Below, piece by piece: positions 1 to 64,000 of a DNA stretch of 64,000 bases (positions are counted from its first letter, which is position 1; every line of letters starts with the position of its first letter). Source of the stretch: Tistrella mobilis KA081020-065 (GTDB lineage: Bacteria > Pseudomonadota > Alphaproteobacteria > Tistrellales > Tistrellaceae). The notes under the pieces are model-generated. The model saw only the letters and a program-made list of their open reading frames with translations. It was not told the origin of the DNA and did no database searches. Made by a program: the position numbers and the translations under genes. Location of the stretch: assembly GCF_000264455.2 (NCBI RefSeq), contig NC_017956.1:3454001-3518000 (forward strand). Reading direction: 5' to 3'.

Positions 1-284
1 CCGAGATCGAGGCCCGCTACACCCTGGCCCTGACCGAGGTCGACGGCGCGGCCGTGGATGCGCTGGTCGACATCCGTAATCCCGGCATGCGCCACGGCCC
101 CGCCGAGGTGCTGGCCCGGGTGGCGGCGGGCGAGGATGTCGACCCCTCGCTCTATTACTTCCGGACCACCCCACGCTTCACCACCGGCCATCCGGCCCTC
201 GGCTGGATGAACCGGACCCTGTTCGTGGCCCGCGGCCGCCGGCTGGCGGCGCGGGTCGAAATCGAGGTCTTCGCGGTCGGCTGA
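1..284 (+). CDS. DUF3237 (UPF0311) family protein, 5'-truncated by window edge
   Basis: The reading frame is open from base 3 to the TGA at 282-284, so only the C-terminal 93 or so residues are visible. The ending with YYFRTTPRFTTG, GWMNRTLFVARGRR and a final strand VEIEVFAV is the typical C-terminal beta-barrel signature of DUF3237 proteins, small proteins of unknown biochemical function found in many proteobacteria. The start lies upstream of the window. It is followed after 75 bases by a TRAP receptor gene on the same strand, which may or may not be cotranscribed. Family assignment is fairly secure; function is unknown. Confidence 0.75.
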   Translation, partial: EIEARYTLALTEVDGAAVDALVDIRNPGMRHGPAEVLARVAAGEDVDPSLYYFRTTPRFTTGHPALGWMNRTLFVARGRRLAARVEIEVFAVG

Positions 285-359
285 CCGCATCAACCAGGCA
301 TGTCGCCCGCCCAGAAGCGGCAGCCAGCCCACATCAGGCAGATCAGGGAGGAGAAACCG

Positions 360-1430
360 ATGACGGATATCGCAACCGGCTGGCGGCGGCTGGCCACACG
401 GATGGCGGCGGGCGTGGCGGGCCTGGTGGTGGCCGCAGGCATGGCCGGCCAGGCGGCCGCAGCCGAGGTGACGCTGCGCCTGCACCACTTCTTCCCGCCC
501 ACCTCGGCGGTCCATTCGAAGTATTTCGCGGACTGGAAGCAGCGGGTGGAGAGCCAGTCCGGCGGGCGGATCGAGGTCAAGATCTACCCGGCCATGCAGC
601 TGGGCGGCACCCCGCCCTCGCTGTTCGATCAGGCGCGCACCGGGCAGGCCGACATCATCTGGACGGTGGTCGGCTACACCCCCGACCGCTTCCCCGAGGC
701 CGAAGTCTTCGACCTGCCCTTCCTGCCGCGCTCGGCCGAGATCACCAGCCAGGCCGCGCATGAATTCGCCATGAAGCACCTCACCAGCCGCTTCGAAGGC
801 GTGAAGGTGATCGCAGCCCACACCCACAGCCCCGGGCTGATCCACACCCGCGATCGCGAGGTCCGCACGCCCGAAGACATGAAGGGGCTGAAGCTGCGCG
901 GGCCGTCGCGGCTGATCAATTCCTTCATCGAGGCGCTGGGCGCCGAGCCGGTCGGCATGCCCGTGCCCCAGACGGCCGAGGCGCTGTCGCGCGGCGTGAT
1001 CGACGGCACGGTTCTGCCCATGGAAGGGCTGGATGCGCTGCGCCTGCAGGAACTGGTCCACCGCCACATGGTGTTCGCGGGCGAGAATGCGCTCTACACC
1101 ACCATGATGCTGGTGGCGATGAACCAGGCGAAATATGACGGCCTGCCCGCCGACCTGAAGAAGGTCATCGACGACAATGCCGGCATCGCCGAGGCCCGCG
1201 CGATCGGCCGCGTGATGGATCAGGCCGATGCGCCGGTGGTAGCCGCGATCGAAAAGTCCACGACCAACCGGATCATCGCGCTGACGTCCGCAGAAACCGA
1301 CCGCTTCCGCGCCGTCGGTGCCGAGGTCGAAAAGGCCTGGGCCGAGCGGATGACCGCCCGCGGCATCGACGGCCCGGCGCTGATCGAGGAAGCCAAGGCG
1401 CTGGTGGCGAAGTACGCAGCCCAGCCCTGA
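360..1430 (+). CDS. TRAP transporter substrate-binding protein, DctP family
   Basis: A periplasmic solute receptor of 356 residues for a tripartite ATP-independent periplasmic transporter, a class that usually binds carboxylates. Residues 1-35 form a signal peptide with a basic start, a hydrophobic Ala/Val/Gly core and cleavage near AAAAE. The mature start TLRLHHFFPPTSAVHSKYF and the later LKLRGPSR segment, holding the conserved carboxylate-binding arginine, are DctP hallmarks. The ATG at 360 was chosen over an in-frame ATG at 300 because an AGGAG site sits just upstream and the signal peptide then has normal length. No DctQ or DctM membrane subunit lies beside it in this window, so the receptor may be an orphan or serve a distant permease. 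The ligand cannot be predicted. Confidence 0.9.
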   Translation: MTDIATGWRRLATRMAAGVAGLVVAAGMAGQAAAAEVTLRLHHFFPPTSAVHSKYFADWKQRVESQSGGRIEVKIYPAMQLGGTPPSLFDQARTGQADIIWTVVGYTPDRFPEAEVFDLPFLPRSAEITSQAAHEFAMKHLTSRFEGVKVIAAHTHSPGLIHTRDREVRTPEDMKGLKLRGPSRLINSFIEALGAEPVGMPVPQTAEALSRGVIDGTVLPMEGLDALRLQELVHRHMVFAGENALYTTMMLVAMNQAKYDGLPADLKKVIDDNAGIAEARAIGRVMDQADAPVVAAIEKSTTNRIIALTSAETDRFRAVGAEVEKAWAERMTARGIDGPALIEEAKALVAKYAAQP

Positions 1431-1534
1431 CGGGGTCCCGGTCGCGGGATCCGGACTTGCAGGCGGGGCGGAGAAGCGGCGATGATCCGCGTCTTCGCCC
1501 CGCCTGATGTCGTTCAAAGACCACCGGATCCGTC

Positions 1535-2035
1535 ATGCCCGCCACCCGCGCCGACCTCTTCGCCCGTCTCGATGCCCTTGGCATCGCGCACGAGACCTAT
1601 GACCATGCGCCGGTTTTCACCGTCGAAGAGGCGGAGGCCGAGACCGGCCATGTGCCGGGGCTGCACGTCAAGAACCTGTTTCTGAAGGACAAGCGCGGCG
1701 ATCTCTGGCTGGCCACCGTCGCCGCCGACCGGCGGGTGGATCTGAAACATCTGCAGGCGCTGCTCGGCGCCGGCCGCTTCTCGTTCGGCAAGCCCGATCT
1801 GCTGATGGAGGTACTGGGCGTCACCCCGGGCTCCGTCACGCCTTTCGCGCTGATCAACGATCCCGATCGCCGGGTGGTCTTTGCGCTCGACCGCCGGGTG
1901 GCCGAGGCGGAGCGGATCAACGCCCATCCCCTGTTCAACGACGCCTCGACCGTGGTGACGGGCGCGGGGTTAAAACGCTTCGTGTCGAGCTTCGGCCACG
2001 ACGTACGGATCGTCGATCTCGACACCCCGGCCTGA
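1535..2035 (+). CDS. proX: ProX/YbaK family aminoacyl-tRNA editing protein
   Basis: A 166-residue stand-alone trans-editing domain that in this family hydrolyses mischarged Ala-tRNA(Pro) or related species in the cytosol. The PrdX/ProX layout is clear: an N-terminal helix with YDHAPVFTVEEA, then HVKNLFLKDKRG with the catalytic-site lysines K46 and K51, then FGKPDLL and GVTPGSVTPFAL, which shape the substrate pocket. Length is typical. It is a single gene, separated from the TRAP receptor by about 100 bases. The stop codon sits inside a 17-bp tandem repeat (2031-2064). The exact tRNA specificity cannot be told apart from sequence alone. Confidence 0.88.
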   Translation: MPATRADLFARLDALGIAHETYDHAPVFTVEEAEAETGHVPGLHVKNLFLKDKRGDLWLATVAADRRVDLKHLQALLGAGRFSFGKPDLLMEVLGVTPGSVTPFALINDPDRRVVFALDRRVAEAERINAHPLFNDASTVVTGAGLKRFVSSFGHDVRIVDLDTPA

Positions 2036-2064
2036 GCGACGCACCGACCTCAGCGACGCACCGG
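2031..2064. repeat. 17-bp tandem duplication over the proX stop codon
   Basis: Two adjacent 17-bp units (2031-2047 and 2048-2064), both reading CCT(G/C)AGCGACGCACCG(A/G), agree at 15 of 17 positions. The TGA of proX lies inside the first copy and is TCA in the second. It resembles repeats at several other stop codons in this window. Confidence 0.8.
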
Positions 2065-2219
2065 CCGGATCGCGTCCGAGGCGTAATCCGGCAGGGGCGC
2101 CCCTTGCTGGAGACGCGCGCCGTGCCATCTTTCATGCTACAAGCGGGAGGCCGCGGCCGGCCTTCCGGGCGCGGCAGAGTTTCGCCATCGCGCTTCGAAA
2201 AAAGAACGGGACCGTTGCC

Positions 2220-3137
2220 ATGCAGACCATCATCGGCGGCGCCGGGGGCACCGCCCCGGCGGATGTGATCAAGGACACCGACACCGCGCATTTCATGGCC
2301 GACGTCATCGAGACCTCGCGTGAAACGCCGGTCATCGTCGATTTCTGGGCGCCCTGGTGCGGCCCCTGCAAGCAGCTGACCCCCGTGCTCGAAAAGGTGG
2401 TCCTGGCCGCCAAGGGCAAGGTGCGGCTGGTCAAGATGAACATCGACGAGAACCCGGAACTGGCGCAGCAGATGCGCATCCAGTCGATTCCGGCGGTCTA
2501 TGCCTTCGTGGGCGGCCGGCCGATCGACGGGTTCATGGGCGCCCTGCCCGAAAGCCAGATCCGCCAGTTCGTCGACAACCTTCTCCGCGCCGGCGGCGAC
2601 GACGAAACCCGGATGATCGACGAGGCACTGGCCCAGGCGGCCGAGCTGCTGGAGGCCGGCGATGTGCGCATGGCCGGCGGTCTTTACACCCAGGTTCTGC
2701 AGGCCGATCCGTCGCGCACCGAGGCCCTGGCCGGGCTCTCCCAGGTCTATGTGAAGATGGGTGACCTGGAGAAGGCGCGCGAGGTACTGGCCCACGCGCC
2801 GGAAGAGATGGCGAAGGACCCCCATCTGGTCCGCGCCCGCACCGCCATCGACCTGGCCGAGAAGGCGGCCGGTGCCGGAGAGACCGCGGCGCTGGAAGCC
2901 AGGCTCGCCACCGATCCGGCCGATCATGCCACCCGCATGGAACTCGCCATGGCGCTCTATGCCGCAGGCGATGCCAAGGCCGCGATCGACCAGCTGCTGG
3001 AGATCGTCCGCCGCGACCGCGAGTGGAACGAGAATGCCGCCCGCACTCAGCTGTTCGAGATCTTCGATGCGCTGGGCCCCAAGGATCCGGTGGCCCAGAG
3101 CGGCCGCCGCAAGCTGACCTCGATCCTGTTCGCCTGA
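2220..3137 (+). CDS. cnoX: CnoX/YbbN-like thioredoxin with TPR tail
   Basis: A 305-residue cytosolic protein with a thioredoxin fold (about residues 15-115) followed by tetratricopeptide helices (about 125-300), the architecture of the co-chaperone and holdase CnoX (YbbN). The redox motif WCGPC is intact (C47 and C50), as in alphaproteobacterial members that keep reductase activity, whereas E. coli CnoX has a variant site. The IPAVYAF segment supplies the conserved cis-proline. It precedes the LON-domain gene by about 115 bases on the same strand, a common alphaproteobacterial neighbourhood. A 13-bp imperfect repeat of GATCCGCCG follows the stop. Confidence 0.9.
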   Translation: MQTIIGGAGGTAPADVIKDTDTAHFMADVIETSRETPVIVDFWAPWCGPCKQLTPVLEKVVLAAKGKVRLVKMNIDENPELAQQMRIQSIPAVYAFVGGRPIDGFMGALPESQIRQFVDNLLRAGGDDETRMIDEALAQAAELLEAGDVRMAGGLYTQVLQADPSRTEALAGLSQVYVKMGDLEKAREVLAHAPEEMAKDPHLVRARTAIDLAEKAAGAGETAALEARLATDPADHATRMELAMALYAAGDAKAAIDQLLEIVRRDREWNENAARTQLFEIFDALGPKDPVAQSGRRKLTSILFA

Positions 3138-3252
3138 TCCGCCGACACGATCCGCCGGATCCCGGACGGGGCGGTGGGCGACCGGCGCGCCCCCGCCTTC
3201 CGGATCCTGCGCCCGCAACCCGCCGGCCGACCGAGCAGAGCCCGAAGCTGCC

Positions 3253-3921
3253 ATGATCCGTGCCCACGACGTCCTGCCGCCAGTGCTGCCGGTCTTCCCG
3301 CTCGGCGGCGTCATCCTGCTGCCCGGGGGGCGGCTGCCGCTGAACATCTTCGAGCCGCGCTATCTGGCGATGATCGACGACGCGCTGGGCAGCCACCGGC
3401 TGATCGGCATGGTCCAGCCGGTCCGCGCCGGGCTCGGCACCAATCTGGGCCTCGTCTCCGGTGCGCCCGAAATCTACGGCGTCGGCTGTGCGGGCCGGAT
3501 CAGCAGTTTCCAGGAAAGCGGCGACGGCCGCTATCTGATCACGCTGACCGGGGTCGCCCGCTTCCGCGTGGCCGAGGAACTGGCCGTCACCACGCCCTAT
3601 CGCCAGGTCCGCACCGATTTTGCCGCCTTCGAGGCCGATCGTGGCGAACCGCCGCCGGCCGGGCTGGACCGCGCCCTGCTGACCGACCGGCTGAAGCGCT
3701 ATTTCGCCCTGCAGGGGCTGTCTGCCGACTGGCAGGCGATCGATCAGGCCTCGGACCAGGCGCTGATCACCTCGCTCGCCATGATCTGCCCCTTCTCGGA
3801 GGCAGAGAAGCAAGCCCTGCTCGAGGCACCCTCCCTGCCGGAACGCGCCGCCTTGATCCTCGACATGATGGAGATGGCGTTGCATACCGGAGAGGACGAC
3901 GACGACGCGCCGCGTCACTGA
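3253..3921 (+). CDS. LON peptidase substrate-binding domain protein
   Basis: A 222-residue protein containing only the N-terminal substrate-binding (PUA-like) domain of Lon protease, with no AAA+ ATPase or Ser-Lys peptidase part. Signature segments are [31 protein letters not shown] and the central [26 protein letters not shown]. It is probably cytosolic; its role in bacteria is not established. The gene heads a tight three-gene set with a Trm112-like protein (19-base gap) and a DUF971 protein, an arrangement conserved in many alphaproteobacteria. Confidence 0.9.
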
Positions 3922-3940
3922 CCGCAAGGATATATATCCC

Positions 3941-4153
3941 ATGTCCGACACCCCCACCGTGCCGCCCGCCTGCGTCGATCCGCGCCTGCTGGAGATTCTG
4001 GTCTGCCCGCTGACCCGCGAGCCGCTGCGCTATGACGCCGCCGCCCAGGAGCTGATCAGCGATGCGGCGAAGCTTGCCTATCCGATCCGCGACGGCATCC
4101 CGATCATGCTGGTCGACGAAGCCCGCTCGCTCGACGACGCGGCCGGAGCCTGA
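3941..4153 (+). CDS. Trm112/UPF0434 family small protein
   Basis: A 70-residue protein with the UPF0434 (YcaR/Trm112-like) core: [17 protein letters not shown], then an element resembling [18 protein letters not shown] and an acidic C-terminal EAR. The typical CxxC zinc pair is reduced to one cysteine (CPLTR), as in many bacterial members. Eukaryotic and archaeal Trm112 activates methyltransferases; a bacterial equivalent role is only inferred. It sits between the LON-domain gene and the DUF971 gene, 4 bases before the latter start, which suggests translational coupling. Confidence 0.88.
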
Positions 4154-4157
4154 TCCG

Positions 4158-4556
4158 ATGGCCGGCGCCCATGAACACGAGCATGTCCATGCCCCCGCAC
4201 CGGCCGCCCCCTGGCCGGTCGAGATCCGCCTGAAGCGGTCGGCGCGGGTTCTGGAGGTCACCTTCGACGACGGCAACCATGTCCGGCTGGGGGCGGAGTA
4301 CCTGCGCGTGGAAAGCCCCTCGGCTGAAGTGCAGGGCCACGGCCCCGGGCAGAAGAAGGTGCCGGCCGGCAAGCGCAATGTGGCGATCGTCGACGTTCAG
4401 CCGGTCGGCAACTACGCCGTGCGGCTCGTCTTCGACGACGGCCATTCCACCGGCATCTATGGCTGGGGCTATCTGGCGGAACTCGCGCGTGAGCACGACC
4501 GGCGCTGGGAAAGCTATCTCGACGCCCTTGCCGCCGCCGGCCAGACGCGGGACTGA
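4158..4556 (+). CDS. DUF971 domain protein
   Basis: A 132-residue protein with the DUF971 fold (PWPVEIRLKRSARVLEVTFDDG, LGAEYLRVESPSAEVQGH, GNYAVRLVFDDGHSTGIY, GWGYL), which is also the N-terminal domain of gamma-butyrobetaine hydroxylases and occurs fused to Mrp-type ATPases. The start at 4158 lies 4 bases after the Trm112 stop. The first 15 residues are histidine- and alanine-rich (HEHEHVHAP), which could bind metal; that is inference. A role linked to iron-sulfur or metal handling has been proposed for the family, but nothing here proves it. Confidence 0.85.
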   Translation: MAGAHEHEHVHAPAPAAPWPVEIRLKRSARVLEVTFDDGNHVRLGAEYLRVESPSAEVQGHGPGQKKVPAGKRNVAIVDVQPVGNYAVRLVFDDGHSTGIYGWGYLAELAREHDRRWESYLDALAAAGQTRD

Positions 4557-4585
4557 GCAGAGCCGGGGCTGAACAGGGGGCCGAC

Positions 4586-4626
4586 AAAAAAAAGTGGCCG
4601 CCGCGACGGGGCATGTCGCGACGGCC
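4586..4626 (-). terminator. Rho-independent terminator, minus strand
   Basis: On the minus strand a 12-bp stem (GGCCGTCGCGAC with GTCGCGGCGGCC, one mismatch) with a 7-base loop is followed after AC by a run of eight T. It ends transcription coming from the small Arg-rich gene at 4695-4889 and possibly from the hydroxylase gene upstream. Confidence 0.85.
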
Positions 4627-4628
4627 AG

Positions 4629-4657
4629 GCTTCGGGTGATCGGGCCCGAGCTTTCTT
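4629..4657 (+). terminator. Weak plus-strand terminator after the DUF971 operon
   Basis: GCTTCGGG pairs with CCCGAGC around an 8-base loop, with one bulged T, and is followed by TTTCTT. Position fits the end of the LON/Trm112/DUF971 transcript. The stem is short, so this is tentative. Confidence 0.4.
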
Positions 4658-4694
4658 AATTCTGAAATCTGCGGCGTTGCGGTTCCGGCTGGTC

Positions 4695-4889
4695 TCAGCG
4701 GGCAACCCGGCGGCGACGCGGGTTGCGGCTGCCGGTTCCCGTGCCGGTACCGGGGCCGCGATAGGTGCGGCCGCGCCGCGGCGCATCGGCCGTAGCACGC
4801 AGGCCGGCAGGATAGGGGGCCGGCGCAGCCATGCGGGGCGCTGCGGAGCCGGAGTGGGCGTGGTTGCGCGGGGGGCGAACCATGGTCAT
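4695..4889 (-). CDS. Small Arg-rich hypothetical protein
   Basis: A 64-codon frame on the minus strand begins with ATG at 4889, preceded by AAGGA at suitable spacing, and ends at 4695. A strong minus-strand terminator follows about 70 bases later, so the frame has the signals of a real gene. The product is very basic, rich in Arg, Pro, Gly and Ala, with a GTGTGTGSR stretch and a final NPRRRRVAR, and has no Cys, no membrane segment and no family I recognise. It could bind nucleic acid, but that is a guess from composition. Codon-rich GC frames can open by chance, hence the moderate confidence. Confidence 0.45.
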   Translation of the reverse strand: MTMVRPPRNHAHSGSAAPRMAAPAPYPAGLRATADAPRRGRTYRGPGTGTGTGSRNPRRRRVAR

Positions 4890-5055
4890 GGGGGCATTCC
4901 TTGAACATCGGCCCGACAGGATGCACCCACCCGGTCCGCCATGTTGTCAGTTCGGGTGATGATTACCAGCGGTAGCAAAGCACGGCCAGCCCCCGATCAT
5001 GGGGGGCGCCCTGAAAATGCGGCCGGGGACATGCGATCTTCCCGCAGGATGCGTC

Positions 5056-6270
5056 TCAGGGCATGCGTCCCTGAACCAGGGCCGGCAGGCGGCCCAGTTC
5101 GCCCATCGCATGGCGCATGGCCAGTTTCTTCACCGGCCCCAGCCGGTTCACCGCCGCAAGCCCCAGATCGCGTGCCAGGCGTACCGGCGCCACATCGTTG
5201 GAAAACAGCCGGTTCAGCCCGTCGGTCGCCGCCACCAGCGCCATGGTGTCGGTGCGGCGCCAGCGTTCATATGCCGCAAGCACATCCGGGGCGCCGACAT
5301 CGCCGCCCAGGCGCCGCGCCTGCACCATCACCTCGACCAGGGCCGCCACGTCGCGGATGCCCAGATTGAAGCCCTGCCCCGCGATCGGATGGATGGCATG
5401 GGCGGCATCGCCCACCAGCGCCAGGCGCCGGTCGACGAAGCGCCGCGCCAGGGTCAGTGCCAGCGGATAGGCGAAGCGCGGACCTTCCAGCCGGAGCTGC
5501 CCCAGAAAATCGCCGAAGCGGGCCCGCAGCTCTTCCAGATATCGCAGATCGTCCAGCGCCTGGATGCGGGCGGCATCCTCGTGCCGTTCGGTCCACACGA
5601 TCGACGAGCGATTGCCGGCCAGCGGCAGGATCGCAAAGGGGCCCGGCGTCAGGAAACGTTCATGGGCCACACCTTCATGCGGGTATTCATGGGCCACGGT
5701 GCAGACCAGGCCGGTCTGGCCATAGCCCCATTCGGTGACCGCGATCCCGGCCTCGTCGCGCAGCCGTGACCGGCGGCCGTCGGCCGCCACCACCAGCGGC
5801 GCACGCAGCACCCGGCCATCCGCCAGGGTAACGGTCGCCCGCGCGCCCTGCCGGTCGACCGAGACCACGCCTGCCGGGGCCACCACGGTCAGCCGATCGG
5901 CAAGTGCCGCGGCACGCTGCGCCAGGGCAGCCCGCATGTGGCGGTTCTCGACCAGCCAGCCCAGCGGTTCTTCCCCCACCTGGGCATGGTCGAAATGCAG
6001 ATGCATCAAGCTGGGCCCGTCGGTTACCCGGATATGTTCGATCGCGCCGGTTTCCGCCACCAGCGGCCAGACACCGATCGCGGCCAGCACCTGCTTCGAC
6101 CCATGGGCGATGGCACTGGCCCGGCCGTCGAACCCGCGATCGAGCTGCGCCGTGGGATCTTCGCGATCGACGACGATCACGTCGAGGCCGGCTGCTGCGG
6201 CGGCAACGCCCAGCGTCATACCGACCAGCCCGCCGCCCACGATCACCAGGTCGCCCGCCACCATCTCCAT
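5056..6270 (-). CDS. UbiH/UbiF/VisC/COQ6-family FAD-dependent hydroxylase
   Basis: A 404-residue flavoprotein monooxygenase of the ubiquinone-ring hydroxylase family, which hydroxylates the polyprenylated benzoquinone ring with NAD(P)H and O2 at the inner membrane. Visible features are the FAD-binding IVGGGLVGMTLG near residues 8-19, an acidic strand end VIVVDRED, a DG motif VAADGRRSRLR, and the GD motif LVGDAAHAIHPIAGQGFNLG near residues 283-303. The ATG at 6270 (or 6264) follows GCGGAGGCCG; upstream codons are not family-like. In alphaproteobacteria UbiL and UbiM-type paralogues share this fold, so which ring carbon it modifies is not decided here. coq7 at 47.5 kb is another enzyme of the same pathway. 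Confidence 0.88.
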   Translation of the reverse strand: MEMVAGDLVIVGGGLVGMTLGVAAAAAGLDVIVVDREDPTAQLDRGFDGRASAIAHGSKQVLAAIGVWPLVAETGAIEHIRVTDGPSLMHLHFDHAQVGEEPLGWLVENRHMRAALAQRAAALADRLTVVAPAGVVSVDRQGARATVTLADGRVLRAPLVVAADGRRSRLRDEAGIAVTEWGYGQTGLVCTVAHEYPHEGVAHERFLTPGPFAILPLAGNRSSIVWTERHEDAARIQALDDLRYLEELRARFGDFLGQLRLEGPRFAYPLALTLARRFVDRRLALVGDAAHAIHPIAGQGFNLGIRDVAALVEVMVQARRLGGDVGAPDVLAAYERWRRTDTMALVAATDGLNRLFSNDVAPVRLARDLGLAAVNRLGPVKKLAMRHAMGELGRLPALVQGRMP

Positions 6271-6623
6271 CGGCCTCCGCTCCGCCACGCCTGCTCGGTG
6301 ATGCCGGGCCGGTGAGCCCGGCCCTGCCGCGCAAGATCGGCCCGCCGGTTCCGAAAGTCCAGCCATGCCCGCCAATTCGGTGGCGTGACCAGGAATTGCC
6401 CACCATCGGGTGATCTGCACAAAAAACAGACAATATGATTCGCTGCCCCCGCGTCGCGGCGTGCCCGATCCCGCCGGATTGCCCGTCCATCGCGCATTGC
6501 AGCGCGGAATCCCGCCAATGACACGAAATTGGCACGGGTCTTGAAGTGTCACGCCCGGACCGCCGGCGCCCAGGGTGCCGGCCGCCAGGACATCAAGGCT
6601 GCGGGGGAAAGGAACAGGGCGCC
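6271..6623. other. Divergent intergenic region between the hydroxylase gene and glnK
   Basis: No convincing gene lies in these 353 bases. The part nearest glnK holds a sigma-54 promoter at 6529-6545; a short AT-rich run (CAAAAAACAGACAATATGA) lies around 6420-6440. I could not find a clear pair of NtrC sites. Confidence 0.6.
6529..6545 (+). promoter_or_regulatory. Sigma-54 (RpoN) promoter for glnK-amtB
   Basis: TTGGCACGGGTCTTGAA matches the -24/-12 consensus YTGGCACGRNNNTTGCW at every position except the final C, with exact GG-to-G spacing. It lies about 80 bases before the glnK start, the position expected for an NtrC-activated promoter induced by nitrogen limitation. Confidence 0.85.
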
Positions 6624-6962
6624 ATGAAGCTGATCTCTGCGATCATCAAGCCCTTCAAGCTGCAAGCCGTTCGCGAGGCGCTGACCGATCTGGGCATCCA
6701 GGGCCTGACCGTCACCGAGGTGAAGGGATATGGGCGGCAGAAGGGTCAGACCGAAATCTATCGCGGCGCGGAGTACGAAGTGAATTTCGTGCCGAAGCTG
6801 AAGATCGAGATCGCCCTCAACGACGATCTGCTGGAAGCAGCGGTCGAGGCGATCCAGACCAATGCCCAGACCGGCAAGATCGGCGACGGCAAGATTTTCG
6901 TGTTCGACCTCGAACGTGTGGTGCGCATCCGCACGGGCGAAACCGACAAGGACGCTCTCTGA
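6624..6962 (+). CDS. glnK: Nitrogen regulatory protein P-II (GlnK)
   Basis: A 112-residue PII signal protein that binds ATP, ADP and 2-oxoglutarate and blocks AmtB when nitrogen is plentiful. The sequence starts MKLISAIIKPFKL. The T-loop carries the uridylylation tyrosine Y51 within GQTEIYRGAEYEVNF, and the B-loop TGKIGDGKIFV and C-terminal RIRTGETDKDAL are intact. The ATG at 6624 follows GGAAAGGAA. Its place 26 bases before amtB, behind a sigma-54 promoter, marks it as GlnK rather than GlnB. No deviations from the family are seen. Confidence 0.96.
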   Translation: MKLISAIIKPFKLQAVREALTDLGIQGLTVTEVKGYGRQKGQTEIYRGAEYEVNFVPKLKIEIALNDDLLEAAVEAIQTNAQTGKIGDGKIFVFDLERVVRIRTGETDKDAL

Positions 6963-6988
6963 GCCAACGGGAAGGAGACCCACCAGAG

Positions 6989-8314
6989 ATGGCGCTGACG
7001 GCCACCAACTTCCGGCGTGCCGCCCTTGCGGCGATCGCTCTCACCCTCGTTGCGGCACCGGCGCGGGCCGAAGTCGACCCCGAGGTTCAGTATATCCTCA
7101 ACACCTTCTCGTTCATCATCAACGGCGCCCTGGTCATGTGGATGGCCGCGGGCTTCGCGATGCTCGAATCCGGCCTGGCCCGGACGAAGAACGTCGCCAC
7201 CATCCTGCTCAAGAACATCTCGCTCTTCGCCGTGGCCGGCATCACCTTCTACCTCGTCGGCTACAACCTGATGTACATGAACGTCGACGGCGGCTGGATC
7301 GGCAGCCTGGCCATCTGGTCGCAGAGCGACGCCACGGGCGACGCCATCGTCTACGAGGCCGGCACCTATGCCTCGGCGTCGGACTGGTTCTTCCAGATGG
7401 TCTTCGTCGCCACCGCTGCGTCGGTCGTGTCGGGCACCGTCGCGGAACGCAGCAAGCTCTGGTCGTTCCTGCTCTTCGTCGTGCTGCTGACCACCATCAG
7501 CTATCCGATCACCGGCTCGTGGGTCTGGGGCGGCGGCTGGCTGTCCGAGATGGGCTTCGTCGATTTCGCCGGCTCCACCCTGGTGCATGCGGTCGGCGGC
7601 TGGGCGGCCCTGGTCGGCGCCATCATCATCGGCCCGCGCATCGGCAAGTACAGCCGTGACGGCCGGGTGAACCCGATGCCCGGCTCCAACCTGGCGCTGG
7701 CCACCCTCGGCACCTTCGTCCTCTGGCTCGGCTGGTTCGGCTTCAACGGCGGCTCGATGCTGGCGCTCGGCACCGGCGCGGATGCCACCGGCATGGCCAA
7801 TGTCGTGGCCAACACCAGCATGGCGGCTGCCGGCGGCATCGTCGCCGCGATGATCCTCTCGCAGCTCCTCTACAAGAAGGTCGACCTCACCCTGGCGCTG
7901 AACGGCGCGCTGGCCGGCCTGGTCTCGATCACCGCCGGCCCCGACACCCCCTCCGTCGGCGGGGCGATCCTGATCGGTGCGGTCGGCGGCGTCCTCGCCA
8001 GCCTGACGGTGCCGCTGCTCGACAAGCTGAAGATCGACGACGTGGTCGGTGCCATCCCGGTGCATCTCGTCGGCGGCATCTGGGGCACGATCGCCGTGCC
8101 GATCACCAATGCCGATGCCAGCTTCGGCACCCAGATCGTCGGCATCGTCGCGATCGGCGCCTTCACCGCGGTGTTCTCGGCCGTCGCCTGGCTGCTGATC
8201 AAGTTCACCGTCGGTGTCCGGGTCTCGGAAGAGGTCGAACATGGCGGGCTGGACAAGGCGGAGCTGGGCCTCGAAGCCTACCCCGAGTTCGGCCGCGGGT
8301 CGCAGACCCTCTGA
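6989..8314 (+). CDS. amtB: Ammonium transporter AmtB
   Basis: A 441-residue inner-membrane ammonium channel of the Amt/Rh family, preceded by a cleavable signal-like segment ending APARAEVD (about residue 28). The mature part shows eleven hydrophobic segments and family motifs: FAMLESGLARTKNV, the pore twin histidines in STLVHAVGGWAALVGA and AIPVHLVGGIWGT, and NGGSMLALG. The start at 6989 follows GGAAGGAG at good spacing, 26 bases after glnK. Regulation is likely shared through the sigma-54 promoter, with gating by GlnK through the T-loop. A strong hairpin follows at 8365. Confidence 0.96.
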   Translation: MALTATNFRRAALAAIALTLVAAPARAEVDPEVQYILNTFSFIINGALVMWMAAGFAMLESGLARTKNVATILLKNISLFAVAGITFYLVGYNLMYMNVDGGWIGSLAIWSQSDATGDAIVYEAGTYASASDWFFQMVFVATAASVVSGTVAERSKLWSFLLFVVLLTTISYPITGSWVWGGGWLSEMGFVDFAGSTLVHAVGGWAALVGAIIIGPRIGKYSRDGRVNPMPGSNLALATLGTFVLWLGWFGFNGGSMLALGTGADATGMANVVANTSMAAAGGIVAAMILSQLLYKKVDLTLALNGALAGLVSITAGPDTPSVGGAILIGAVGGVLASLTVPLLDKLKIDDVVGAIPVHLVGGIWGTIAVPITNADASFGTQIVGIVAIGAFTAVFSAVAWLLIKFTVGVRVSEEVEHGGLDKAELGLEAYPEFGRGSQTL

Positions 8315-8364
8315 CGCCACCACTCATCGCACACCCGGCTGCCCCGGCAGCCGGTCCTGCCTGC

Positions 8365-8398
8365 GACGCCCCGGCCTTCTGGTGAAGGCCGGGGCGTC
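8365..8398 (+). terminator. Terminator hairpin after amtB
   Basis: A perfect 15-bp stem (8365-8379 with 8384-8398) with a TGGT loop, rich in GC, about 50 bases after amtB. The following CGCTCTT gives only a weak T-tract. Confidence 0.7.
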
Positions 8399-8540
8399 CG
8401 CTCTTGCGGCAGAGCGGTCAGGCGCCGTAAGGTGCCCCGGCACCCCCGCGGCCCGCACCCAGGACGCCCCCGGCCAACGCCCGGGTGGCACGACCGACGG
8501 ACGGCGGTTTCGGAACGACTTCAATCCTCTGGCGTCATCC

Positions 8541-9752
8541 ATGCTCAATCCCCGGCTCGCCGCGCTCACCGACTACCCGTTCCGGCGCCTGGACGCGCTG
8601 ATCGCCGGCGCCGAGCCGCCGGACGGGATCACCCGGCTGATGATGTCGCTGGGGGAGCCGCAGGGTGGCGCCCCGGCCCTGATTGCCGAGATCGTGGCGG
8701 CAGAGGCGGCGGGTTTCGGGAAGTATCCGGCCGTGGCCGGCACGCCGGATCTGCGCCGGGCGATCGCCGCCTGGGCCACCCGCCGCTACGGCCTGCCCGA
8801 CGGCTTTCTCGACCCCGAAACCTCGGTCCTGGCCGCGGCCGGCACCCGCGAGGCGCTGTTCGCTACCCTTCAGGCGGTGACACCCGAGGTGAAGGACGGC
8901 GTGCGCCCGGTGGTGCTGATGCCCAACCCCTTCTACCAGGTCTATGCCGGCGGGGCGGTGATGGCGGGGGCCGAGCCGGTCTTCGTGCCGGCGACCGCAG
9001 AGACCGGCTTCCAGCCGGATCTGGCGGCGGTCTCGCCCGATCTCTGGCGGCGCGCCTCGGCCGCCATCGTCTGCTCCCCCGCCAACCCGCAGGGCACGGT
9101 GCTGAGCGAGGCGGCGATGCTGGATCTGATCCGCCTGGCGCGTGCGCATGACGCGGTGCTGATCGCCGATGAATGCTATTCCGAAATCTGGGTCGAAACC
9201 CCGCCCCCGGGCCTGCTGGAAGTGGCGGCGAAACATGGGCTGGGCCTCGACAATCTGCTGGTCATGAATTCGCTGTCCAAGCGCTCGGGCGCGCCGGGGT
9301 TGCGCGCCGGCTTCATCGCCGGCGATCCGAAGCTGATCGCCGGCCTGCTGCGCATGCGCACCTATTCGACCGGCTTCCTGTCGCCGCCGCTGATGGCCGC
9401 CGCCACCGCACTCTGGGCCGACGAGGCCCATGTCGAGATCAACCGCACCCGCTATCGAGCCTCGATGGCCGCGGCCGAGCGGATCCTGGGCCCGGCCTTC
9501 GGCTGGACCATGCCGGCCGGCGGCTTCTTCGCCTGGGCCGATGTGGGCGATGGCGAGGCGGCCGCGCGCCGGCTGTGGGCCGAGGCCGGTGTCAAGGTCC
9601 TGCCCGGCGCCTATCTTTCCCGCGAGGGCGATCCGGCCCATGGCTTCGCCCCCGACAATCCCGGCGCCCGCTATGTCCGCATCGCGCTGGTCCACGCACC
9701 GGATGTCGTCGAGGAGGGGCTGACCCGCATCGCCCGCACCCTCGCCGGCTGA
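8541..9752 (+). CDS. DapC-like pyridoxal-phosphate aminotransferase
   Basis: A 403-residue fold-type-I aminotransferase. It carries the PLP aspartate D210 ([12 protein letters not shown]), the Schiff-base lysine K247 in [16 protein letters not shown] and SPANPQGT for substrate carboxylate binding. The SLSKRS-PGLRAGF context is typical of succinyldiaminopimelate transaminases (DapC) of the lysine and peptidoglycan-precursor pathway. Other class I/II aminotransferases of similar length are possible. It precedes ftsK by about 70 bases on the same strand and may be cotranscribed with it. Confidence 0.75.
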
Positions 9753-9825
9753 CCGCCGCCGCCTTCCGCCACCGTCCCGCTCCCTCGTGGACATCCCGTC
9801 TTCCAGACACGATCAGCCGAGACCC

Positions 9826-12243
9826 ATGGCCGCACGCTCGACCGGAACCGATCGGACGACCCGCTTCCTGCCCGCCGGGGCTGCCGGCCTTGCCCAGCGC
9901 CTGACCCGCGCCGCCGGCGGGCTGGTCCTGGCGGTGATCGCGATCTGCCTGATCCTGGCCCTGGCGAGCTATGACCAGAACGATCCGTCGCTGAACCACA
10001 CGGCGGAATTCCCCATCGTCGCCAATGTGATGGGCATGGCCGGCGCCTATTTTGCCGACATGTCCCTGCAGGCGCTGGGTCTGGGGGCGGTGATCCTGCC
10101 GATGGTGATGCTCGGCTGGTCATGGCGGCTGATGCGCGGCCGCGGCCTGCCGATGCTGTGGCTGAACCTGACCGTGCTGCCCGTCGCCCTGGTCGCGACC
10201 GCGGGCCTTGCGGCCGCCTTTGGCCGGCCGGAAGGCTGGCCGCTGGAAAGCGGGCTCGGCGGGGTGGTGGGCATGCTGCTCTATGCCCGGCTCACCGCCG
10301 TCACCGGCGTCGGCCCCTATCTCGTCATCACCCTGGGGCTGGCGCTCGGCGGCATGCTGGCGGCGGCCGGCATGGGGCTGGGCGACTGGCGCAGCATCGG
10401 CCGGGGCATCGGCTCCGCCGGCGGCCTGGCCGGCCGGGGCGGCAGCCGGCTGGCCGGCCTGTTGCGGCGGCGCCATGCTGCGGCAGACGACACACCAGAG
10501 GCCCGCGGGCGCCCCGCGCGCGGTCAGGCCGCCCGCCGGACCGCCGAGCCGCGGTTCGACGACGATGCAGCACCGGTCGCCGCCCCGCCCCGGCGCCGTG
10601 CCCCAGAACCCGCCGAGGCCCCGGCCGCCGGCGGTCCGCGGATCGGCGCGCCCCGGCGCAATGTCGAGGCGGCCGCCGCCGAGGCCCGCCGCCGCAACCC
10701 GCTCAACCTGGACGAGGCGTCCAACTACCGGCTGCCGGCCCTGGATCTGCTGGCGCTGGCGCCGCGCGGCGGCACCGGCAGCCAGGATCCCGGGCTTCTG
10801 GCCGAACAGGCCCGGGCGCTGGAAGGCGTGCTCGACGATTTCGGCGTCAAGGGCCGCATCGTCGAGGTCCGCCCCGGCCCGGTGGTCACGCTGTTCGAGC
10901 TGGAACCGGCGCCCGGCATCAAATCGTCGCGCGTGATCAGCCTGGCCGACGACATCGCCCGCTCGATGAGCGCGATATCGGCCCGCGTCGCGGTCATTCC
11001 GGGGCGCAACGCCATCGGTATCGAGCTGCCCAACCCGAAGCGCGAGATGGTCTTCCTCCGCGAGCTGCTGGCGAGCGAGGCCTACGAGGTCACCGCCTCG
11101 CGGCTGGCGCTGGCGCTCGGCAAGGATATCGGCGGCGCGCCGGTGATCGCCGATCTTGCCCGCATGCCCCATCTTCTGGTCGCCGGCACCACCGGCTCGG
11201 GCAAGTCGGTCGCGATCAACACCATGATCCTGTCGCTGCTCTACCGGCTGTCGCCCGACCAGTGCAAGTTCATCATGATCGACCCCAAAATGCTGGAGCT
11301 GTCGGTCTATGAGGGCATCCCGCATCTGCTGGCACCGGTGGTGACCGAGCCGGGCAAGGCGGTGGTGGCGCTGAAATGGGCGGTGCGCGAGATGGAAGGC
11401 CGCTACCGTGCCATGTCGAACCTGGGCGTGCGCAATATCGGCGGCTACAACAAGCGCGTCGCCGAGGCCCGCGACGCCGGCGAGATCCTGACCCGCACCG
11501 TTCAGACCGGCTTCGACCCCGAAACCGGCAAGCCGATCTTCGAGGAACAGACCCTCGAGACCGAGCCCATGCCTTATATCGTGGTCGTGGTCGACGAGAT
11601 GGCCGATCTGATGCTGGTGGCCGGCAAGGACATCGAAGCGGCGATCCAGCGCCTGGCCCAGATGGCCCGTGCCGCCGGCATCCATCTGATCATGGCCACC
11701 CAGCGCCCCTCGGTCGACGTGATCACCGGCACGATCAAGGCCAATTTCCCCACCCGCATCTCTTTCCAGGTCACCAGCAAGATCGACAGTCGCACCATTC
11801 TGGGCGAGCAGGGTGCCGAGCAGCTGCTGGGCCAGGGCGACATGCTGCACATGGAAGGCGGCGGACGGATCACCCGCGTCCACGGCCCCTTCGTCTCGGA
11901 TGAAGAGGTGGAGAAGGTGGTCCGGGCTCTTAAAGAACAGGGTGCGCCCACCTACATCGAAGCGGTGACCGACGATCCGGAGCTTGCCTCCGGCAGCACC
12001 GCCGACATCATACAGGGTGGTGGGGCCGGAGGCGGCGGTGGCGAGGACGATCTCTACGATCAAGCCCTTGCCGTCGTGCTTCGCGAGCGCCGGGCCTCGA
12101 CCAGCTTCATCCAGCGCCACCTGCAGATCGGCTACAACCGGGCGGCGCGGCTGATCGAGCGCATGGAGAACGAAGGCGTCGTCAGCCGCGCCGATCGCAC
12201 CGGCCGCCGGGAGGTACTGCTCGGCGAGCCCCGCGACGACTGA
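9826..12243 (+). CDS. ftsK: DNA translocase FtsK
   Basis: An 805-residue septal DNA pump that moves chromosome termini through the closing septum. The N-terminus has about four membrane segments (residues 25-190), then a short Ala/Pro/Arg-rich linker, then the RecA-like motor with Walker [10 protein letters not shown] near residues 452-460 and Walker [11 protein letters not shown] near 585. The C-terminal winged-helix gamma domain ([31 protein letters not shown] in pieces) reads KOPS-type DNA signals. The linker is far shorter than in E. coli, normal for alphaproteobacteria. ATG at 9826 was chosen; a GTG at 9787 is also in frame. lolA follows 25 bases later. Confidence 0.95.
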
Positions 12244-12268
12244 GCGCCGATACGAGGAGTTTCCCCCC

Positions 12269-12949
12269 ATGTCCCTTCGCCTGTCAGGCACCCTTCGCCG
12301 TGCCGCTTTCGCTGCGGGTGCCCTCGCGGTGATCGCCACGGCCCTGCCCGAGGCCGCCCTCGCGCAGCAGAAGCCGGCTGCCGCTCCTGCGAAGGCACCC
12401 AATGTCGCCGCGGCTGAAGCCCGACGCGACATGGACCGCGCCGAAGCCTATCTGAACGGCTTCCGGCGTATGAAGGCGCATTTCACCCAGGTCGCAGCCG
12501 ATGGCTCGACCTCGGAAGGCACCTTCTACCTGTCCCGGCCGGGCCGGCTGAGGGTCGATTACGATCCGCCGGTCGATCAGCTTCTGGTCGCCAACGGATC
12601 GCAACTGATCCATTACGACCGCAAGCTCGATCAGCCCTCCTACATCCCGCTCAGCCAGACGCCCGCCGGGCTGCTGACCCGCGAGACTTTCGATTTCGAT
12701 GATCCGCTGCTCGAATTCGCCGGCTACGAGCGCGATGCCAATGCCTTTGCGATCACGCTTCGCGACGCCAAGAACCCGGATCTGGGCTCGCTCGCCCTGG
12801 TCTTCACCGACAACCCGGTGCAACTGCGCCAGTGGGTGGTGACCGATCCGCAGCGCGGCGTCACCCGGGTGACGCTCAGCGATGTGAAGCTGGATCCGAC
12901 GCTGGACAGCGACCTCTTCGTCTTCAATCGCTTCGCCCCGAAGAAGTGA
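12269..12949 (+). CDS. lolA: Outer-membrane lipoprotein carrier protein LolA
   Basis: A 226-residue periplasmic chaperone that ferries lipoproteins from the LolCDE complex to the outer membrane. Residues 1-32 form a signal peptide ending ALAQQK. The mature part has the LolA pattern AYLNGFRRMKAHFTQVA, GTFYLSRPGRLRVDYDPP, LLVANGSQLIHYD and later SDVKLDPTLDSDLFVF. A GAGGAG ribosome-binding site precedes the ATG. The ftsK-lolA order is conserved in alphaproteobacteria. A MATE exporter gene follows after 24 bases, so the three may form one transcript. Confidence 0.92.
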   Translation: MSLRLSGTLRRAAFAAGALAVIATALPEAALAQQKPAAAPAKAPNVAAAEARRDMDRAEAYLNGFRRMKAHFTQVAADGSTSEGTFYLSRPGRLRVDYDPPVDQLLVANGSQLIHYDRKLDQPSYIPLSQTPAGLLTRETFDFDDPLLEFAGYERDANAFAITLRDAKNPDLGSLALVFTDNPVQLRQWVVTDPQRGVTRVTLSDVKLDPTLDSDLFVFNRFAPKK

Positions 12950-12973
12950 CGAGGCCCGGGAAGTGATGGTCCT

Positions 12974-14320
12974 GTGACCGAGGCCGGCTCCGCGGTCGAC
13001 AGCCGTGCGATCTGGCGGATCGCCGGGCCGATGATCCTGTCCAACCTGTCGGTCGCGGCCTTAGGCGCCGTCGATACCGGCGTCGCCGGCCATCTGGGCT
13101 CGGCGGGCAGCCTGGCCGCCGCGGCGATCGGCGGCCAGCTGCTGTCGTATTTCGTCTGGTGCTGCGGCTTCCTGCGCATGGGCACCACCGGGCTTTCCGC
13201 CGGCGCGGCCGGCCGGGGCGACCGCCCGGAAGGTGCCGCCGTACTGGGCCGCGGGCTGGCGCTGGCACTCGGGCTCTCCGCTCTGCTCGGCCTGGGACTT
13301 ACCGTCACCCTGCCCTGGCTGCTCGCCCTGTTCGGCCCGGCGCCCGCGGTCAGGGACCTGGCGGCCGGCTATGTCCTGATCCGCCTGGCCGGCCTGCCGG
13401 CCGCCCTGGCCGTGCTGGTGCTGGTCGGCTGGTTCGTCGGCCGGGGAGAGGCAGGGTTGCCGCTCGCCATGATCCTGGCGACTAATCTGGTCAATGCCGG
13501 GCTCGACCTGTTGCTGGCCCTGAATCTGGGCCTCGGCCTCGACGGGCTGGCGATCGCGAGTGCCGTGGCGGACTGGACCGGCTGTCTGATCGGCCTTGCG
13601 GCCGCGCTTCGCACCCTGACCCGCGAGCGCACGCCCCGCCCCGGCAGACGGGCCCTGGGCGACTGGCCGGCCATCGCCCGCATGGCCCGGATCAATGGCG
13701 ACATCTTCGTCCGCACCCTGCTGCTGATCGGCGGCTTCGCCCTGTTCATGAGCCTGGCCGGCCGGCTCGGCACCACCCAGCTTGCCGCCACCGCCCTGCT
13801 GCTCACCTTCTTCAGCATGGCCTCGCAGGGGCTGGACGGGATGGCCTATGCGGCCGAATCTCTTGCCGGACGCGCCCTTGCCGCCGGCGATCTGGCGGGC
13901 TTCGACCGGGCCGTGCGCATGACCGGGATCTGGACCGCGGCGCTGGGCGTGCTGGCGGCTCTGGTCTTCGCCCTCGCCGGCCCGCTGCTGATCCAAACCC
14001 TCACCGATCTCGACGAGGTCCGGCGGGTGGCCGGCGATCTTCTGCCCTATGTCGTCGCCCTGCCGCTTATCGCCTGGGCCTGCTTCTGGCTGGACGGGGT
14101 GTTCATCGGCGTCACCTGGTCGGGCGCCATGCGCGATGCAATGCTCATCGCCTTCGCGATACATCTTGGACCGGCGCTGGTTCTGCCCGATATGATGGGG
14201 GCGGACGGGTTGTGGATCGCCTTCCTCGGCCTGTTCGCGGCGCGTGGCCTGGCGATGGCCGGCTGGTATCTGGCCCGTCGGCGTCGCCTCTCGCCCCAGC
14301 CTCAACGATCCAGCATCTGA
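12974..14320 (+). CDS. MATE family multidrug/toxin efflux transporter (DinF-like)
   Basis: A 448-residue membrane protein with twelve hydrophobic segments in two similar halves, starting RAIWRIAGPMILSNLSVAALGAVDTGVAGHLG in separate motifs typical of the DinF branch of MATE cation-coupled exporters. The first-helix aspartate of DTGVAGHLG is present. The start is GTG at 12974, 24 bases after lolA; no better ATG fits the conserved N-terminus. Substrate unknown. The open frame of the next gene extends back into this one, but its real start is likely downstream. Confidence 0.88.
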   Translation: MTEAGSAVDSRAIWRIAGPMILSNLSVAALGAVDTGVAGHLGSAGSLAAAAIGGQLLSYFVWCCGFLRMGTTGLSAGAAGRGDRPEGAAVLGRGLALALGLSALLGLGLTVTLPWLLALFGPAPAVRDLAAGYVLIRLAGLPAALAVLVLVGWFVGRGEAGLPLAMILATNLVNAGLDLLLALNLGLGLDGLAIASAVADWTGCLIGLAAALRTLTRERTPRPGRRALGDWPAIARMARINGDIFVRTLLLIGGFALFMSLAGRLGTTQLAATALLLTFFSMASQGLDGMAYAAESLAGRALAAGDLAGFDRAVRMTGIWTAALGVLAALVFALAGPLLIQTLTDLDEVRRVAGDLLPYVVALPLIAWACFWLDGVFIGVTWSGAMRDAMLIAFAIHLGPALVLPDMMGADGLWIAFLGLFAARGLAMAGWYLARRRRLSPQPQRSSI

Positions 14321-14376
14321 GCACGCCACCTCGCGGCCTGTCGCAGCGGCCGCACCAGCCATCGGAGCCGATCGCC

Positions 14377-15162
14377 TTGTCGAGCGCGCCCATCTCCTCC
14401 GGCCGCCGGCCGGTCATCGCCGTCACCGCCTGCATCAAGCTGGTCGAGGGCAGCCCCTCCCATGCGGCGGGCATGAAATACGTCGAAGCCGCGGCGGATG
14501 GTGCCGGCGGCATGCCGCTGATCGTGCCGGCGCTGGGCTCCGGCATCGACATCGATCAGGTGCTGGATCTGGTCGACGGCGTGCTGGTCACGGGCAGCAC
14601 CTCGAACGTCGCGCCCGAGATCTATGGCGGCCCGGCGCCCCGGCCCGGCAACAAGGGCGATCCGGCGCGCGATGCCACCACCCTGCCGCTGATCCGCGCC
14701 GCGATCGAGCGCGACATGCCGCTGCTCGCCATCTGCCGCGGCCATCAGGAACTGAACGTCGCCCTGGGCGGCAGCCTGCACCAGCATGTCCACGAAGTGC
14801 CGGGCATGATGGATCATCGCGACGATGCCAGCCTGCCCTGGGAAGAGCGCTTCGGCCATGCCCATCCGGTGATGCCCGAAGCCGGCGGCCTGCTCGCCCG
14901 GATCCAGGGCGGTGTCGCCCCCTTCCTGGTCAACTCCCTGCACCACCAGGCGATCGACCGGCTGGCCCCGGGGCTGCGCGTCGAAGCCCGGGCCGAGGAC
15001 GGTCTGGTCGAGGCGATTTCGATCCCCGGCCGCCGCTTCGTCCTGGGCGTGCAGTGGCATCCCGAGGCCCTGTGGCGGATCGATCCCGCCCATGACGCCA
15101 TCCTCAAGGCGTTCGGAGAGGCCGCCCGCGCATGGGCTGCCCGCGCCGAAGCCGCCGCCTGA
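14377..15162 (+). CDS. Gamma-glutamyl-gamma-aminobutyrate hydrolase (peptidase C26, PuuD-like)
   Basis: A class-I glutamine-amidotransferase-like hydrolase of about 261 residues. The catalytic cysteine C120 sits in AICRGHQELNVALGG and the His-Glu pair is H228/E230 in VQWHPE; NSLHHQAI is also family-typical. Members cleave gamma-glutamyl amides such as gamma-Glu-GABA in putrescine breakdown, though many remain untested. The likely start is TTG at 14377 with GGAG 9 bases upstream. An in-frame ATG at 14212 would overlap the MATE gene and add a non-conserved Pro/Ser-rich stretch. No other puu genes lie nearby, so the substrate is open. Confidence 0.82.
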   Translation: MSSAPISSGRRPVIAVTACIKLVEGSPSHAAGMKYVEAAADGAGGMPLIVPALGSGIDIDQVLDLVDGVLVTGSTSNVAPEIYGGPAPRPGNKGDPARDATTLPLIRAAIERDMPLLAICRGHQELNVALGGSLHQHVHEVPGMMDHRDDASLPWEERFGHAHPVMPEAGGLLARIQGGVAPFLVNSLHHQAIDRLAPGLRVEARAEDGLVEAISIPGRRFVLGVQWHPEALWRIDPAHDAILKAFGEAARAWAARAEAAA

Positions 15163-15185
15163 CCCCCTGCCGGATACCCTGCCTC

Positions 15186-15800
15186 ATGCCCCGCCTGCCC
15201 GACGATTTCGACGACGACGACGACCGTTTCGACCCCGATCACCCGCTGGCGGATCAGCCGGCACTGGCGGCGGTCGCCCGCTTCGCCCGCATGCTCGAGA
15301 CCATCCCCTGGTTCTCGCGCGTCGGCGACCGGCTGGACGCCGACGACCGGGCTGCGGCCGAAGACTACCTGTCGGCGCTGGGCTTCCCCGGCGCCGCGGT
15401 GGTCCCGGTCGGCGACTGGTACGAGGCGGCGGACTGCGCCGAGGCACTGGACATGCACTCCCTGTCCTGGGAGGAGGAGGAGCATCTCCGCGCGGTCGCC
15501 CATGAAACCGCGCTCGAGATCACCGATGAAGAGGCGCTCGACGTGGCGCTCTCTCATGTCGCCCATCAGGCCGCCTCTCTGGTCGGCCCGGCCGCCGTGC
15601 TGTCGATGCGGGTCGGCGGTCTGGACGACGAGGCGCTGGCCCGGGCTGCCGCCGGCCATGCGGTTCAGGCCTGCCATCAGGCGGCCCTGGTCCTGGCGGC
15701 GGGGCTGGGGGCCGAGCATCCCTTCGCGCTCAAATTCCGGCTCTACGAACGGGGGCGCTGGCCGGTCTCGATCACGGGAGAAAGCTTCAATCTGTTCTGA
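15186..15800 (+). CDS. Conserved-looking acidic hypothetical protein
   Basis: A 204-residue soluble protein I do not recognise. It begins MPRLPDDFDDDDDRF, an acidic tail-like start, followed by a helical Ala/Glu-rich body without signal peptide, membrane helix or cysteine motif, and ends with GRWPVSITGESFNLF. The ATG at 15186 lies 24 bases after the C26 hydrolase stop, so the two are probably cotranscribed. GC-rich third positions run throughout the frame, which supports a real gene. No function is proposed. Confidence 0.7.
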   Translation: MPRLPDDFDDDDDRFDPDHPLADQPALAAVARFARMLETIPWFSRVGDRLDADDRAAAEDYLSALGFPGAAVVPVGDWYEAADCAEALDMHSLSWEEEEHLRAVAHETALEITDEEALDVALSHVAHQAASLVGPAAVLSMRVGGLDDEALARAAAGHAVQACHQAALVLAAGLGAEHPFALKFRLYERGRWPVSITGESFNLF

Positions 15801-15957
15801 ATTTATAGATCTGCGTATGCCGATTGCCGGAAGGTGGCATGGCGGAGATCGCCGTGTCACTGGCGCCAGTTCGCGCCATCGGTTCAAATGGTGGGGTCGG
15901 GCCTGAATTCGAAACATCCAACCACGGGTCCGACCAGCCGAAAGGGGTCCGGCCCGT

Positions 15958-17373
15958 ATGGATGCAATCATCGATTTTCTCAACACCCTGCTCTGGAGCT
16001 ATGTGCTGATCTACGGCCTGCTGGGGGTGGGCATCTACTTCACCCTCCGCCTGCGCTTCGTCCAGATCCTGCATTTTCCCGAGATGATCCGGGCGGTGAT
16101 CGGCTCAGGGGATAACGACCGCTCGGGCATCTCGCCCTTCCAGGCGCTGTGCACCAGCCTTGCCTCTCGCGTCGGTACCGGCAATCTGGCCGGTGTGGCC
16201 GTGGCGCTGTATCTGGGCGGGCCGGGCGCGATCTTCTGGATGTGGGTGGTGGCGGCGATCGGCATGGCCACCGCCTATGCCGAAAGCAGCCTCGCCCAGC
16301 TCTACAAGGTTCGCGACGGTCATCGCCAGTATCGCGGCGGCCCGGCCTTCTACATGGCCAAGGGACTGAAGGCGCCCTGGGCGGGCTGGCTGTTCTCGAT
16401 CTTCCTGATCCTGACCTTCGGCCTGGTGTTCAATGCGGTGCAGGCGAATTCCATCGCCGAGGCCGGCGAGGCGGCCTTCGGCCTGGGTAAGATCTGGATC
16501 GGCCTCGCCATCGCCGTGCTGACCGCGATCGTCATCTTCGGCGGCATCCGCCAGATCGCCCGGGTGGCGGAGCTGGTGGTGCCGTTCATGGCGGTGATCT
16601 ATCTGGCCGTGGCACTCTATGTCATCGTGGTCAACATCAGCGAAGTGCCGGCCGCGATCGGCATGATCCTGCGCAGCGCCTTCGGTATCGAGCAGGCGGC
16701 CGGCGGCATCGTCGGCGGCATGGCGGCCGCCATGCTCAACGGCGTGAAGCGGGGCCTGTTCTCGAACGAGGCCGGCATGGGCTCGGCGCCGAACATCGCC
16801 GCCGCCGCAACACCCGATCCGCACCACCCCTCCTCGCAGGGCTTCGTGCAGTCGCTGGGCGTGTTCATCGACACCCTGCTGATCTGCACCGCGACCGCGA
16901 TCATGATCCTGCTGTCCGACCGGCTGGTGCCCGGCTCGGGCGTCACCGGCACCCAGCTCACCCAGGAAGCGCTGACCGCCCATATCGGCGATGCCGGTGC
17001 CTGGTTCGTGGCGGTGGCGATCTTTTTCTTCGCCTTCACCTCGATCATCGGCAACTACGCCTATGCCGAGAACGCCCTGGTCTTCGTGAAGGCCGACAGC
17101 GCCATCGGCATCACCATCCTGCGCTGCGGCACTCTCGCCATGGTGCTCTGGGGCAGCTATGAGAGCGTCTCGACCGTGTTCAACGCGGCCGATACTTCCA
17201 TGGGCCTGATGGCCGTGATCAATCTGGTCGCCATCGTCCTGCTTTCGGGCACGGTCGCGAAGCTCACCCGCGACTATCTGGAACAGCGTCGTGGCGGCCA
17301 GATCCCGGTCTTCCACGCCGCCGATTATCCCGAACTCGCAGGCGAGATCGACGAGGACATCTGGAGCCGCTGA
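15958..17373 (+). CDS. Alanine/glycine:cation symporter (AGCS family)
   Basis: A 471-residue sodium- or proton-coupled amino-acid importer of the inner membrane. The AGCS signatures are present: FQALCTSLASRVGTGNLAGVA, FWMWVVAAIGMATAYAESSLAQ, GIVGGMAAAMLNGVKRGLFSNEAGMGSAPNIAA in parts, and SIIGNYAYAENAL. About eleven hydrophobic segments are visible. The ATG at 15958 follows AAAGGGG. The 157-base upstream region holds no recognisable glycine riboswitch. An 18-bp tandem duplication starts exactly at its stop codon. Confidence 0.93.
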   Translation: MDAIIDFLNTLLWSYVLIYGLLGVGIYFTLRLRFVQILHFPEMIRAVIGSGDNDRSGISPFQALCTSLASRVGTGNLAGVAVALYLGGPGAIFWMWVVAAIGMATAYAESSLAQLYKVRDGHRQYRGGPAFYMAKGLKAPWAGWLFSIFLILTFGLVFNAVQANSIAEAGEAAFGLGKIWIGLAIAVLTAIVIFGGIRQIARVAELVVPFMAVIYLAVALYVIVVNISEVPAAIGMILRSAFGIEQAAGGIVGGMAAAMLNGVKRGLFSNEAGMGSAPNIAAAATPDPHHPSSQGFVQSLGVFIDTLLICTATAIMILLSDRLVPGSGVTGTQLTQEALTAHIGDAGAWFVAVAIFFFAFTSIIGNYAYAENALVFVKADSAIGITILRCGTLAMVLWGSYESVSTVFNAADTSMGLMAVINLVAIVLLSGTVAKLTRDYLEQRRGGQIPVFHAADYPELAGEIDEDIWSR

Positions 17374-17406
17374 TCGGGCGGAGACGGGTGATCGGGCGGA
17401 CATGGG
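17371..17406. repeat. 18-bp tandem duplication starting at the symporter stop codon
   Basis: Units 17371-17388 and 17389-17406 both begin TGATCGGGCGGA and match at 16 of 18 positions. The first TGA is the stop of the symporter gene; the second copy repeats that stop in frame 18 bases later. Confidence 0.85.
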
Positions 17407-17416
17407 GCAAAGGAAA

Positions 17417-17443
17417 GGCCGGCTTCCTTCGGGGAAGCCGGCC
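17417..17443. terminator. Bidirectional terminator between symporter and phaZ genes
   Basis: A perfect 11-bp stem GGCCGGCTTCC/GGAAGCCGGCC with loop TTCGG lies between two convergent genes. CTT follows on the plus side and CTTTCC on the minus side. Confidence 0.75.
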
Positions 17444-17479
17444 CTTCTGCCGTCGGATCTGTCAGGCCAGGAACCCGGA

Positions 17480-18706
17480 TCAGGCCGGGGCGTGCGCCCG
17501 GATGAAGGCGGCGATGCGCGGCTTCACCTGTTCGCGCCAGCGGCGGCCGTTGAAGATGCCGTAGTGGCCGACGCCCGCCTGCTCGTAATGGGCGTGCATG
17601 TGCTCCGGCAACCTGTCGCACAGCTTGTGCGACGCCCGGGTCTGACCGATGCCCGAGATGTCGTCCAACTCGCCTTCGACCGTCATCACCGCGGTCCGGG
17701 TGATGGCCGAGGGGTCGACCAGCTTGCCATGCACGACCATCTCGCGCTTGGGCAGCAGATGGCGCTGGAACACACGGTCGATGGTCTCGATGTAGTATTC
17801 CGCCGGCAGGTCCATGACCGACAGATATTCGTCGTAGAACGACCGGTGCGACTCGGCGCTGTCACCGTCGCCGCGGACCAGATGCTCGTAGAGCTTCACA
17901 TGGGCGCCGATATGGCGCTCCAGGTTCATGGTCATGAAGCCGGTCAGCTGCACGAAACCCGGATAGACCCGGCGCATCACGCCCGGATAGATGCCCGGCA
18001 CCGAGTGGATGACATTGTCTTCGAACCACTTCAGCGGCCGGGTCATGGCCAGCTGGTTGACCTGGGTCGGGCTCTCGCGGGTGTCGATCGGGCCGCCCAT
18101 CAGGGTCATGGTGGCGGGCGCGCACGGATCGTCGGCCGCATTCATCAGCGACACTGCCGCCATCACCGGCACCGACGGCTGACAGACCGCCATCACATTG
18201 GTGCCGGGGCCCAGCAGATGCAGGAATTCGATGACGTATTCGACATAATCGTCGAAATGGAAGGGCCCGTCGAAGACCGGCACCATCCGGGCATCGACCC
18301 AGTCGGTGATGTAGACGTCGTGGTCGGGCAGCAGGGCCTCGACCGTGCCACGCAGCAGCGTGGCGTAATGCCCTGACAGCGGCGCCACCAGCAGCAGCTT
18401 CGGGTCGTTCAGACCCTCGGTATCGCGGCGGAAATGCAGCAGTTTGCAGAAGGTGAGATCGTGGACGATCTCCTCGACGACCGGCACGGTGCGGCCGTCG
18501 ATGATGGTGTGGTCAAGCCCGAAGGCGGGTTTCTCGTAGCGGTCGGTGACGCGCTCGATCACCTCGGCCGCGGCCGCAACCATGCGACCATAGGGCGAGT
18601 ACGACATCGGATTGAACGGCGAACTGTGGATGCGCTGCGCGGCCTTCGCCATCAGACGGATGGGCGTCACGGTCGCGGCATGCAGTTCGTGGAGCTGGTA
18701 AAGCAT
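17480..18706 (-). CDS. phaZ: Intracellular polyhydroxyalkanoate depolymerase (PhaZ)
   Basis: A 408-residue cytosolic depolymerase that hydrolyses native PHB granules to 3-hydroxybutyrate oligomers. It lacks a signal peptide and begins MLYQLHELHAATVTPIRLMA, typical of type-I intracellular enzymes. The nucleophile is a cysteine, C175 in VMAVCQPSVP, rather than serine, as in the Ralstonia PhaZ1 group. Conserved segments such as KLLLVAPLSGHYATLLRGT and HVGVGHYGIFNG-type C-terminus (AGVGHYGIFNGRRW) agree. It is monocistronic here. The CoA transferase scoAB at 29-30 kb would help use the released hydroxybutyrate via acetoacetate; that link is inference. Confidence 0.93.
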   Translation of the reverse strand: MLYQLHELHAATVTPIRLMAKAAQRIHSSPFNPMSYSPYGRMVAAAAEVIERVTDRYEKPAFGLDHTIIDGRTVPVVEEIVHDLTFCKLLHFRRDTEGLNDPKLLLVAPLSGHYATLLRGTVEALLPDHDVYITDWVDARMVPVFDGPFHFDDYVEYVIEFLHLLGPGTNVMAVCQPSVPVMAAVSLMNAADDPCAPATMTLMGGPIDTRESPTQVNQLAMTRPLKWFEDNVIHSVPGIYPGVMRRVYPGFVQLTGFMTMNLERHIGAHVKLYEHLVRGDGDSAESHRSFYDEYLSVMDLPAEYYIETIDRVFQRHLLPKREMVVHGKLVDPSAITRTAVMTVEGELDDISGIGQTRASHKLCDRLPEHMHAHYEQAGVGHYGIFNGRRWREQVKPRIAAFIRAHAPA

Positions 18707-19073
18707 GACCCCTCACGCGCTGTCCGGCGGAACTGGGGAAGCCGCCGGCTGCGGCGGCATCGTCCACCTCCCTCGTGGCCGATGCCGTCTGTCACTGTCG
18801 ATCTTTGATACGGCCGGCACCATTCGCGGGCGCCGGCTCGGTCGGTCGAGGCTGGTTCGGTCTTCGGTCCGGGCTTTGCATCCGTTGCGCAGAGGGCCAG
18901 AAAGGCCCGTTCGCGCGCTTCCGGAGAGCGCCCGTGTTAAACATCTGTTTCAATTAGGCATTATCCGCCGAAAAAGTAAACGAGTTCCGAAGACGTTGCC
19001 GAAAATCCACGACAACGACCCGAAACGGTCACCCGGCAGACCTGGATGCGCTGCAAAATGCAGCAAGGTGCCA
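18707..19073. other. Intergenic region upstream of phaZ
   Basis: These 367 bases hold no gene I can support. The stretch 18935-19020 is markedly AT-richer than its surroundings (TTAAACATCTGTTTCAATTAGG) and is a plausible promoter or regulatory zone for phaZ. A small hairpin GGGCC-AGAAA-GGCCC lies at about 18895-18910. Confidence 0.5.
19050..19064. promoter_or_regulatory. Perfect palindrome GCTGCA-AAA-TGCAGC
   Basis: Six-base arms around AAA, 10 bases past the SCO1 stop and about 345 bases upstream of phaZ. PHB-granule regulators of the PhaR type are known to bind CTGC...GCAG palindromes, but the spacing here is larger than the usual one, so it may equally be a weak RNA hairpin at the SCO1 3' end. 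Confidence 0.35.
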
Positions 19074-19694
19074 TCAAAGACGCTGTTTGATCGCCGCCAC
19101 GATCGTATCGGGCGTGTCCCCGCGATTGAAATGGGTGAGATAGGCCCCCTCGCGGTCCATCAGATAGATGAAGGCGCTGTGGTCGACGAGATAGTCGGTG
19201 GCGCTGGCGTCGTCGCGCACCGCCTGATAATAGACGCGATATTCCTTGGCCGCCGCCGCAATGGCCTCGGGCGTTCCGGTCAGGCCGGTGATGTGATCAT
19301 TGAACAGGCTGAGGTAACGCGCCATCTGATCGGTGGTATCACGCTCAGGATCGACGGTGATGAACACCGGCGCCACCTTGTCGGCATCCGGGCCCAGCAT
19401 CTCCATGACCGCTGAAATCTTCTGAAGGTCGGTGGGGCAGACGTCCGGGCAGAAGGTGTAGCCGAAATAGACCAGCATCAGCCGGCCACGGAAATCCTGG
19501 TCGGTGACCGGCTTGCCGGTCTGATCGTTGAGCGCGAAGGGCCCGCCGATCAGGGCCCGGCCCGAGGAAACGCCGCCGGCGCGATCCGCCGACATTTCCA
19601 CCCAGCGCAGCGCCAGTACACCACCGATCGCGACCACCGCGGCGATCGCGATGACGGCCAGAATGGACGGGCGGCGGGGGGCCTTCTTCGACAT
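19074..19694 (-). CDS. SCO1/SenC family copper chaperone
   Basis: A 206-residue membrane-anchored, periplasm-facing thioredoxin-fold protein that delivers copper to the CuA centre of cytochrome c oxidase. One N-terminal transmembrane helix (residues 10-30) is followed by the SCO domain with FGYTFCPDVCPTDL (copper cysteines C82 and C86), the TVDPERDT strand and the ligand H172 in LVDHSAFIYLMD. The start at 19694 was chosen for the short basic segment before the helix; upstream sequence is not SCO-like. No oxidase subunit genes are in this window. Confidence 0.92.
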   Translation of the reverse strand: MSKKAPRRPSILAVIAIAAVVAIGGVLALRWVEMSADRAGGVSSGRALIGGPFALNDQTGKPVTDQDFRGRLMLVYFGYTFCPDVCPTDLQKISAVMEMLGPDADKVAPVFITVDPERDTTDQMARYLSLFNDHITGLTGTPEAIAAAAKEYRVYYQAVRDDASATDYLVDHSAFIYLMDREGAYLTHFNRGDTPDTIVAAIKQRL

Positions 19695-19989
19695 GATGTT
19701 CACAATCCGCGGGGAAGGCCGGCAAGGCTGGAAGGCCACCGGTCGGGAAGTGCCGAGGGGCGCCCGGTGAGGGAGACCGGAGAGCCCCGACGGGACCACC
19801 GCCGGGACCAGGGGTCGGGGCCGGCGATGGAGACGTCTCCACCCCATAGCAGTCGGGGCCGGGAGCCGCAACCGCCGCATCTGCGACCGATCGTCGCTCG
19901 CCATCCTCCCACTGACGATTGACCCTCCCCTGCCGCCACCGCACACTCCGGCGATCTTCCGTCCTTTTCGCCCCGGGGGGTCTGTTTCC

Positions 19990-21003
19990 ATGCCCGCGGA
20001 CACGCTGTCCCTCGCTGCCATCATCGGTCCGGTCTTCGCGCCCGATCCCGGCCTTCTGCTGCTGGTGGTCGCGGTTCTCGACGGCTTCATCGGTGACCCG
20101 CCCGGACTCTGGGCGCGCATCCCCCATCCGGTGGCGGTGATCGGCCGGGCGATTTCAGCACTCGACCGCCGGCTGAACCGCCCGGAGCGCAGCGAAGCGG
20201 AGCGGGTGCGCCGCGGCGCGCTGACCGTGGTCCTGGTGGCGGGCGGCACGGCGCTCATCGCCTGGGCCCTGTCGGGGCTGCTGCGCAGCCTCCCCTTCGG
20301 CTGGGTCGGCGAGGCGCTGATCGCCATGACCCTCGTCGCGCAGAAGAGCCTGTACGAACATGTCCGCGACGTGGCCGATGCGCTTGCCCGCGACGGGCTC
20401 GCCACCGGCCGGCGCATGGTCGCCCGCATCGTCGGCCGTGACCCTGAAAGCCTCGACGAGGCCGGGGTGTCGCGGGCCGCGATCGAGAGTCTGGCCGAGA
20501 ATTTTTCCGACGGGGTGGTGGCGCCGCTGTTCTGGTTCGCCGTGGCGGGGCTGCCCGGTATCGCCGCCTATAAGGCGATCAACACCATGGACAGCATGAT
20601 CGGTCATATGACCCCGCGCCATGCCGCCTTCGGCCGGGTCGCGGCGCGGCTGGACGATCTGGTCAACTGGCCGGCCGCCCGGATCGCCGGCGGGCTGATT
20701 GCTCTTGCCGCCGCCCTGCCCGGACCAGGAGATGCCGGCGAGGCGATGGCCGCCATGCGCCGCGACGCCCGCCGCCACCGGTCCCCAAATGCCGGCTGGC
20801 CGGAAGCGGCGATGGCCGGCGCCCTGGGGCTTCGGCTTGCCGGCCCGCGCCGCTATGGCAACCGGGTGGTGGACGATGCCTGGATGGGCCGCGGCGACAC
20901 GGAAGCGGGCCCGGCCGATATCGACCGGGCCCTCACCCTGTATCTGCGTGCCTGCATGGCCGGTGCGCCGTTGCTGGCCCTGCTCACCACCCTGCTCGAC
21001 TAG
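19990..21003 (+). CDS. cobD: Adenosylcobinamide-phosphate synthase (CbiB/CobD)
   Basis: A 337-residue inner-membrane enzyme that attaches the aminopropanol (phosphate) arm to adenosylcobyric acid in cobalamin synthesis. Characteristic segments are LDGFIGDPPGLWARIPHPVAVIG in parts, ESLAENFSDGVVAPLFWFA, AYKAINTMDSMIGH and a late PNAGWPEAAMAGALG; several hydrophobic helices are visible. It starts with ATG at 19990. No cobalamin riboswitch could be recognised in the 295 bases upstream. The TAG stop lies inside an 18-bp tandem repeat. It is on the opposite strand from cobS-cobU, with a SYLF gene between them. Confidence 0.93.
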   Translation: MPADTLSLAAIIGPVFAPDPGLLLLVVAVLDGFIGDPPGLWARIPHPVAVIGRAISALDRRLNRPERSEAERVRRGALTVVLVAGGTALIAWALSGLLRSLPFGWVGEALIAMTLVAQKSLYEHVRDVADALARDGLATGRRMVARIVGRDPESLDEAGVSRAAIESLAENFSDGVVAPLFWFAVAGLPGIAAYKAINTMDSMIGHMTPRHAAFGRVAARLDDLVNWPAARIAGGLIALAAALPGPGDAGEAMAAMRRDARRHRSPNAGWPEAAMAGALGLRLAGPRRYGNRVVDDAWMGRGDTEAGPADIDRALTLYLRACMAGAPLLALLTTLLD

Positions 21004-21044
21004 GCCATCCTGCTCGACCGGGCCATCCTGCTCGACCAGGGGGC
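20991..21044. repeat. 18-bp tandem repeat, about 2.7 copies, over the cobD stop codon
   Basis: Three consecutive 18-bp units (20991-21008, 21009-21026, 21027-21044) start CCTGCTCGAC. The cobD TAG is in unit 1; units 2 and 3 carry CGG and CAG at that position, so the stop differs from unit 3 by one base. The third unit diverges at its end. Confidence 0.85.
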
Positions 21045-21055
21045 GGCCTGCCGGC

Positions 21056-21748
21056 TCAGCGGCCCGAGAGCGTGCTCTTCAGCGTGTCGGCCTTGCCGTC
21101 CGAAACATTGGTGCGCAGGATGTTCTCCGCCGTCAGCGACTGGCCGTAATAGGCGCGGTTCCAGTCCTCTTCGGGCACGATCACGGTGCCGTCGAGCGAG
21201 GCGCCGCCGAACAGGCCCTTGGCGTTGGAGAAGGCGACGATGTCGGCATCCATATTGGTCGTGGTGCTGCCCTCGACGCCGGCACCGACGGTCGCCACCG
21301 CGATCGAGACGTCACCGCCCAGCGAAACCTTGTCGGAGAGCAGCTTCTGCAGGCCGCGCTCGGTGCGCACGACCAGCACCGTCTCCGACACCTGCACGCC
21401 GGCCTGCAGGCCGATGCCGCCCTTGGCGATGTCGTAAAAGACCGGGCCGCGCCAGCCGCCCGAATCGCGGGCCATCAGCACGCCGACGCCGCCCTCGCCG
21501 CCGATGATGAAGCCGGCCTTGACCAGGCTCGGGGCGATCAGCACGGCCCGCGCGCTTTTCAGCTGGGCCTCGAAATCCTTGCCCTGGGGTGAATTGCGGA
21601 TCGCTTCGACCGTGGCGGCGGCCTTGGAGACCGTCTCCTGCTGATCGTTGGCATAGGCGGGCGCCACGATCGCCAGCGGCGCCATGGCAGCCATGGTGGC
21701 GACGGTCAGCGCAAGCGGGCGGCGGTCGTTGAGGCGCATGCGGAACAT
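21056..21748 (-). CDS. SYLF/YSC84-domain lipid-binding protein
   Basis: A 230-residue protein with signal peptide (residues 1-35, ending AYAND) followed by a SYLF domain, known to bind phosphoinositides or other lipids in eukaryotic YSC84/SH3YL1 and common in bacterial envelopes. Visible motifs: RAVLIAPSLVKAGFIIGGEGGVGVLMAR in pieces, WRGPVFYDIAKGGIGLQAGVQ, and GAGVEGSTTTNMDADIVAF. The start at 21748 has GAGGAG 8 bases upstream; earlier in-frame codons are Arg-rich and unlike a signal peptide. It lies inside the cob region but has no known role in cobalamin synthesis. Its last bases are close to the cobD repeat on the other strand. Confidence 0.87.
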   Translation of the reverse strand: MFRMRLNDRRPLALTVATMAAMAPLAIVAPAYANDQQETVSKAAATVEAIRNSPQGKDFEAQLKSARAVLIAPSLVKAGFIIGGEGGVGVLMARDSGGWRGPVFYDIAKGGIGLQAGVQVSETVLVVRTERGLQKLLSDKVSLGGDVSIAVATVGAGVEGSTTTNMDADIVAFSNAKGLFGGASLDGTVIVPEEDWNRAYYGQSLTAENILRTNVSDGKADTLKSTLSGR

Positions 21749-21829
21749 GGGGAAAACTCCTCGGCGGGTGCGTATCCGACGGCAGCGGCGGGGAGCCTGC
21801 GGGCTCCGCCTGATCTGTGAAGCCCCGAT

Positions 21830-21862
21830 CCCTGAAGCCACAGCGGCGGGGATCGGTTCCGT
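21830..21862 (-). terminator. Possible terminator after cobU
   Basis: On the minus strand CCGATCCC and GGGATCGG form an 8-bp stem around a 17-base loop, about 60 bases after the cobU stop, with only CTTC following. Weak support. Confidence 0.35.
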
Positions 21863-21913
21863 GCCGTCCTCTTCCCCGCTGTTATGCCATGACCGGCTGT
21901 GACAGGGGTGCGA

Positions 21914-22453
21914 TCAAGATGCGACCTCTCCGGCACCGAAAGAAGGCCCTTTCAGCACCAGCGGCAGGCCCGCCGCCACAAAGATCACCCGGTCGGCCGC
22001 GGCCGCCACCTGCTGGTTCATCCGTCCCGCAACATCACGAAACCGCCGCGCCAGCGCATTGTCCGGCACGATGCCCAGCCCGACTTCATTCGCCACCATC
22101 ACCACCGGCCGGCCCAGATCGCGGGCGGCCGCCACGAGACGTGCCGTCTCGGTATCCGGATCCCGCTCCAGATGCATCAGGGTCGCCGCCCAGATCGTCA
22201 GACAGTCGAGCAGAACCGCCCCCGCGTCCGCAGCCGCCGCAATCGCCGCCGCCGGGTCGGCCGGGGCTTCGACCGTCCTCCAGCCAGGCCCACGATCCGC
22301 GCGATGGCGGGCGATGCGGTCCCGCATCTCGTCGTCGAAGGCTTCGGCCGTGGCGACATAGAGCGGCGGCGCGTTTCCCGCTGCGGACAGCGTCAGCCGC
22401 TCGGCCAGCGCGCTCTTGCCCGAGCGGGCCCCGCCCAGAACCAGGGTCAGCAT
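21914..22453 (-). CDS. cobU: Bifunctional adenosylcobinamide kinase/guanylyltransferase (CobU/CobP)
   Basis: A 179-residue enzyme that phosphorylates adenosylcobinamide and then transfers GMP to give adenosylcobinamide-GDP, the acceptor for the nucleotide loop. The P-loop GGARSGKS (residues 7-14) and the guanylylated histidine H50 in RIARHRADRG are present, as is LLDCLTIW and the NEVGLGIVPDN motif. Its ATG at 22453 overlaps the stop of the upstream phosphatase gene by 7 bases, pointing to translational coupling in a cobS-phosphatase-cobU operon. Confidence 0.95.
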   Translation of the reverse strand: MLTLVLGGARSGKSALAERLTLSAAGNAPPLYVATAEAFDDEMRDRIARHRADRGPGWRTVEAPADPAAAIAAAADAGAVLLDCLTIWAATLMHLERDPDTETARLVAAARDLGRPVVMVANEVGLGIVPDNALARRFRDVAGRMNQQVAAAADRVIFVAAGLPLVLKGPSFGAGEVAS

Positions 22454-23070
22454 GGCTCGTCTTCTCCTGTCGGCAGCGGCCGGTTCACCGTCTCCACCCG
22501 CCAGAGCACCGCGCCGTCATCCATCTGGATCCGGTCGATCCGGGTGAGCGACAGCGGATCGACCACGAAGGAGATGCTCTGCTCGGGCGTCAGCCCCAGC
22601 GCCTGGGCAAGGGCGGCCCGCACCACCCCGGCATGGGCCACCACCACCACGGGTCGCGTGTCGGCCTCGGCAGAGATCCGGTCGACGGTCGCGGCGACCC
22701 GGGCGATCACATCAGCATAGCGTTCGCCCCCGGGCGGGCGGGCGCGGGCAGGCTGGCGCCAGAAGGCGGCATAGGCCTCGGGCTCCGCCGCCTCGATCTC
22801 GGCATGCACGCGGCCCTCCCAGAGGCCGAAATCCTGCTCGATGAAGCCCGGCTCGATCTGCGCCGTCAGGTCGGGCCGGAGCACGGATGCGGTGTCGCGG
22901 GCACGGGCAAGCGGGCTCGCCACCAGCAGCATCCCCTCGGGCAGGGCGCGCGCGATCCGTGCCGCCCGCATCGGCGCCGGCAGGTCGACCGGCGCCTCGC
23001 CCGCGCCATGGATGCGCCCGAGGGCCGATGCCGCAAGCGGGGCATGCCTCAACCAGTACCAGCGGGTCAC
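22447..23070 (-). CDS. Histidine phosphatase family protein (CobC-like)
   Basis: A 207-residue phosphoglycerate-mutase-type phosphatase. The RHG signature appears as LRHAPL (R8, H9), with ASPLARARDTA, EPGFIEQDFGLWEGR and VVVAHAGVVRA supplying the other active-site residues. In cobalamin operons this class removes the 5' phosphate from alpha-ribazole phosphate or adenosylcobalamin phosphate (CobC role). GTG at 23070 is the start: it overlaps the cobS stop as GTGA, and earlier in-frame codons belong to other genes. Function is inferred from family and context. Confidence 0.87.
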   Translation of the reverse strand: MTRWYWLRHAPLAASALGRIHGAGEAPVDLPAPMRAARIARALPEGMLLVASPLARARDTASVLRPDLTAQIEPGFIEQDFGLWEGRVHAEIEAAEPEAYAAFWRQPARARPPGGERYADVIARVAATVDRISAEADTRPVVVVAHAGVVRAALAQALGLTPEQSISFVVDPLSLTRIDRIQMDDGAVLWRVETVNRPLPTGEDEPC

Positions 23071-23915
23071 GGCCACCACAGCAAGCCTCCATAGGCCAGG
23101 AGCAGCGCGCCGATTTCGGCCACCTGCTGAAGTGCACCATAAACATCGCCCGTGGCACCACCGATCTGGCGAAGCGCCAGGCGCAGGATCACCAGCGCGC
23201 CGATCGCCGCACCGGCCAAAAGCCCCAGCACCGCCGGCAGGGCCTGGAGATCGAGCACCCACCAGCCAAACCCGGCGGTGATCAGCAGGGTTGCGACCAG
23301 ACCGGTAAGGGCTGCGGCCGCGGGGCCGCGGCCCGCCGCATCGGCAAGGCCCGGCCGGTCCCGCCGGGCGGGTGGCATCCAGGCCATGGCAAGGCCGATG
23401 GCGGCGCGGGACAGCCCGCCTGCCCCCGCGGCCAGCACGGCCGCCCCGAGGCCCAGCGGAGCCAGCGCCGCATAGAGCGCCGCGCGCAAGCCGAAGCCCA
23501 GGATCAGCGCCCCGGCGCCGAAGGTGCCGACACGGCTGTCCTTCATGATCTCCAGCTTCGCCGCCCGGTCGCGGCCGCCGCCGAAACCGTCGGCGACATC
23601 GGCAAGGCCGTCCTCGTGGATCAGCCCGCCGATCAGCGCCGCGGCGATCAGGGCCAGCAGGGCCGCGATCCAGCGATCGGCGAAAACCTCTGCCGCCCCC
23701 GCCAGCACCAGCCCGGCAAGCCCGCCTGCGATCAGCCCGGCCGGCCCCAGCCAGCCGGCAAAGCGCGCGGCCGGCTGCAGACCATGCGGCGCCGGAACCG
23801 GCAGACGGGTCACCAGCCCCAGCGCCAGCCACAACCCGTCGAGCGGTCGTGCCGGCGGCGGCGCAGGGGGTGGCGGGGGTGGCGCCGGCGGCAGGACGGG
23901 CAGCGGATCGGTCAT
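23067..23915 (-). CDS. cobS: Adenosylcobinamide-GDP ribazoletransferase (CobS/CobV)
   Basis: A 282-residue inner-membrane enzyme that joins adenosylcobinamide-GDP and alpha-ribazole (phosphate). The conserved HEDGLADVADGFGGGRDRAAKLEIMKDSRVGTFG block is read here in parts (HEDGLADVADGFGGG; KLEIMKDSRVGTFGAGAL), with several hydrophobic helices after it. ATG at 23915 is the best start. Unusually, residues 5-25 are almost pure proline and alanine ([16 protein letters not shown]), an extension not needed for the fold. It leads the minus-strand operon cobS-phosphatase-cobU and is divergent from cobT. Confidence 0.93.
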   Translation of the reverse strand: MTDPLPVLPPAPPPPPPAPPPARPLDGLWLALGLVTRLPVPAPHGLQPAARFAGWLGPAGLIAGGLAGLVLAGAAEVFADRWIAALLALIAAALIGGLIHEDGLADVADGFGGGRDRAAKLEIMKDSRVGTFGAGALILGFGLRAALYAALAPLGLGAAVLAAGAGGLSRAAIGLAMAWMPPARRDRPGLADAAGRGPAAAALTGLVATLLITAGFGWWVLDLQALPAVLGLLAGAAIGALVILRLALRQIGGATGDVYGALQQVAEIGALLLAYGGLLWWP

Positions 23916-24145
23916 GAGCCTGCGAGGTCGGTTGCGGAACGGGGAACTCGCCCGAAGATAGCGGCAGCCCGGCCACCCGACCAGTCTGCGGCTCGTCAGC
24001 GACGCCAGAAGGCTTGACCGGAGGGGCCGGGCGCGCAATCGTTCCGGCCATCGCGTCCCGGTATCGTTCGGGACGACCGTCCGCATCGACCGGCCGCGAC
24101 GCCCCTGAGGGCGCCGGCGGCCCGCGCCTCAGGAGGCCCCGAGCC

Positions 24146-25183
24146 GTGGCAGCCGACCATTCCGCCATCCCGTTCACGGATCTCGCCGGCGTCGCCGAGC
24201 TGGTCCGCGCCTTTCCCGGCCCCGACGAGGAAGCGATGGAGCGCGCCCGCGCCCGCGACGCGGAACTGACCAAGCCACGCGGAGCGCTCGGCCGGCTGGA
24301 AGAGCTGGCGATCTGGACCGCCGCCTGGCAGGCCGCCCATCCGCCCCGGGCCGCCCGGCCGCTCGCCTGCGTCTTCGCGGGCAATCACGGCATCGCCGAA
24401 CGGGGCGTCTCGGCCTATCCCGCCTCGGTCACCGGGCAGATGGTGGCGAATTTCGTCGAAGGCGGGGCGGCGGTGAACCAGCTCTGCCGCTCGTTCGGGG
24501 CGGGGCTGTCGGTCTATGAGATGGGCCTCGACCAGCCGACGGCGGATTTCACCCGCGGCCCGGCGCTGGAGGATGCCGAGGTGCTGCGCGCCATCGCCTT
24601 CGGCATGCGGGCGGTGGAGCCCGGCATCGACATCCTTTGCCTGGGGGAGATGGGCATCGGCAACACCACCGCCGGCTCGGCCATCGCCGCCGCTCTCTTC
24701 GGCGGCATGGGCGCCGATTGGGCCGGTCGCGGCACCGGCGTCGACGACGCCGGCCTCGCCCGCAAGATCGCGGTCATCGACGAGGCTCTGGGCTTCCATG
24801 GCCCGGCCCTTGCCGACCCGCTCCAGGTTCTCCGCCGGCTCGGCGGTCACGAACTGGCGGCCATCGTCGGGGCGGTGATCGCGGCCCGCATGCTCCGTGT
24901 GCCGGTGCTGCTCGACGGCTTCACCTGCACCGCCGCCGCAGCGGTGCTCTGGAAGCTCGATCCCACCGCCCTCGACCATTGCCGCATCGCCCATCTCTCA
25001 CGCGAACCCGGCCATCAGCGCCTGGCCGCCGCCATCGGCCAGCGGCCGCTGCTCGATCTCGATATGGCACTCGGCGAGGCGTCGGGCGCGGTGCTGGCCT
25101 CGGCCCTGGTCCAGGCGGCCATCGCCACCCATAACGGGATGGCCACCTTTGCCGAGGCCGGCGTCGCGACCGCCGCAGACTGA
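24146..25183 (+). CDS. cobT: Nicotinate-nucleotide:dimethylbenzimidazole phosphoribosyltransferase (CobT)
   Basis: A 345-residue cytosolic enzyme that activates the lower ligand base to alpha-ribazole phosphate. Signatures are LTKPRGALGRLEELAIW, FAGNHGIAERGVSAYP, the glycine-rich CLGEMGIGNTTAGSAIA and LDGFTCTAAAAVLW. The start is GTG at 24146 with AGGAGG about 9 bases before it; upstream in-frame codons are not conserved. It is divergent from cobS with 230 bases between. Together with cobD, cobU, cobS and the phosphatase this completes the late cobalamin steps, although corrin-ring genes are absent from the window. Confidence 0.94.
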   Translation: MAADHSAIPFTDLAGVAELVRAFPGPDEEAMERARARDAELTKPRGALGRLEELAIWTAAWQAAHPPRAARPLACVFAGNHGIAERGVSAYPASVTGQMVANFVEGGAAVNQLCRSFGAGLSVYEMGLDQPTADFTRGPALEDAEVLRAIAFGMRAVEPGIDILCLGEMGIGNTTAGSAIAAALFGGMGADWAGRGTGVDDAGLARKIAVIDEALGFHGPALADPLQVLRRLGGHELAAIVGAVIAARMLRVPVLLDGFTCTAAAAVLWKLDPTALDHCRIAHLSREPGHQRLAAAIGQRPLLDLDMALGEASGAVLASALVQAAIATHNGMATFAEAGVATAAD

Positions 25184-25333
25184 GGCCCGGCGTCGATTTT
25201 TTGCACTGCGATGTGCGTTAACGACTCTTAAACAATTGAACCCTTATGCTACAGAGTGCGTCCGAATTGGCGGATGCACCCTGCGCCGGTGATGCCGGCG
25301 CCGCGTATGCAGCAGAGTTGTCGGAGGGGTCGC

Positions 25334-26347
25334 GTGGAATACGCGGAGCAGACCGATCGGTCGGAATCCCACGCACAGGCTGCCCTCGGACTTCTCAAAT
25401 CCCACGCAGTTGCGCCAAATCCGATCAATTATACGGTGGCCTATGTCCACGAGGCCGGTCGCGATCCGGAACTGAGCCGGGCGATCGACGGGCTGTTGAC
25501 CGATGGCGGGCAGCTGACCCCGGATTTCCTGCGGGAAGCCTTCGAGCGGCATTTCGGAATGGCCCGCGAGGCCCAGGCGGTCCGCGAAGGTGGTGCCCGG
25601 CTTGCAGCAGAGGCGGAACGCGCGCTCAGCGCCGCAGAAGGCGCCCGTTCGGCTCTCGATACGGCCGCCGACGAGGCCCAGCGCCTGGCTGACCGGCTGG
25701 AGCAGGGCGACACGATCGACCCCCGCCGCCTGGCCGAGGCGGCCCGGGGGCTGGCGCTGTTGGCCCGGCGCACGGCCCAGCGGACCGAGGGCGCGGTGCG
25801 TTCGCTCGATGCCGCCACCGATCAGATCGGCGGTGTCCGCCGCGATCTGGACAAGGTCCGGCGCGAACTCGCCACCGATCCGCTCACCGGTCTTGCCAAC
25901 CGCCGGCATTTCGAGCTGCGCCTGGGCGAGGAGATCGCACTGGCCCGCGAGACCGGCGACCCGCTGACCGTCATGCTGGTCGATGTCGAAGGCTTCGACG
26001 CCATCGCCGCCGCCCATGGGCCCGGCATCGGCGACCAGGTGTTGCGGCTGGTGGGCAAGACGCTCGCCGACGGTGTGCGCGGACGTGACGTCGCCGCCCG
26101 CTTCGGTGCCCAGCGCTTCGCCGTTGCCCTGCCCCACACCACCGAAAGTGAATCCGGGGCCATCGCCGAGCAGATCCGCAACATCGTCTCGGGCCGGCGG
26201 ATCGTGCGTCGCGACAACCGGGAAGCGGTGGGCCGGATCGCGCTCTCGGTCTCGCGCGCGACCCTGCAGCCGGGCGAGGATATCGGCCGGCTGATCGCCC
26301 GCGCCGAGGCAGGTCTGGACGGCCGCCGCACCCGCAGCGCCCGCTGA
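25334..26347 (+). CDS. GGDEF-domain protein with degenerate active site, c-di-GMP I-site retained
   Basis: A 337-residue protein starting with GTG at 25334 (GGAGGGG upstream). Residues 1-75 form the small helical domain common at the N-terminus of alphaproteobacterial diguanylate cyclases (YAEQTDRSESHAQAAL, NYTVAYVHEAG). Residues 80-180 are a probable coiled coil. The GGDEF fold (about 181-335) begins normally with TDPLTGLANRRHFE, but the signature is GAQRF (258-262) and the metal/substrate region reads VDVEGFDAIAAA instead of DIDxFKxxND, so cyclase activity is unlikely. The inhibitory-site motif R249-x-x-D252 is kept at exactly five residues before the signature, consistent with a c-di-GMP receptor. 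It is transcribed alone. Confidence 0.88.
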   Translation: MEYAEQTDRSESHAQAALGLLKSHAVAPNPINYTVAYVHEAGRDPELSRAIDGLLTDGGQLTPDFLREAFERHFGMAREAQAVREGGARLAAEAERALSAAEGARSALDTAADEAQRLADRLEQGDTIDPRRLAEAARGLALLARRTAQRTEGAVRSLDAATDQIGGVRRDLDKVRRELATDPLTGLANRRHFELRLGEEIALARETGDPLTVMLVDVEGFDAIAAAHGPGIGDQVLRLVGKTLADGVRGRDVAARFGAQRFAVALPHTTESESGAIAEQIRNIVSGRRIVRRDNREAVGRIALSVSRATLQPGEDIGRLIARAEAGLDGRRTRSAR

Positions 26348-26390
26348 TCCGACCCCGGCCGGGCCACCATCGCCTGACCCACGCCCATCC

Positions 26391-26425
26391 ACGCCCCGCG
26401 GAACTTTTTCGCGGGGCGTCGTTTT
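26391..26425 (+). terminator. Rho-independent terminator after the GGDEF gene
   Basis: ACGCCCCGCG pairs perfectly with CGCGGGGCGT around a 9-base loop GAACTTTTT, followed by CGTTTT. It separates the GGDEF gene from the rpoE promoter immediately downstream. Confidence 0.85.
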
Positions 26426-26429
26426 GCAC

Positions 26430-26459
26430 TGATCCGCTCAGCGCCGGTCCGCGTATCTC
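26430..26459 (+). promoter_or_regulatory. ECF (RpoE/ChrR-type) promoter upstream of rpoE
   Basis: TGATCC at 26430-26435, an 18-base spacer and TATCTC at 26454-26459 resemble the TGATCC-N18-TAAGA promoters recognised by Rhodobacter sphaeroides RpoE. The -35 is an exact match; the -10 is partial. Its place just before the rpoE-chrR operon suggests autoregulation. Confidence 0.65.
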
Positions 26460-26561
26460 TCGGACAAAGGAACCAATGGCCTGAAAGGCCGGTCCATGAC
26501 CGATGAGACCTGCATCCGTCCGCGCCTTGCGGCGCGGAAAGGAGTCCTGTTAGATGGCGCC

Positions 26562-27158
26562 ATGAGCACGGTGAGTGGTCGTGGCGGCCCGTCCGACGGA
26601 TCGCGCACGGTATCTGAACGCATGGCCGATCTGATGGTCCTGGTCGCACACGACCGGGATCGTCGGGCATTCGCCGAGCTGTATGCGTGGTTCGCGCCCC
26701 GTGTGAAGGGTTTCCTGATCCGGCGCGGCCTCGATGCCCAGCGGGCTGAAGAAGTCACCCAGGAAGCCATGCTGACCGTCTGGCGCAAGGCCGACCGGTT
26801 CGACCGGCGCCAGGCATCCGTGGCGACCTGGATCTTCACCATCGCCCGCAACCGCAGCATCGACGAATTGCGCCGCGAGAAGCGGCCGGAGATCGAGCTG
26901 GACGACCCGACCCTGGTCGGGGACGGCCTGGCCCAGCCGGCCGAAACTGCCTATGCCGCCGGCCAGGAGGCCGAACGGCTGAAGGCGGCCATCGGAACCC
27001 TGCCCGAGGAGCAGGCCCGCCTGCTGCATATGGCGTTCTTCGAGGACAAGTCCCACAGCGCCATTGCAGAGAGCGAAGACCTTCCCCTCGGTACGGTCAA
27101 GTCACGGTTGAGACTGGCGCTGTCCAAACTCAGGGCGGCGCTGGGGCCGGTACACTGA
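26562..27158 (+). CDS. rpoE: ECF RNA polymerase sigma factor (RpoE, ChrR-partnered)
   Basis: A 198-residue group-IV sigma factor. Region 2 reads FAELYAWFAPRVKGFLIRRG, AEEVTQEAMLTVWRKADRFD and ATWIFTIARNRSIDELRR; region 4 reads LPEEQARLLHMAFFEDKSHSAIAE and LPLGTVKSRLRLAL. The partner gene overlaps by one base (TGATG) and encodes a ChrR-type anti-sigma, so the pair is the singlet-oxygen or peroxide stress module of ECF11 type. Start choice is uncertain: ATG 26562 fits the family N-terminus, while ATG 26496 adds 22 residues and has its own AAGG. An ideally spaced AAGGAG instead points at ATG 26554, which opens a three-codon frame ending in ATGA at 26562. Confidence 0.9.
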   Translation: MSTVSGRGGPSDGSRTVSERMADLMVLVAHDRDRRAFAELYAWFAPRVKGFLIRRGLDAQRAEEVTQEAMLTVWRKADRFDRRQASVATWIFTIARNRSIDELRREKRPEIELDDPTLVGDGLAQPAETAYAAGQEAERLKAAIGTLPEEQARLLHMAFFEDKSHSAIAESEDLPLGTVKSRLRLALSKLRAALGPVH

Positions 27159-27880
27159 TGGAGCATCACGAGACGATGGGTCCGCAGCACCACATGCCGG
27201 AGGCGTGGCTGGTCGATTACGCGGCCGGCACGCTGGACGAGGCGAACGCCCTGCTGGTCGCCTGCCATGCCGCCCTGTGCCCGACCTGCCGCGAGACGCT
27301 GCGCCTGCTCGACGCGACGGGCGGGGCCCTGCTCGAGGATCAGGCACCGGTCGCACTGGCGGATGACGCGCTGGCCACACTCTTTGCCCGGATCGATGCC
27401 GAGGATGCCGCGGCCGAGCCGGCGCGGCCCGGTCACCGGCCCGGTCACCAGACTGTGGATCTGGACGCCCTGCTGCCGGCAGGCGACGGTACGCTGCGCC
27501 TGCCGAGGCCATTGCTCGCCTATCTGCCCACCGCACCCCAGGATCTGCCCTGGCGCTGGAACGGTCCCGGCGTCCATGTCATCGACCTTGCGGTCGGCCG
27601 GCATCCGGGCACCCGTACCGTGCTGATGAAGATCGGCGCCGGTCGCGCCATGCCCCAGCATACCCACAAGGGCACCGAGGCATTGATGGTCCTGGCCGGC
27701 GGCTATCGCGACGAGAGCGGCGACTTCTTCCCCGGCGATGTCGCGATCTCCACCGGTGAGGTGGATCATCGCCCCATCGCCCATGACGACGGCGAATGTC
27801 TGTGCCTTGCGGTGCTCGACGCCCCGATCTCGCTGACCGGCACCGTCGGCCGGCTGCTCAACCCCTTCATCCGCTTCTGA
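27158..27880 (+). CDS. chrR: ChrR-type zinc anti-sigma factor with cupin domain
   Basis: A 240-residue cytosolic anti-sigma factor. The N-terminal zinc anti-sigma domain has H37-x3-C41-x2-C44 in CHAALCPTC, the spacing of ChrR H31/C35/C38 in Rhodobacter. The C-terminal cupin (about residues 130-235) has MPQHTHKGTEALMVLAG and HDDGECLCLAVLDAP and in ChrR is required for the singlet-oxygen response. It overlaps rpoE by one base, ensuring coupled synthesis. Release of RpoE under photo-oxidative or similar stress is the known role of the family and is inferred here. Confidence 0.93.
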   Translation: MEHHETMGPQHHMPEAWLVDYAAGTLDEANALLVACHAALCPTCRETLRLLDATGGALLEDQAPVALADDALATLFARIDAEDAAAEPARPGHRPGHQTVDLDALLPAGDGTLRLPRPLLAYLPTAPQDLPWRWNGPGVHVIDLAVGRHPGTRTVLMKIGAGRAMPQHTHKGTEALMVLAGGYRDESGDFFPGDVAISTGEVDHRPIAHDDGECLCLAVLDAPISLTGTVGRLLNPFIRF

Positions 27881-27962
27881 GCGCCACCCCGAAGCCTTGA
27901 ACTGCGGGGATTGCGGCATCATCCTGACCGCCGGACGCACAGTGGAGGCGGAGAGGGTGATG

Positions 27963-28967
27963 ATGAGCGATCCGGTTCTGGTCGAAGTGGTCCGCGGCGG
28001 CTTCGTCGAAAGCCGCCATCGCGGCGCTGTCGTGGTGTGCGATGCACGGGGCCGTGTGATCCTGGCGCTGGGCGATGGCGACCGGCCGGTTTTTCCCCGC
28101 TCTGCCACCAAGCCGATCCAGGCCCTGCAGCTGATCGAAAGCGGCGCGGCCGATGCGATGGGGTTGAGCGCGGCGGAACTGGCCCTCTCTCAGGCCAGCC
28201 ATAACGGTGAGCCGATGCATGTCGGCCGGGTGTCGGCCTGGCTGGATCGTATGGGGCTCGGCACCGAGGACCTGATCTGCGGTGCCCACTGGTCGTCGCA
28301 CGACGCAACCGCCCGCGCCATGGCGCGCGACGGCGGCGCGCCCTCCCGCGCCCACAACAACTGCTCCGGCAAGCATTGCGGCTTCCTGGCCACCGCCCGC
28401 CATCTGGGCGAGGCCATCACCGGCTATGGAGATCGCGACCACCCGGTACAGCGGCGCTGGCGGGATGCCCTGTCGGAGCTGGGCGATCATCCGCTGGATG
28501 ATGCGCCCGAAGGGATCGACGGCTGCGGCATCCCGGTCATCGCCATGCCGCTTCGGTCCCTCGCGCTCGCCTTCGCCCGCATTGCCGACCCCTCGCGCGA
28601 AACCGCCGCCCGGCGCGATGCCATGGCCCGGTTGAGCCGGGCCGTCTGGTCGGCGCCCGAGATGATCGCCGGCACAGGCCGGCTCTGTTCCGCCATCGCC
28701 CGTCAGGCCGAGGGCCGGGTGCTGGCCAAGGTCGGCGCCGAAGGCGTCTATGCCGCAGCCCTGCCCGGCCTGGGTCTCGGGGTGGCGCTCAAGGTCGAGG
28801 ACGGGGCGGTCAGGGCCGCCGAAACCGCCCTGCTGGCCACGCTGGCCCGGCTCGGCGTGTTCGATGCCGCCGATCTGGATGCGCTCGCCCCCTGGAGCCG
28901 GCGCGGCATCACCAGCTGGGCCGGTGCCGAGGTCGGCGTGATCCGGCCATCGGACGCCTTTGGCTGA
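27963..28967 (+). CDS. L-asparaginase II family protein (Rhizobium etli type)
   Basis: A 334-residue hydrolase of the thermolabile R. etli-type asparaginase class, unrelated to E. coli AnsA/AnsB. Characteristic segments are VEVVRGGFVESRHRGAVVV, FPRSATKPIQALQLIESG, NNCSGKHCGFLATARHLG (Ser and Lys of the SxxK-like motif plus zinc-site Cys), IDGCGIPVIAMPL and EMIAGTGRLCSAI. The start was set at ATG 27963; ATG 27960 and GTG 27957 are adjacent, and GGAGAGG lies just upstream. It is monocistronic with a bidirectional terminator after it. Substrate probably asparagine. Confidence 0.9.
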   Translation: MSDPVLVEVVRGGFVESRHRGAVVVCDARGRVILALGDGDRPVFPRSATKPIQALQLIESGAADAMGLSAAELALSQASHNGEPMHVGRVSAWLDRMGLGTEDLICGAHWSSHDATARAMARDGGAPSRAHNNCSGKHCGFLATARHLGEAITGYGDRDHPVQRRWRDALSELGDHPLDDAPEGIDGCGIPVIAMPLRSLALAFARIADPSRETAARRDAMARLSRAVWSAPEMIAGTGRLCSAIARQAEGRVLAKVGAEGVYAAALPGLGLGVALKVEDGAVRAAETALLATLARLGVFDAADLDALAPWSRRGITSWAGAEVGVIRPSDAFG

Positions 28968-28973
28968 AACGAG

Positions 28974-29010
28974 ACAAGGCCGGCACCGCGGGATGCGATG
29001 CCGGCCTTGT
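28974..29010. terminator. Bidirectional terminator between asparaginase and scoB
   Basis: A perfect 12-bp stem ACAAGGCCGGCA/TGCCGGCCTTGT around a 13-base loop separates two convergent genes. T-tracts are short on both sides. Confidence 0.75.
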
Positions 29011-29023
29011 CAGTCGTCAGGCA

Positions 29024-29059
29024 GATCGTCCGGTCAGGCGAGATCGTCCAGTCAGGCGA
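29024..29059. repeat. 18-bp tandem duplication over the scoB stop codon
   Basis: Units 29024-29041 and 29042-29059 (GATCGTCC(G/A)GTCAGGCGA) match at 17 of 18 positions; a partial third copy precedes them. Read on the minus strand, the scoB TGA lies in one unit and the other unit carries an identical in-frame TGA 18 bases further on. Confidence 0.9.
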
Positions 29060-29693
29060 GACCGGGCGCCACCTTGAATTCGGCCTCGGTACGGGCCTTG
29101 ACCTCGTCGACCGTCAGGCCCGGGGCCAGCTCGATCAGGGTCAGACCGTCTTCGAAGCTGAACACGCCGACCTCGCTGATCAGCAGGTCGACGCAGGCCT
29201 TGCCGGTCAGCGGCAGGCTGCATTCCTTGACCAGCTTGGCCGACCCGTCCTTGGCATTGTGGTCCATGATGACCACCACGCGCTGAACGCCGGCCACCAG
29301 GTCCATGGCGCCGCCCATGCCCTTGACCATCTTGCCCGGGATCATCCAGTTGGCGAGATCGCCGGTCTCGGAGACCTGCAGCGCGCCCAGGATCGACAGG
29401 TTGATATGGCCGCCACGCACCATGGCGAAGCTGGTCGCACTGTCGAAATAGCTGGAATAGGACAGTTCGGTGATCGTCTGCTTGCCGGCATTGATCAGGT
29501 CGGGGTCGACCTCGTCGTCATAGGGGAAGGGCCCCATGCCGAGCATGCCGTTCTCGGAATGCAGCACCACATGCACGCCGTCGGGGATGTAGTTCGCGAC
29601 CAGCGTCGGGATGCCGATGCCGAGATTGGCGTAGAAGCCGTCCTTCAGCTCCTTCGCCGCGCGACGGCACATGTCTTCGCGAGTCCAGGCCAT
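29052..29693 (-). CDS. scoB: 3-oxoacid CoA-transferase subunit B
   Basis: A 213-residue beta subunit of succinyl-CoA:3-ketoacid CoA transferase (or a close acetate/acetoacetate CoA transferase), which activates acetoacetate. The catalytic glutamate is in [13 protein letters not shown], and [34 protein letters not shown] and [12 protein letters not shown] are family hallmarks. ATG at 29693 follows GGGGAGG; a GTG at 29699 overlaps the scoA stop and is an alternative. It is cotranscribed with scoA. Tandem repeats cross its stop codon. Confidence 0.93.
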
Positions 29694-29695
29694 GG

Positions 29696-30406
29696 TCACG
29701 CCTCCCCACGGGCACGAGTGGTGCGCTGCTCGATGCGCTTCTCGTAATTGCTGCCGGCCAGGATCCGCTGGACGAAGATGCCGGGGGTATGGATCGCGTC
29801 GGCGCCCAGGGCACCCGGCTCGACCAGTTCCTCGACCTCGGCCACGGTCACCTTGCCCGCGGTCGCCATCATCGGATTGAAGTTCCGGGCGGTCATCCGA
29901 TAGACCAGATTGCCTTCGGTATCGCCCTTCCAGGCCTTCACGATCGACAGATCGGCGACCAGGCCGCGCTCCATGACGTACTGCTCGCCATCGAACTCGC
30001 GGACTTCCTTGCCGTCGGCGACGATGGTGCCGACGCCGGTCTTGGTGAAGAAGGCCGGGATACCGGCACCGCCGGCGCGGATGCGCTCGGCCAGCGTGCC
30101 CTGCGGGTTGAACTCAAGCTCCAGCTCGCCCGCGAGGTACTGCTTCTCGAAGGTCTTGTTCTCGCCCACATAGGACGAGACCATCTTCCGCACCTGCCGG
30201 GTCTCGAGCAGGATGCCGAGGCCGAAGCCGTCGACGCCCGCATTGTTCGAGATGACAGTCAGGTCGCGAACGCCGGACTCGCGGATCGCAAGGATCAGGT
30301 TTTCCGGAATGCCGCACAGTCCGAAGCCGCCGGACATGATGGTCATGCCGTCCCTGAGCAGGCCGGCGAGCGCCGCCACCGCGTCAGGGTAGACTTTCTT
30401 GCTCAT
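29696..30406 (-). CDS. scoA: 3-oxoacid CoA-transferase subunit A
   Basis: A 236-residue alpha subunit that pairs with ScoB. Family segments are [78 protein letters not shown] in parts, and [18 protein letters not shown]. The start at 30406 follows AAAAGGCGG; the frame stays open further upstream but is not conserved. A sigma-70-like promoter is visible 55-83 bases upstream. The enzyme probably feeds ketone bodies released from PHB into acetyl-CoA. Confidence 0.94.
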
Positions 30407-30715
30407 GCATACCGCCTTTTCTCGCGAGGGTTTCCCCCCGATGATACCCCCGGTCCCCGTTTGATAAGCGGCGGGGCCGACGCTGTCAATGAGCGCCGCC
30501 CCTGGCCGGGGCGAAACCGCGGGTATCCGGCAAGTGCTTGGCCCGCCGGGCTTTGGGCGTCCGGCTGTCGGGATCGCGGGCCGCATCCATACGGCGTTCG
30601 CCGCCGCCTGCATTCCGGCCATGCGCAAGCGGGGATCCGCAGACCATTGGCATCGCCGCCGATCGGGGGTCTATTGTCTCGTCACCCGCCGCGATCCGCC
30701 CGTCAGGTTCCCCAG
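30407..30715. other. Divergent intergenic region between scoA and the EamA gene
   Basis: I see no gene in these 309 bases. The half nearest scoA contains the minus-strand promoter at 30461-30489; nothing distinctive is visible before the EamA gene. Confidence 0.5.
30461..30489 (-). promoter_or_regulatory. Sigma-70-type promoter for scoAB
   Basis: On the minus strand TTGACA (30489-30484) is separated by 17 bases from TATCAA (30466-30461), giving an exact -35 and a 4/6 -10 at ideal spacing. The predicted transcript begins about 48 bases before the scoA ATG. Confidence 0.65.
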
Positions 30716-31678
30716 ATGCCCGTCCGTCCTGTCCCGTCCGCCCCGGTCGATCCGGGCCGCGCCCTGATCGTGGGCGGGCTCTGGATGACCGCCGCCTGCG
30801 GCATGCTGGCCCTGCTTGCGGCCGAGATCCGCATGGCGGCCCAGCATGTCCACCCGCTGGAGGTGGTGTTCTTCCGCAACCTGTTCGGCGTGGTGCTGAT
30901 GGTGCCCATGCTGCGCCGGCTGCCGCTGCCCTATGATTTCCGGCGGCGCTGGACGCTGTTCGGGCTGCGCGGACTGACCAGCTTCCTGGCGATGTCCACC
31001 TGGTTCTTTGCCGTGGCGACCATCCCGCTCGCCGATGCGGTGGCGCTGAACTTCACCCTGCCGCTCTTTGCAACCCTGCTCGCCGTCATCACCCTGGGCG
31101 AAACGGTGCGGGCCCGGCGCTGGACCGCGCTGGCGGTGGGTTTCGCCGGCACGCTGGTGGTGCTGCGCCCCGGCTTTACCGAGGTGTCGGCCGGCACCAT
31201 CGCCGCGCTCGCCTCGGCACTGTTCATGGCCTCGTCGGCGATCTCGATCCGGCGCATGGCCGCCCATGACGGGCCGGCGGTGATCACCTTCTGGTCCAAT
31301 ATCGTGATGACGCCGATCTCGCTGATCCCGGCCGCCTTCGTCTGGACCTGGCCGGGCTGGGAAGGCTGGGCCTGGCTGCTTCTGGTGGGCGCCACCGCCA
31401 TCATCGCCCAGATCTTCCTGTCCCGTGCCTATGCCGCCGCCCCCACCTCGGCGGTGATGCCGTTCGACTTCACCCGCCTGCCCTTTGCGGTGCTGATCGG
31501 CCTTGCCTTCTTCGACGAGGTACCGGACCCCTGGACCTTGGTCGGCGCAACCGTCATCATCGGCTCGGCCGTCTACATCACCCGCCGCGAGGCGCGGCTG
31601 GCCAGCCGGCCCACGGCCGGGCAGATCACGACGGCACCACAGCCCGACCGCCCCGAAATCACGTCCGAGGACAAATGA
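30716..31678 (+). CDS. EamA-family (DMT) transporter
   Basis: A 320-residue inner-membrane protein with ten hydrophobic segments in two EamA repeats (VHPLEVVFFRNLFGVVLMVP; PLADAVALNFTLPLFATLLAVITLGE; SSAISIRRMAAHDGP; AAPTSAVMPFDFTRLPFAVLIGLAFFDE in parts). Members of the drug/metabolite transporter superfamily export small metabolites; the substrate here is unknown. The C-terminus is a 30-residue soluble tail. Its stop overlaps the start of the next gene as ATGA. Confidence 0.88.
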   Translation: MPVRPVPSAPVDPGRALIVGGLWMTAACGMLALLAAEIRMAAQHVHPLEVVFFRNLFGVVLMVPMLRRLPLPYDFRRRWTLFGLRGLTSFLAMSTWFFAVATIPLADAVALNFTLPLFATLLAVITLGETVRARRWTALAVGFAGTLVVLRPGFTEVSAGTIAALASALFMASSAISIRRMAAHDGPAVITFWSNIVMTPISLIPAAFVWTWPGWEGWAWLLLVGATAIIAQIFLSRAYAAAPTSAVMPFDFTRLPFAVLIGLAFFDEVPDPWTLVGATVIIGSAVYITRREARLASRPTAGQITTAPQPDRPEITSEDK

Positions 31679-32301
31679 CCGACCGTGAGACAAGCCGCCC
31701 CGCCCTCGCCACCATTCTCGCCGTCAATCAGCGTGAGGCGGTGGAGCGCGTGGAAGCCGGCGACGGCCGGCCGCTCTGGCGGCTGATCTGGTTCGGTGCC
31801 TCGCGCATCGGCATGGGGGACGCCGGGCTCGAAGCCCTGCAGGATGCGCTGGGCGAGGACTTCCCCGACTTCCTGGCCGAAGTGGATCGCGGCGAGGAAG
31901 AGGCCGAACGGGTGCTGGAGCTGGACCTGCCCGGCGACGGGCCGGAAGACGAGCGTGCCGCCCGTGCGATCGCGGTCGCGGCCAACCCGAGCGCGATCGT
32001 GTTCTCGGGCGTGTTCGAAGGCGCGCCCTCGGCAGGTGGCGCCTCGCGGCCGATGATCCAGCACGAGGATGACGAAGGCGAGGAACTGATCGCGGGCGAC
32101 GGTGCCCGCTGGCTGGCGGTGGTCGCGGTGGACCGAAGCCGCGGGCGGCTGGCCCTCAGCCGGGTGGTGGAACGCGGCGGGCGCCCGACGGTGGTGCCGC
32201 CTGCGGGCGACGACGACCTCGATGCCTTCCACGACCTGATCGACTGGCTGGCCGGCTGGGCCGGCTGGACGCCGGTCGGCACCCGCACCCTCGACTCCTG
32301 A
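31675..32301 (+). CDS. Hypothetical protein translationally coupled to EamA transporter
   Basis: A 208-residue soluble protein that I cannot assign. It begins MTDRETSRPALATILAVNQREAV in parts, is rich in acidic residues through the middle (GEEEAERVLELDLPGDGPEDE), and ends in a Trp-rich helix (LIDWLAGWAGWTPVG). No signal peptide, membrane span or cysteine motif is present. Its ATG overlaps the EamA stop (ATGA), so it is made in step with that transporter; a regulatory or partner role is possible but unproven. Confidence 0.7.
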   Translation: MTDRETSRPALATILAVNQREAVERVEAGDGRPLWRLIWFGASRIGMGDAGLEALQDALGEDFPDFLAEVDRGEEEAERVLELDLPGDGPEDERAARAIAVAANPSAIVFSGVFEGAPSAGGASRPMIQHEDDEGEELIAGDGARWLAVVAVDRSRGRLALSRVVERGGRPTVVPPAGDDDLDAFHDLIDWLAGWAGWTPVGTRTLDS

Positions 32302-32518
32302 CCGCCGGCCTCACGCCACGCGATGGCTTCGGCCCTGATCCGGCAACCGGGCGCCCGCCTGCGGCGCGACCCGGCCGTCGCAGGGTGACCCGCGGGTCGG
32401 CCGGGCTTGACCCCTGCCGCTGAATGGCGGATCAATGCCCGGCGATGGGGGAGCATTCCGGAGGTCGCCGCCCCGCGCCCCGGCCCCGCAGCGACAGCGA
32501 TCGAGGAGACCAGGACCC

Positions 32519-33283
32519 ATGCAGATCAACGGTGTTGCCGCAGTCGTGACCGGTGGTGCCTCCGGCCTGGGCGCCGGCACGGCCCGGGCGCTCGCCGCCG
32601 CCGGCGCCAAGGTGACCGTCGTCGACCTGAACGAGGAGGCGATCGAAGAGCTGGCGCGCGAGATCGGCGGCCTGGCGATCAAGCTGGATGTGACCAACCC
32701 GGCTGCCGCCGAGGCCGCCTTCGAGACGGCCGCCGCGGCCCACGGCCCGGTCCGGATCCTGGTCAACTGCGCCGGTATCGCGCCCGCTTTCAAGGTGCTC
32801 GGCAAGGAAGGCCCGGCCTCGCTCGACGCCTTCGCAAAGGTGGTGAACGTCAACCTGATCGGCACCTTCAACATGATCCGCCTGGCCGCCGCCCAGATGG
32901 CGAAGGCCGATCCGGTGACCCAGGACGGCGAGCGCGGCGTGATCATCAACACCGCCTCGATCGCGGCTTTCGAAGGCCAGGTCGGCCAGTCGGCCTATTC
33001 GGCGTCGAAGGGCGGTGTGGTCGGCCTGCTGCTGCCGGTTGCGCGTGAACTGGCCCAGCACGGCATCCGCATGTGCACCATCGCCCCGGGCATCTTCGGC
33101 ACGCCGATGCTCTTCGGCCTGCCGCAGCAGGTTCAGGACAGCCTGGGCGCCAGCGTGCCCTTCCCCTCGCGCCTCGGCCGGCCCGAGGAATATGCGGCAC
33201 TCGCCCGCCACATCGTCGAGAACAGCATGCTGAACGGCGAGGTCATCCGCCTGGACGGCGCCATCCGCATGTCGGCGCGCTGA
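32519..33283 (+). CDS. SDR-family 3-hydroxyacyl-CoA dehydrogenase type 2-like
   Basis: A 254-residue classical short-chain dehydrogenase. The cofactor loop is TGGASGLG (residues 11-18) with D at the end of the second strand (VTVVDLNE), favouring NAD; NCAG follows, and the catalytic pair is Y160-x3-K164 in SAYSASKGG. The sequence closely follows mammalian HSD17B10 and bacterial 3-hydroxyacyl-CoA dehydrogenases ([44 protein letters not shown]). The ATG at 32519 follows GAGGAGA. Likely role: beta-oxidation of short or branched acyl-CoA. Monocistronic. Confidence 0.88.
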
Positions 33284-33319
33284 ACCGCCGCCGGACCCGG
33301 CAGGGCCGCAAAAACGACA

Positions 33320-33361
33320 GGGAAAGGGCCGCTACCCCGCGACGGGGAGCGGCCCTTTCCC
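33320..33361. terminator. Bidirectional terminator between SDR and phhB
   Basis: A perfect 14-bp stem GGGAAAGGGCCGCT/AGCGGCCCTTTCCC encloses a 14-base loop that itself can fold (CCCC-GCGA-CGGGG partly). It separates convergent genes. Confidence 0.8.
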
Positions 33362-33370
33362 TATGACCGG

Positions 33371-33679
33371 TCAGGTGGACAGGCCGCTGCCGGCCGCCGC
33401 CTCTTCGATCACCCGGGCGAGCTTCGCGTCGCGCGCCGACAGGCCGTCGGCATCATGGGTGGTCAGCAGGATCGTGACCCGGTTGTAGACGTTCGACCAT
33501 TCGGGATGATGGTCCTGTCCGTCGGCCGCAATGGCGACCCGGGTCATGAAGCCGAAGGCGGCCTTGAAGTCGGTGAAGCGGAAGGTCTTCTCGATCGCGT
33601 CACGGCCTTCCACCTCGGTCCAGCCGGAGAGCGAGGCAAGAAGTTCGGCACGGGCGGCGGGGTCGAGCTTTTCGACCAT
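33371..33679 (-). CDS. phhB: Pterin-4a-carbinolamine dehydratase
   Basis: A 102-residue enzyme that recycles the pterin cofactor after aromatic amino-acid hydroxylation (PhhB/PCD family; some act in molybdopterin metabolism). The active-site motif appears as [15 protein letters not shown], with the two adjacent histidines, and [12 protein letters not shown] is family-typical. ATG 33679 has GGGAG 7 bases upstream; ATG 33694 is an in-frame alternative. No phenylalanine hydroxylase gene is nearby, so its physiological partner is unclear. Confidence 0.92.
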
Positions 33680-33805
33680 GTCGGGGCTCCCCATATCGCG
33701 TCCACGGGCCTCTGGCGCCCGCGGATCTCTGACCACCAGAAGGGCCAGCAGGCGCAGGGCCTGTCAACCCGAGAGACGTGACATCCCAACGGAGGCGCAA
33801 GCCCG

Positions 33806-34243
33806 ATGACCGCTGCCGAGGACGATCCGGCCCGCCGCTATGGCAATCTCGTGGCGCCCGGCCTCGATGTGTTCGATGCGATCGCCGATCAGGCCTTCGG
33901 CAGCCTGCCGGCCGCCTTCCGCGAGGCGATCGGCCCGGTCGCCATCCGGGTCGAGGATTTTCCCGACGACGAAACCCTGGCGGAGATGGGCATCGAAGAC
34001 CCGTTCGGCCTGCTCGGCCTCTATCGGGGCGTGCCGCTGACCGAGCGGTCACTGACCCAGCCGCAGGCCTGGCCGGACATGGTCTTCCTCTACCGCCGCC
34101 CGCTGCTCGACGCCTGGGCCGAGACAGAGGGCGAGGCCGCCGGCTCGACGCTCTACGAGCTGATCCGCCATGTGCTGATCCACGAGATCGGCCACCATTA
34201 CGGCTTCTCCGACGAGGATATGGAGCGGATCGAGGCGGATTGA
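33806..34243 (+). CDS. Zincin-like metallopeptidase family protein
   Basis: A 145-residue minimal metallopeptidase-like protein of the DUF1025/zincin-like group. The zinc motif is H126-E127-x-x-H130 in LIHEIGHHYGFSDEDME, with a possible third ligand in the acidic DED segment. The PFGLLGLYRGVPLTERS and MVFLYRRPLLD segments are conserved in the family. No signal peptide, so cytosolic. The start follows GGAGG with good spacing. Proteolytic activity has not been shown for most members. Confidence 0.88.
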   Translation: MTAAEDDPARRYGNLVAPGLDVFDAIADQAFGSLPAAFREAIGPVAIRVEDFPDDETLAEMGIEDPFGLLGLYRGVPLTERSLTQPQAWPDMVFLYRRPLLDAWAETEGEAAGSTLYELIRHVLIHEIGHHYGFSDEDMERIEAD

Positions 34244-34274
34244 ACCGCCCCGATCCCTGGCGCAGCGCTCCGTC

Positions 34275-34700
34275 TCAGGCGCCCTGCCAGCCCATGCGCT
34301 CCAGAAACCAGCCCGGCACGGGCGCCGAGCGGCCGGCCTTCATATCGGTATAGACCCAGATGATCTCGCCGGTGGAGAGCAGCGCGTCCTCGCCCTTGGG
34401 ATGGATTTCAATCGCAAAGGTCACGCTCGACCGGCCGGCTGCGCCGATGCGCACGCAGACATCGATCTCGTCGTCGAACCGGATCGGCCGCTTGTATTCG
34501 ACCGTCGCCTTGACCAGGTGGAAGTCGAAAGTATCCGGCGAGAAGTGATCGTTATAGCCGATCTCGCGCGAGCGCAGGAATTCCGTGATCGCGGTGTCGA
34601 AATAGGTCAGATAATGCGCATTGAATACCACGCGCTGACCATCCACCTCGGAATAGCGGATGCGGAAGGGGAAGTGGAAATCGAAATCCGAACGGGCCAT
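34275..34700 (-). CDS. Acyl-CoA thioesterase, 4HBT/FadM-YbgC type
   Basis: A 141-residue hotdog-fold thioesterase. The 4HBT signature is RIRYSEVDGQRVVFNAHYLTYFDTAITEFL in parts (the catalytic aspartate lies in the SEVD or YFDTA segment), followed by VKATVEYKRPIRFDDEIDV and a final WFLERMGW. It hydrolyses acyl-CoA or acyl-ACP thioesters in the cytosol; chain length is not predictable. It stands alone and converges with the zincin gene. Confidence 0.87.
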   Translation of the reverse strand: MARSDFDFHFPFRIRYSEVDGQRVVFNAHYLTYFDTAITEFLRSREIGYNDHFSPDTFDFHLVKATVEYKRPIRFDDEIDVCVRIGAAGRSSVTFAIEIHPKGEDALLSTGEIIWVYTDMKAGRSAPVPGWFLERMGWQGA

Positions 34701-34851
34701 GGGGGAGGGCGTCTCCTGGGTGCGGGCGCCTCGCGGGATGCGGGCGCCTCTCTTTGATCTGCCACCGCCCGAACGGGCCGGGGCATGCGGTGCCTATCCT
34801 AGACGGGCCGGCAACGGCCGGCCAGATCCTGTAGCGCAACGCCCGCGGGGC

Positions 34852-34879
34852 TTGACAGCCCGGCGCATCGGTATACCAT
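34852..34879 (+). promoter_or_regulatory. Sigma-70-type promoter of the ACT-gene leader
   Basis: TTGACA (34852-34857), 16-base spacer, TACCAT (34874-34879). The expected transcription start, about seven bases further, falls at or next to the ATG of leader ORF 1 at 34887, so that ORF would be leaderless. Confidence 0.6.
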
Positions 34880-34886
34880 CGCGGAC

Positions 34887-34952
34887 ATGAGCATGATCGG
34901 ACATCGCCATACGCGCGGTTCTGCGCGAATTACGGGCCCGGCCCTCTTCTGA
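34887..34952 (+). CDS. Leader peptide 1 (21 codons) upstream of ACT-domain gene
   Basis: A 21-codon frame, ATG 34887 to TGA 34952, product MSMIGHRHTRG followed by SARITGPALF. It begins where transcription is predicted to start, with no ribosome-binding site, as for the leaderless trpL-type leaders known in alphaproteobacteria. Its last codons and stop run into a GC hairpin (34937-34962) followed by TTTT. A second leader ORF 90 bases downstream ends in a closely related octapeptide. I infer an attenuation or sensing leader; no homologue is claimed. Confidence 0.5.
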   Translation: MSMIGHRHTRGSARITGPALF

Positions 34953-34967
34953 GGGGGCCGGGGGTTT
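34937..34967 (+). terminator. Attenuator-like hairpin 1
   Basis: CCCGGCCCTC pairs with GAGGGGGCCGGG around TTCT (one or two bulged G), followed by GGTTTTCCCG. The stop codon of leader ORF 1 lies in the loop and the start of the 3' arm, so a translating ribosome would occupy this structure. Confidence 0.6.
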
Positions 34968-35041
34968 TCCCGTCTTGCGATGAGGGTCGCTGCCGGCTTG
35001 CGGCGCCTGCGGTCCGCCACCAGATCGATGCGTTGGTCCCG

Positions 35042-35152
35042 ATGACCGTTTCTGTCTTCGTCTCCCCCCGCAGCTGCGTCTCTGTCCGACACCGCCGGCG
35101 TCACACTGCATGCTGGACCGGTCTTCGAATTATCGGCCCGGTTCTCCACTGA
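35042..35152 (+). CDS. Leader peptide 2 (36 codons) upstream of ACT-domain gene
   Basis: A 36-residue frame from ATG 35042 to TGA 35152, beginning MTVSVFVSPRSCVSVRH and ending TGLRIIGPVLH. The ending RI-I-GP-V-L-x-stop mirrors RI-T-GP-A-L-x-stop of leader 1, although the rest of the two peptides differs. It is rich in Val, Arg and Ser and includes consecutive Ile-Ile near the end. The stop lies in the loop of a perfect hairpin. No good ribosome-binding site precedes it. Real translation is an inference from the shared ending and placement. Confidence 0.42.
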   Translation: MTVSVFVSPRSCVSVRHRRRHTACWTGLRIIGPVLH

Positions 35153-35160
35153 GAACCGGG
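35137..35160 (+). other. Attenuator-like hairpin 2
   Basis: A perfect 10-bp stem CCCGGTTCTC/GAGAACCGGG with loop CACT contains the stop codon of leader ORF 2. No T-tract follows, so it may be an anti-terminator, pause or ribosome-sensing element rather than a terminator. Confidence 0.55.
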
Positions 35161-35297
35161 AGACCAGATGACGGCATGCGATATCCCCTGCCCGCCCGTG
35201 ACGGTTGCGGCAGGCGGATGTCGGGACAGAGACCGTGACCGGAGAACGGCCCCCGACAACAGCAGGGCCCCGGTTACCGACGACGAGGACCGCCCCC

Positions 35298-35618
35298 ATG
35301 TTGACCGCCACCCTCAGCACCACCACCGCCCATCTCGCCCCGGCAGCCGAAGCGGTGGCGCCTGCCACCGCCTGCTTCTTCGTGGTCGCCGCCGCCGAGG
35401 TCGGCACCATGTCGCGGGTGCTGGAAGTCTTCGCCCTGCGCAGCCTGCTGCCGTCGCGCTGGCACAGCCAGCGGGTCGGTGGCCGTGCGGACGAGGTTCA
35501 TATCGACGTTCAGCTCGACGACGTTGTGCCGGGCGAGGCCGAAAAGCTGGCGCGCAAGCTCCGCCAGCTGGTCGAGGTCCGCCAGGTGCTGATCACCTTC
35601 AAGGCGGTGGCCGACTGA
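35298..35618 (+). CDS. ACT-domain protein resembling the IlvN/IlvH regulatory domain
   Basis: A 106-residue protein with an Ala/Thr-rich start and one ACT domain: CFFVVAAAEVGTMSRVLEVF, ALRSLLPSRWHSQ, EVHIDVQLDDVV, LARKLRQLVEVRQVLITF. The order beta-alpha-beta-beta-alpha-beta and the GTMSRVLEVFA loop match amino-acid-binding ACT domains and short relatives of acetolactate synthase small subunits. No catalytic subunit is beside it. GAGGA precedes the ATG. The unusual pair of peptide leaders upstream suggests control by an amino-acid supply signal. A terminator follows at 35763. Confidence 0.75.
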   Translation: MLTATLSTTTAHLAPAAEAVAPATACFFVVAAAEVGTMSRVLEVFALRSLLPSRWHSQRVGGRADEVHIDVQLDDVVPGEAEKLARKLRQLVEVRQVLITFKAVAD

Positions 35619-35762
35619 AGCCCCGCCCTCTCCGCACCCGTCCCGACCGGCATCCGCCCCTCCGATGATGCCCCGGGATGGTGGCGGCATGTCTCCGCCC
35701 GCGATCCACGCCCCCTTCCCCCGGATCGTGCGCGCTGATCCCCATGACATGCCGGCCCCGAG

Positions 35763-35800
35763 GCCCGGCCCGCGGCGCCCCACCGCGCGGCCGGGCTTTT
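35763..35800 (+). terminator. Rho-independent terminator after the ACT gene
   Basis: GCCCGGCCCGCGG pairs with CCGCGCGGCCGGGC (one bulge) around a short loop and is followed directly by TTTT. Confidence 0.7.
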
Positions 35801-35819
35801 CCGTCCGGGGCGGCCGGGT

Positions 35820-36728
35820 CTAATCGGCATCAGCCAGACCCAGCCGTCGGCGGATGCCGGCCGGCGTGACACCCGCCTCGCGCAGATCGGCAAGCCGCAC
35901 GCCGGGCGTGCGCTTGGCCAGCCGCCGCCCCTGATCGTCGGTCAACAGGCGATGATGCCGCCAGACCGGCACCGGCCAACCCATCAGCGCCTGCAGCAGG
36001 CGGTGGAGATGGGTCGCCGCCTCAAGGTCGCGGCCGCGGATGATGTGGGTGATGCCCTGCAATGCGTCGTCATGCGTGACCGCGAGGTGATAGCTGGCCG
36101 GCACGTCCTTGCGCGCCAGCACCACGTCGCCGTGAATGGCGGGCGTCGCCTTCACCGGCCCCGCATCCATATCGGTCCAGCTGAGGTCCGAGGCGACAGT
36201 CCCCAGGGCGGCCAGCGCTGCCGCCATGTCCAGCCTGAGGGCGTGCGGGTGCCCCGCCGTCAGCCTGGTCGCACGCGCGGCAGGCGTCAGCCTGCGGCAG
36301 GTGCCGGGGTAGAGCGGGCCGTCGGGTCCCGCAGGCGGGGGGCCGTGGGGCGCCGAGGCACTGGCCGCAATCTCGACCTCGATCTCCGACCGGGTGCAGA
36401 AGCAGGGATAGACCAGATCCCGTGCCGTCAACTCGTCCAGGACGGTGCGATAGACGTCGAAATGCTCCGATTGCCGGCGCACCTCGCCATCCCAGCTCAG
36501 CCCCAGCCAGTCCAGGTCCCGGAAGATCGCATCGACGAATTCGGGGCGGCACCGGGTGGTGTCGATATCTTCGATCCGCAGGATGAAACGTCCGCCATGC
36601 GCCCGGGCGTAATCGTGAGACAGCATCGCCGATAATGCGTGGCCCAGATGCAGCAGCCCCGTCGGGCTCGGCGCGAAGCGGGTGACCGGCATCACGGCCG
36701 GGGGCGCGGGATCGATGGTCTGGCTCAT
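35820..36728 (-). CDS. gluQ: Glutamyl-Q tRNA(Asp) synthetase
   Basis: A 302-residue paralogue of the catalytic half of glutamyl-tRNA synthetase that attaches glutamate to queuosine in tRNA(Asp). It starts with the class-I core VTRFAPSPTGLLHLGHALSA, FILRIEDIDTTRC and has the zinc-type CFCTRSEIE with a later Cys-Arg-Arg, but no anticodon-binding domain. The second signature is LAKRTPGVRL in place of KMSKR, as usual for GluQ-RS. It is divergent from the 37-42 kb gene cluster. Confidence 0.92.
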   Translation of the reverse strand: MSQTIDPAPPAVMPVTRFAPSPTGLLHLGHALSAMLSHDYARAHGGRFILRIEDIDTTRCRPEFVDAIFRDLDWLGLSWDGEVRRQSEHFDVYRTVLDELTARDLVYPCFCTRSEIEVEIAASASAPHGPPPAGPDGPLYPGTCRRLTPAARATRLTAGHPHALRLDMAAALAALGTVASDLSWTDMDAGPVKATPAIHGDVVLARKDVPASYHLAVTHDDALQGITHIIRGRDLEAATHLHRLLQALMGWPVPVWRHHRLLTDDQGRRLAKRTPGVRLADLREAGVTPAGIRRRLGLADAD

Positions 36729-37015
36729 CCGGCCTTCTCCGGGTCTTTCATGTGCATATGCAACCGTGGGACGATTAATGAAAACGATAATTGACTCTCG
36801 GTCCTGTCCTGACAGAGGATATCAACCAGAAGTCGTTATGGGTTTGGTTTCATATTGCAATAAAGCTGCAAAGGGACTGCAGCAAAGACCATGAAACCCC
36901 CAGGCGACGCGGAATGTCCATCACGGGCGACGCGGGCGGCGCCTGCCCCGCCTTCGGGGCCTGCCGGTCTCATCCGGGAGACCGCATGGCTGGCGCCAGC
37001 TTGAGGAGTGGTATC
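36729..37015 (+). other. AT-rich divergent intergenic region before the five-gene cluster
   Basis: The 287 bases between gluQ and the aldolase gene are strikingly AT-rich from about 36745 to 36900, unlike the rest of the window. They probably contain both divergent promoters. TTGACT at 36791 could be a -35, but I see no well-spaced -10. The stem-loop at 36846-36898 is listed separately. Confidence 0.6.
36846..36898 (+). other. Two-tier RNA stem-loop in the leader of the cluster
   Basis: Outer arms GGTTTCAT (36846-36853) and ATGAAACC (36891-36898) enclose an inner hairpin GCTGCA-AAGGGAC-TGCAGC (36865-36883). Arms are perfect at both tiers. It lies 118 bases before the aldolase GTG start and could be a regulatory RNA fold; it fits no riboswitch consensus I know. 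Confidence 0.45.
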
Positions 37016-38002
37016 GTGACGATCAGGGTCATCGACGTGACACTCCGCGACGGCGGATATGTCAACGATCACGGCTTTACGCCACAACAGGCCGCAGCAC
37101 TGGTGGCGGGCCTTGCGGCATCCGGCCTCGACTATGTGGAGATCGGCTATTACCGGCCCCATGACGAGGCCCTTTATGACGGTCGGCCGGCGGCCTGCTG
37201 CCCGGCCTGGTATGTCGACCAGATGCGCAGGGTGTCGGACCGCACCGGTCTGACGGTGATGGCGCATGTCCATCAGGTGATGCTGGACGATTATGCCCGC
37301 CTCGCCGATCAGGGCGTGCGGCTGGTGCGCATGCCGGCAACGCCGGCCCGGCTCGATGCCGCGCTCACCCATGCCGAGCGCATCCGCTCTCTGGGCATGG
37401 AAGCGGCGATCAATCTGATTCGGGCATCGGAACAGCCGCTGGATCTGGCGCCTGACGTGGCACGGCGTGCCCGGGATGCCGGTGCCAACTGGTTCTACAT
37501 CGCCGACAGCAATGGCGGCCTCTATCCGCACGAGGTCTCACGCCGCATTGCCGACATCGCGGAAGCGGCAGGTCCCGGCGGCCCGGGCATTGGTTTTCAT
37601 GCCCATGACGGGCTCCGCCTCGGCTTCGCCAACACATTGGCTGCCATCGAGGCCGGCGCCGTTATCGTCGATGGGTCTCTCGGCGGCATGGGCAAGGGCG
37701 GCGGCAACTGCCAGACCGAGGCGCTGGCCGTCCATCTGCATCGTGGCCAGGGCCGGGCATTCACCCATGAGCGGCTGGCGCGGCTGATCTCGGAGCATCT
37801 GCTCGACTGGGTCGACCGGCGGGCCTTCGCGCTCTACGAGAACTGCCTGGCCGCATCCATGAACCTCAATCTCGACGATCTTCGGGCGCTGCGCGAAGAC
37901 GCGGCCCGCGACGGCCGTGCCTTCCTGGATGTACTTGCCGGCCGGCTGGCCGGTCTGATGCAGCCGGCGGAAGCAGGCACCCTGGCCCGCGGCGCGGCCT
38001 GA
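37016..38002 (+). CDS. DRE-TIM metallolyase, aldolase-like (HMGL family)
   Basis: A 328-residue TIM-barrel enzyme related to 4-hydroxy-2-oxovalerate aldolase and HMG-CoA lyase. Metal and catalytic motifs are [17 protein letters not shown] (DRE-like Arg-Asp), [24 protein letters not shown], the metal HxH pair in [14 protein letters not shown] and [13 protein letters not shown]. These enzymes cleave or form C-C bonds using pyruvate or acetyl-CoA enolates and a divalent metal. GTG at 37016 has GAGGAG at ideal spacing; the frame is open further upstream but not conserved. It heads a same-strand set of five genes. The substrate is unknown. Confidence 0.85.
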
Positions 38003-38073
38003 GCCTCGACCGCCCTGGCTCTTTTCCCGTTCTCACCAAACGATCCACCCACGCGACGACTGGAAGGTTCGAC

Positions 38074-38838
38074 ATGACGGACTTCGTCGAAACGCTCGAC
38101 CGCATGATTGCCGAGCGCAAGAAGATGACCAGCCCCCTCTATCAGCTGATCATGAGCGGCAAGGCGACGCAGCGGCTGCTGCAGAACTTCGTCATCCACC
38201 GCTGGCCGATCAAGAACTTCTGGACCCGCAACATCCTGGGCATCGCCTCGCGGATCGACGATTACGAGCTGCGCATCTCGCTGGTCGAGAACATCTACGA
38301 GGAAGAGACCGGCCGGCTGACCGACAGCCGCCGCCACCTGCTCTCCTTCGTCGATTTCGGCAACTCGGTCGGCGTCACCATGGATGACATTCAGGCCGCC
38401 CCGCTGCTGCCCGAGACCCAGGCGGTGATCGACCACAATGTCGGCGTCTGCAACAACACCGCCGTCCATTTCACGGCCGGCGTCGCCTCGGTGCTGCTGC
38501 TGATGGAAGGCCAGCCGCCGATCGTGAACCCGCAGAAGCGTTCGATGCTCGACGTGATGCGCGACGTCTATCAGCTGCCGCCCGAGGGCTATGACTATTT
38601 CGTTCATCATGCGTCGTCGACCGAGGGCGACGACCATGTGAGCGAGCTCGAGGACGAGCATGCCACGGTCGCGCGCGAGCTGCTGCGCCGCTACGCCAAC
38701 ACCCCTGAGCTGCAGGACCAGTGCGTGCGCATGCTGGGCCGGGCGCTGGATCTGCGCCACGCCCATTTCGACGCGATGCTGCGCAACTTCTACGACCCGG
38801 CCGAAGCGCCGTTCCGCTACCAGGACGTCGCCGCCTGA
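38074..38838 (+). CDS. PqqC/TenA-like haem-oxygenase-fold oxidase
   Basis: A 254-residue all-helical protein of the PqqC/TenA/HDO superfamily. Candidate metal or substrate residues are spread as in the family: H42, E76-E78 (NIYEEETG), H88, H132 (VHFTAGVAS), H178/H179, and D187-H188 with E191 and H196 ([12 protein letters not shown]). Members include cofactor-free PqqC and di-iron oxidases that fragment or desaturate amino and fatty acids (for example UndA, BesC). No other pqq gene is present, so it is probably not PqqC. ATG follows GGAAGG. It lies 71 bases after the aldolase gene and ends before a very strong hairpin. Confidence 0.8.
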
Positions 38839-38845
38839 GATGACC

Positions 38846-38882
38846 GGGTCCGGGTCCGCCGTCATGCGGCGGACCCGGACCC
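38846..38882 (+). terminator. Strong 16-bp hairpin inside the five-gene cluster
   Basis: GGGTCCGGGTCCGCCG pairs perfectly with its complement around TCATG; TTCACTCC follows. It would end or strongly reduce transcription between the oxidase and aminotransferase genes, or stabilise the 3' end of the first two-gene message. Confidence 0.75.
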
Positions 38883-38930
38883 TTCACTCCCGACGCCCCC
38901 ACCCCGACGCCCCGCCCCGGAAGCCGCTCC

Positions 38931-39884
38931 ATGCCCACACCCGTGCGTTCATCGAAGACCTTTCCGCTCTGCCATCACGACGGTGCCCTGGTGCCCTGGG
39001 AAACCGCGACCCTGCATGCCGCCAGCCTTGCGCTGCGTTATGCCGTCTCGGTCTTCGAGGGCATCCGCATCTACCGCACGGCCGATGGCCGCGGGCTGAA
39101 GGTGCTGGAACTGCACCCGCATCTCGACCGTCTGGCGGCTTCGGCCGGCATGATGTGGCTGCCGGATCCCGGGATCGACCGCATCCCCGACATCATCGCC
39201 GAACTGGTGGCGCAGAACGTCGTCACCGACGACGCCTATGTCCGTCCCTCGATCTCGGCCGGCAATCCGGGGGAGCTGGGCCAGGCGGCTCAGCCGCTGC
39301 TGACCGTCACCATCACCGCCCAGGGGCGCAAGACCTGGCTCGCCGACGACAGGCGGATGAAGGTCAAGCTTTCGGCCTGGCAGCGCGCCCATGACCTGGC
39401 CTTCCCGTCGGCGGCGAAGAACATCTCCAATTATGCGGGGGCGCGCATCGCGATGCTGGAGGCGAAGTCTCAGGGCTTCGACAACGTCGTGCTCGCCAAT
39501 GCCGACGGCTATCTGTCCGAGGCGCCGACCGCGATCCTGTTCCTGGTGAAGAACGGCCGGCTGATGACCCCGGCACTGTCGGAAGGCGTGCTGCCCAGCA
39601 TCACCCGGGCGCTGACCCTGGACATTGCCGCCGAACTCGGCATTCCCGCGGTCGAAACCCGGCTGACCCGCGCCGATGCCTGGACGGCGGACGAAGCCTT
39701 CCTCTGCGGCACCGGGCTTGAATACGCGCTGATCGGCCAGATCGACGGCCATGTGCTGAAGCGGGCCGACGCGGCCCCGATCTCGCAGCAGATCATTGCG
39801 CGCTATTTCGAGCGCGCGCGCGACATCCGGGCCGCCGCGGGCGATCTGATCCTGCCGCTTCCCGATGCGGCCGCCGTCGCCTGA
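38931..39884 (+). CDS. Class-IV (branched-chain/D-amino-acid type) aminotransferase
   Basis: A 317-residue fold-type-IV PLP enzyme. Family segments are ASLALRYAVSVFEGIRIY, VRPSISAGN, the Schiff-base lysine in FPSAAKNISNYAGARIAM, NADGYLSEAPTAILFLVKNGRLMTP and the phosphate-binding GVLPSITRALTLDIA. It most resembles branched-chain aminotransferases (IlvE) but the setting, between an oxidase and an ATP-grasp ligase, suggests a pathway-specific substrate. GGAAG precedes the ATG. It starts 48 bases after the hairpin, so it may have its own promoter. Confidence 0.88.
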   Translation: MPTPVRSSKTFPLCHHDGALVPWETATLHAASLALRYAVSVFEGIRIYRTADGRGLKVLELHPHLDRLAASAGMMWLPDPGIDRIPDIIAELVAQNVVTDDAYVRPSISAGNPGELGQAAQPLLTVTITAQGRKTWLADDRRMKVKLSAWQRAHDLAFPSAAKNISNYAGARIAMLEAKSQGFDNVVLANADGYLSEAPTAILFLVKNGRLMTPALSEGVLPSITRALTLDIAAELGIPAVETRLTRADAWTADEAFLCGTGLEYALIGQIDGHVLKRADAAPISQQIIARYFERARDIRAAAGDLILPLPDAAAVA

Positions 39885-39933
39885 CCGCCGCACGCCTCGT
39901 CAGGGATACATCCCCGAAGAAGGGTCCAGAGCC

Positions 39934-41322
39934 ATGATCGACTGGCATGCCGCCGCCACCGTCCTCGCCGGGCTGACCGCCGAGGGGGCCGGCCTCGCCC
40001 GGCGCGTCTCCGCCGCCGTCGCCGCAGCCCCCCGTTTCCAGAACAAGGCCTTCGACCTGGCCCCGGCGCCGCTGATGGTGCGCGCCGACCGGGTGGAGGC
40101 TCATGCCCGCGACCTGGAGGCCTATGTGGCGCTGCTGGAATCGGCGGTCGAAGCCTATCGCGCCGACCCCGAGGTCCGGGCCTATATCGCGCTCGATCCT
40201 GCGGAAGAAGCCGCATCGCTGGCACCCCATCATCTGCCCTCCACCGTTCGGGTCTGCCGGATCGACGGCTACCCCGCCCTGCCTGACGGCCGGGTGGTGG
40301 TGCTGGAGAACAATGCCGACAGCCCGGCCGGCACCATGTTCACCGGCCGGATCAACGCCGTGATCGACGATCTGGTCGAGGCGCCGCTCGCCGCCGCCGG
40401 GCTCGGCATCTGCAAGCTGCCGCTCGACAAGGGTGCGCCGCTGCTGGAGCGCTTCCTGGAAGACTACCGGCTCTGGGGCGGCACCAATCCGGATCCGGTG
40501 CTGGCCGTGCTGCAGGAAGACGGCAAGGCCAATGTCGAATCGGTCGAAATGGCGGCCGCCTATACGGCGCTCGGCACAAGGACCCTGGTGGTCGATCCGC
40601 GGGCGGTCGAGTTCCGCGATGGCGCCGCCTGGGCGGGCGATACCCGCATCGATCTCTGCTGGAACAAGATCAACACCGTCTACTGGCGCCGGCTGACCGC
40701 GGACCATCCCGATCTGCTGCCACGCTGGGTGGCGGCGATCGAGGCGCGCGCCATCCTGCACCTCAACCCCTTCCCGGCCCGCTATGTGGCCGAAAGCAAG
40801 CGCACTCTGGCGTTGGTGCGCGAGCCGCGCTTCGCCCATCACTTCACCGAGGATGAACGCGCGCTGGCCGAGCGTCTGCTCCCCTGGGCCTCGAAGCTGG
40901 AGCCGGGCAAGCAGGTGCTGTTCGAGGGCACCGCGCGCGATCTGCGCGACCTGCTGATGGAACGCCCGCAGGACTGGGTGCTGAAAGAGCCCTACGACAT
41001 CCGCGGCGACGGCGTCACCATCGGCCGCGACACCGATCACGTCACCTGGATCGCGAAGATCGAACAGGGCTTCGCCGAGGGCAATATCGCCCAGCGCTAT
41101 GTGCCGCCGTTGACCTATCCGATCCTGACCGACCCGGCGACGGGCACCTGCGTGCCGATGAAGGTCAGCCTCGACACCTTCGTCTTCGGTGGCCGTTTCA
41201 TCGGCTTCGGCGCCAAGGCCAGCAACAACGAACGGGTCAACGTATTCCAGGGTGGCCGCAAGCTTGCGGTCCGGGTGGCGGAGCCGCGCCGTGCCGCCGG
41301 CCTCGCCTCCGACGCCGCCTGA
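39934..41322 (+). CDS. ATP-grasp ligase, glutathionylspermidine-synthase-like
   Basis: A 462-residue protein with a C-terminal ATP-grasp fold (DWVLKEPYDIRGDGVTIGRD and the metal-binding acidic strand) and an N-terminal part with VVVLENNADSPAGTMFTG, resembling glutathionylspermidine synthetase/circularly permuted ATP-grasp proteins. Such enzymes join a carboxylate to an amine through an acyl-phosphate. The ATG at 39934 fits best; the open frame extends into the previous gene. Its place between aminotransferase and RraA-like genes suggests it makes an amide product. Substrates are unknown. Confidence 0.75.
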   Translation: MIDWHAAATVLAGLTAEGAGLARRVSAAVAAAPRFQNKAFDLAPAPLMVRADRVEAHARDLEAYVALLESAVEAYRADPEVRAYIALDPAEEAASLAPHHLPSTVRVCRIDGYPALPDGRVVVLENNADSPAGTMFTGRINAVIDDLVEAPLAAAGLGICKLPLDKGAPLLERFLEDYRLWGGTNPDPVLAVLQEDGKANVESVEMAAAYTALGTRTLVVDPRAVEFRDGAAWAGDTRIDLCWNKINTVYWRRLTADHPDLLPRWVAAIEARAILHLNPFPARYVAESKRTLALVREPRFAHHFTEDERALAERLLPWASKLEPGKQVLFEGTARDLRDLLMERPQDWVLKEPYDIRGDGVTIGRDTDHVTWIAKIEQGFAEGNIAQRYVPPLTYPILTDPATGTCVPMKVSLDTFVFGGRFIGFGAKASNNERVNVFQGGRKLAVRVAEPRRAAGLASDAA

Positions 41323-41384
41323 TCAGCCGACCCCGGCCCCCGGCCCCGCACCCCCGCACCCGACGACAACGGAAGAACCATCCC

Positions 41385-42095
41385 ATGACCGACCAGAGCC
41401 CCGCCGCCGCTGCCGAAACCCTGCCGCTCGACGATGCCGGCGTTTATGCCGTGCTCTCGCGCGCTTCGACCGCCGCGGTCTCTGACGTGCTCGACATGCT
41501 GGGCTACAATAACGGCCTGCTCGGCATCCGCCCGCTGAAGCCTGGCCATCGGGTCTGCGGCCCGGCCTTCACCGTGGCCTTCGAACCGGTGGCCCCGGGC
41601 GAGCCGGCACCGGCCGCCGATTATATCGAACAGGTGCCGCCGGGCCATGTGGTGGCGCTGGCCAATGACGGCCGCACCTGGTGCACCGTCTGGGGCGATA
41701 TCCTGTCGGCGCTGGCCCAGAGCCGTGGCATCGCCGGTACCGTCATCGACGGCGCCTGCCGCGATGCCACCGAGATCATGGCGCTCGACTACCCGATGTT
41801 CTCGCTGACCGCCTATATGAAGTCGGGCAAGAACCGGGTGCGCATGGTGGCGACCCAGGTGCCGGTGACCATGGGCGGCACGCAGGTGGAGCCGGGCGAC
41901 TGGCTGGTCGGCGACGATTCGGGCGTGGTTGCCGTGCCGGCGGCCCGGCGCGCGGAAGTGGCCGGGCTGGTGCGCGAGGTGGAGGCGATGGAGGCGCGGG
42001 TGATCGCCGATGTCCGCGCCGGCATCCCCCTGGCCGAGGCACGCCGCCGCCACGGCTATAACCGCTTCGCCCTCAAGGTCGAACCCCGGCCCTGA
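41385..42095 (+). CDS. RraA/HMG-aldolase family protein
   Basis: A 236-residue member of the RraA-like fold. Motifs GDILSALAQSRGIAGTVIDG and ACRDATEI carry the catalytic Arg-Asp pair of 4-hydroxy-4-methyl-2-oxoglutarate aldolases and oxaloacetate decarboxylases; VEPGDWLVGDDSGVVAVP is also conserved. GGAAG lies before the ATG, 62 bases after the ATP-grasp gene. True RraA (RNase E inhibitor) lacks some of these features, so an aldolase or decarboxylase role is more likely. It is the last gene of the cluster. Confidence 0.85.
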   Translation: MTDQSPAAAAETLPLDDAGVYAVLSRASTAAVSDVLDMLGYNNGLLGIRPLKPGHRVCGPAFTVAFEPVAPGEPAPAADYIEQVPPGHVVALANDGRTWCTVWGDILSALAQSRGIAGTVIDGACRDATEIMALDYPMFSLTAYMKSGKNRVRMVATQVPVTMGGTQVEPGDWLVGDDSGVVAVPAARRAEVAGLVREVEAMEARVIADVRAGIPLAEARRRHGYNRFALKVEPRP

Positions 42096-42221
42096 CCGAT
42101 CGGCCCGAGCCGGGCCGCCCCCTCCTGCTTTGCGCGGTTTCCACCGGTCCCGATTGACTTTCGATCCCCGGCTGTCGCCATGATGTACGCACCTGATCAT
42201 GGCGGTGGACGACGGAGACGG

Positions 42222-43631
42222 ATGGGAGAGCGGGACATACGCGACGGCCTGCGCAACGCCCGGGTGGCGATGGAGGCCGAACTCTCAAGGCGCGCCGCGA
42301 TCGCCACCTTCCCGGGGGCGGCTGCGGCCACCGCCTTGATGTGGCCCTATGTCGACCATCTCTGGGCGATCGGCTGGGTGGTGCTGATGTGGGCGATCTC
42401 GGCGATCCGCATTCCGGTCGCCCTTCTGGCCCTGCGCGCAGCCGAAGCCGACGCCGTCACCGAAGCCCAGAGAACCATGGTCGCCGGCGGCATCGCCGTC
42501 GCGTCCTTCGGCTGGGGGCTTGGGGTTGCCGCGGGCCTGGGGCTCGGTACCGCAGGGGCCACGACGATTGCCGTCGTGGTCCTGCTTGCGATTTCGTCGG
42601 TGGGCATCGCCTATGTGATGGATCGGGCGATGCTGGTGGCCTTCATGGTACCGCTGGCCATTCCGCCGATCGTCTTCCTGCTCGCCCGTCACGAGGGGCA
42701 GGATCTGACGATGGCCGCGTGCTATGTCGTCTATCTGGTCATCTTCGGGAGTTTCGCCAGCCGCCATCACCGCTGGATCGCGGACATGCTGCGGCTCAAC
42801 ATCGAAAACCGGCAGCTGCTGGAACGCCAGGCCCGCGATGCGGGGCGGATCCGGGCCCTGGTCGATGAATTGACCGTCACCAATACCCGGCTGGAACGCT
42901 CGCTGCACGATGCCCAGGCGGCCAACGACGCCAAGAGCCGCTTCCTGGCCCAGGTCAGCCACGAGCTGCGGACGCCGCTGAACGCGATCCTCGGCTATTC
43001 CGAAATCATCCGCGACCAGATGTTCGGGTCGGATGCCGCCACCTTCCGCCGTTATTCCGAACAGGCCGGCTATATTCACCAGTCCGGGCAGATGCTGAAG
43101 GCGCTGATCGAGGATCTGCTCGATGTCGCCAGGATCGAGAGCGGCCGCACCGAGGTCGAGATCGGCAGAGTGGATGTCTCCCGGGCGATTGAGGGCGCAT
43201 TGACGGCCATTCGTCCGCAGGCGGCCGCCAAACGGCAGTCGCTGCGGGTCGACCTGCCCCCGGACCTGCCGGCCGTGGCAGCCGATCATCGCGCGCTCGG
43301 TCAGATCCTGAACAATCTTCTCGGCAATGCCGTCAAGTTCACGCCCGAGGACGGCCATATCACCATCGCCGCACACCGGACGTCCGGACCGGGCCGCCAG
43401 ATGGTCGCGATCACCGTCACCGATGACGGCATCGGCATTCCTCCCGAGGCGATCGACCGGGTGTTCGAGCCTTTCGAGCGTGGCGGCAACGTCATCCGGC
43501 GGAGCATTGAAGGCACCGGGCTCGGCCTCGCGATCAGCCGGCGCCTGGCCGAAGCCATGGAGGGGAGCGTGACGATCGAGCGCCAGCGCCGCATCGGCAC
43601 CGCGATCACCCTCAGACTCCCCGTCGCCTGA
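42222..43631 (+). CDS. Membrane sensor histidine kinase
   Basis: A 469-residue kinase. The first 190 residues hold about six hydrophobic helices with no large periplasmic domain, so it probably senses a membrane or cytoplasmic cue. A coiled-coil linker leads to the H box QVSHELRTPLNAILGYSE (H247), then the N box (QILNNLLGNAVKFTPEDG), G1 (TDDGIGIPPE), F (VFEPFERG) and G2 (EGTGLGLAISRRL). No response regulator lies nearby, so it is an orphan. ATG 42222 follows GGAGACGG; ATG 42180 is an alternative adding 14 residues. Confidence 0.92.
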   Translation: MGERDIRDGLRNARVAMEAELSRRAAIATFPGAAAATALMWPYVDHLWAIGWVVLMWAISAIRIPVALLALRAAEADAVTEAQRTMVAGGIAVASFGWGLGVAAGLGLGTAGATTIAVVVLLAISSVGIAYVMDRAMLVAFMVPLAIPPIVFLLARHEGQDLTMAACYVVYLVIFGSFASRHHRWIADMLRLNIENRQLLERQARDAGRIRALVDELTVTNTRLERSLHDAQAANDAKSRFLAQVSHELRTPLNAILGYSEIIRDQMFGSDAATFRRYSEQAGYIHQSGQMLKALIEDLLDVARIESGRTEVEIGRVDVSRAIEGALTAIRPQAAAKRQSLRVDLPPDLPAVAADHRALGQILNNLLGNAVKFTPEDGHITIAAHRTSGPGRQMVAITVTDDGIGIPPEAIDRVFEPFERGGNVIRRSIEGTGLGLAISRRLAEAMEGSVTIERQRRIGTAITLRLPVA

Positions 43632-43755
43632 GCCGATATTCCCCCGGTGAACGACCGGACTGCATCCCCCTGCAGTTGAAACCGTGCCGTGCCGGCCCCA
43701 GTCCGGCCCGCGCACAGGCTCTTGATCTTTCATGCAAGCATCACAAATCATTGAT

Positions 43756-43793
43756 ACCATATGGTCGCGAGGCGGGCGTCCTCCACGCCCGCC
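43756..43793. other. Palindrome and hairpin in the HNH gene leader
   Basis: ACCATATGGT is a perfect 10-bp palindrome at 43756-43765, followed by a 9-bp hairpin GGCGGGCGT-CCTCC-ACGCCCGCC (43771-43793), 24 bases before the HNH start. The hairpin could end transcription of the kinase gene or modulate translation of the next gene. Confidence 0.45.
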
Positions 43794-43816
43794 CGGTTCA
43801 GGGGGAGACGGAGCCT

Positions 43817-44515
43817 GTGGGCCTATCCGCGAGCACCTGTCCGGCGCTGGTACTGAACGCCGATTACCGACCACTCAGCTACTTCCCGCTGTCCCTGTGG
43901 TCGTGGCAGGACGCGATCAAGGCAGTATTCCTCGATCGCGTGAACATCCTTTCCGAATACGACTCCGTGGTGCACAGCCCGCGCCTGGAGATGCGTCTGC
44001 CCAGCGTGATCTCGCTGCGCAGCTATGTGCCGGTGAACCGTCGCCCGGCCTTTACCCGCTTCAACGTCTTCCTGCGCGACCGTTTCCGCTGCCAGTATTG
44101 CGGCCGGCGTTTCGCCACGGAAGAATTGACCTTCGACCATGTGGTCCCCCGCGCCCGCGGCGGCACCACCACCTGGCAGAACGTCGTCACTGCCTGCACG
44201 GCCTGCAATACCGCCAAGGGTGCCCGAACGCCCGAGCAGTGCGGTCTGACCCTCAGGTCGGTGCCCAAAGCCCCGGACCTGACCGAACTCCAGGAAGCCG
44301 GGCGCCATTTTCCGCCCGGCAATTTGCATCCAAGCTGGCGAGACTATCTGAACTTCGCCGGGCTGTCCGAGATCCGCTCGGACGAGGATGCGGTCGACGG
44401 GGCTCTGGCCGCGCATACCACCTTGCGCGCCATCCAGAGCGAGGCCCAGGGCCGCGCCTTCCCCCGGGACATGACCGAGGGTGAGTACTGGGGGGTCCAG
44501 CTGGAAGACGATTGA
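43817..44515 (+). CDS. HNH endonuclease family protein
   Basis: A 232-residue protein with a complete HNH/McrA-like site: two zinc CxxC pairs (CQYCGRRF and CTACNTAKG) around LTFDHVVPRARGGTTTWQNVV, with the catalytic His in FDHV. The N-terminus (PALVLNADYRPLSYFPLSLWSWQDAI) is typical of a stand-alone alphaproteobacterial HNH group. The start is GTG 43817 with GGAG before it; the frame stays open upstream without conservation. It is not linked to phage or restriction genes here. A DNA-repair or housekeeping role is possible. Confidence 0.9.
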   Translation: MGLSASTCPALVLNADYRPLSYFPLSLWSWQDAIKAVFLDRVNILSEYDSVVHSPRLEMRLPSVISLRSYVPVNRRPAFTRFNVFLRDRFRCQYCGRRFATEELTFDHVVPRARGGTTTWQNVVTACTACNTAKGARTPEQCGLTLRSVPKAPDLTELQEAGRHFPPGNLHPSWRDYLNFAGLSEIRSDEDAVDGALAAHTTLRAIQSEAQGRAFPRDMTEGEYWGVQLEDD

Positions 44516-44588
44516 TCGCCCGTTGCGTTCATGCCCGCGATCCGCGAGGATCGGCACCCTGAGACGGTGTCGACAGATGTGGGGCGTC

Positions 44589-45797
44589 ATGAGCGGGCAT
44601 GAGAGCGGGGCGAATACGGGCGTGGCCGGCAGGCTTGGACTGTCGACACGAATAGCCGCCATGCCGACCAACCAGATCGCCGATATCGCCGATCTGGCCC
44701 GCGAGGATCCGTCGGTGATCCGGCTGTGGATCGGCGAAGGCGACCTGCCGACCCCGGATTTCATCCGTGGGGCCGCCGAACAGGCCATGCAGGCCGGACA
44801 GACCCGCTACACCTACGGCCATGGCCTGCCGGCGCTGCGCCGGGCGCTCGCCGACTATCACGCCCGTCATTGGGGCGTGGCCGTCGATCCCGGGCGGTTC
44901 AGCGTTACGGCCGGCGGCGTTCAGGCGATGATGCAGGCCTTCCAGGCGATCCTGGAGCCGGGGGACGAGGTGATCGCCCCGGTGCCGACCTGGCCCAACC
45001 TGGGCGCGATCGTGCGCATCAATCACGGCCGGCTGGTGCCCGTGCCCTTCCGGGTGAGCGACGGCCGCTTCTCGCTTGAGCTCGACGATCTGGTGGCGGC
45101 GATCGGCCCGCGGACCCGGGCGATCGCGATCAACTCGCCCTCCAACCCGACCGGCTGGGTGATGCCGAGAGAGCAGATGGCCGAGCTGGTGCGCATCGCC
45201 CGCACCCGCGGGCTCTGGATCCTGTCGGACGAAGTCTACGGCCTGTTCGTCGACGGCGATCGGCCGGCACCCTCCTTCCTCGAGGTAGCGGAGCCCGATG
45301 ACCGTCTGCTGGTCACCAACACCTTCTCCAAGAACTGGTGCATGACCGGCTGGCGTGCCGGCTGGGTGATTTTCCCCGACGGCATGTCGCGGGTGTTCGA
45401 GAACCTGTCCCAGTACAACACCACCGGCGTCGCCACCTTCATTCAGCAGGCCGCCATCTCGGCCCTGAACGAGGGCGATCCCGGCGTCAGGGCGCTGGTC
45501 GCCCGCACCATGGCCGCCCGCGACGTGCTGCTCGATGCGCTGGCCGGCATCCCCGAGATCACGGTGGTGAAGCCCGATGGCGGCTTCTACCTGTTCTTCG
45601 GCGTGCGCGGCATGAACGATGCCTTCTCCACCGCCGTGCGCATCCTGCGCGAAGCGGGCGTCGGGCTCGCCCCCGGCTCCGCCTTCGGCCCCGGCGGCAG
45701 CGGCTATCTGCGCCTGTGCTTCGCCATCGATCCGGCGCTCGCCGCCGAGGCGGCCCGGCGGCTCGACGCCTTCTTTGCCGGCACCCGGCAGGGTTAG
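44589..45797 (+). CDS. Class-I/II pyridoxal-phosphate aminotransferase
   Basis: A 402-residue fold-type-I aminotransferase. Key elements: LWIGEGDLPTPDFIRGAAEQA, TAGGVQAMMQAFQAILEPGDEV, NSPSNPTGWV, the PLP aspartate in WILSDEVYGLF and the lysine in NTFSKNWCMTGWRAGW. It resembles aspartate/aromatic aminotransferases; the natural substrate is uncertain. ATG 44589 was chosen, with ATG 44577 close by. Its stop overlaps the stop of convergent thiE by a few bases. Confidence 0.87.
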   Translation: MSGHESGANTGVAGRLGLSTRIAAMPTNQIADIADLAREDPSVIRLWIGEGDLPTPDFIRGAAEQAMQAGQTRYTYGHGLPALRRALADYHARHWGVAVDPGRFSVTAGGVQAMMQAFQAILEPGDEVIAPVPTWPNLGAIVRINHGRLVPVPFRVSDGRFSLELDDLVAAIGPRTRAIAINSPSNPTGWVMPREQMAELVRIARTRGLWILSDEVYGLFVDGDRPAPSFLEVAEPDDRLLVTNTFSKNWCMTGWRAGWVIFPDGMSRVFENLSQYNTTGVATFIQQAAISALNEGDPGVRALVARTMAARDVLLDALAGIPEITVVKPDGGFYLFFGVRGMNDAFSTAVRILREAGVGLAPGSAFGPGGSGYLRLCFAIDPALAAEAARRLDAFFAGTRQG

Positions 45798-46432
45798 CCC
45801 CGGCGACAGTCCCGGATGGCGTCGGCGATCAGCCGGGCCGCGGCCTCGGGATCGGGCTGTCCGCAGATCGCCGAGACCACCGCCAGGCCCTTGGCGCCCG
45901 ATGCCAGCACCGGCGCCACATGCTCCGCCTTCAGCCCGCCGATGGCCACCGCCGGCACGGGCGACAGCGCCACCAGCCGGGCAAGGCCGTCGAAACCGGT
46001 CGGCGGCTCGTGATCCGGCTTGGTCTGGGTCGCGAAGACAGGGCCAGCCCCCACATAGTCGACCACCGAGGGATCGACCGCCCGCACCGCCGCCTCGGTC
46101 TCGACCGACAGGCCCAGGATCATCCCCGGCCCGACCCGCCGACGGGCCTCTGCCGCGGGCATGTCGCCCTGGCCGACATGCAGCCCATGGGCACCGATCG
46201 CCACCGCGGCATCGACATCGTCGTTCACGATCAGCGGCACGCCGGTTCCGTCCAGCACCGACATGAGCGCCCGGCCCGTCTCGATCAGCCCGGCCGTGCC
46301 GGCCGCCTTGTCGCGCAGCTGAACGATCGTGGCCCCGCCGGCAACGGCGGCGCGGGTGGTCTCCACCATCGATCGCGCCCGGCAGAGATCGGGGTCGAGA
46401 ACAAGATAGAGCGAGAGATCGAAACGCTTCAT
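45794..46432 (-). CDS. thiE: Thiamine-phosphate synthase
   Basis: A 212-residue TIM-barrel enzyme joining the pyrimidine and thiazole phosphates of thiamine. Signatures are YLVLDPDLC, VQLRDKAA, VPLIVNDDVDAAVAIGAHGLHVGQGD in parts, and YVGAGPVFATQTK, AIGGLKAEHVAPVLASGAKGLAVVSAI in parts. Its ATG overlaps the thiM stop (ATGA), so the two are translationally coupled under the TPP riboswitch upstream of thiM. Confidence 0.95.
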   Translation of the reverse strand: MKRFDLSLYLVLDPDLCRARSMVETTRAAVAGGATIVQLRDKAAGTAGLIETGRALMSVLDGTGVPLIVNDDVDAAVAIGAHGLHVGQGDMPAAEARRRVGPGMILGLSVETEAAVRAVDPSVVDYVGAGPVFATQTKPDHEPPTGFDGLARLVALSPVPAVAIGGLKAEHVAPVLASGAKGLAVVSAICGQPDPEAAARLIADAIRDCRRG

Positions 46433-47238
46433 GCCGGCCGGATCCTTTCCCCCACCTCGAGCGCCTGAGAGTCAAGACCATGCAGCGCATCAAGGAAGCG
46501 CACGGCAAAAGACCCCGGACCGCCTGCGCCCTGGTCCGCCGCCTCCCCCGCCGCCGCAAAGGTGGCGAGCGCCGCAACCGTGGCCTCGAACGGGGCGTCG
46601 GGAGCCACGGCCGTAAAGGCGCCGACCAGGCAGGTGAGCGAGCAGCCGAGCGCCGTCACCTTCGGCATCAGCGCCGAGCCGCCCGAGATCCGCGCCGCCC
46701 GCCTGCCGTCGGTCACGAAATCGACCGGGCCGGTCACCGCCACCACCGCGCCATGGGCCCGCGACAGCCGCCGGGCCGCCTCTTCCGCCTGTTCCACCGG
46801 GTCGCCGGCATCCGCCCCCTGGCCGGCACTGACCCCGCCGTCGAGCGCGATGATCTCGGACGCATTGCCGCGCACCACCGTCGGCCGCAAGGCCAGCAGC
46901 TCAGCGGCCACACGCCGCCGGTAGCCGGTCGCGAAATGGGCGACGGGGTCCAGCACCCAGGGCCGACCGGCCGCCATGGCACCCGCAATCGCCGTTTTCA
47001 TGCCACCAACCCAGCCGGGGGAAAGGGTGCCGATATTGACGGTCAGCGCACCGGCGATGCGGGCGAACTCGCCCGCCTCTTCCTCGGCATGGACCATGGC
47101 CGGAGAGGCGCCGGCGGCGAGCAGGACATTCGCCGCCACGTTCATCGCCACGTAATTGGTAATGCATTGCACCAGCGGCGCAGTCTGCCGCATGCGGGCA
47201 TGGAGTTCAGCGGCACCGGCGGTCTTCTGCGAGGTCAT
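46429..47238 (-). CDS. thiM: Hydroxyethylthiazole kinase
   Basis: A 269-residue ribokinase-fold enzyme that phosphorylates 4-methyl-5-(2-hydroxyethyl)thiazole in thiamine salvage. Visible: PLVQCITNYVAMNVAANVLLAAGASPAM in parts, NIGTLSPGW, WVLDPVAHFATGYRR, VVRGNASEI, and the anion-hole/catalytic ALGCSLTCLVGAFTAV. GGAGG precedes the ATG at 47238. It is the first gene after the TPP riboswitch. Together with thiE this is a salvage pair; no thiD or thiC is adjacent. Confidence 0.95.
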   Translation of the reverse strand: MTSQKTAGAAELHARMRQTAPLVQCITNYVAMNVAANVLLAAGASPAMVHAEEEAGEFARIAGALTVNIGTLSPGWVGGMKTAIAGAMAAGRPWVLDPVAHFATGYRRRVAAELLALRPTVVRGNASEIIALDGGVSAGQGADAGDPVEQAEEAARRLSRAHGAVVAVTGPVDFVTDGRRAARISGGSALMPKVTALGCSLTCLVGAFTAVAPDAPFEATVAALATFAAAGEAADQGAGGPGSFAVRFLDALHGLDSQALEVGERIRPA

Positions 47239-47351
47239 TCCGGTTCCTCCCTCTCTCGGTCTTGATCGACCCGGCCCGCACCGGCAGCGAGGGGAGAGGT
47301 TCCGAAACGCCGTCTCCCCCGCACCGCATGGGTTGCAGGGGCCGGCCATCC

Positions 47352-47455
47352 GCACCATCCCTCCGCCAGTATGAACTGGATCAGGTTCTTCGGGTCCCTG
47401 CGCTGCCTTGCGGCCCGGCAGAATCTCAGCCCCTTGTCGGGACACCCCTGGTGAG
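47352..47455 (-). ncRNA. TPP riboswitch (thi box)
   Basis: On the minus strand the transcript reads CACCAGGGGTGTCCCG, then GGGGCTGAGATTCTGCCG, ACCCGAAGAACCTGATC and CAGTTCATACTGGCGGAGGG, which are the helix-1/2 GGGGTG, the CTGAGA pyrimidine-sensor and the ACCUGAUC pyrophosphate-sensor of the thiamine-pyrophosphate aptamer in correct order. It lies about 110 bases before thiM and would shut off thiM-thiE when thiamine pyrophosphate is plentiful. Confidence 0.96.
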
Positions 47456-47500
47456 GTCTTCAGACTGCGCGCCGCCCGGGCGCGGTGTCAACAGCGCCGA

Positions 47501-48079
47501 TCAGAGTCGGGTCGACAGCCAGATCGCAAGCCGGGAGCCTGCACCGATCAGCGCCTTCATCGCCTTGTAGCCGGTCGCCTGTTCGGCGCCATGGGCGAGG
47601 CCGGTATCGCGATGCTCCAGCTCTTCCGCGCGAAAACGCTCGATCGTGTCGCGGAGCGGCGCTTCGTCGGGGCCAAGTGCGGCAGACTGGGCGCGGTAGT
47701 GGCGGTCGATCTCTTCCTCGACCGCAACCGTGCAGGCCATCGCCGCCCGCGGCCCCATGGCGGCGGTCACCGCCCCCAGCGCAAAACCCGCGGCATGCCA
47801 GACCGGCGACAGCAGGGTCGGGCGCACCCGGCGGTCCACCATCATCCGGTTGAAGGTCTCCAGATGCACCCGTTCCTGATCTGCCATATGTCGGATCGTG
47901 GCACCGTGCGGGCCCTTGCCCATCACCGCCAGCTGCCCGGCATAGATCCGGGCAGCACCATATTCCCCCGCCTGATCGACCCGGATCATCCGCTCGACCA
48001 GGGTGCGGGGATCGGGATCGCCGGGCAGGCTGCGTGCAGCGGTGGGGCGGCGGTCGGTCGGGCTGGGTTCGTCTGTCAT
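47501..48079 (-). CDS. coq7: Demethoxyubiquinone hydroxylase (Coq7)
   Basis: A 192-residue membrane-associated di-iron hydroxylase of the penultimate ubiquinone step. The two ferritin-like repeats are visible: MIRVDQAGEYGAARIYAGQL and ADQERVHLETFNRM (E and ExxH), then TVAVEEEIDRHYRAQ and FRAEELEHRDTGLAHG (E and ExxH). ATG 48079 has GGAGA upstream; ATG 48112 would overlap the dsbB stop and adds 11 poorly conserved residues. It is downstream of dsbB on the same strand. Its presence shows aerobic ubiquinone synthesis by the Coq7 route. Confidence 0.93.
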   Translation of the reverse strand: MTDEPSPTDRRPTAARSLPGDPDPRTLVERMIRVDQAGEYGAARIYAGQLAVMGKGPHGATIRHMADQERVHLETFNRMMVDRRVRPTLLSPVWHAAGFALGAVTAAMGPRAAMACTVAVEEEIDRHYRAQSAALGPDEAPLRDTIERFRAEELEHRDTGLAHGAEQATGYKAMKALIGAGSRLAIWLSTRL

Positions 48080-48104
48080 CTCAAGGCGGTCTCCGGTCGG
48101 CTCG

Positions 48105-48650
48105 TCAGCCATGCCTGAAGATACGCCGCGCGCCGCCCGCGGCAATCCCCGCCAGCAGAATCGACAGCAGCGCATTCCACCCCGCCATGCTGATCCCCAG
48201 CAACGACCAGACGATATCGGTGCAGGCGGCACGCGGTGCGCCGGCAATGGCGGCCCGCAGCGCGGCCAGATCCTGGGCACCGCCGCCTTGGGCCGTGCTC
48301 ATCGTACAGGCGGCGCTTGCCTCCACCCAGCCCTGCTCGACACCCACATGATAGAGGCCGATGCCGCCGGTCACCAGCAGCAGCACCGTGATCAGCAGCA
48401 GCCCCCAGCCCTGCACCCGCCGCGAGGGCCCGAGCGCCGTCAGCGCACCTGCCGCCACCACCACGCCCAGATGCGGCCAGCGCTGCTGCAGGCAGAGCAC
48501 GCAGGGCTCCAGCCCGCCCAGGACCTGGAAACTGAGCGCGCCCGCCAGCAGGGCAAGGCTGGCGGCCCCCAGAAAGGGGAGCAGCGGATCGATCCCACGG
48601 GCACGCAGGCGTGCCGCCATCAGGTCGACGGGCTTGGTGAGCAGGGACAT
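48105..48650 (-). CDS. dsbB: Disulfide bond formation protein B (DsbB)
   Basis: A 181-residue inner-membrane quinone reductase that reoxidises DsbA. Four transmembrane segments are seen, with the first periplasmic CxxC in LGGLEPCVLCLQQRWPH and the second cysteine pair in the periplasmic loop (ASAACTMSTAQ and APRAACTDIVWSLLGIS). ATG 48650 has GGAGAG upstream. It is followed by coq7 26 bases later; both serve quinone-linked processes. A CRP-like palindrome sits about 80 bases upstream. Confidence 0.9.
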   Translation of the reverse strand: MSLLTKPVDLMAARLRARGIDPLLPFLGAASLALLAGALSFQVLGGLEPCVLCLQQRWPHLGVVVAAGALTALGPSRRVQGWGLLLITVLLLVTGGIGLYHVGVEQGWVEASAACTMSTAQGGGAQDLAALRAAIAGAPRAACTDIVWSLLGISMAGWNALLSILLAGIAAGGARRIFRHG

Positions 48651-48729
48651 GGGGCGCGTTCTCTCCGGCATGTCGGACGGCCGCACGGGCGGCCGGGCGG
48701 GCCATCCTGCGGCAGGGCCTGCGACCGTT

Positions 48730-48747
48730 CCGTGACGTGTGTCACGG
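48730..48747. promoter_or_regulatory. CRP/FNR-type palindrome CCGTGAC-GTGT-GTCACGG
   Basis: A perfect 18-bp palindrome with the GTGA-N6-TCAC core of CRP-family operators lies between the divergent dsbB and TAXI-receptor genes, 80 bases before dsbB and about 125 before the TAXI start. Which regulator binds is unknown. Confidence 0.5.
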
Positions 48748-48873
48748 CGGCTCGACGGATGCCGCGAGTGTGGCTAGGATCGACCGGACAAGCAAGTCGC
48801 ACTCCGCACACACCGGACAAGGGTCGTGCGGCCCCCTGCGACGCCTCGTCTCGCCAGCGGAGATCCGTGCATC

Positions 48874-50154
48874 ATGGCCCGCAGCACCCGGACCGCCGTG
48901 TCCGCCTGTCCCGTCCCCGCCCCGGACTTCATGCAGATTATCTACCTGGGGTTGATGAGACTGGTGGCGCTGCGACGATGGGCCGCTGCAACCGTCGTCG
49001 CCGGCCTGCTCTCGGCATCGGGTCAGGCCGCCGCCCAGGAAGAGGCGATGCGCTTCTTCCGCATCGGCACGGGATCGACCGGCGGGACCTATTTCCCGAT
49101 CGGCGGCATCATCGCCAATGCGGTCAGCAACCCGCCCGGTTCCCGCCCCTGCGAGGATGGCGGCGCCTGCGGCATTCCGAACCTGGTCGCCGTGGCGGTC
49201 ACCACCCGCGGGTCGGTCGACAATCTCAACCTGCTGAACGACGGCCAGGTCGACAGCGGCCTCTCCCAGGCCGATATCGCGGTTCTGGCCGAGGCCGGTC
49301 GCGGCGCCGAAATCGGCGCGCCCTCGATGCCGGATCTGCGCGCCATCGCGAGCCTCTACCCTGAGAGCCTGCATGTGGTGGCAAGGGTCGGCGCCGGCAT
49401 CACCGATCTCAAGGATCTGGTCGGCAAGCGGGTATCGCTCGACCGCACCGGATCCGGCACCCTGGTCGACGCCCGGCTGGTGCTGGCTGCAGCGGGCATT
49501 CCGCTCGACAGGATCAAGGTCGAGAACCTCGATCCCGAGGTGGCCGTCGACCATCTGCGCGACGGCTCGCTCGACGCGATGTTCTTCATGAGCGGCTATC
49601 CCGCGGTCTCGATCGGGGCCGCGATCCGCGACGGGGTCGCGAACCTGGTGCCGCTGGCGCCCGAACTGCGCGGCGCCCTGGTCGAAAAACACCCCTTTTT
49701 CGTGGAAGACGTCATCCCCCGCGATGCCTATGATCTGGCAGCCCCGGTGGGTACGGTCAGCGTCCGCGCACTCTGGGTGGTGCGCGAGGGGCTGGATGCC
49801 GAACTGGTCTATGGCCTGACCCGGGCGCTCTGGAGCACGCCCACCCGCGGCCTGCTGGATGCCGGCCATGCCAAGGGGCGGCTGATCCGGCCCGAGACCG
49901 CGACGCTCGGCGTCGGCATCCCGCTTCATCCGGGGGCGGAGCGTTTCTATGCCGAATGGCGGGCGGCCCGCGACAAGGCGGCCGCCGAAGGCAAGCCGGC
50001 CGATGCCGATGCGGCACCGGATGCCCCATCCGGCAGCCCGCCCGAAGCGGCACCGCTGGATGATCTGGGCAGCGAGCCCGCGGCCACGCCCGAGGCACCG
50101 GCGACACCGGATGCACCGATGCCCGAACCCAAGCCCGGCACCCCCGCCAGCTGA
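48874..50154 (+). CDS. TAXI-family TRAP transporter solute receptor
   Basis: A periplasmic receptor of about 426 residues. The TAXI signature FFRIGTGSTGGTYFPIGGIIANAVS and LVAVAVTTRGSVDNLNLL, QADIAVLAEAG, GKRVSLDRTGSGT follow a signal peptide (hydrophobic AAATVVAGLLSASGQAAAQ). ATG 48874 has the best ribosome-binding site; ATG 48931 or 48955 would give a shorter, more typical signal peptide. The last 55 residues are a low-complexity Ala/Pro/Glu tail. No DctQM-fusion permease gene is adjacent. Ligands of the family include glutamate and other small acids; here unknown. Confidence 0.86.
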   Translation: MARSTRTAVSACPVPAPDFMQIIYLGLMRLVALRRWAAATVVAGLLSASGQAAAQEEAMRFFRIGTGSTGGTYFPIGGIIANAVSNPPGSRPCEDGGACGIPNLVAVAVTTRGSVDNLNLLNDGQVDSGLSQADIAVLAEAGRGAEIGAPSMPDLRAIASLYPESLHVVARVGAGITDLKDLVGKRVSLDRTGSGTLVDARLVLAAAGIPLDRIKVENLDPEVAVDHLRDGSLDAMFFMSGYPAVSIGAAIRDGVANLVPLAPELRGALVEKHPFFVEDVIPRDAYDLAAPVGTVSVRALWVVREGLDAELVYGLTRALWSTPTRGLLDAGHAKGRLIRPETATLGVGIPLHPGAERFYAEWRAARDKAAAEGKPADADAAPDAPSGSPPEAAPLDDLGSEPAATPEAPATPDAPMPEPKPGTPAS

Positions 50155-50274
50155 GCCGCATCATCTGACGGTACCGGATGATGATCCCCCGGGCTTGACG
50201 GCGGCGCCCCGGGCGCTGACCTTGTCGATTGGCGCGATTTTCCGCATCCATCGATCGAGGAGCCCCGCACGTCC

Positions 50275-51681
50275 ATGGCCGAGATCCCGAGCCTGTCGCG
50301 TGACCGCGACGCCGCCGCCCTGCCGCTGACCCTGGTGACCGAGCGCGATTTCGCCGCCTGGCGCGATGCTGCCGAGCCCCGGATCGCGGCCTGGCTTTCG
50401 GCGCAGGGCTTCAAGCCGCGGCCGGGTGCCCATGCGCTGCTGCCCGATGCCGAGGGCGGCATCGCCGGCGCCGTGATGGTGACCGCAGCGGAACCGGGCC
50501 CCTGGGCCATCGGCGATCTGGCGCAGAAGCTGCCCGAGGGTCGCTGGCGGCTGGATCCGGAACCGACCGATCCCCGGCTCGTCACGAACCTCGCCATGGG
50601 CTGGGCGCTGGGCGCCTATCGGTTCGACCGCTATCTGGGCCGCACCGAGGACCGTCGGGCCCCGGCCACCCTGGTGGTGCCGGCCGCGGCCGATCAGGTG
50701 CGGCTGGCCGCCCTGGTCCAGGCGATTTCCCATGGCCGCGACCTGATCAACACGCCCGCCGAGGATATGGGCCCGCACGAGCTGGCGCTCGCAGCCCGGC
50801 GGATCGCCGAGAATGCCGGCGGCCGCTATGACGAGATCGTCGGCGACAATCTGGTCCAGCGGAATTTCCCGGCGATCCATGCGGTCGGCCGGGCCAGCAC
50901 CCGGCCGCCAAGGCTGATCGATTTCAGCTGGGGCGACGAAAGCCACCCCAAGGTCACCCTGGTCGGCAAGGGGGTCTGCTTCGACAGTGGCGGGCTCGAC
51001 ATCAAGCCGGCCTCGGCCATGCGGCTGATGAAGAAGGATATGGGCGGCGCCGCCCATGTGCTGGCGCTGGCGCGGATGATCATCGACACCAACCTGCCGG
51101 TGCGGCTGAGAGTGCTGATCCCGACGGTGGACAACGTCATCGCCGGCGATGCCTTCCGCCCCGGCGACGTGCTCAAGACCCGCGCCGGCATCTCGGTCGA
51201 GGTGGGCGACACCGATGCCGAGGGGCGGCTGATCCTGGCCGACGCCCTGGCCGAGGCAGCGCGGGACATGCCCGAACTGCTGATCGACGTCGCCACCCTG
51301 ACCGGCGCCGCCCGGGTGGCGGTCGGCACCGAAATCGCCGCCTTCTTCGCCGAAGACGACGCTCTGGCCGCGGCCCTGGAAAGTGCTGCCCGTGCCGAAG
51401 ACGATCCGGTCTGGCGCCTGCCGCTGCATCGCGCCTATCGCCACATGCTCGACAGCAAGATCGCCGATATCTGCAATGTCAGCGGCGGCGGTTTCGCCGG
51501 GGCGACCACGGCCGCCCTGTTCCTCGACGCCTTTGCGGGCGAGGCGCGCAAGGGCTGGCTGCATCTGGACCTGATGGCCTGGAACACGCGCAATCGCCCG
51601 GGCCGGCCAGAAGGTGGCGAAATCATGGGCGTGCGGGCGCTCTACCGGATGATCGCCGACCGCTGGGCGCCTTCGGCCTGA
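50275..51681 (+). CDS. Leucyl aminopeptidase family protein (M17)
   Basis: A 468-residue cytosolic di-zinc aminopeptidase. Metal and catalytic residues lie in LVGKGVCFDSGGLDIKP, MKKDMGGAAHVLALA, PTVDNVIAGDAFRPGDV and EVGDTDAEGRLILADAL; NTPAEDMGPHEL marks the family linker. The usual NTDAEGRL is GDTDAEGRL. The N-terminal domain is shorter and divergent from PepA, as in the PepB-like alphaproteobacterial group. It follows the TAXI gene by about 120 bases and is probably independent. Role: peptide turnover. Confidence 0.92.
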   Translation: MAEIPSLSRDRDAAALPLTLVTERDFAAWRDAAEPRIAAWLSAQGFKPRPGAHALLPDAEGGIAGAVMVTAAEPGPWAIGDLAQKLPEGRWRLDPEPTDPRLVTNLAMGWALGAYRFDRYLGRTEDRRAPATLVVPAAADQVRLAALVQAISHGRDLINTPAEDMGPHELALAARRIAENAGGRYDEIVGDNLVQRNFPAIHAVGRASTRPPRLIDFSWGDESHPKVTLVGKGVCFDSGGLDIKPASAMRLMKKDMGGAAHVLALARMIIDTNLPVRLRVLIPTVDNVIAGDAFRPGDVLKTRAGISVEVGDTDAEGRLILADALAEAARDMPELLIDVATLTGAARVAVGTEIAAFFAEDDALAAALESAARAEDDPVWRLPLHRAYRHMLDSKIADICNVSGGGFAGATTAALFLDAFAGEARKGWLHLDLMAWNTRNRPGRPEGGEIMGVRALYRMIADRWAPSA

Positions 51682-51813
51682 CATCCGGAGCGCGGGCCTG
51701 ATCGGCAATCAACAACCGCAAAGCGGAATTTGCCCAATCTTCGCAAGGCGCCCTGCGTCGGTTCTGGCAGACTTTGATCTGCAAGAAGAACCAGCGCAGG
51801 GAGACGCCCCCCG

Positions 51814-53070
51814 ATGTCACGTACAGCCCTTACCCGGCGCGGCCTCGCCGCACCGCTTGCGGCACTCGCCGCCCTGGCGGCCATCGCCGCCACGCCGGTC
51901 ACCGCCGCCGAGATGCCCCGCCCGAATGCCGCCCAGGGCGACGGCGGGGTCTCGGCCTTTTACGACTGGACCGGCAGCATCCCGGATCAGGCCGGCCTGC
52001 TGCTCCGGACCGAACCCCTGCCCGCAAAGCTGGGCCTGCCCGGGGCCGGGCAGCAGATGCGCATCCTCTACACCTCGACCGACGGAGTGTCGGGCACCGG
52101 ACCGGTGGTGGTCTCAGGGGCGCTGTTCGTGCCCAAGGGCCGGCCGCCGGCCGGCGGCTGGCCGCTGCTCGCCTGGGCGCATGGCACGGTCGGCGTGGCC
52201 GATACCTGCGCACCCTCGTGGACCGGGCGGTCCAAGCGCGATGTCGACTATCTGGGCCGCTGGCTGCGCGAAGGCTTCGCGATCGTCGCCACCGATTATC
52301 AGGGCCTGGGCGTCGCCGGCCCGCACCCCTATCTCGCCACCCGGCCCGAAGCCTACAGCACGCTCGATTCGGTCCGCGCCGTGCAGTCAGGCCAGAAAGA
52401 GCTGGGCGTCGCCCTTGCCGACCGGGTGGTGCTGATCGGCCAGTCCCAGGGCGGCGGCGCCGCCTTTGCGACCGCCGCCTTCGCACCGGACTATGCCCCC
52501 GATATCGACATCCGCGGCACGGTCTCGACCGGCATTCCCTATCTGACACCGCAGCTGATGACCGCGGTCGCCAAGGCCAATCCCGACAAGGTCGACCCGA
52601 CCATCGCCTATCTGCTCTATATCGGCCTGCTGGCCGAACAGGCCCCGACCAAAGCCGATGTCAGCCAGATGTTCACGCCCAAGGCGATGCCGGTGCTGAA
52701 CCAGGCCCGCACCGGCTGCGTGATGCCGATCTTCAAGGCAGTCACCGATGCCGGCCTCACCCGCGGCAACGCCATGCCCCCCAAGGCCATCGAGGTGATC
52801 ACCGGGCTTGCGCCGTCGCTCGCCTATCCGACGGTCAAGCTGACCCATCCGCTGTTCGTCGGCACCGGCGCCGAAGATCATGACGTGCCGCCAGCGATGC
52901 AGAAGGCGGTGGTCGATGCCGCCTGCGCCGCGGGCACGGTGGTCCAGGCTCATGTCTATCCGGGCCTCGACCATTCAGGGGCCGTCAACGGCTCGCTCAA
53001 GGACAGCGTGCCCTTCGTGCGCCAGGTGATGGCGGGCAAGCCGGTCAGCTCGACCTGCGGCGCATCCTGA
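51814..53070 (+). CDS. Secreted lipase-like alpha/beta hydrolase
   Basis: A 418-residue protein with a signal peptide (residues 1-32, AATPVTAAE) and an alpha/beta-hydrolase fold of the secretory lipase group. The nucleophile elbow is LIGQSQGGGAAF, the oxyanion region is LLAWAHGTVGVADTC, and late acid and base candidates are TGAEDHDVPP and GLDHSGAVNG. Cysteines in ADTCAPSW, ARTGCVMP, DAACAAG and SSTCGAS may form disulfides. GGGAG precedes the ATG. Its 3' end overlaps that of convergent ada by 26 bases. The substrate is probably an ester or lipid; unproven. Confidence 0.85.
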   Translation: MSRTALTRRGLAAPLAALAALAAIAATPVTAAEMPRPNAAQGDGGVSAFYDWTGSIPDQAGLLLRTEPLPAKLGLPGAGQQMRILYTSTDGVSGTGPVVVSGALFVPKGRPPAGGWPLLAWAHGTVGVADTCAPSWTGRSKRDVDYLGRWLREGFAIVATDYQGLGVAGPHPYLATRPEAYSTLDSVRAVQSGQKELGVALADRVVLIGQSQGGGAAFATAAFAPDYAPDIDIRGTVSTGIPYLTPQLMTAVAKANPDKVDPTIAYLLYIGLLAEQAPTKADVSQMFTPKAMPVLNQARTGCVMPIFKAVTDAGLTRGNAMPPKAIEVITGLAPSLAYPTVKLTHPLFVGTGAEDHDVPPAMQKAVVDAACAAGTVVQAHVYPGLDHSGAVNGSLKDSVPFVRQVMAGKPVSSTCGAS

Positions 53071-54283
53071 CCGGGGCTTCCGCCACCTCCTCCCGCGGCT
53101 CGGTCGCCGCCCGTGCCGCCGCATCCGCGGTGGCACGGTCCGGGTGGATCTCGGCATGCTCTGCCTCGAGCAGGGCCCGCTTCACCCGCTCTCCCCAGCG
53201 ATAGCCGGCGAAACCGCCCTGTTCGGGCAGCACCCGATGGCAGGGGACCAGCAGGGAGATCTTGTTGGTGGCGCAGGCCCGCCCGACAGCCCGGGCTGCG
53301 CCGGGGTTGCCCAGCGCCCGGGCGAGTGCCCCATAGGTGGTGACGGTGCCGGCCGGCAGCCGGCGCAACGCCTCCCAGACCCTGAGGGTGAAGGCGCCCG
53401 CCCGCAGATCCAGCGGCAGGCTGTGATCATCCAGCCGGGCGGCATCGCGGGTCAGCCCGTCCAGCACGACCTCGGCGGCGCGGCCGATCAGCGGATGGTC
53501 GGCCGCGGCCTCCACCCGCAGGGCGGCGGGAAAATCGACCGCAAGCCCCCTGAGCAGGGCCGCATCGTCGGGATCGATCGCGATCATCGCGATCCCGCGT
53601 TCGGTCGCCGCGATCAGCAGCCGGCCATGCGGGCAGTCGAAGATCCGCCACGACACCACCTCGCCGGCGCCGCCGGCCGCAAAGCGCCCGGGCGCCATGC
53701 CCAGCCCCGCCGCACCGCCGTCATAGACCCGGGCGGGGCCGCCGAAGCCGGCGGTATAGACCGCCTCGGTGACGCTTTCCCCCGCCTTCAGGGCCGCGCG
53801 GAACCGGCGGCGCTTCAGCCCGCGCAGCATCTCGGCCGGCGCCACCCCCAGCACCCGGCCGAAGGCGCGCGCCAGCCGCCGGGTCTCCACCCCCAGCAGG
53901 CTGGCAAGTTCCGTCGCCCCCGGGACCTCTTCGCGCCGGTCGATGGCGCCCATGGCGGAGAGGACCAGCTTCTGTTCAGGCCCCAGCGCCTGTGCCTCTG
54001 GCGCACAGCGCTTGCAGGCGCGGAAACCGGCCGCCTCGGCGGCATGGGCGTCGGGATAGAAGCGGACATTCTCGCGATTGGGCAGCCGGGCAGGGCAGCC
54101 CGGCCGGCAGTAGATGCCGGTGGTGATCACGCCCAGCCGGAAGGCATCAGCAAAGCGGCGGTCCCGGTCGGCGACGATGCGCCAGAGCCGGTCGTCGCCG
54201 ACCTGATCGCCGGCAAGCGCCAGCACGTCGGCCGGCGCCGCAAGGTCGACGGGTACAGAACGTTCGATGGGATCAGAGGCCAT
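53045..54283 (-). CDS. ada: Ada: methylated-DNA repair and transcriptional regulator
   Basis: A 412-residue bifunctional methyltransferase. The N-terminal Ada zinc domain has YCRPGCPARLPNRENVRFY and ACKRCAP (four zinc cysteines, one the phosphotriester acceptor), followed by an AraC-type helix-turn-helix (LGVETRRLARAFGRVLG; LKRRRFRAALKAG) and the O6-methylguanine methyltransferase with acceptor Cys348 in LLVPCHRVLPEQGGFAGYRWG. ATG 54283 has GGGAGG before it. The C-terminus ends in a long charged tail. It probably controls its own promoter in response to alkylation. Confidence 0.94.
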   Translation of the reverse strand: MASDPIERSVPVDLAAPADVLALAGDQVGDDRLWRIVADRDRRFADAFRLGVITTGIYCRPGCPARLPNRENVRFYPDAHAAEAAGFRACKRCAPEAQALGPEQKLVLSAMGAIDRREEVPGATELASLLGVETRRLARAFGRVLGVAPAEMLRGLKRRRFRAALKAGESVTEAVYTAGFGGPARVYDGGAAGLGMAPGRFAAGGAGEVVSWRIFDCPHGRLLIAATERGIAMIAIDPDDAALLRGLAVDFPAALRVEAAADHPLIGRAAEVVLDGLTRDAARLDDHSLPLDLRAGAFTLRVWEALRRLPAGTVTTYGALARALGNPGAARAVGRACATNKISLLVPCHRVLPEQGGFAGYRWGERVKRALLEAEHAEIHPDRATADAAARAATEPREEVAEAPVRMRRRSS

Positions 54284-54400
54284 GGGTCGGGTTTCCTCCC
54301 GGCAGATCAAGGGGATCGATTGCCCCCATCCTGCACCCATGGCCCCCGCCGCACCATCCGCGACCGGACAGGGATGTCACGCGCCCAAGCCCGCTCGCGC

Positions 54401-56038
54401 TCAGGACAGGCCGTCGGGAAAAGCCGCACGGATCAGCGCCCGGGTATAATCGGTCTCGGGCGAGGCCATCACCGAGGCCGCCTCACCCTGCTCCATCACC
54501 CGGCCCTGGCGCAGCACGATCAGCTTGTGGGCCAGCGCCCGCACCACCGCCAGATCATGGGAAATCAGCACATAGGCCAGCTGCCGCCGCCGTTGCAGCC
54601 CGCGCAGCAGCTCGACGATCTGGGCCTGGATCGAGACGTCGAGCGCCGAGGTCGGCTCGTCGAGCACGATCAGCTCGGGCTCCAGGATCAGCGCCCGGGC
54701 AATGGCGATGCGCTGGCGCTGCCCGCCCGAGAATTCATGGGGGAAGCGATCCTGCATCGCCGCATCCAGCCCCACTTCGGCCAGTGCCGCACCGATCCGG
54801 TCCCGCCGCGCCGCCCGGTCGGCGATGGGCGCATGCACATCCAGCCCTTCGGCCACGATGTCGCCCACGGTCATGCGTGGGCTCAACGCACCGAACGGGT
54901 CCTGGAACACGATCTGGAAGCGGTTGCGCAACGGCCGGAGGCGCTTCTGATCCAGCTTCGCGAGGTCGGTGCCGGCAAAATCGACCACCCCTTCGGCGGT
55001 GGTCAGCCGGACGAGAGCGGCGGCGACGGAACTCTTGCCCGAGCCGCTCTCCCCCACCAGCCCCAGGGTCTCGCCGGGGCGGAGGGTGAAATTCACCCCC
55101 ACCGCCGCCTCGACATGAGACACCACCCGGCGCAGCAACCCGCCCTTCACCGGATAGCGCACCGCCAGATCCCGCACGGTCAGCAGCGGAGCCGCCCCGG
55201 CCGGGACCGGATCGGGCAGGCCACGCGGGCGCGAGGCGATCAGCATGCGGGTATAGTCGTTGCGCGGCGCGCGGAAGATCTCGTCGGCAGAGCCCGTCTC
55301 CATCATCTCGCCGCGGCGCATCACCACCACCCGGTCGGCGGTGCGGCGGACGATGGCGAGGTCGTGGGTGATCAGGATCAGCGCCATGCCGCGCTCGCGC
55401 CGGATGCGGGCGAGCAGGCCCAGGATCTCTTCCTGGACGGTGACGTCCAGCGCCGTGGTCGGCTCGTCGGCGATCAGGATCTCGGGCTCGTTGGCCAGTG
55501 CCATGGCGATCATCGCCCGCTGGCGCTGACCACCCGACAGCTCGTGCGGAAAGGACCGCCGGATGCGGGCGGTGGAGCCTTCGGCATCGACCAGCGCCAC
55601 CTCACGCAACAGCGCGTCGATCCGGGCCGCGGCCGCAGCCCCCTCGAGGCCGCGATGCAGGGCAAGCGTCTCGGCGATCTGCCGCTCCACCCGGTGCAAC
55701 GGGTTGAGCGCAGTCATCGGCTCCTGAAAGATCATCGCGATGCGGTTGCCGCGCACCTGGCGCAGGGACCGCTCGGATGCGCCGACGAGTTCCTCCTCGC
55801 CCAGACGGGCGCTGCCGCCTACGGCGACATCGGCGCTGCGCGGCAGCAGCCCCAGAATGCCCAGCGCCGTCACCGATTTGCCGGAGCCGCTTTCGCCCAC
55901 GATCGCCAGCGTCTCGCCAGCCCCCACCGTGAACGACACCCCCGCCACCGCCCTGGTCTCGCCGGTTTCGTGCCGGAAGGTGACCGACAGATCGCGGACG
56001 GACAGAACGGAAGGACTTGCCTGACGGGCGCCGCTCAC
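54401..56038 (-). CDS. yejF: Oligopeptide ABC transporter, tandem ATPase (YejF-like)
   Basis: A 545-residue protein with two complete ABC ATPase domains in one chain. Domain 1: Walker [10 protein letters not shown] (about 49-56), signature [12 protein letters not shown], Walker [13 protein letters not shown]. Domain 2: [11 protein letters not shown] (about 345), [25 protein letters not shown]. This fused arrangement is typical of YejF, which energises uptake of oligopeptides and of peptide antibiotics such as microcin C in enteric bacteria. Its ATG overlaps the yejE stop (ATGA). Last gene of the yejABEF operon. Confidence 0.93.
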
Positions 56039-57088
56039 GAGAACACCTTGCGCGGGTCGAAGGCGTCGCGGATCGCTTCGCCGATGAAGATCAGCAGCGA
56101 CAACATCACCGCCAGCGTCACGAAGCCCGAAATGCCGAGCCAGGGGGCCTGAAGATTGTTCTTGCCCTGATTGAGCAGCTCACCCAGCGAGGGAGAGCCC
56201 GCCGGCAGACCCAGCCCCAGGAAGTCGAGCGAGGTCAGCGCGGTGATCCCGCCCGACAGGATGAAGGGCAGGAAGGTGAGGGTCGAGACCATGGCATTGG
56301 GCAGAATATGGCGGCGCATGATGCCGATATCCCCCACCCCCATCGGCCCGGGCGGCGCGGACATAGTCGAAATTGCGGGTGCGCAGGAATTCCGCCCGCA
56401 CCAGCCCGACCAGCCCCGTCCACGAGAACAGGGTGAGCAGGCCCAGCAGCAGCCAGACCGTGGGTTCGAACAGCGCCGAGAGGATCAGCAGCACGTAGAG
56501 CTGCGGCAGCCCGGCCCAGATCTCGATCAGCCGCTGGAAGATCAGATCGGTGATGCCGCCGAAATAACCCTGGATCGCGCCCGCGATCACCCCGATCACC
56601 GAGCTTGCGATGGTGAGCCCCAGCCCGAAGAGCACCGAGAGCCTGAAGCCGTAGATCAGCCGGGCAAGCACGTCACGCCCCTGATCATCGGTCCCCAGCC
56701 AGTTCTCGGCCGAGGGGGGCGCCGGCGCCGGCCGGTCGAGGTTGAAGTTGATCGTGTCGTAGGAGAAGCGGATCGGCGGCCAGATCGCCCAGCCCTCGGC
56801 GTCGATCGTCTCCCGCGTGATCTGGTCGCGATAATTGGCCGGGGTCGGCAGGAAGCCGCCGAATTCGGTGTCGGGATAGTCGAACAGCACCGGGGCATAG
56901 AGACGCCCCTGATACGAGACCAGGATCGGCCGGTCATTGGCGACGAATTCGGCCCCGAGCGAGACCACGAACAGCACCAGAAAGATCCAGAACGACCAGA
57001 AACCCCGGCGATTGCGGCGGAAATTGCGCAGCCGCCGGCGGTTCAGCGGCCCGAGCGGTCGAAAGCCGAGGCGTGCGACGATGCCCAT
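56035..57088 (-). pseudogene. yejE: Oligopeptide ABC permease YejE, apparent frameshift
   Basis: The coding region of an ABC permease (DppC/YejE type) is split between two frames. The first frame (57088 to about 56345) covers the N-terminal helix, GTDDQGRDVLARLIYGFR and most membrane helices up to FDYVRAAR. There the frame diverges, while the permease sequence resumes one frame over as GVGDIGIMRRHILPNAMV and runs to the stop at 56035 ([30 protein letters not shown]). One extra base near 56341-56350 (CATCGGCCCG, where CATCGCCCG would restore AR-A-MG) explains it. All else, including the ATGA overlap with yejF, is intact, so this may be a recent mutation, a sequencing error in a GC run or, less likely, programmed frameshifting. 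Confidence 0.85.
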
Positions 57089-57091
57089 GGC

Positions 57092-58177
57092 TCAGCCTCC
57101 CCTGGCTTCGAAATCGATCCGCGGATCGATCGCCACATACATCAGGTCGCCGATCAGGTTCAGCAGCAGCCCGATCAGGGTGAAGATGAACAGCGAGGCG
57201 AAGACCACCGGATAGTCGCGGTTGAGCACCGCCTCGTAGGACAGCAGCCCCAGCCCGTCGAGCGAGAAGATCACCTCGATCAGCAGCGAGCCGGTGAACA
57301 GCAGCCCGACGATGGTGGCGGGCAGGCCGGCGACCACGATCAGCATGGCGTTGCGGAAGACATGGCCATAGAGCACGCGGTTCTCGCTCAACCCCTTGGC
57401 CCGGGCGGTGATCACGTATTGTTTGCCGATCTCGTCCAGGAAGGAATTCTTGGTGAGCAGGGTCAGCGTCGCGAAGCCGCCGATCACCAGCGAGGCCACC
57501 GGCAGCGCCAGATGCCAGAAATAGTCGAGGATCTGCTGCCACCAGGGCAATTCGGCCCAGTTGTCCGAGACGAGCCCGCGCAGCGGGAACCACGACACCA
57601 CCGAGCCGCCGGCGAAGATCACCACCAGCAGGATGGCGAACAGAAAGCCCGGCACGGCATACCCCACGATCACCAGACCGCTGGTCCAGACATCGAAGGG
57701 CGTGCCGTCGCGCACCGCCTTGGCGATGCCGAGCGGAATGGAGACCAGATAGATGATCAGCGTGCTCCACAGCCCGAGCGAGGCCGAGACCGGCAGCTTG
57801 TCGAGGATCAGGTCCACCACCGGCGCATTGCGGAAGAAACTGTCGCCGAAATCGAAGGCCAGATAGCTGCCCATCATGTCGACGAAGCGTTCGACCGGTG
57901 GCTTGTCGAAGCCGTAAAGGGTGCGGATTTCCTCGACCAGCCCGTCCGGCAGGCCGCGGGCGCCGCGATAATCGCTGCCCGACATGGAGGGGGCGGCGAC
58001 CTCTCGGCCCCCTCCGGAAAACCCCGAGGTGGCGTCGGCCTGGGCCCCGCTCAGCGTCGCCAGCATCTGTTCGACCGGTCCGCCGGGGGCGAACTGGACG
58101 ACGGCGAAGTTGATCACCATGATGCCGAACAATGTGAGCGGAATAAGGGCCAGGCGGCGCAGGACGTAAGCGAACAT
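57092..58177 (-). CDS. yejB: Oligopeptide ABC permease YejB
   Basis: A 361-residue inner-membrane permease of the DppB/OppB class. It starts [20 protein letters not shown] with [14 protein letters not shown], has an insert before [20 protein letters not shown] as in YejB, and carries the EAA loop around [21 protein letters not shown] that contacts the ATPase. Six transmembrane helices are visible. Three bases separate its stop from the yejE start. Works with YejA, YejE and YejF. Confidence 0.94.
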
Positions 58178-58195
58178 CCGGAACCGGGCCCCCTG

Positions 58196-60061
58196 TCAGC
58201 GCAGGCCGTAGCGGGCGGCGAGCGCGTCGTCGACCCACCAGGTGTAAAGATCGATGCCGTAATCGGGCAGCACCGGCGGGCGCCCGAACTTGTTCCAGTG
58301 CACGATTCTGAAGGCCGGCAGGTGGAATTCAGGGATGACGTAGTCGCCCCAAAGCAGCACCCGGTCCAGCGCTTTCACGGCCGTCACCAGGCTCTGCCGG
58401 TCCTCGGCATCGATCACCTTCTGGATCAGCGCATCGACCACGGAGTTCCTGATCCCGGCATAATTGCGGCTGCCCGGCCGGTCGGCAGCCTCGCTGCCCC
58501 AGAATTCGCGCTGCTCGTTGCCGGGAGATTGAGACTGCGGCCAGATTTCGGTGATGATGTCGAAATCGAAGGTCTGCAGCCGGTTCTCGTACTGCGCCGC
58601 ATCCACCTGACGAACCGTCGCCTCAATGCCCAGCCGGCCCAGACTGCGGGTGATCGGCATCACGATGCGTTCCTCGGCGGCATCCTGGATCAGGAATTCC
58701 ATCCGCACCGGCGCATCGGCATCGGGGGCGAACAGCTTGCCGTTCTTCACCTCGTAGCCGGCCTTGGCCAGGATGTCATAGGCGGTCTTCAGCCCCTCGC
58801 GATTGGCGCCGCTGCCATCGGTCTTGGGCACGGTATAGGGCTTCGTGAACAGATCCGCCGGCAGCTGGTCGCGATAGGGCTCCAGCAGCGCCAGCTCCGC
58901 CCCTTCTGGGATGCCCGAGGACGCCATGTTCGAGTTCTCGAAATAGCTGTCGGTGCGGGTATAGGCGCCGTAGAACAGGGTCTTATTCGACCATTCGAAG
59001 TCGAACACGTACTGCATCGCCCGGCGCATCGCCGGGTCCTGGAAGATCGGGCGGCGGGTGTTCATCACCAGCCCCTGCATGCCGGTCGACAGCCGGTGCG
59101 GGATGGTGTCGAGCTTCAGCTTGCCGCTTTCGACCTCGGGCATGTTGTAGGCGGTGGCCCAGCGCCGGGCGCTGTTCTCGACCCGAAGATCGTACTGGCC
59201 GGCCTTGAACGCCTCAACCGAGACCTCGTCGTCGCGGTAATAGTCGGTGACGATGCGGTCGAAATTGTACCGGCCGACATTCACCGGCAGATCCTTGGCC
59301 CAATAGTCCTTCACCCGCTCCATCACCAGCGTACGGCCGGGCTCGGCGCGGGCCACCTTGTAGGGCCCGCTGCCGGGGATCGGCTCCAGCGTACCCGCCC
59401 CCAGATCATGGGCATCGAGCCAGGCCTTGGGCAGCACCGGCAGCTGACCCAGGATCAGCGCCAGTTCACGGTTCTTCGTGTTGGCGAAGCGGAAGCGGAC
59501 GGTGTGGTCGTCCAGCACGTCCACGCCCGCCACCTCGGCATAATAGATCCGATAGGTCGGGTGGCCCTTCTCACGCAGCTGATCGAAGGTCGCCGCCACA
59601 TCGGCGGCGGTGATCGGCGTCCCGTCGTGGAAACGCGCCTCGGGACGGATGGTGAAGGTCACCGAGGAATTGTCCGGCGCCTTGTCGATGGTCCTGGCGA
59701 TCAGCCCGTATTCCGAAAACGGCTCGTCCAGGCTCTGCACGGTCAGCGTGTCGAAGGCAAGGCTGACCGGTGCGGAGATGCCCCGCAGCGCAAAAGGATT
59801 GAGACTGTCGAAAGTGCCCCGGGCGGCGCTTCTCAGCGTGCCGCCCTTGGGTGCTTCGGGATAGGCATAGGCGAAATGATCGAAATCGCCGGGGTATTTC
59901 AGATCCCCATACATCGATATGCCATGCGACGGCTCCGCCAGAGCCTGGCCCGAAAGAACCGGCGTGAAGGCGGCGATGCTTCCGGCCAAGAGGCCGCCCA
60001 GCACCAGTACCACCCGGGCGGGGCGACGCCATCCGCGTCCCCGCATCCGTTGTTCGGCCAT
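58196..60061 (-). CDS. yejA: Oligopeptide ABC periplasmic binding protein YejA
   Basis: A 621-residue SBP_bac_5 family receptor. A signal peptide (residues 1-42, ending GQALAEPSHG) precedes GISMYGDLKYPGDFDHFAY and EAPKGGTLRSAARGTFDSLNPF, both typical of YejA. The ATG at 60061 follows GGAGGG; a GTG at 60064 is adjacent. It leads the operon yejA-yejB-yejE-yejF. Family members bind peptides of several residues; exact preference is unknown. If yejE is really broken, this receptor would be idle. Confidence 0.93.
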   Translation of the reverse strand: MAEQRMRGRGWRRPARVVLVLGGLLAGSIAAFTPVLSGQALAEPSHGISMYGDLKYPGDFDHFAYAYPEAPKGGTLRSAARGTFDSLNPFALRGISAPVSLAFDTLTVQSLDEPFSEYGLIARTIDKAPDNSSVTFTIRPEARFHDGTPITAADVAATFDQLREKGHPTYRIYYAEVAGVDVLDDHTVRFRFANTKNRELALILGQLPVLPKAWLDAHDLGAGTLEPIPGSGPYKVARAEPGRTLVMERVKDYWAKDLPVNVGRYNFDRIVTDYYRDDEVSVEAFKAGQYDLRVENSARRWATAYNMPEVESGKLKLDTIPHRLSTGMQGLVMNTRRPIFQDPAMRRAMQYVFDFEWSNKTLFYGAYTRTDSYFENSNMASSGIPEGAELALLEPYRDQLPADLFTKPYTVPKTDGSGANREGLKTAYDILAKAGYEVKNGKLFAPDADAPVRMEFLIQDAAEERIVMPITRSLGRLGIEATVRQVDAAQYENRLQTFDFDIITEIWPQSQSPGNEQREFWGSEAADRPGSRNYAGIRNSVVDALIQKVIDAEDRQSLVTAVKALDRVLLWGDYVIPEFHLPAFRIVHWNKFGRPPVLPDYGIDLYTWWVDDALAARYGLR

Positions 60062-60122
60062 CACCTGTCGTCATCCCTCCGGTCGGTGACGCTATCCCTC
60101 CATCCGCGATGATAGGGCAAGT

Positions 60123-60917
60123 TCAGGCCAAGGCCAGCATTTCCAGTGCAATCCGGTGCGCAAGGGGGTCGCCGGCAGCCAGCACGCGCCCATCGCCATC
60201 CAGGCCGAGCGGCCCGCCCGACCAGTCGGTCACCACCCCGCCGGCGCCCTCGATCACCGGCACAAGTGCGCACCAGTCGTATGGCTTCAGATCCACTTCC
60301 GCAACGAGATCGATCAGACCGAGGGCGAGCAGGCCGTAATTGTAGCAATCACCACCCCAGAGCACGTCGGTGACCCGCCCGGCCAGGCGGTCGAAGCGGG
60401 CCCGGTCGTCGGGTCCGAACATTGTGGGCGATGTGGCGGCAAGCCGGGCCAGCGCCGGATCCGCGCAGGCGCGGGTGCGGATCGGCCGGCCGTCGAAACA
60501 GCTCTGTCCGCCGGTGATCCCCCACCAGCGCTCCCCCGTGCCGCCGGCATCGATCACCCCCAGCACGGGCTGGCCGCGAAAGCACAGCCCGACCAGAGAG
60601 CCGAAAGTGGGTCGGCCGGTGATGAACGAGCGGGTGCCGTCGATCGGATCCAGCACCCATTGCCAGTCCGCCGCCTCGCGCACCCGGCCATGCTCCTCGC
60701 CGAAGATGCCGTGCGCGGGCAGCTCCGCCTCGAGAATGCGGCGCATGGCGGCCTCCGCCTCGCGATCGGCCAGGGTCACCGGGCTCTGATCGGGCTTCAC
60801 GTCGACCGGCACGGCGGTGCGGAAATAGCGCCGGGCCTCTGCCCGGGCGGCATCGGCCAGACGGAAGGCGACGGGCAGGAAAGAGGCGGCGTCTTCGGCA
60901 AGACGGGTCGGGGTCAT
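60123..60917 (-). CDS. Inositol-monophosphatase-family phosphatase (HisN-like)
   Basis: A 264-residue magnesium-dependent phosphatase. Metal-site motifs are GEEHG, WVLDPIDGTRSFITG and the late WCALVPVIEGAGGVVTDWSG. The FITGRPTFGSLVGL and YNYGLLALGLIDLVAEVDLKPYD segments match the HisN type of histidinol-phosphate phosphatase used by many alphaproteobacteria in histidine synthesis; inositol or other sugar phosphates are alternatives. ATG 60917 fits the family N-terminus. It lies upstream of yejA on the same strand, with a 60-base gap. Confidence 0.85.
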   Translation of the reverse strand: MTPTRLAEDAASFLPVAFRLADAARAEARRYFRTAVPVDVKPDQSPVTLADREAEAAMRRILEAELPAHGIFGEEHGRVREAADWQWVLDPIDGTRSFITGRPTFGSLVGLCFRGQPVLGVIDAGGTGERWWGITGGQSCFDGRPIRTRACADPALARLAATSPTMFGPDDRARFDRLAGRVTDVLWGGDCYNYGLLALGLIDLVAEVDLKPYDWCALVPVIEGAGGVVTDWSGGPLGLDGDGRVLAAGDPLAHRIALEMLALA

Positions 60918-60970
60918 GTGGCGCACAGGGCTCCGAGAGGATGGCTCCGAGAGAGCGGGGTCCGGAACGA

Positions 60971-61008
60971 CGACGCCCGCCGGGTCCGCATGGGACCGGC
61001 GGGCGTCG
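60971..61008 (-). terminator. Terminator-like hairpin after cytochrome c gene
   Basis: A 13-bp stem CGACGCCCGCCGG/CCGGCGGGCGTCG with a 12-base partly paired loop lies between the cytochrome c stop (61083) and the hisN-like start (60917), both on the minus strand. T-tract weak. Confidence 0.55.
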
Positions 61009-61082
61009 CGAAAGATGACCGGGCCGGGCAGGGGATGCAACCCGGCGACGACATCGCCGGAAATCCGCAGCCTGGTCTGACC

Positions 61083-61700
61083 TCAGCCGGCGTTCTGCTG
61101 GGCGGCGGGCTGCTCGCCGGCCGGCTGTTCGGCAGCGGGCTGCTCACCACCTTCGGCCCCCCCCTCGGCGGGCGCCGCCGGGATCTCCTTGGGGGCATCC
61201 GACTGGCTGTTGAGATAGGCAATGACCGCGGCGCGATCCTCGACCTTCGACAGGCCGGCGAAGGACATCTTGGTGCCCGGCGCAAACGAGGCCGGCTTGG
61301 TAAGGAAGTGGTCGAGCTTCTCGAAGGTCCACTCGCCGCCGATGCCCTTCAGGGCGTCGGAATAGGCGAAGCCGTCGGCAGAGGCCACCGGGCGGCCGAC
61401 CACGCTCCACAGCTCGGGGCCGACCTTGTTCGGGCCACCCTTCGAGTCGTCGTGGCAGGCGGTGCAGCGGGCGAAGACCTTGGCACCGGCCTTGGGGTCG
61501 GCACTGGCCAGCGCCACCTCGAACGGCACTTCCTTCGGCGCCTCGGCGGCGGCGTCGGTGGCGACGCCTTCGATCGCGTAGGCGTTCTTCTCCAGGTGTT
61601 CAGGCTCGTACACCATGTCGGAGATGACACCCACGACCATGGCGAACAATGCCGCCGTCAGGAACGCGGCCATCAGCTTGTTGAATTCGAAGCCTGACAT
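61083..61700 (-). CDS. Membrane-anchored class-I cytochrome c
   Basis: A 205-residue c-type cytochrome held in the inner membrane by an uncleaved helix (residues 8-29, LMAAFLTAALFAMVVGVISD), with the haem domain in the periplasm. Haem attachment is C79-T-A-C82-H83, and the axial methionine is M145 in PGTKMSF, with GPELWSVVGRP between, as in mitochondrial-type and CycM cytochromes. The last 40 residues are a Gln/Glu/Pro/Ala repeat tail. It likely carries electrons from the bc1 complex to oxidase, fitting the SCO1 gene at 19 kb. GAGGA precedes the ATG. Confidence 0.92.
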   Translation of the reverse strand: MSGFEFNKLMAAFLTAALFAMVVGVISDMVYEPEHLEKNAYAIEGVATDAAAEAPKEVPFEVALASADPKAGAKVFARCTACHDDSKGGPNKVGPELWSVVGRPVASADGFAYSDALKGIGGEWTFEKLDHFLTKPASFAPGTKMSFAGLSKVEDRAAVIAYLNSQSDAPKEIPAAPAEGGAEGGEQPAAEQPAGEQPAAQQNAG

Positions 61701-62146
61701 GCCCAATCCTCTTCCACACGACGCCCGACGGCCCTTGACATGCATTCCGGACAGCAGGGCACGGGTCGACACGGATCCGGCCGTGCCGCAGGTTCTTGAT
61801 GAGCGCCGCACTCTCCGGAGCGGTCCCGGCGGAGCCCGCGGCCGACGGATGACATGCCCGTCGGTCTGCGGATCCGGCCCGTCCCAGCGGAGGGAATTCC
61901 GTCAGGCGGCAGCCGCGCTTGCGGGAGCGTCCGGACACCTTCGGGAAGCGTTACGGCACGGGTTTATGGGTCACACCGCAGATGCGGTCATGACGGGCGA
62001 AGATTAGCCACTTCCCCCGCTTCTGTCCAATCCCTATAAGGGTTCCAGGGGCTCCGGTTCCATACGAGAGGTCGAGCCTGCGTCACATGGTCGCAACCTC
62101 CGGTCCGGAATATGGACGCCCGATTCTTCCATCGCCGAGGCAGAGA
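61701..62146. other. Divergent intergenic region between cytochrome c and kdsB
   Basis: No gene can be supported in these 446 bases. CCCTATAAGGG at about 62032-62042 contains a TATAAG that could serve as a -10 element, and its CCCT-ATA-AGGG symmetry could be an operator. Nothing else stands out. Confidence 0.5.
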
Positions 62147-62881
62147 ATGAACCCCCTGGTCGTGATCCCCACCCGTCTGGCTGCCACCCGCCTGCCGCGC
62201 AAGCCGCTGGCGGACATCAACGGCCGGCCGATGATCCTGCATTGCCTCGACCATGCCCTTGCCGCCGGCGTCGGCCCGGTGGTGGTGGCGGCGGGCGATC
62301 AGGAGATCGTGGACGTGGTGGAAGCGGCCGGCGGCACGGCGGTGCTGACCGATCCGGCCCTGCCGTCGGGGTCCGACCGCGTCCAGGCGGCGGCCGAGAT
62401 TTTCGACCCCGACCGGCGCCATGACGTGATCATCAACTTCCAGGGCGACATGCCCGCACTGGACCCGGCCCTGCCGCGTGCGGCGCTGGAGGCGCTGGGC
62501 GATCAGGCCGATATCGCGACGCTCGTGGTCGAGACCTCGGATCCGGCGGTCCGCGCCAACCCCAATGCCGCCAAGGCGGTGCTGTCGATGGCGCCGGGCA
62601 GCCGGATCGGCCGGGCGCTCTATTTCACCCGCGCCAACGCCCCCTGGGGGGACGGGCCGGTTCACCATCATATCGGCTTCTATGCCTTCCGGCGCGGCGC
62701 GCTCGACCGCTTCGTCTCGCTGCCGCCCAGCCCGCTGGAGCTGCGTGAGCGGCTGGAACAGCTGCGCGCACTCGAAGCCGGGCTGCGCATCGATGCCGCC
62801 ATCGTCGACACCGTGCCCTTCGAAGTGAATGCACCCGAGGATCTGGAGGTTGCCCGCCGGCTGCTGAAGCCTGCGAGCTGA
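62147..62881 (+). CDS. kdsB: 3-deoxy-manno-octulosonate cytidylyltransferase
   Basis: A 244-residue nucleotidyltransferase that makes CMP-KDO for lipopolysaccharide inner core. Signatures are VVIPTRLAATRLPRKPLADI at the N-terminus, RLPRKPL for CTP, PSGSDRVQAAAE, IINFQGDMPALDP (in place of the common NVQGDEP) and HHHIGFYAFRRGAL. Its presence indicates a Gram-negative envelope with KDO-containing LPS. GAGG lies before the ATG at 62147. pheA follows about 107 bases later, a conserved alphaproteobacterial order. Confidence 0.93.
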   Translation: MNPLVVIPTRLAATRLPRKPLADINGRPMILHCLDHALAAGVGPVVVAAGDQEIVDVVEAAGGTAVLTDPALPSGSDRVQAAAEIFDPDRRHDVIINFQGDMPALDPALPRAALEALGDQADIATLVVETSDPAVRANPNAAKAVLSMAPGSRIGRALYFTRANAPWGDGPVHHHIGFYAFRRGALDRFVSLPPSPLELRERLEQLRALEAGLRIDAAIVDTVPFEVNAPEDLEVARRLLKPAS

Positions 62882-62988
62882 CACCCCGCCCCCCGTTCCT
62901 CAGCCAGGATGTGCATGCGGGGGCCATGGACAGATGCAGCGGGCCGGCGCAAGATGCCGGCCCCTGCCATTCCAGCCGGAATCGATCG

Positions 62989-63876
62989 ATGCCCGCCGCC
63001 CAGGACATGCCCGCCACGCCAGCCCGCTCCATCGCTTTCCAGGGCCAGCCCGGTGCCTATTCCCACATGGCGTGCCTGGAGATGTTTCCCGAGCTGGTCC
63101 CTCTGCCCTGCCCGACCTTCGCCGATGCGATCGAGGCGGTGCGCGAGGGCAAGGCCGACCGGGCGATGATCCCGATCGACAATACCCTGGCCGGCCGGGT
63201 CGCGGATGTGCACCGGCTGCTGCCGACCTCCGGGCTCCATCTGACCGGCGAGCATTTCATGCGGGTCAGCCACTGCCTGCTGGGCGCACCCGGGGCGCGT
63301 CTGGCCCAGGTGAAGACGGCGCTCAGCCACGTCCACGCCCTTGGCCAGTGCCACCGCTTCATGGACGCGCACGGCATCCGGCCGGTGATCCATTCCGACA
63401 CCGCCAGTGCCGCCGCCCGGGTGGCCGAGCTGCGTGACCCGGCGGTTGCCGCCATCGCCTCGCGGCTTTCGGCCGACATCTACGGCCTGGACGTGCTGGC
63501 CGAGGCGATCGAGGATGCCGAGCACAACACCACCCGCTTCGTGGTGATGATGCGCGAACCGGTGATCCCGGCGCCGGATAACGGGCTGGTGGTGACCAGT
63601 TTCCTGTTCCAGGTGCGCAATGTGCCGGCGGCGCTCTACAAGGCGCTGGGCGGCTTCGCCACCAACGGCGTCAACATGACCAAGCTCGAGAACTATCTGA
63701 TCGACGGCGCCTTCACGCCGGCGGTGTTCTATGCCGAGATCGAGGGCCACCCGGAAAACCGGGCCGTGGCGCTGGCGATGGAGGAGCTGGGCTTCTTCTC
63801 GACCGATGTCCGCATCCTGGGCGTCTATCCGGCAAGCCCGCGCCGGCAGCAGGATCCGGACGCCAGCGCCCGCTGA
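62989..63876 (+). CDS. pheA: Prephenate dehydratase with ACT domain
   Basis: A 295-residue monofunctional P-protein that converts prephenate to phenylpyruvate in phenylalanine synthesis. The catalytic half shows IAFQGQPGAYSHMACLEMF, IPIDNTLAGRVADVHRLL, DTASAAARVAELRDPAVAAIAS in parts and the NTTRFVVM motif (catalytic Thr). The ACT domain (about 200-285) contains VTSFLFQVRNVPAALYKALGGFATNGVNMTKLE in parts, with the ESRP/GALV-like allosteric site as KLENYLIDGAF. ATG 62989 has GGAAT upstream; ATG 63007 is possible. No chorismate mutase domain. A direct-repeat array follows the stop. Confidence 0.94.
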   Translation: MPAAQDMPATPARSIAFQGQPGAYSHMACLEMFPELVPLPCPTFADAIEAVREGKADRAMIPIDNTLAGRVADVHRLLPTSGLHLTGEHFMRVSHCLLGAPGARLAQVKTALSHVHALGQCHRFMDAHGIRPVIHSDTASAAARVAELRDPAVAAIASRLSADIYGLDVLAEAIEDAEHNTTRFVVMMREPVIPAPDNGLVVTSFLFQVRNVPAALYKALGGFATNGVNMTKLENYLIDGAFTPAVFYAEIEGHPENRAVALAMEELGFFSTDVRILGVYPASPRRQQDPDASAR

Positions 63877-63882
63877 CCGGCC

Positions 63883-63945
63883 CGTCACGTTACGTTCGTC
63901 ACGGTTACACCCGTCACGGGCACACCCGTCACACTCACACGCGGA
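63883..63945. repeat. Direct-repeat array (CGTCAC iterons, about 15-bp period)
   Basis: CGTCAC recurs at 63883, 63897, 63912 and 63927 with spacings 14, 15 and 15; the two middle units share longer matches (CGTCACGG-ACACC). The array begins 7 bases after the pheA stop and ends about 25 bases before the next start, so it could be repeat-born spacer or an iteron-like operator. Confidence 0.7.
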
Positions 63946-63957
63946 GATCTGCAGGCC

Positions 63958-64000
63958 ATGGGTGGCAGCGGAATGGGTGCGGGCCTTGCCTGGGTGCTGC
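63958..64000 (+). CDS. Start of a downstream gene, truncated by window edge
   Basis: ATG 63958 is preceded by GCGGAG at a usable distance and stays open to the end (MGGSGMGAGLAWVL). Only 14 residues are visible, so no product can be named. Its position directly after pheA suggests a gene on the same strand. Confidence 0.4.
   Translation, partial: MGGSGMGAGLAWVL

Follow-up and report, generated by a model that had tools for sequence, protein, structure and literature searches.

Paired CGA-ATT-A leaders ahead of a small ACT-domain gene in Tistrella mobilis and a putative family of isoleucine attenuators in Alphaproteobacteria

What are two short open reading frames (ORFs) with similar endings doing, one behind the other, in front of a small ACT-domain gene of Tistrella mobilis KA081020-065? 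The initial annotation of the stretch analysed here (64,000 nucleotides of contig NC_017956.1; hereafter the window) had read them as a duplicated ribosome-sensing element for a branched-chain amino acid or proline that controls the ACT gene. The coordinates of the two ORFs, the folds that carry their stop codons and the CGA-ATT-A that they share were all confirmed (Table 1). In both, CGA-ATT-A leads into a CCCGG...CCGGG hairpin of 10 bp whose loop contains or adjoins the stop; the 5′ arm begins four bases past CGAATTA, and the two heptamers lie exactly 200 bases apart. Hairpin 1 folds with −22.6 kcal/mol (z −3.7) and hairpin 2 with −17.5 kcal/mol (z −4.7). Hairpin 1 has two pairing registers; the alternative one contains 10 pairs and leaves all of TTCTGA unpaired, and therefore places the stop in the loop. 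The stop of hairpin 2 spans both loop and stem. A promoter-like site (one found, 0.1 expected) ends 7 bases 5′ of the ATG of ORF 1. Because the predicted start falls about at this ATG, ORF 1 is probably leaderless, with its AUG at the 5′ end of the transcript; ORF 2 lies farther along the same predicted transcript.

Table 1. Positions in the window of the leader features and of the gene behind them
Feature	Positions	Strand	Remarks
Promoter-like site TTGACA-16-TACCAT, sigma-70-like	34852-34879	+	predicted start ~34886-34887
Leader ORF 1, MSMIGHRHTRGSARITGPALF	34887-34952	+	21 codons plus TGA; kept in sister species; family frame statistics
CGA-ATT-A, element 1 (Arg codon, specifier Ile codon ATT, conserved A)	34926-34932	+	
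Hairpin 1 (CCCGGCCCTC / GGGGGCCGGG), then GGTTTTCCC	34937-34962	+	TGA in or beside loop
Leader ORF 2, MTVSVFVSPRSCVSVRHRRRHTACWTGLRIIGPVLH	35042-35152	+	36 codons plus TGA; kept in sister species
Possible outer helix GGTCT / AGACC around CGAATTA and hairpin 2	35120-35165	+	50-nt fold
CGA-ATT-A, element 2	35126-35132	+	
Hairpin 2 (CCCGGTTCTC / GAGAACCGGG)	35137-35160	+	10 pairs; TGA at loop-stem border
Small ACT-domain gene, 106 aa	35298-35618	+	similarity to ACT proteins behind the same element

Both frames are retained in a sister species, as are the two hairpins. The promoter hexamers are identical there, a T-G pair of hairpin 1 has become T-A with pairing preserved, and ORF 2 differs by an 18-base (six-codon) in-frame indel, the element spacing being 182 rather than 200 bases. 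Because the sister species retains these features and copies occur in many other alphaproteobacteria, the paired leaders are, by this comparison, more than a product of chance. Retention of frames and hairpins in relatives, which the initial annotation had named as its check, was thus found both in the sister species and in the family copies.

To define this family, we scanned 387 alphaproteobacterial genomes with a codon-degenerate pattern for R-I-[I/T]-G-P-[A/V]-[L/F]-x-stop, allowing one mismatch. All 16 matches that lay before ileS or ACT genes in fetched loci used CGA-ATT, and 15 of the 17 remaining matches did not; in this window, CGA makes up about 10% of Arg codons and ATT about 10% of Ile codons. 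The named scan returned 58 loci, including ones in Azospirillum, Skermanella, Roseomonas, Methylobacterium, Microvirga, Alsobacter, Maritimibacter and Palleronia. A 36-nt covariance model found matches in 80 of the 387 genomes, and in a phylum-wide sample of 199 genomes, the 8 with matches were all Alphaproteobacteria; in the searches made, and only there, the element is confined to this class. Inspected matches stood overwhelmingly upstream of ileS or of a small ACT-domain gene, with ilvA as a further target and leuA as a rare one. Among 50 ileS upstream regions examined, 13 contained the heptamer CGAATTA and a few more contained close variants (CGAATTC, CGAATC, TCGATTA). The element is absent upstream of this genome's own ileS, and many alphaproteobacterial ileS genes lack it. 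At locus L262 (genome G042, before ileS), the hairpin sequence is wholly replaced (GCGTCGGC/GCCGACGC), with CGA-ATT-A and an in-frame TGA in the loop retained. A weaker element-like match (L192, G000:C2:654743-654778; MWMMCGTRRISCPA), with CGA-ATT-A and a hairpin containing the stop, precedes a P-loop kinase-like gene; two related genomes also match. Neither the leader region nor 12 related loci had a relevant match in Rfam at gathering or at relaxed thresholds, and T-box riboswitch identity was rejected because neither a T-box nor any other Rfam leader model matched there. The sole Rfam match in the window is a TPP riboswitch (47340-47459, minus strand, 64.3 bits).

Frame statistics bear on whether the leaders are translated. 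An upstream ATG in frame with the CGA and without an intervening stop was present in 91/91 dereplicated copies (the two alternative frames gave 11 and 24). An in-frame stop 5-14 codons past the CGA, usually after seven or eight codons, was present in 81 of the 91. The signal persisted in a frame-blind set of 48 copies found by the covariance model only, with no stop demanded: all 48 had the in-frame ATG, and 38 had an in-hairpin stop, versus 3 and 3 in the other frames. All three stop codons were used in this set (TGA 25, TAA 14, TAG 9). Isoleucine made up 9.5% of leader residues but only 2.5-2.9% of those in the two alternative frames; most often it was encoded by the rare ATA. On this comparative evidence, and without ribosome data, we conclude that the short leader ORFs are translated. 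About 10% of leaders read through the hairpin and mostly end about 30 codons after the CGA, near or overlapping the downstream start, which suggests translational coupling in some lineages; loci L142, L144, L156, L163, L172 and L204 have leaders of this kind.

The initial annotation had also held that the two ORFs share a fixed octapeptide end. The similarity is present, but the peptide is not fixed: the Gly and the last residues differ between lineages, and RISRP, RITAP, RISNP, RISCP and RIIDP all occur. By contrast, in 86 of 87 copies the hairpin started at offset 11, counted from the C of CGA. The lower five pairs of the stem were nearly invariant and the upper five variable, with pairing kept at 85-95%, and the cell count of two-sided stem changes lay above all 500 shuffles. 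As far as the sequences can tell, the conserved unit is therefore the codon pair plus the hairpin at fixed spacing, not the peptide; because the Gly and last residues vary while CGA-ATT, spacing and hairpin persist, the shared octapeptide appears to be mostly a by-product. That residues are less constrained than codons indicates decoding of a fixed codon pair near the hairpin. CGA is read by inosine and NUU by a G34 tRNA, both through wobble pairing, and we infer that such decoding could make the site sensitive to tRNA charging.

We then considered whether the second codon matches the downstream gene. It was ATT in 59/59 ileS elements tallied, before ilvA and before most ACT genes. When other specifiers were sought with a model blind to this codon, true elements again carried ATT, the exceptions being two genomes of one family that have CTT ahead of leuA. 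Several weak matches of this model were rejected as ordinary terminators or coding matches, including one in the window (8364-8394), which lies 3′ of an ammonium-transporter-like gene. One genus has, upstream of an ACT gene, a leader of 54-56 codons that combines two elements in a single ORF: CGA-CTT-A with a hairpin and, 48 bases on, CGA-GTT-A with a hairpin; an additional CGA-ATT-A element follows about 1.3 kb beyond, with a second ACT gene behind it in one genome. This arrangement is seen at L325 and L176, the second ACT gene being that of L325, and the ACT paralogues at these loci are apparently sorted by amino acid. One of the leuA genomes (G248) and one of the genomes with the Leu+Val leader (G030) also have CGA-ATT-A before ileS. 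With few independent events, an exchangeable specifier codon is strongly suggested by these comparisons but not proven: the leuA evidence comes from one bacterial family and the Leu/Val leader from one genus.

Tandem use is not restricted to the window. In 12 of the 15 Azospirillum-type genomes having one particular ilvA copy, two CGAATTA heptamers 175-229 bases apart precede it; the second ilvA copy of the same genomes had no element where examined. Because pairs are found in the window, in its relatives and before the Azospirillum-type ilvA, tandem pairing is, in the genomes compared, a recurring arrangement. Between the paired ilvA elements (L275-L289) lies a block of about 100 bases that is almost as conserved as the elements and whose reading frames are not kept; elsewhere, only scattered weak matches to it were found.

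The ACT protein of the window shares 29-46% identity with ACT proteins encoded downstream of the element at other loci. For this family (A6), single-sequence Pfam searches gave sub-threshold matches only, and profile comparison identified acetolactate synthase small subunits as the nearest solved structures (2fgc, E 0.008). Elsewhere, ACT genes have among their neighbours ilvA (L054) or a citramalate-synthase-like gene (L165), identifications made by eye from sequence. A likely role of the protein, which we infer, is to sense branched-chain amino acid synthesis or to act as one of its regulatory subunits. In the window, a class I Glu/Gln-type tRNA-synthetase-like gene, possibly gluQ (35820-36728, minus strand), converges on the ACT gene.

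Taken together, the comparisons support the duplicated sensing element that the initial annotation had inferred, and within its range of amino acids they point to isoleucine: ileS and ilvA have the same element in front of them, the leaders are enriched in Ile, a CTT second codon stands before leuA, and the duplicated arrangement recurs before ilvA in Azospirillum. We put the probability at roughly two in three that each element works as an attenuator through which the ribosome reads the supply of a branched-chain amino acid, here isoleucine, and that the two in series control the ACT gene. We also somewhat favour a general form of this reading, a modular codon-programmed attenuator in which CGA-NUU-A plus hairpin is the module, AUU, CUU or GUU sets the amino acid, and modules are chained to tighten or combine the response. 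Chained forms observed are Ile+Ile before ACT and ilvA genes, and Leu+Val within one ORF before an ACT gene. The frame, the hairpin, the fixed spacing, the Ile codon bias and the match of specifier to gene are supported comparatively; regulation itself, the direction of the response and an action of the hairpin mainly by stopping transcription are inferred without expression data.

In the proposed mechanism, the short leader ORF would be translated, the first from an AUG at the transcript 5′ end. Once CGA occupies the P site and AUU the A site, the leading edge of the ribosome would lie over the foot of the GC-rich hairpin. When charged tRNA-Ile is scarce, the ribosome would pause at AUU and hold the hairpin open, and downstream expression would be on; when it is plentiful, the ribosome would reach the in-hairpin stop and depart, the hairpin would close, and expression would fall. 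We modelled this occlusion with a ribosome footprint reaching to +15, a value assumed from general knowledge. With CGA in the P site, predicted stem pairing fell from 0.96 to 0.00 in element 1 and from 1.00 to 0.25 in element 2; coverage to +9 only, as for a ribosome two codons upstream, left both hairpins intact. The outer helix is present in only some family members, and direct occlusion was modelled in place of an antiterminator. Some features count against attenuation: most hairpins in GC-rich genomes lack a U-run, neither a universal antiterminator nor masking of the start site was found, many ileS genes lack the element, and there is a single fixed specifier codon, fewer than in classical attenuators, although Ile is also enriched upstream of it.

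How a closed hairpin would lower expression may differ between genomes. The hairpin itself was always present; a run of at least four T followed it in 27% of copies in genomes below 60% GC, compared with 4.6% of control windows, and in 3.5% of copies in GC-rich genomes; hairpin 2 of the window has no U-run. An intrinsic terminator throughout the family was not supported, as T-runs were enriched only in the AT-richer genomes. Since T-runs are found mainly below 60% GC, intrinsic termination is plausible there, and elsewhere the hairpin may act by another route, perhaps with Rho.

The closest rival retains the sensing leader and moves its output to translation: the leader would be coupled to the downstream gene, and stalling would act not on transcription but on reinitiation or on how accessible the start is. 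The roughly one in ten leaders that pass the hairpin and overlap or nearly reach the downstream start fit such coupling better than they fit attenuation. Most leaders, however, stop inside the hairpin, tens of bases 5′ of that start, and predicted accessibility of the start region hardly differs between the free and the stalled state (0.445 versus 0.489). Sequestration of the start by the hairpin was rejected as a general effect on the same values, and we regard translational control as less likely than an action on transcription. Considerably less plausible is a signal at the RNA or DNA level for which the overlap with the ORF is incidental, such as a processing site or a protein-binding site beside the hairpin. 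CGAATTA is indeed nearly invariant at the nucleotide level, GA/AUU is similar to an RNase E site, and some family members can pair CGAA with a UUCG farther along; against such a signal stand the frame and stop statistics, the Ile enrichment, the use of all three stop codons, and the ATT/CTT/GTT switch in step with gene function. Conservation of CGAATTA merely for downstream pairing was rejected: TTCG is enriched downstream of the element (36 seen, 16 expected), yet this holds in only 31 of 75 copies. Arrest peptides conserve residues, not codons. Least probable is a nascent-peptide arrest of the TnaC or SecM type, in which an R-I-x-G-P-[AV]-L end would stall the ribosome from within the exit tunnel. 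Free isoleucine might then be what is sensed, in the way that TnaC senses tryptophan. R, I and P do recur, and the stop usually follows seven or eight codons after CGA, but the Gly position also holds R, D, C, S, A, N, V and others, the third residue shows no constraint, the last residues track the hairpin sequence, the synonymous positions of CGA-ATT stay fixed where they should be free, and the CTT switch before leuA is better explained by tRNA sensing.

The favoured reading, ribosome-mediated attenuation, is a working principle already known. Like the classical proteobacterial attenuators (trp, his, ilv, pheST), the family has a short leader ORF that includes codons for the amino acid under control, a hairpin beside the stop, and biosynthetic and tRNA-synthetase genes downstream. 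It differs in having one fixed specifier within a nearly invariant CGA-NTT-A instead of a run of regulatory codons, a fixed 11-nt spacing, and one hairpin that holds the stop, with no general antiterminator or U-run found. The pyrBI attenuator of E. coli resembles it in that the leader ORF enters the terminator hairpin and the ribosome itself blocks the hairpin; pyrBI senses RNA polymerase coupling (UTP supply) and has no specifier codon. Synthetase attenuators have reportedly been surveyed by Lopatovskaya et al. in 2010. In Caulobacter crescentus, ribosome profiling identified a translated ileS leader CDS (CCNA_03934), and an ilvBN leader is known as well (PMC4117421). The former is, like the family, a translated leader before an alphaproteobacterial ileS; it serves there as a negative control only, and the text of that paper gives no motif or mechanism for it. 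Actinobacterial ilvB leaders comprise ORFs with Ile, Val or Leu codons that overlap candidate terminator hairpins, and in LEU elements a pseudoknot joins Leu codons to the Shine-Dalgarno sequence of leuA (PMC1262725). The ileS T-boxes treated in the same paper also use a specifier codon, but bind tRNA without translation, unlike the family; none of these three is described with CGA-NTT-A and a hairpin. The ilvB-II and ilvB-OMG motifs, conserved uORFs rich in branched-chain residues before ilvB and proposed to be attenuators (PMC10272879), involve other genes and taxa, and no Rfam model matched the leader region or the related loci compared. Our literature search found no description of a CGA-NTT-A plus hairpin motif, although an earlier one cannot be excluded. 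A widespread alphaproteobacterial family of putative switches, built on a codon-pair-plus-hairpin cassette with an exchangeable specifier and tandem use, thus appears to be undescribed.

If this reading is true, one compact cassette would account for the tuning of isoleucyl-tRNA synthetase, threonine deaminase and a small ACT protein in many alphaproteobacteria, and unnamed ACT genes would gain a role in the control of branched-chain amino acids. The fixed geometry of one specifier, one spacing and one hairpin would let the control of RNA folding by a paused ribosome be tested cleanly in a natural system, and the switch among Ile, Leu and Val codons would permit a direct one-codon experiment.
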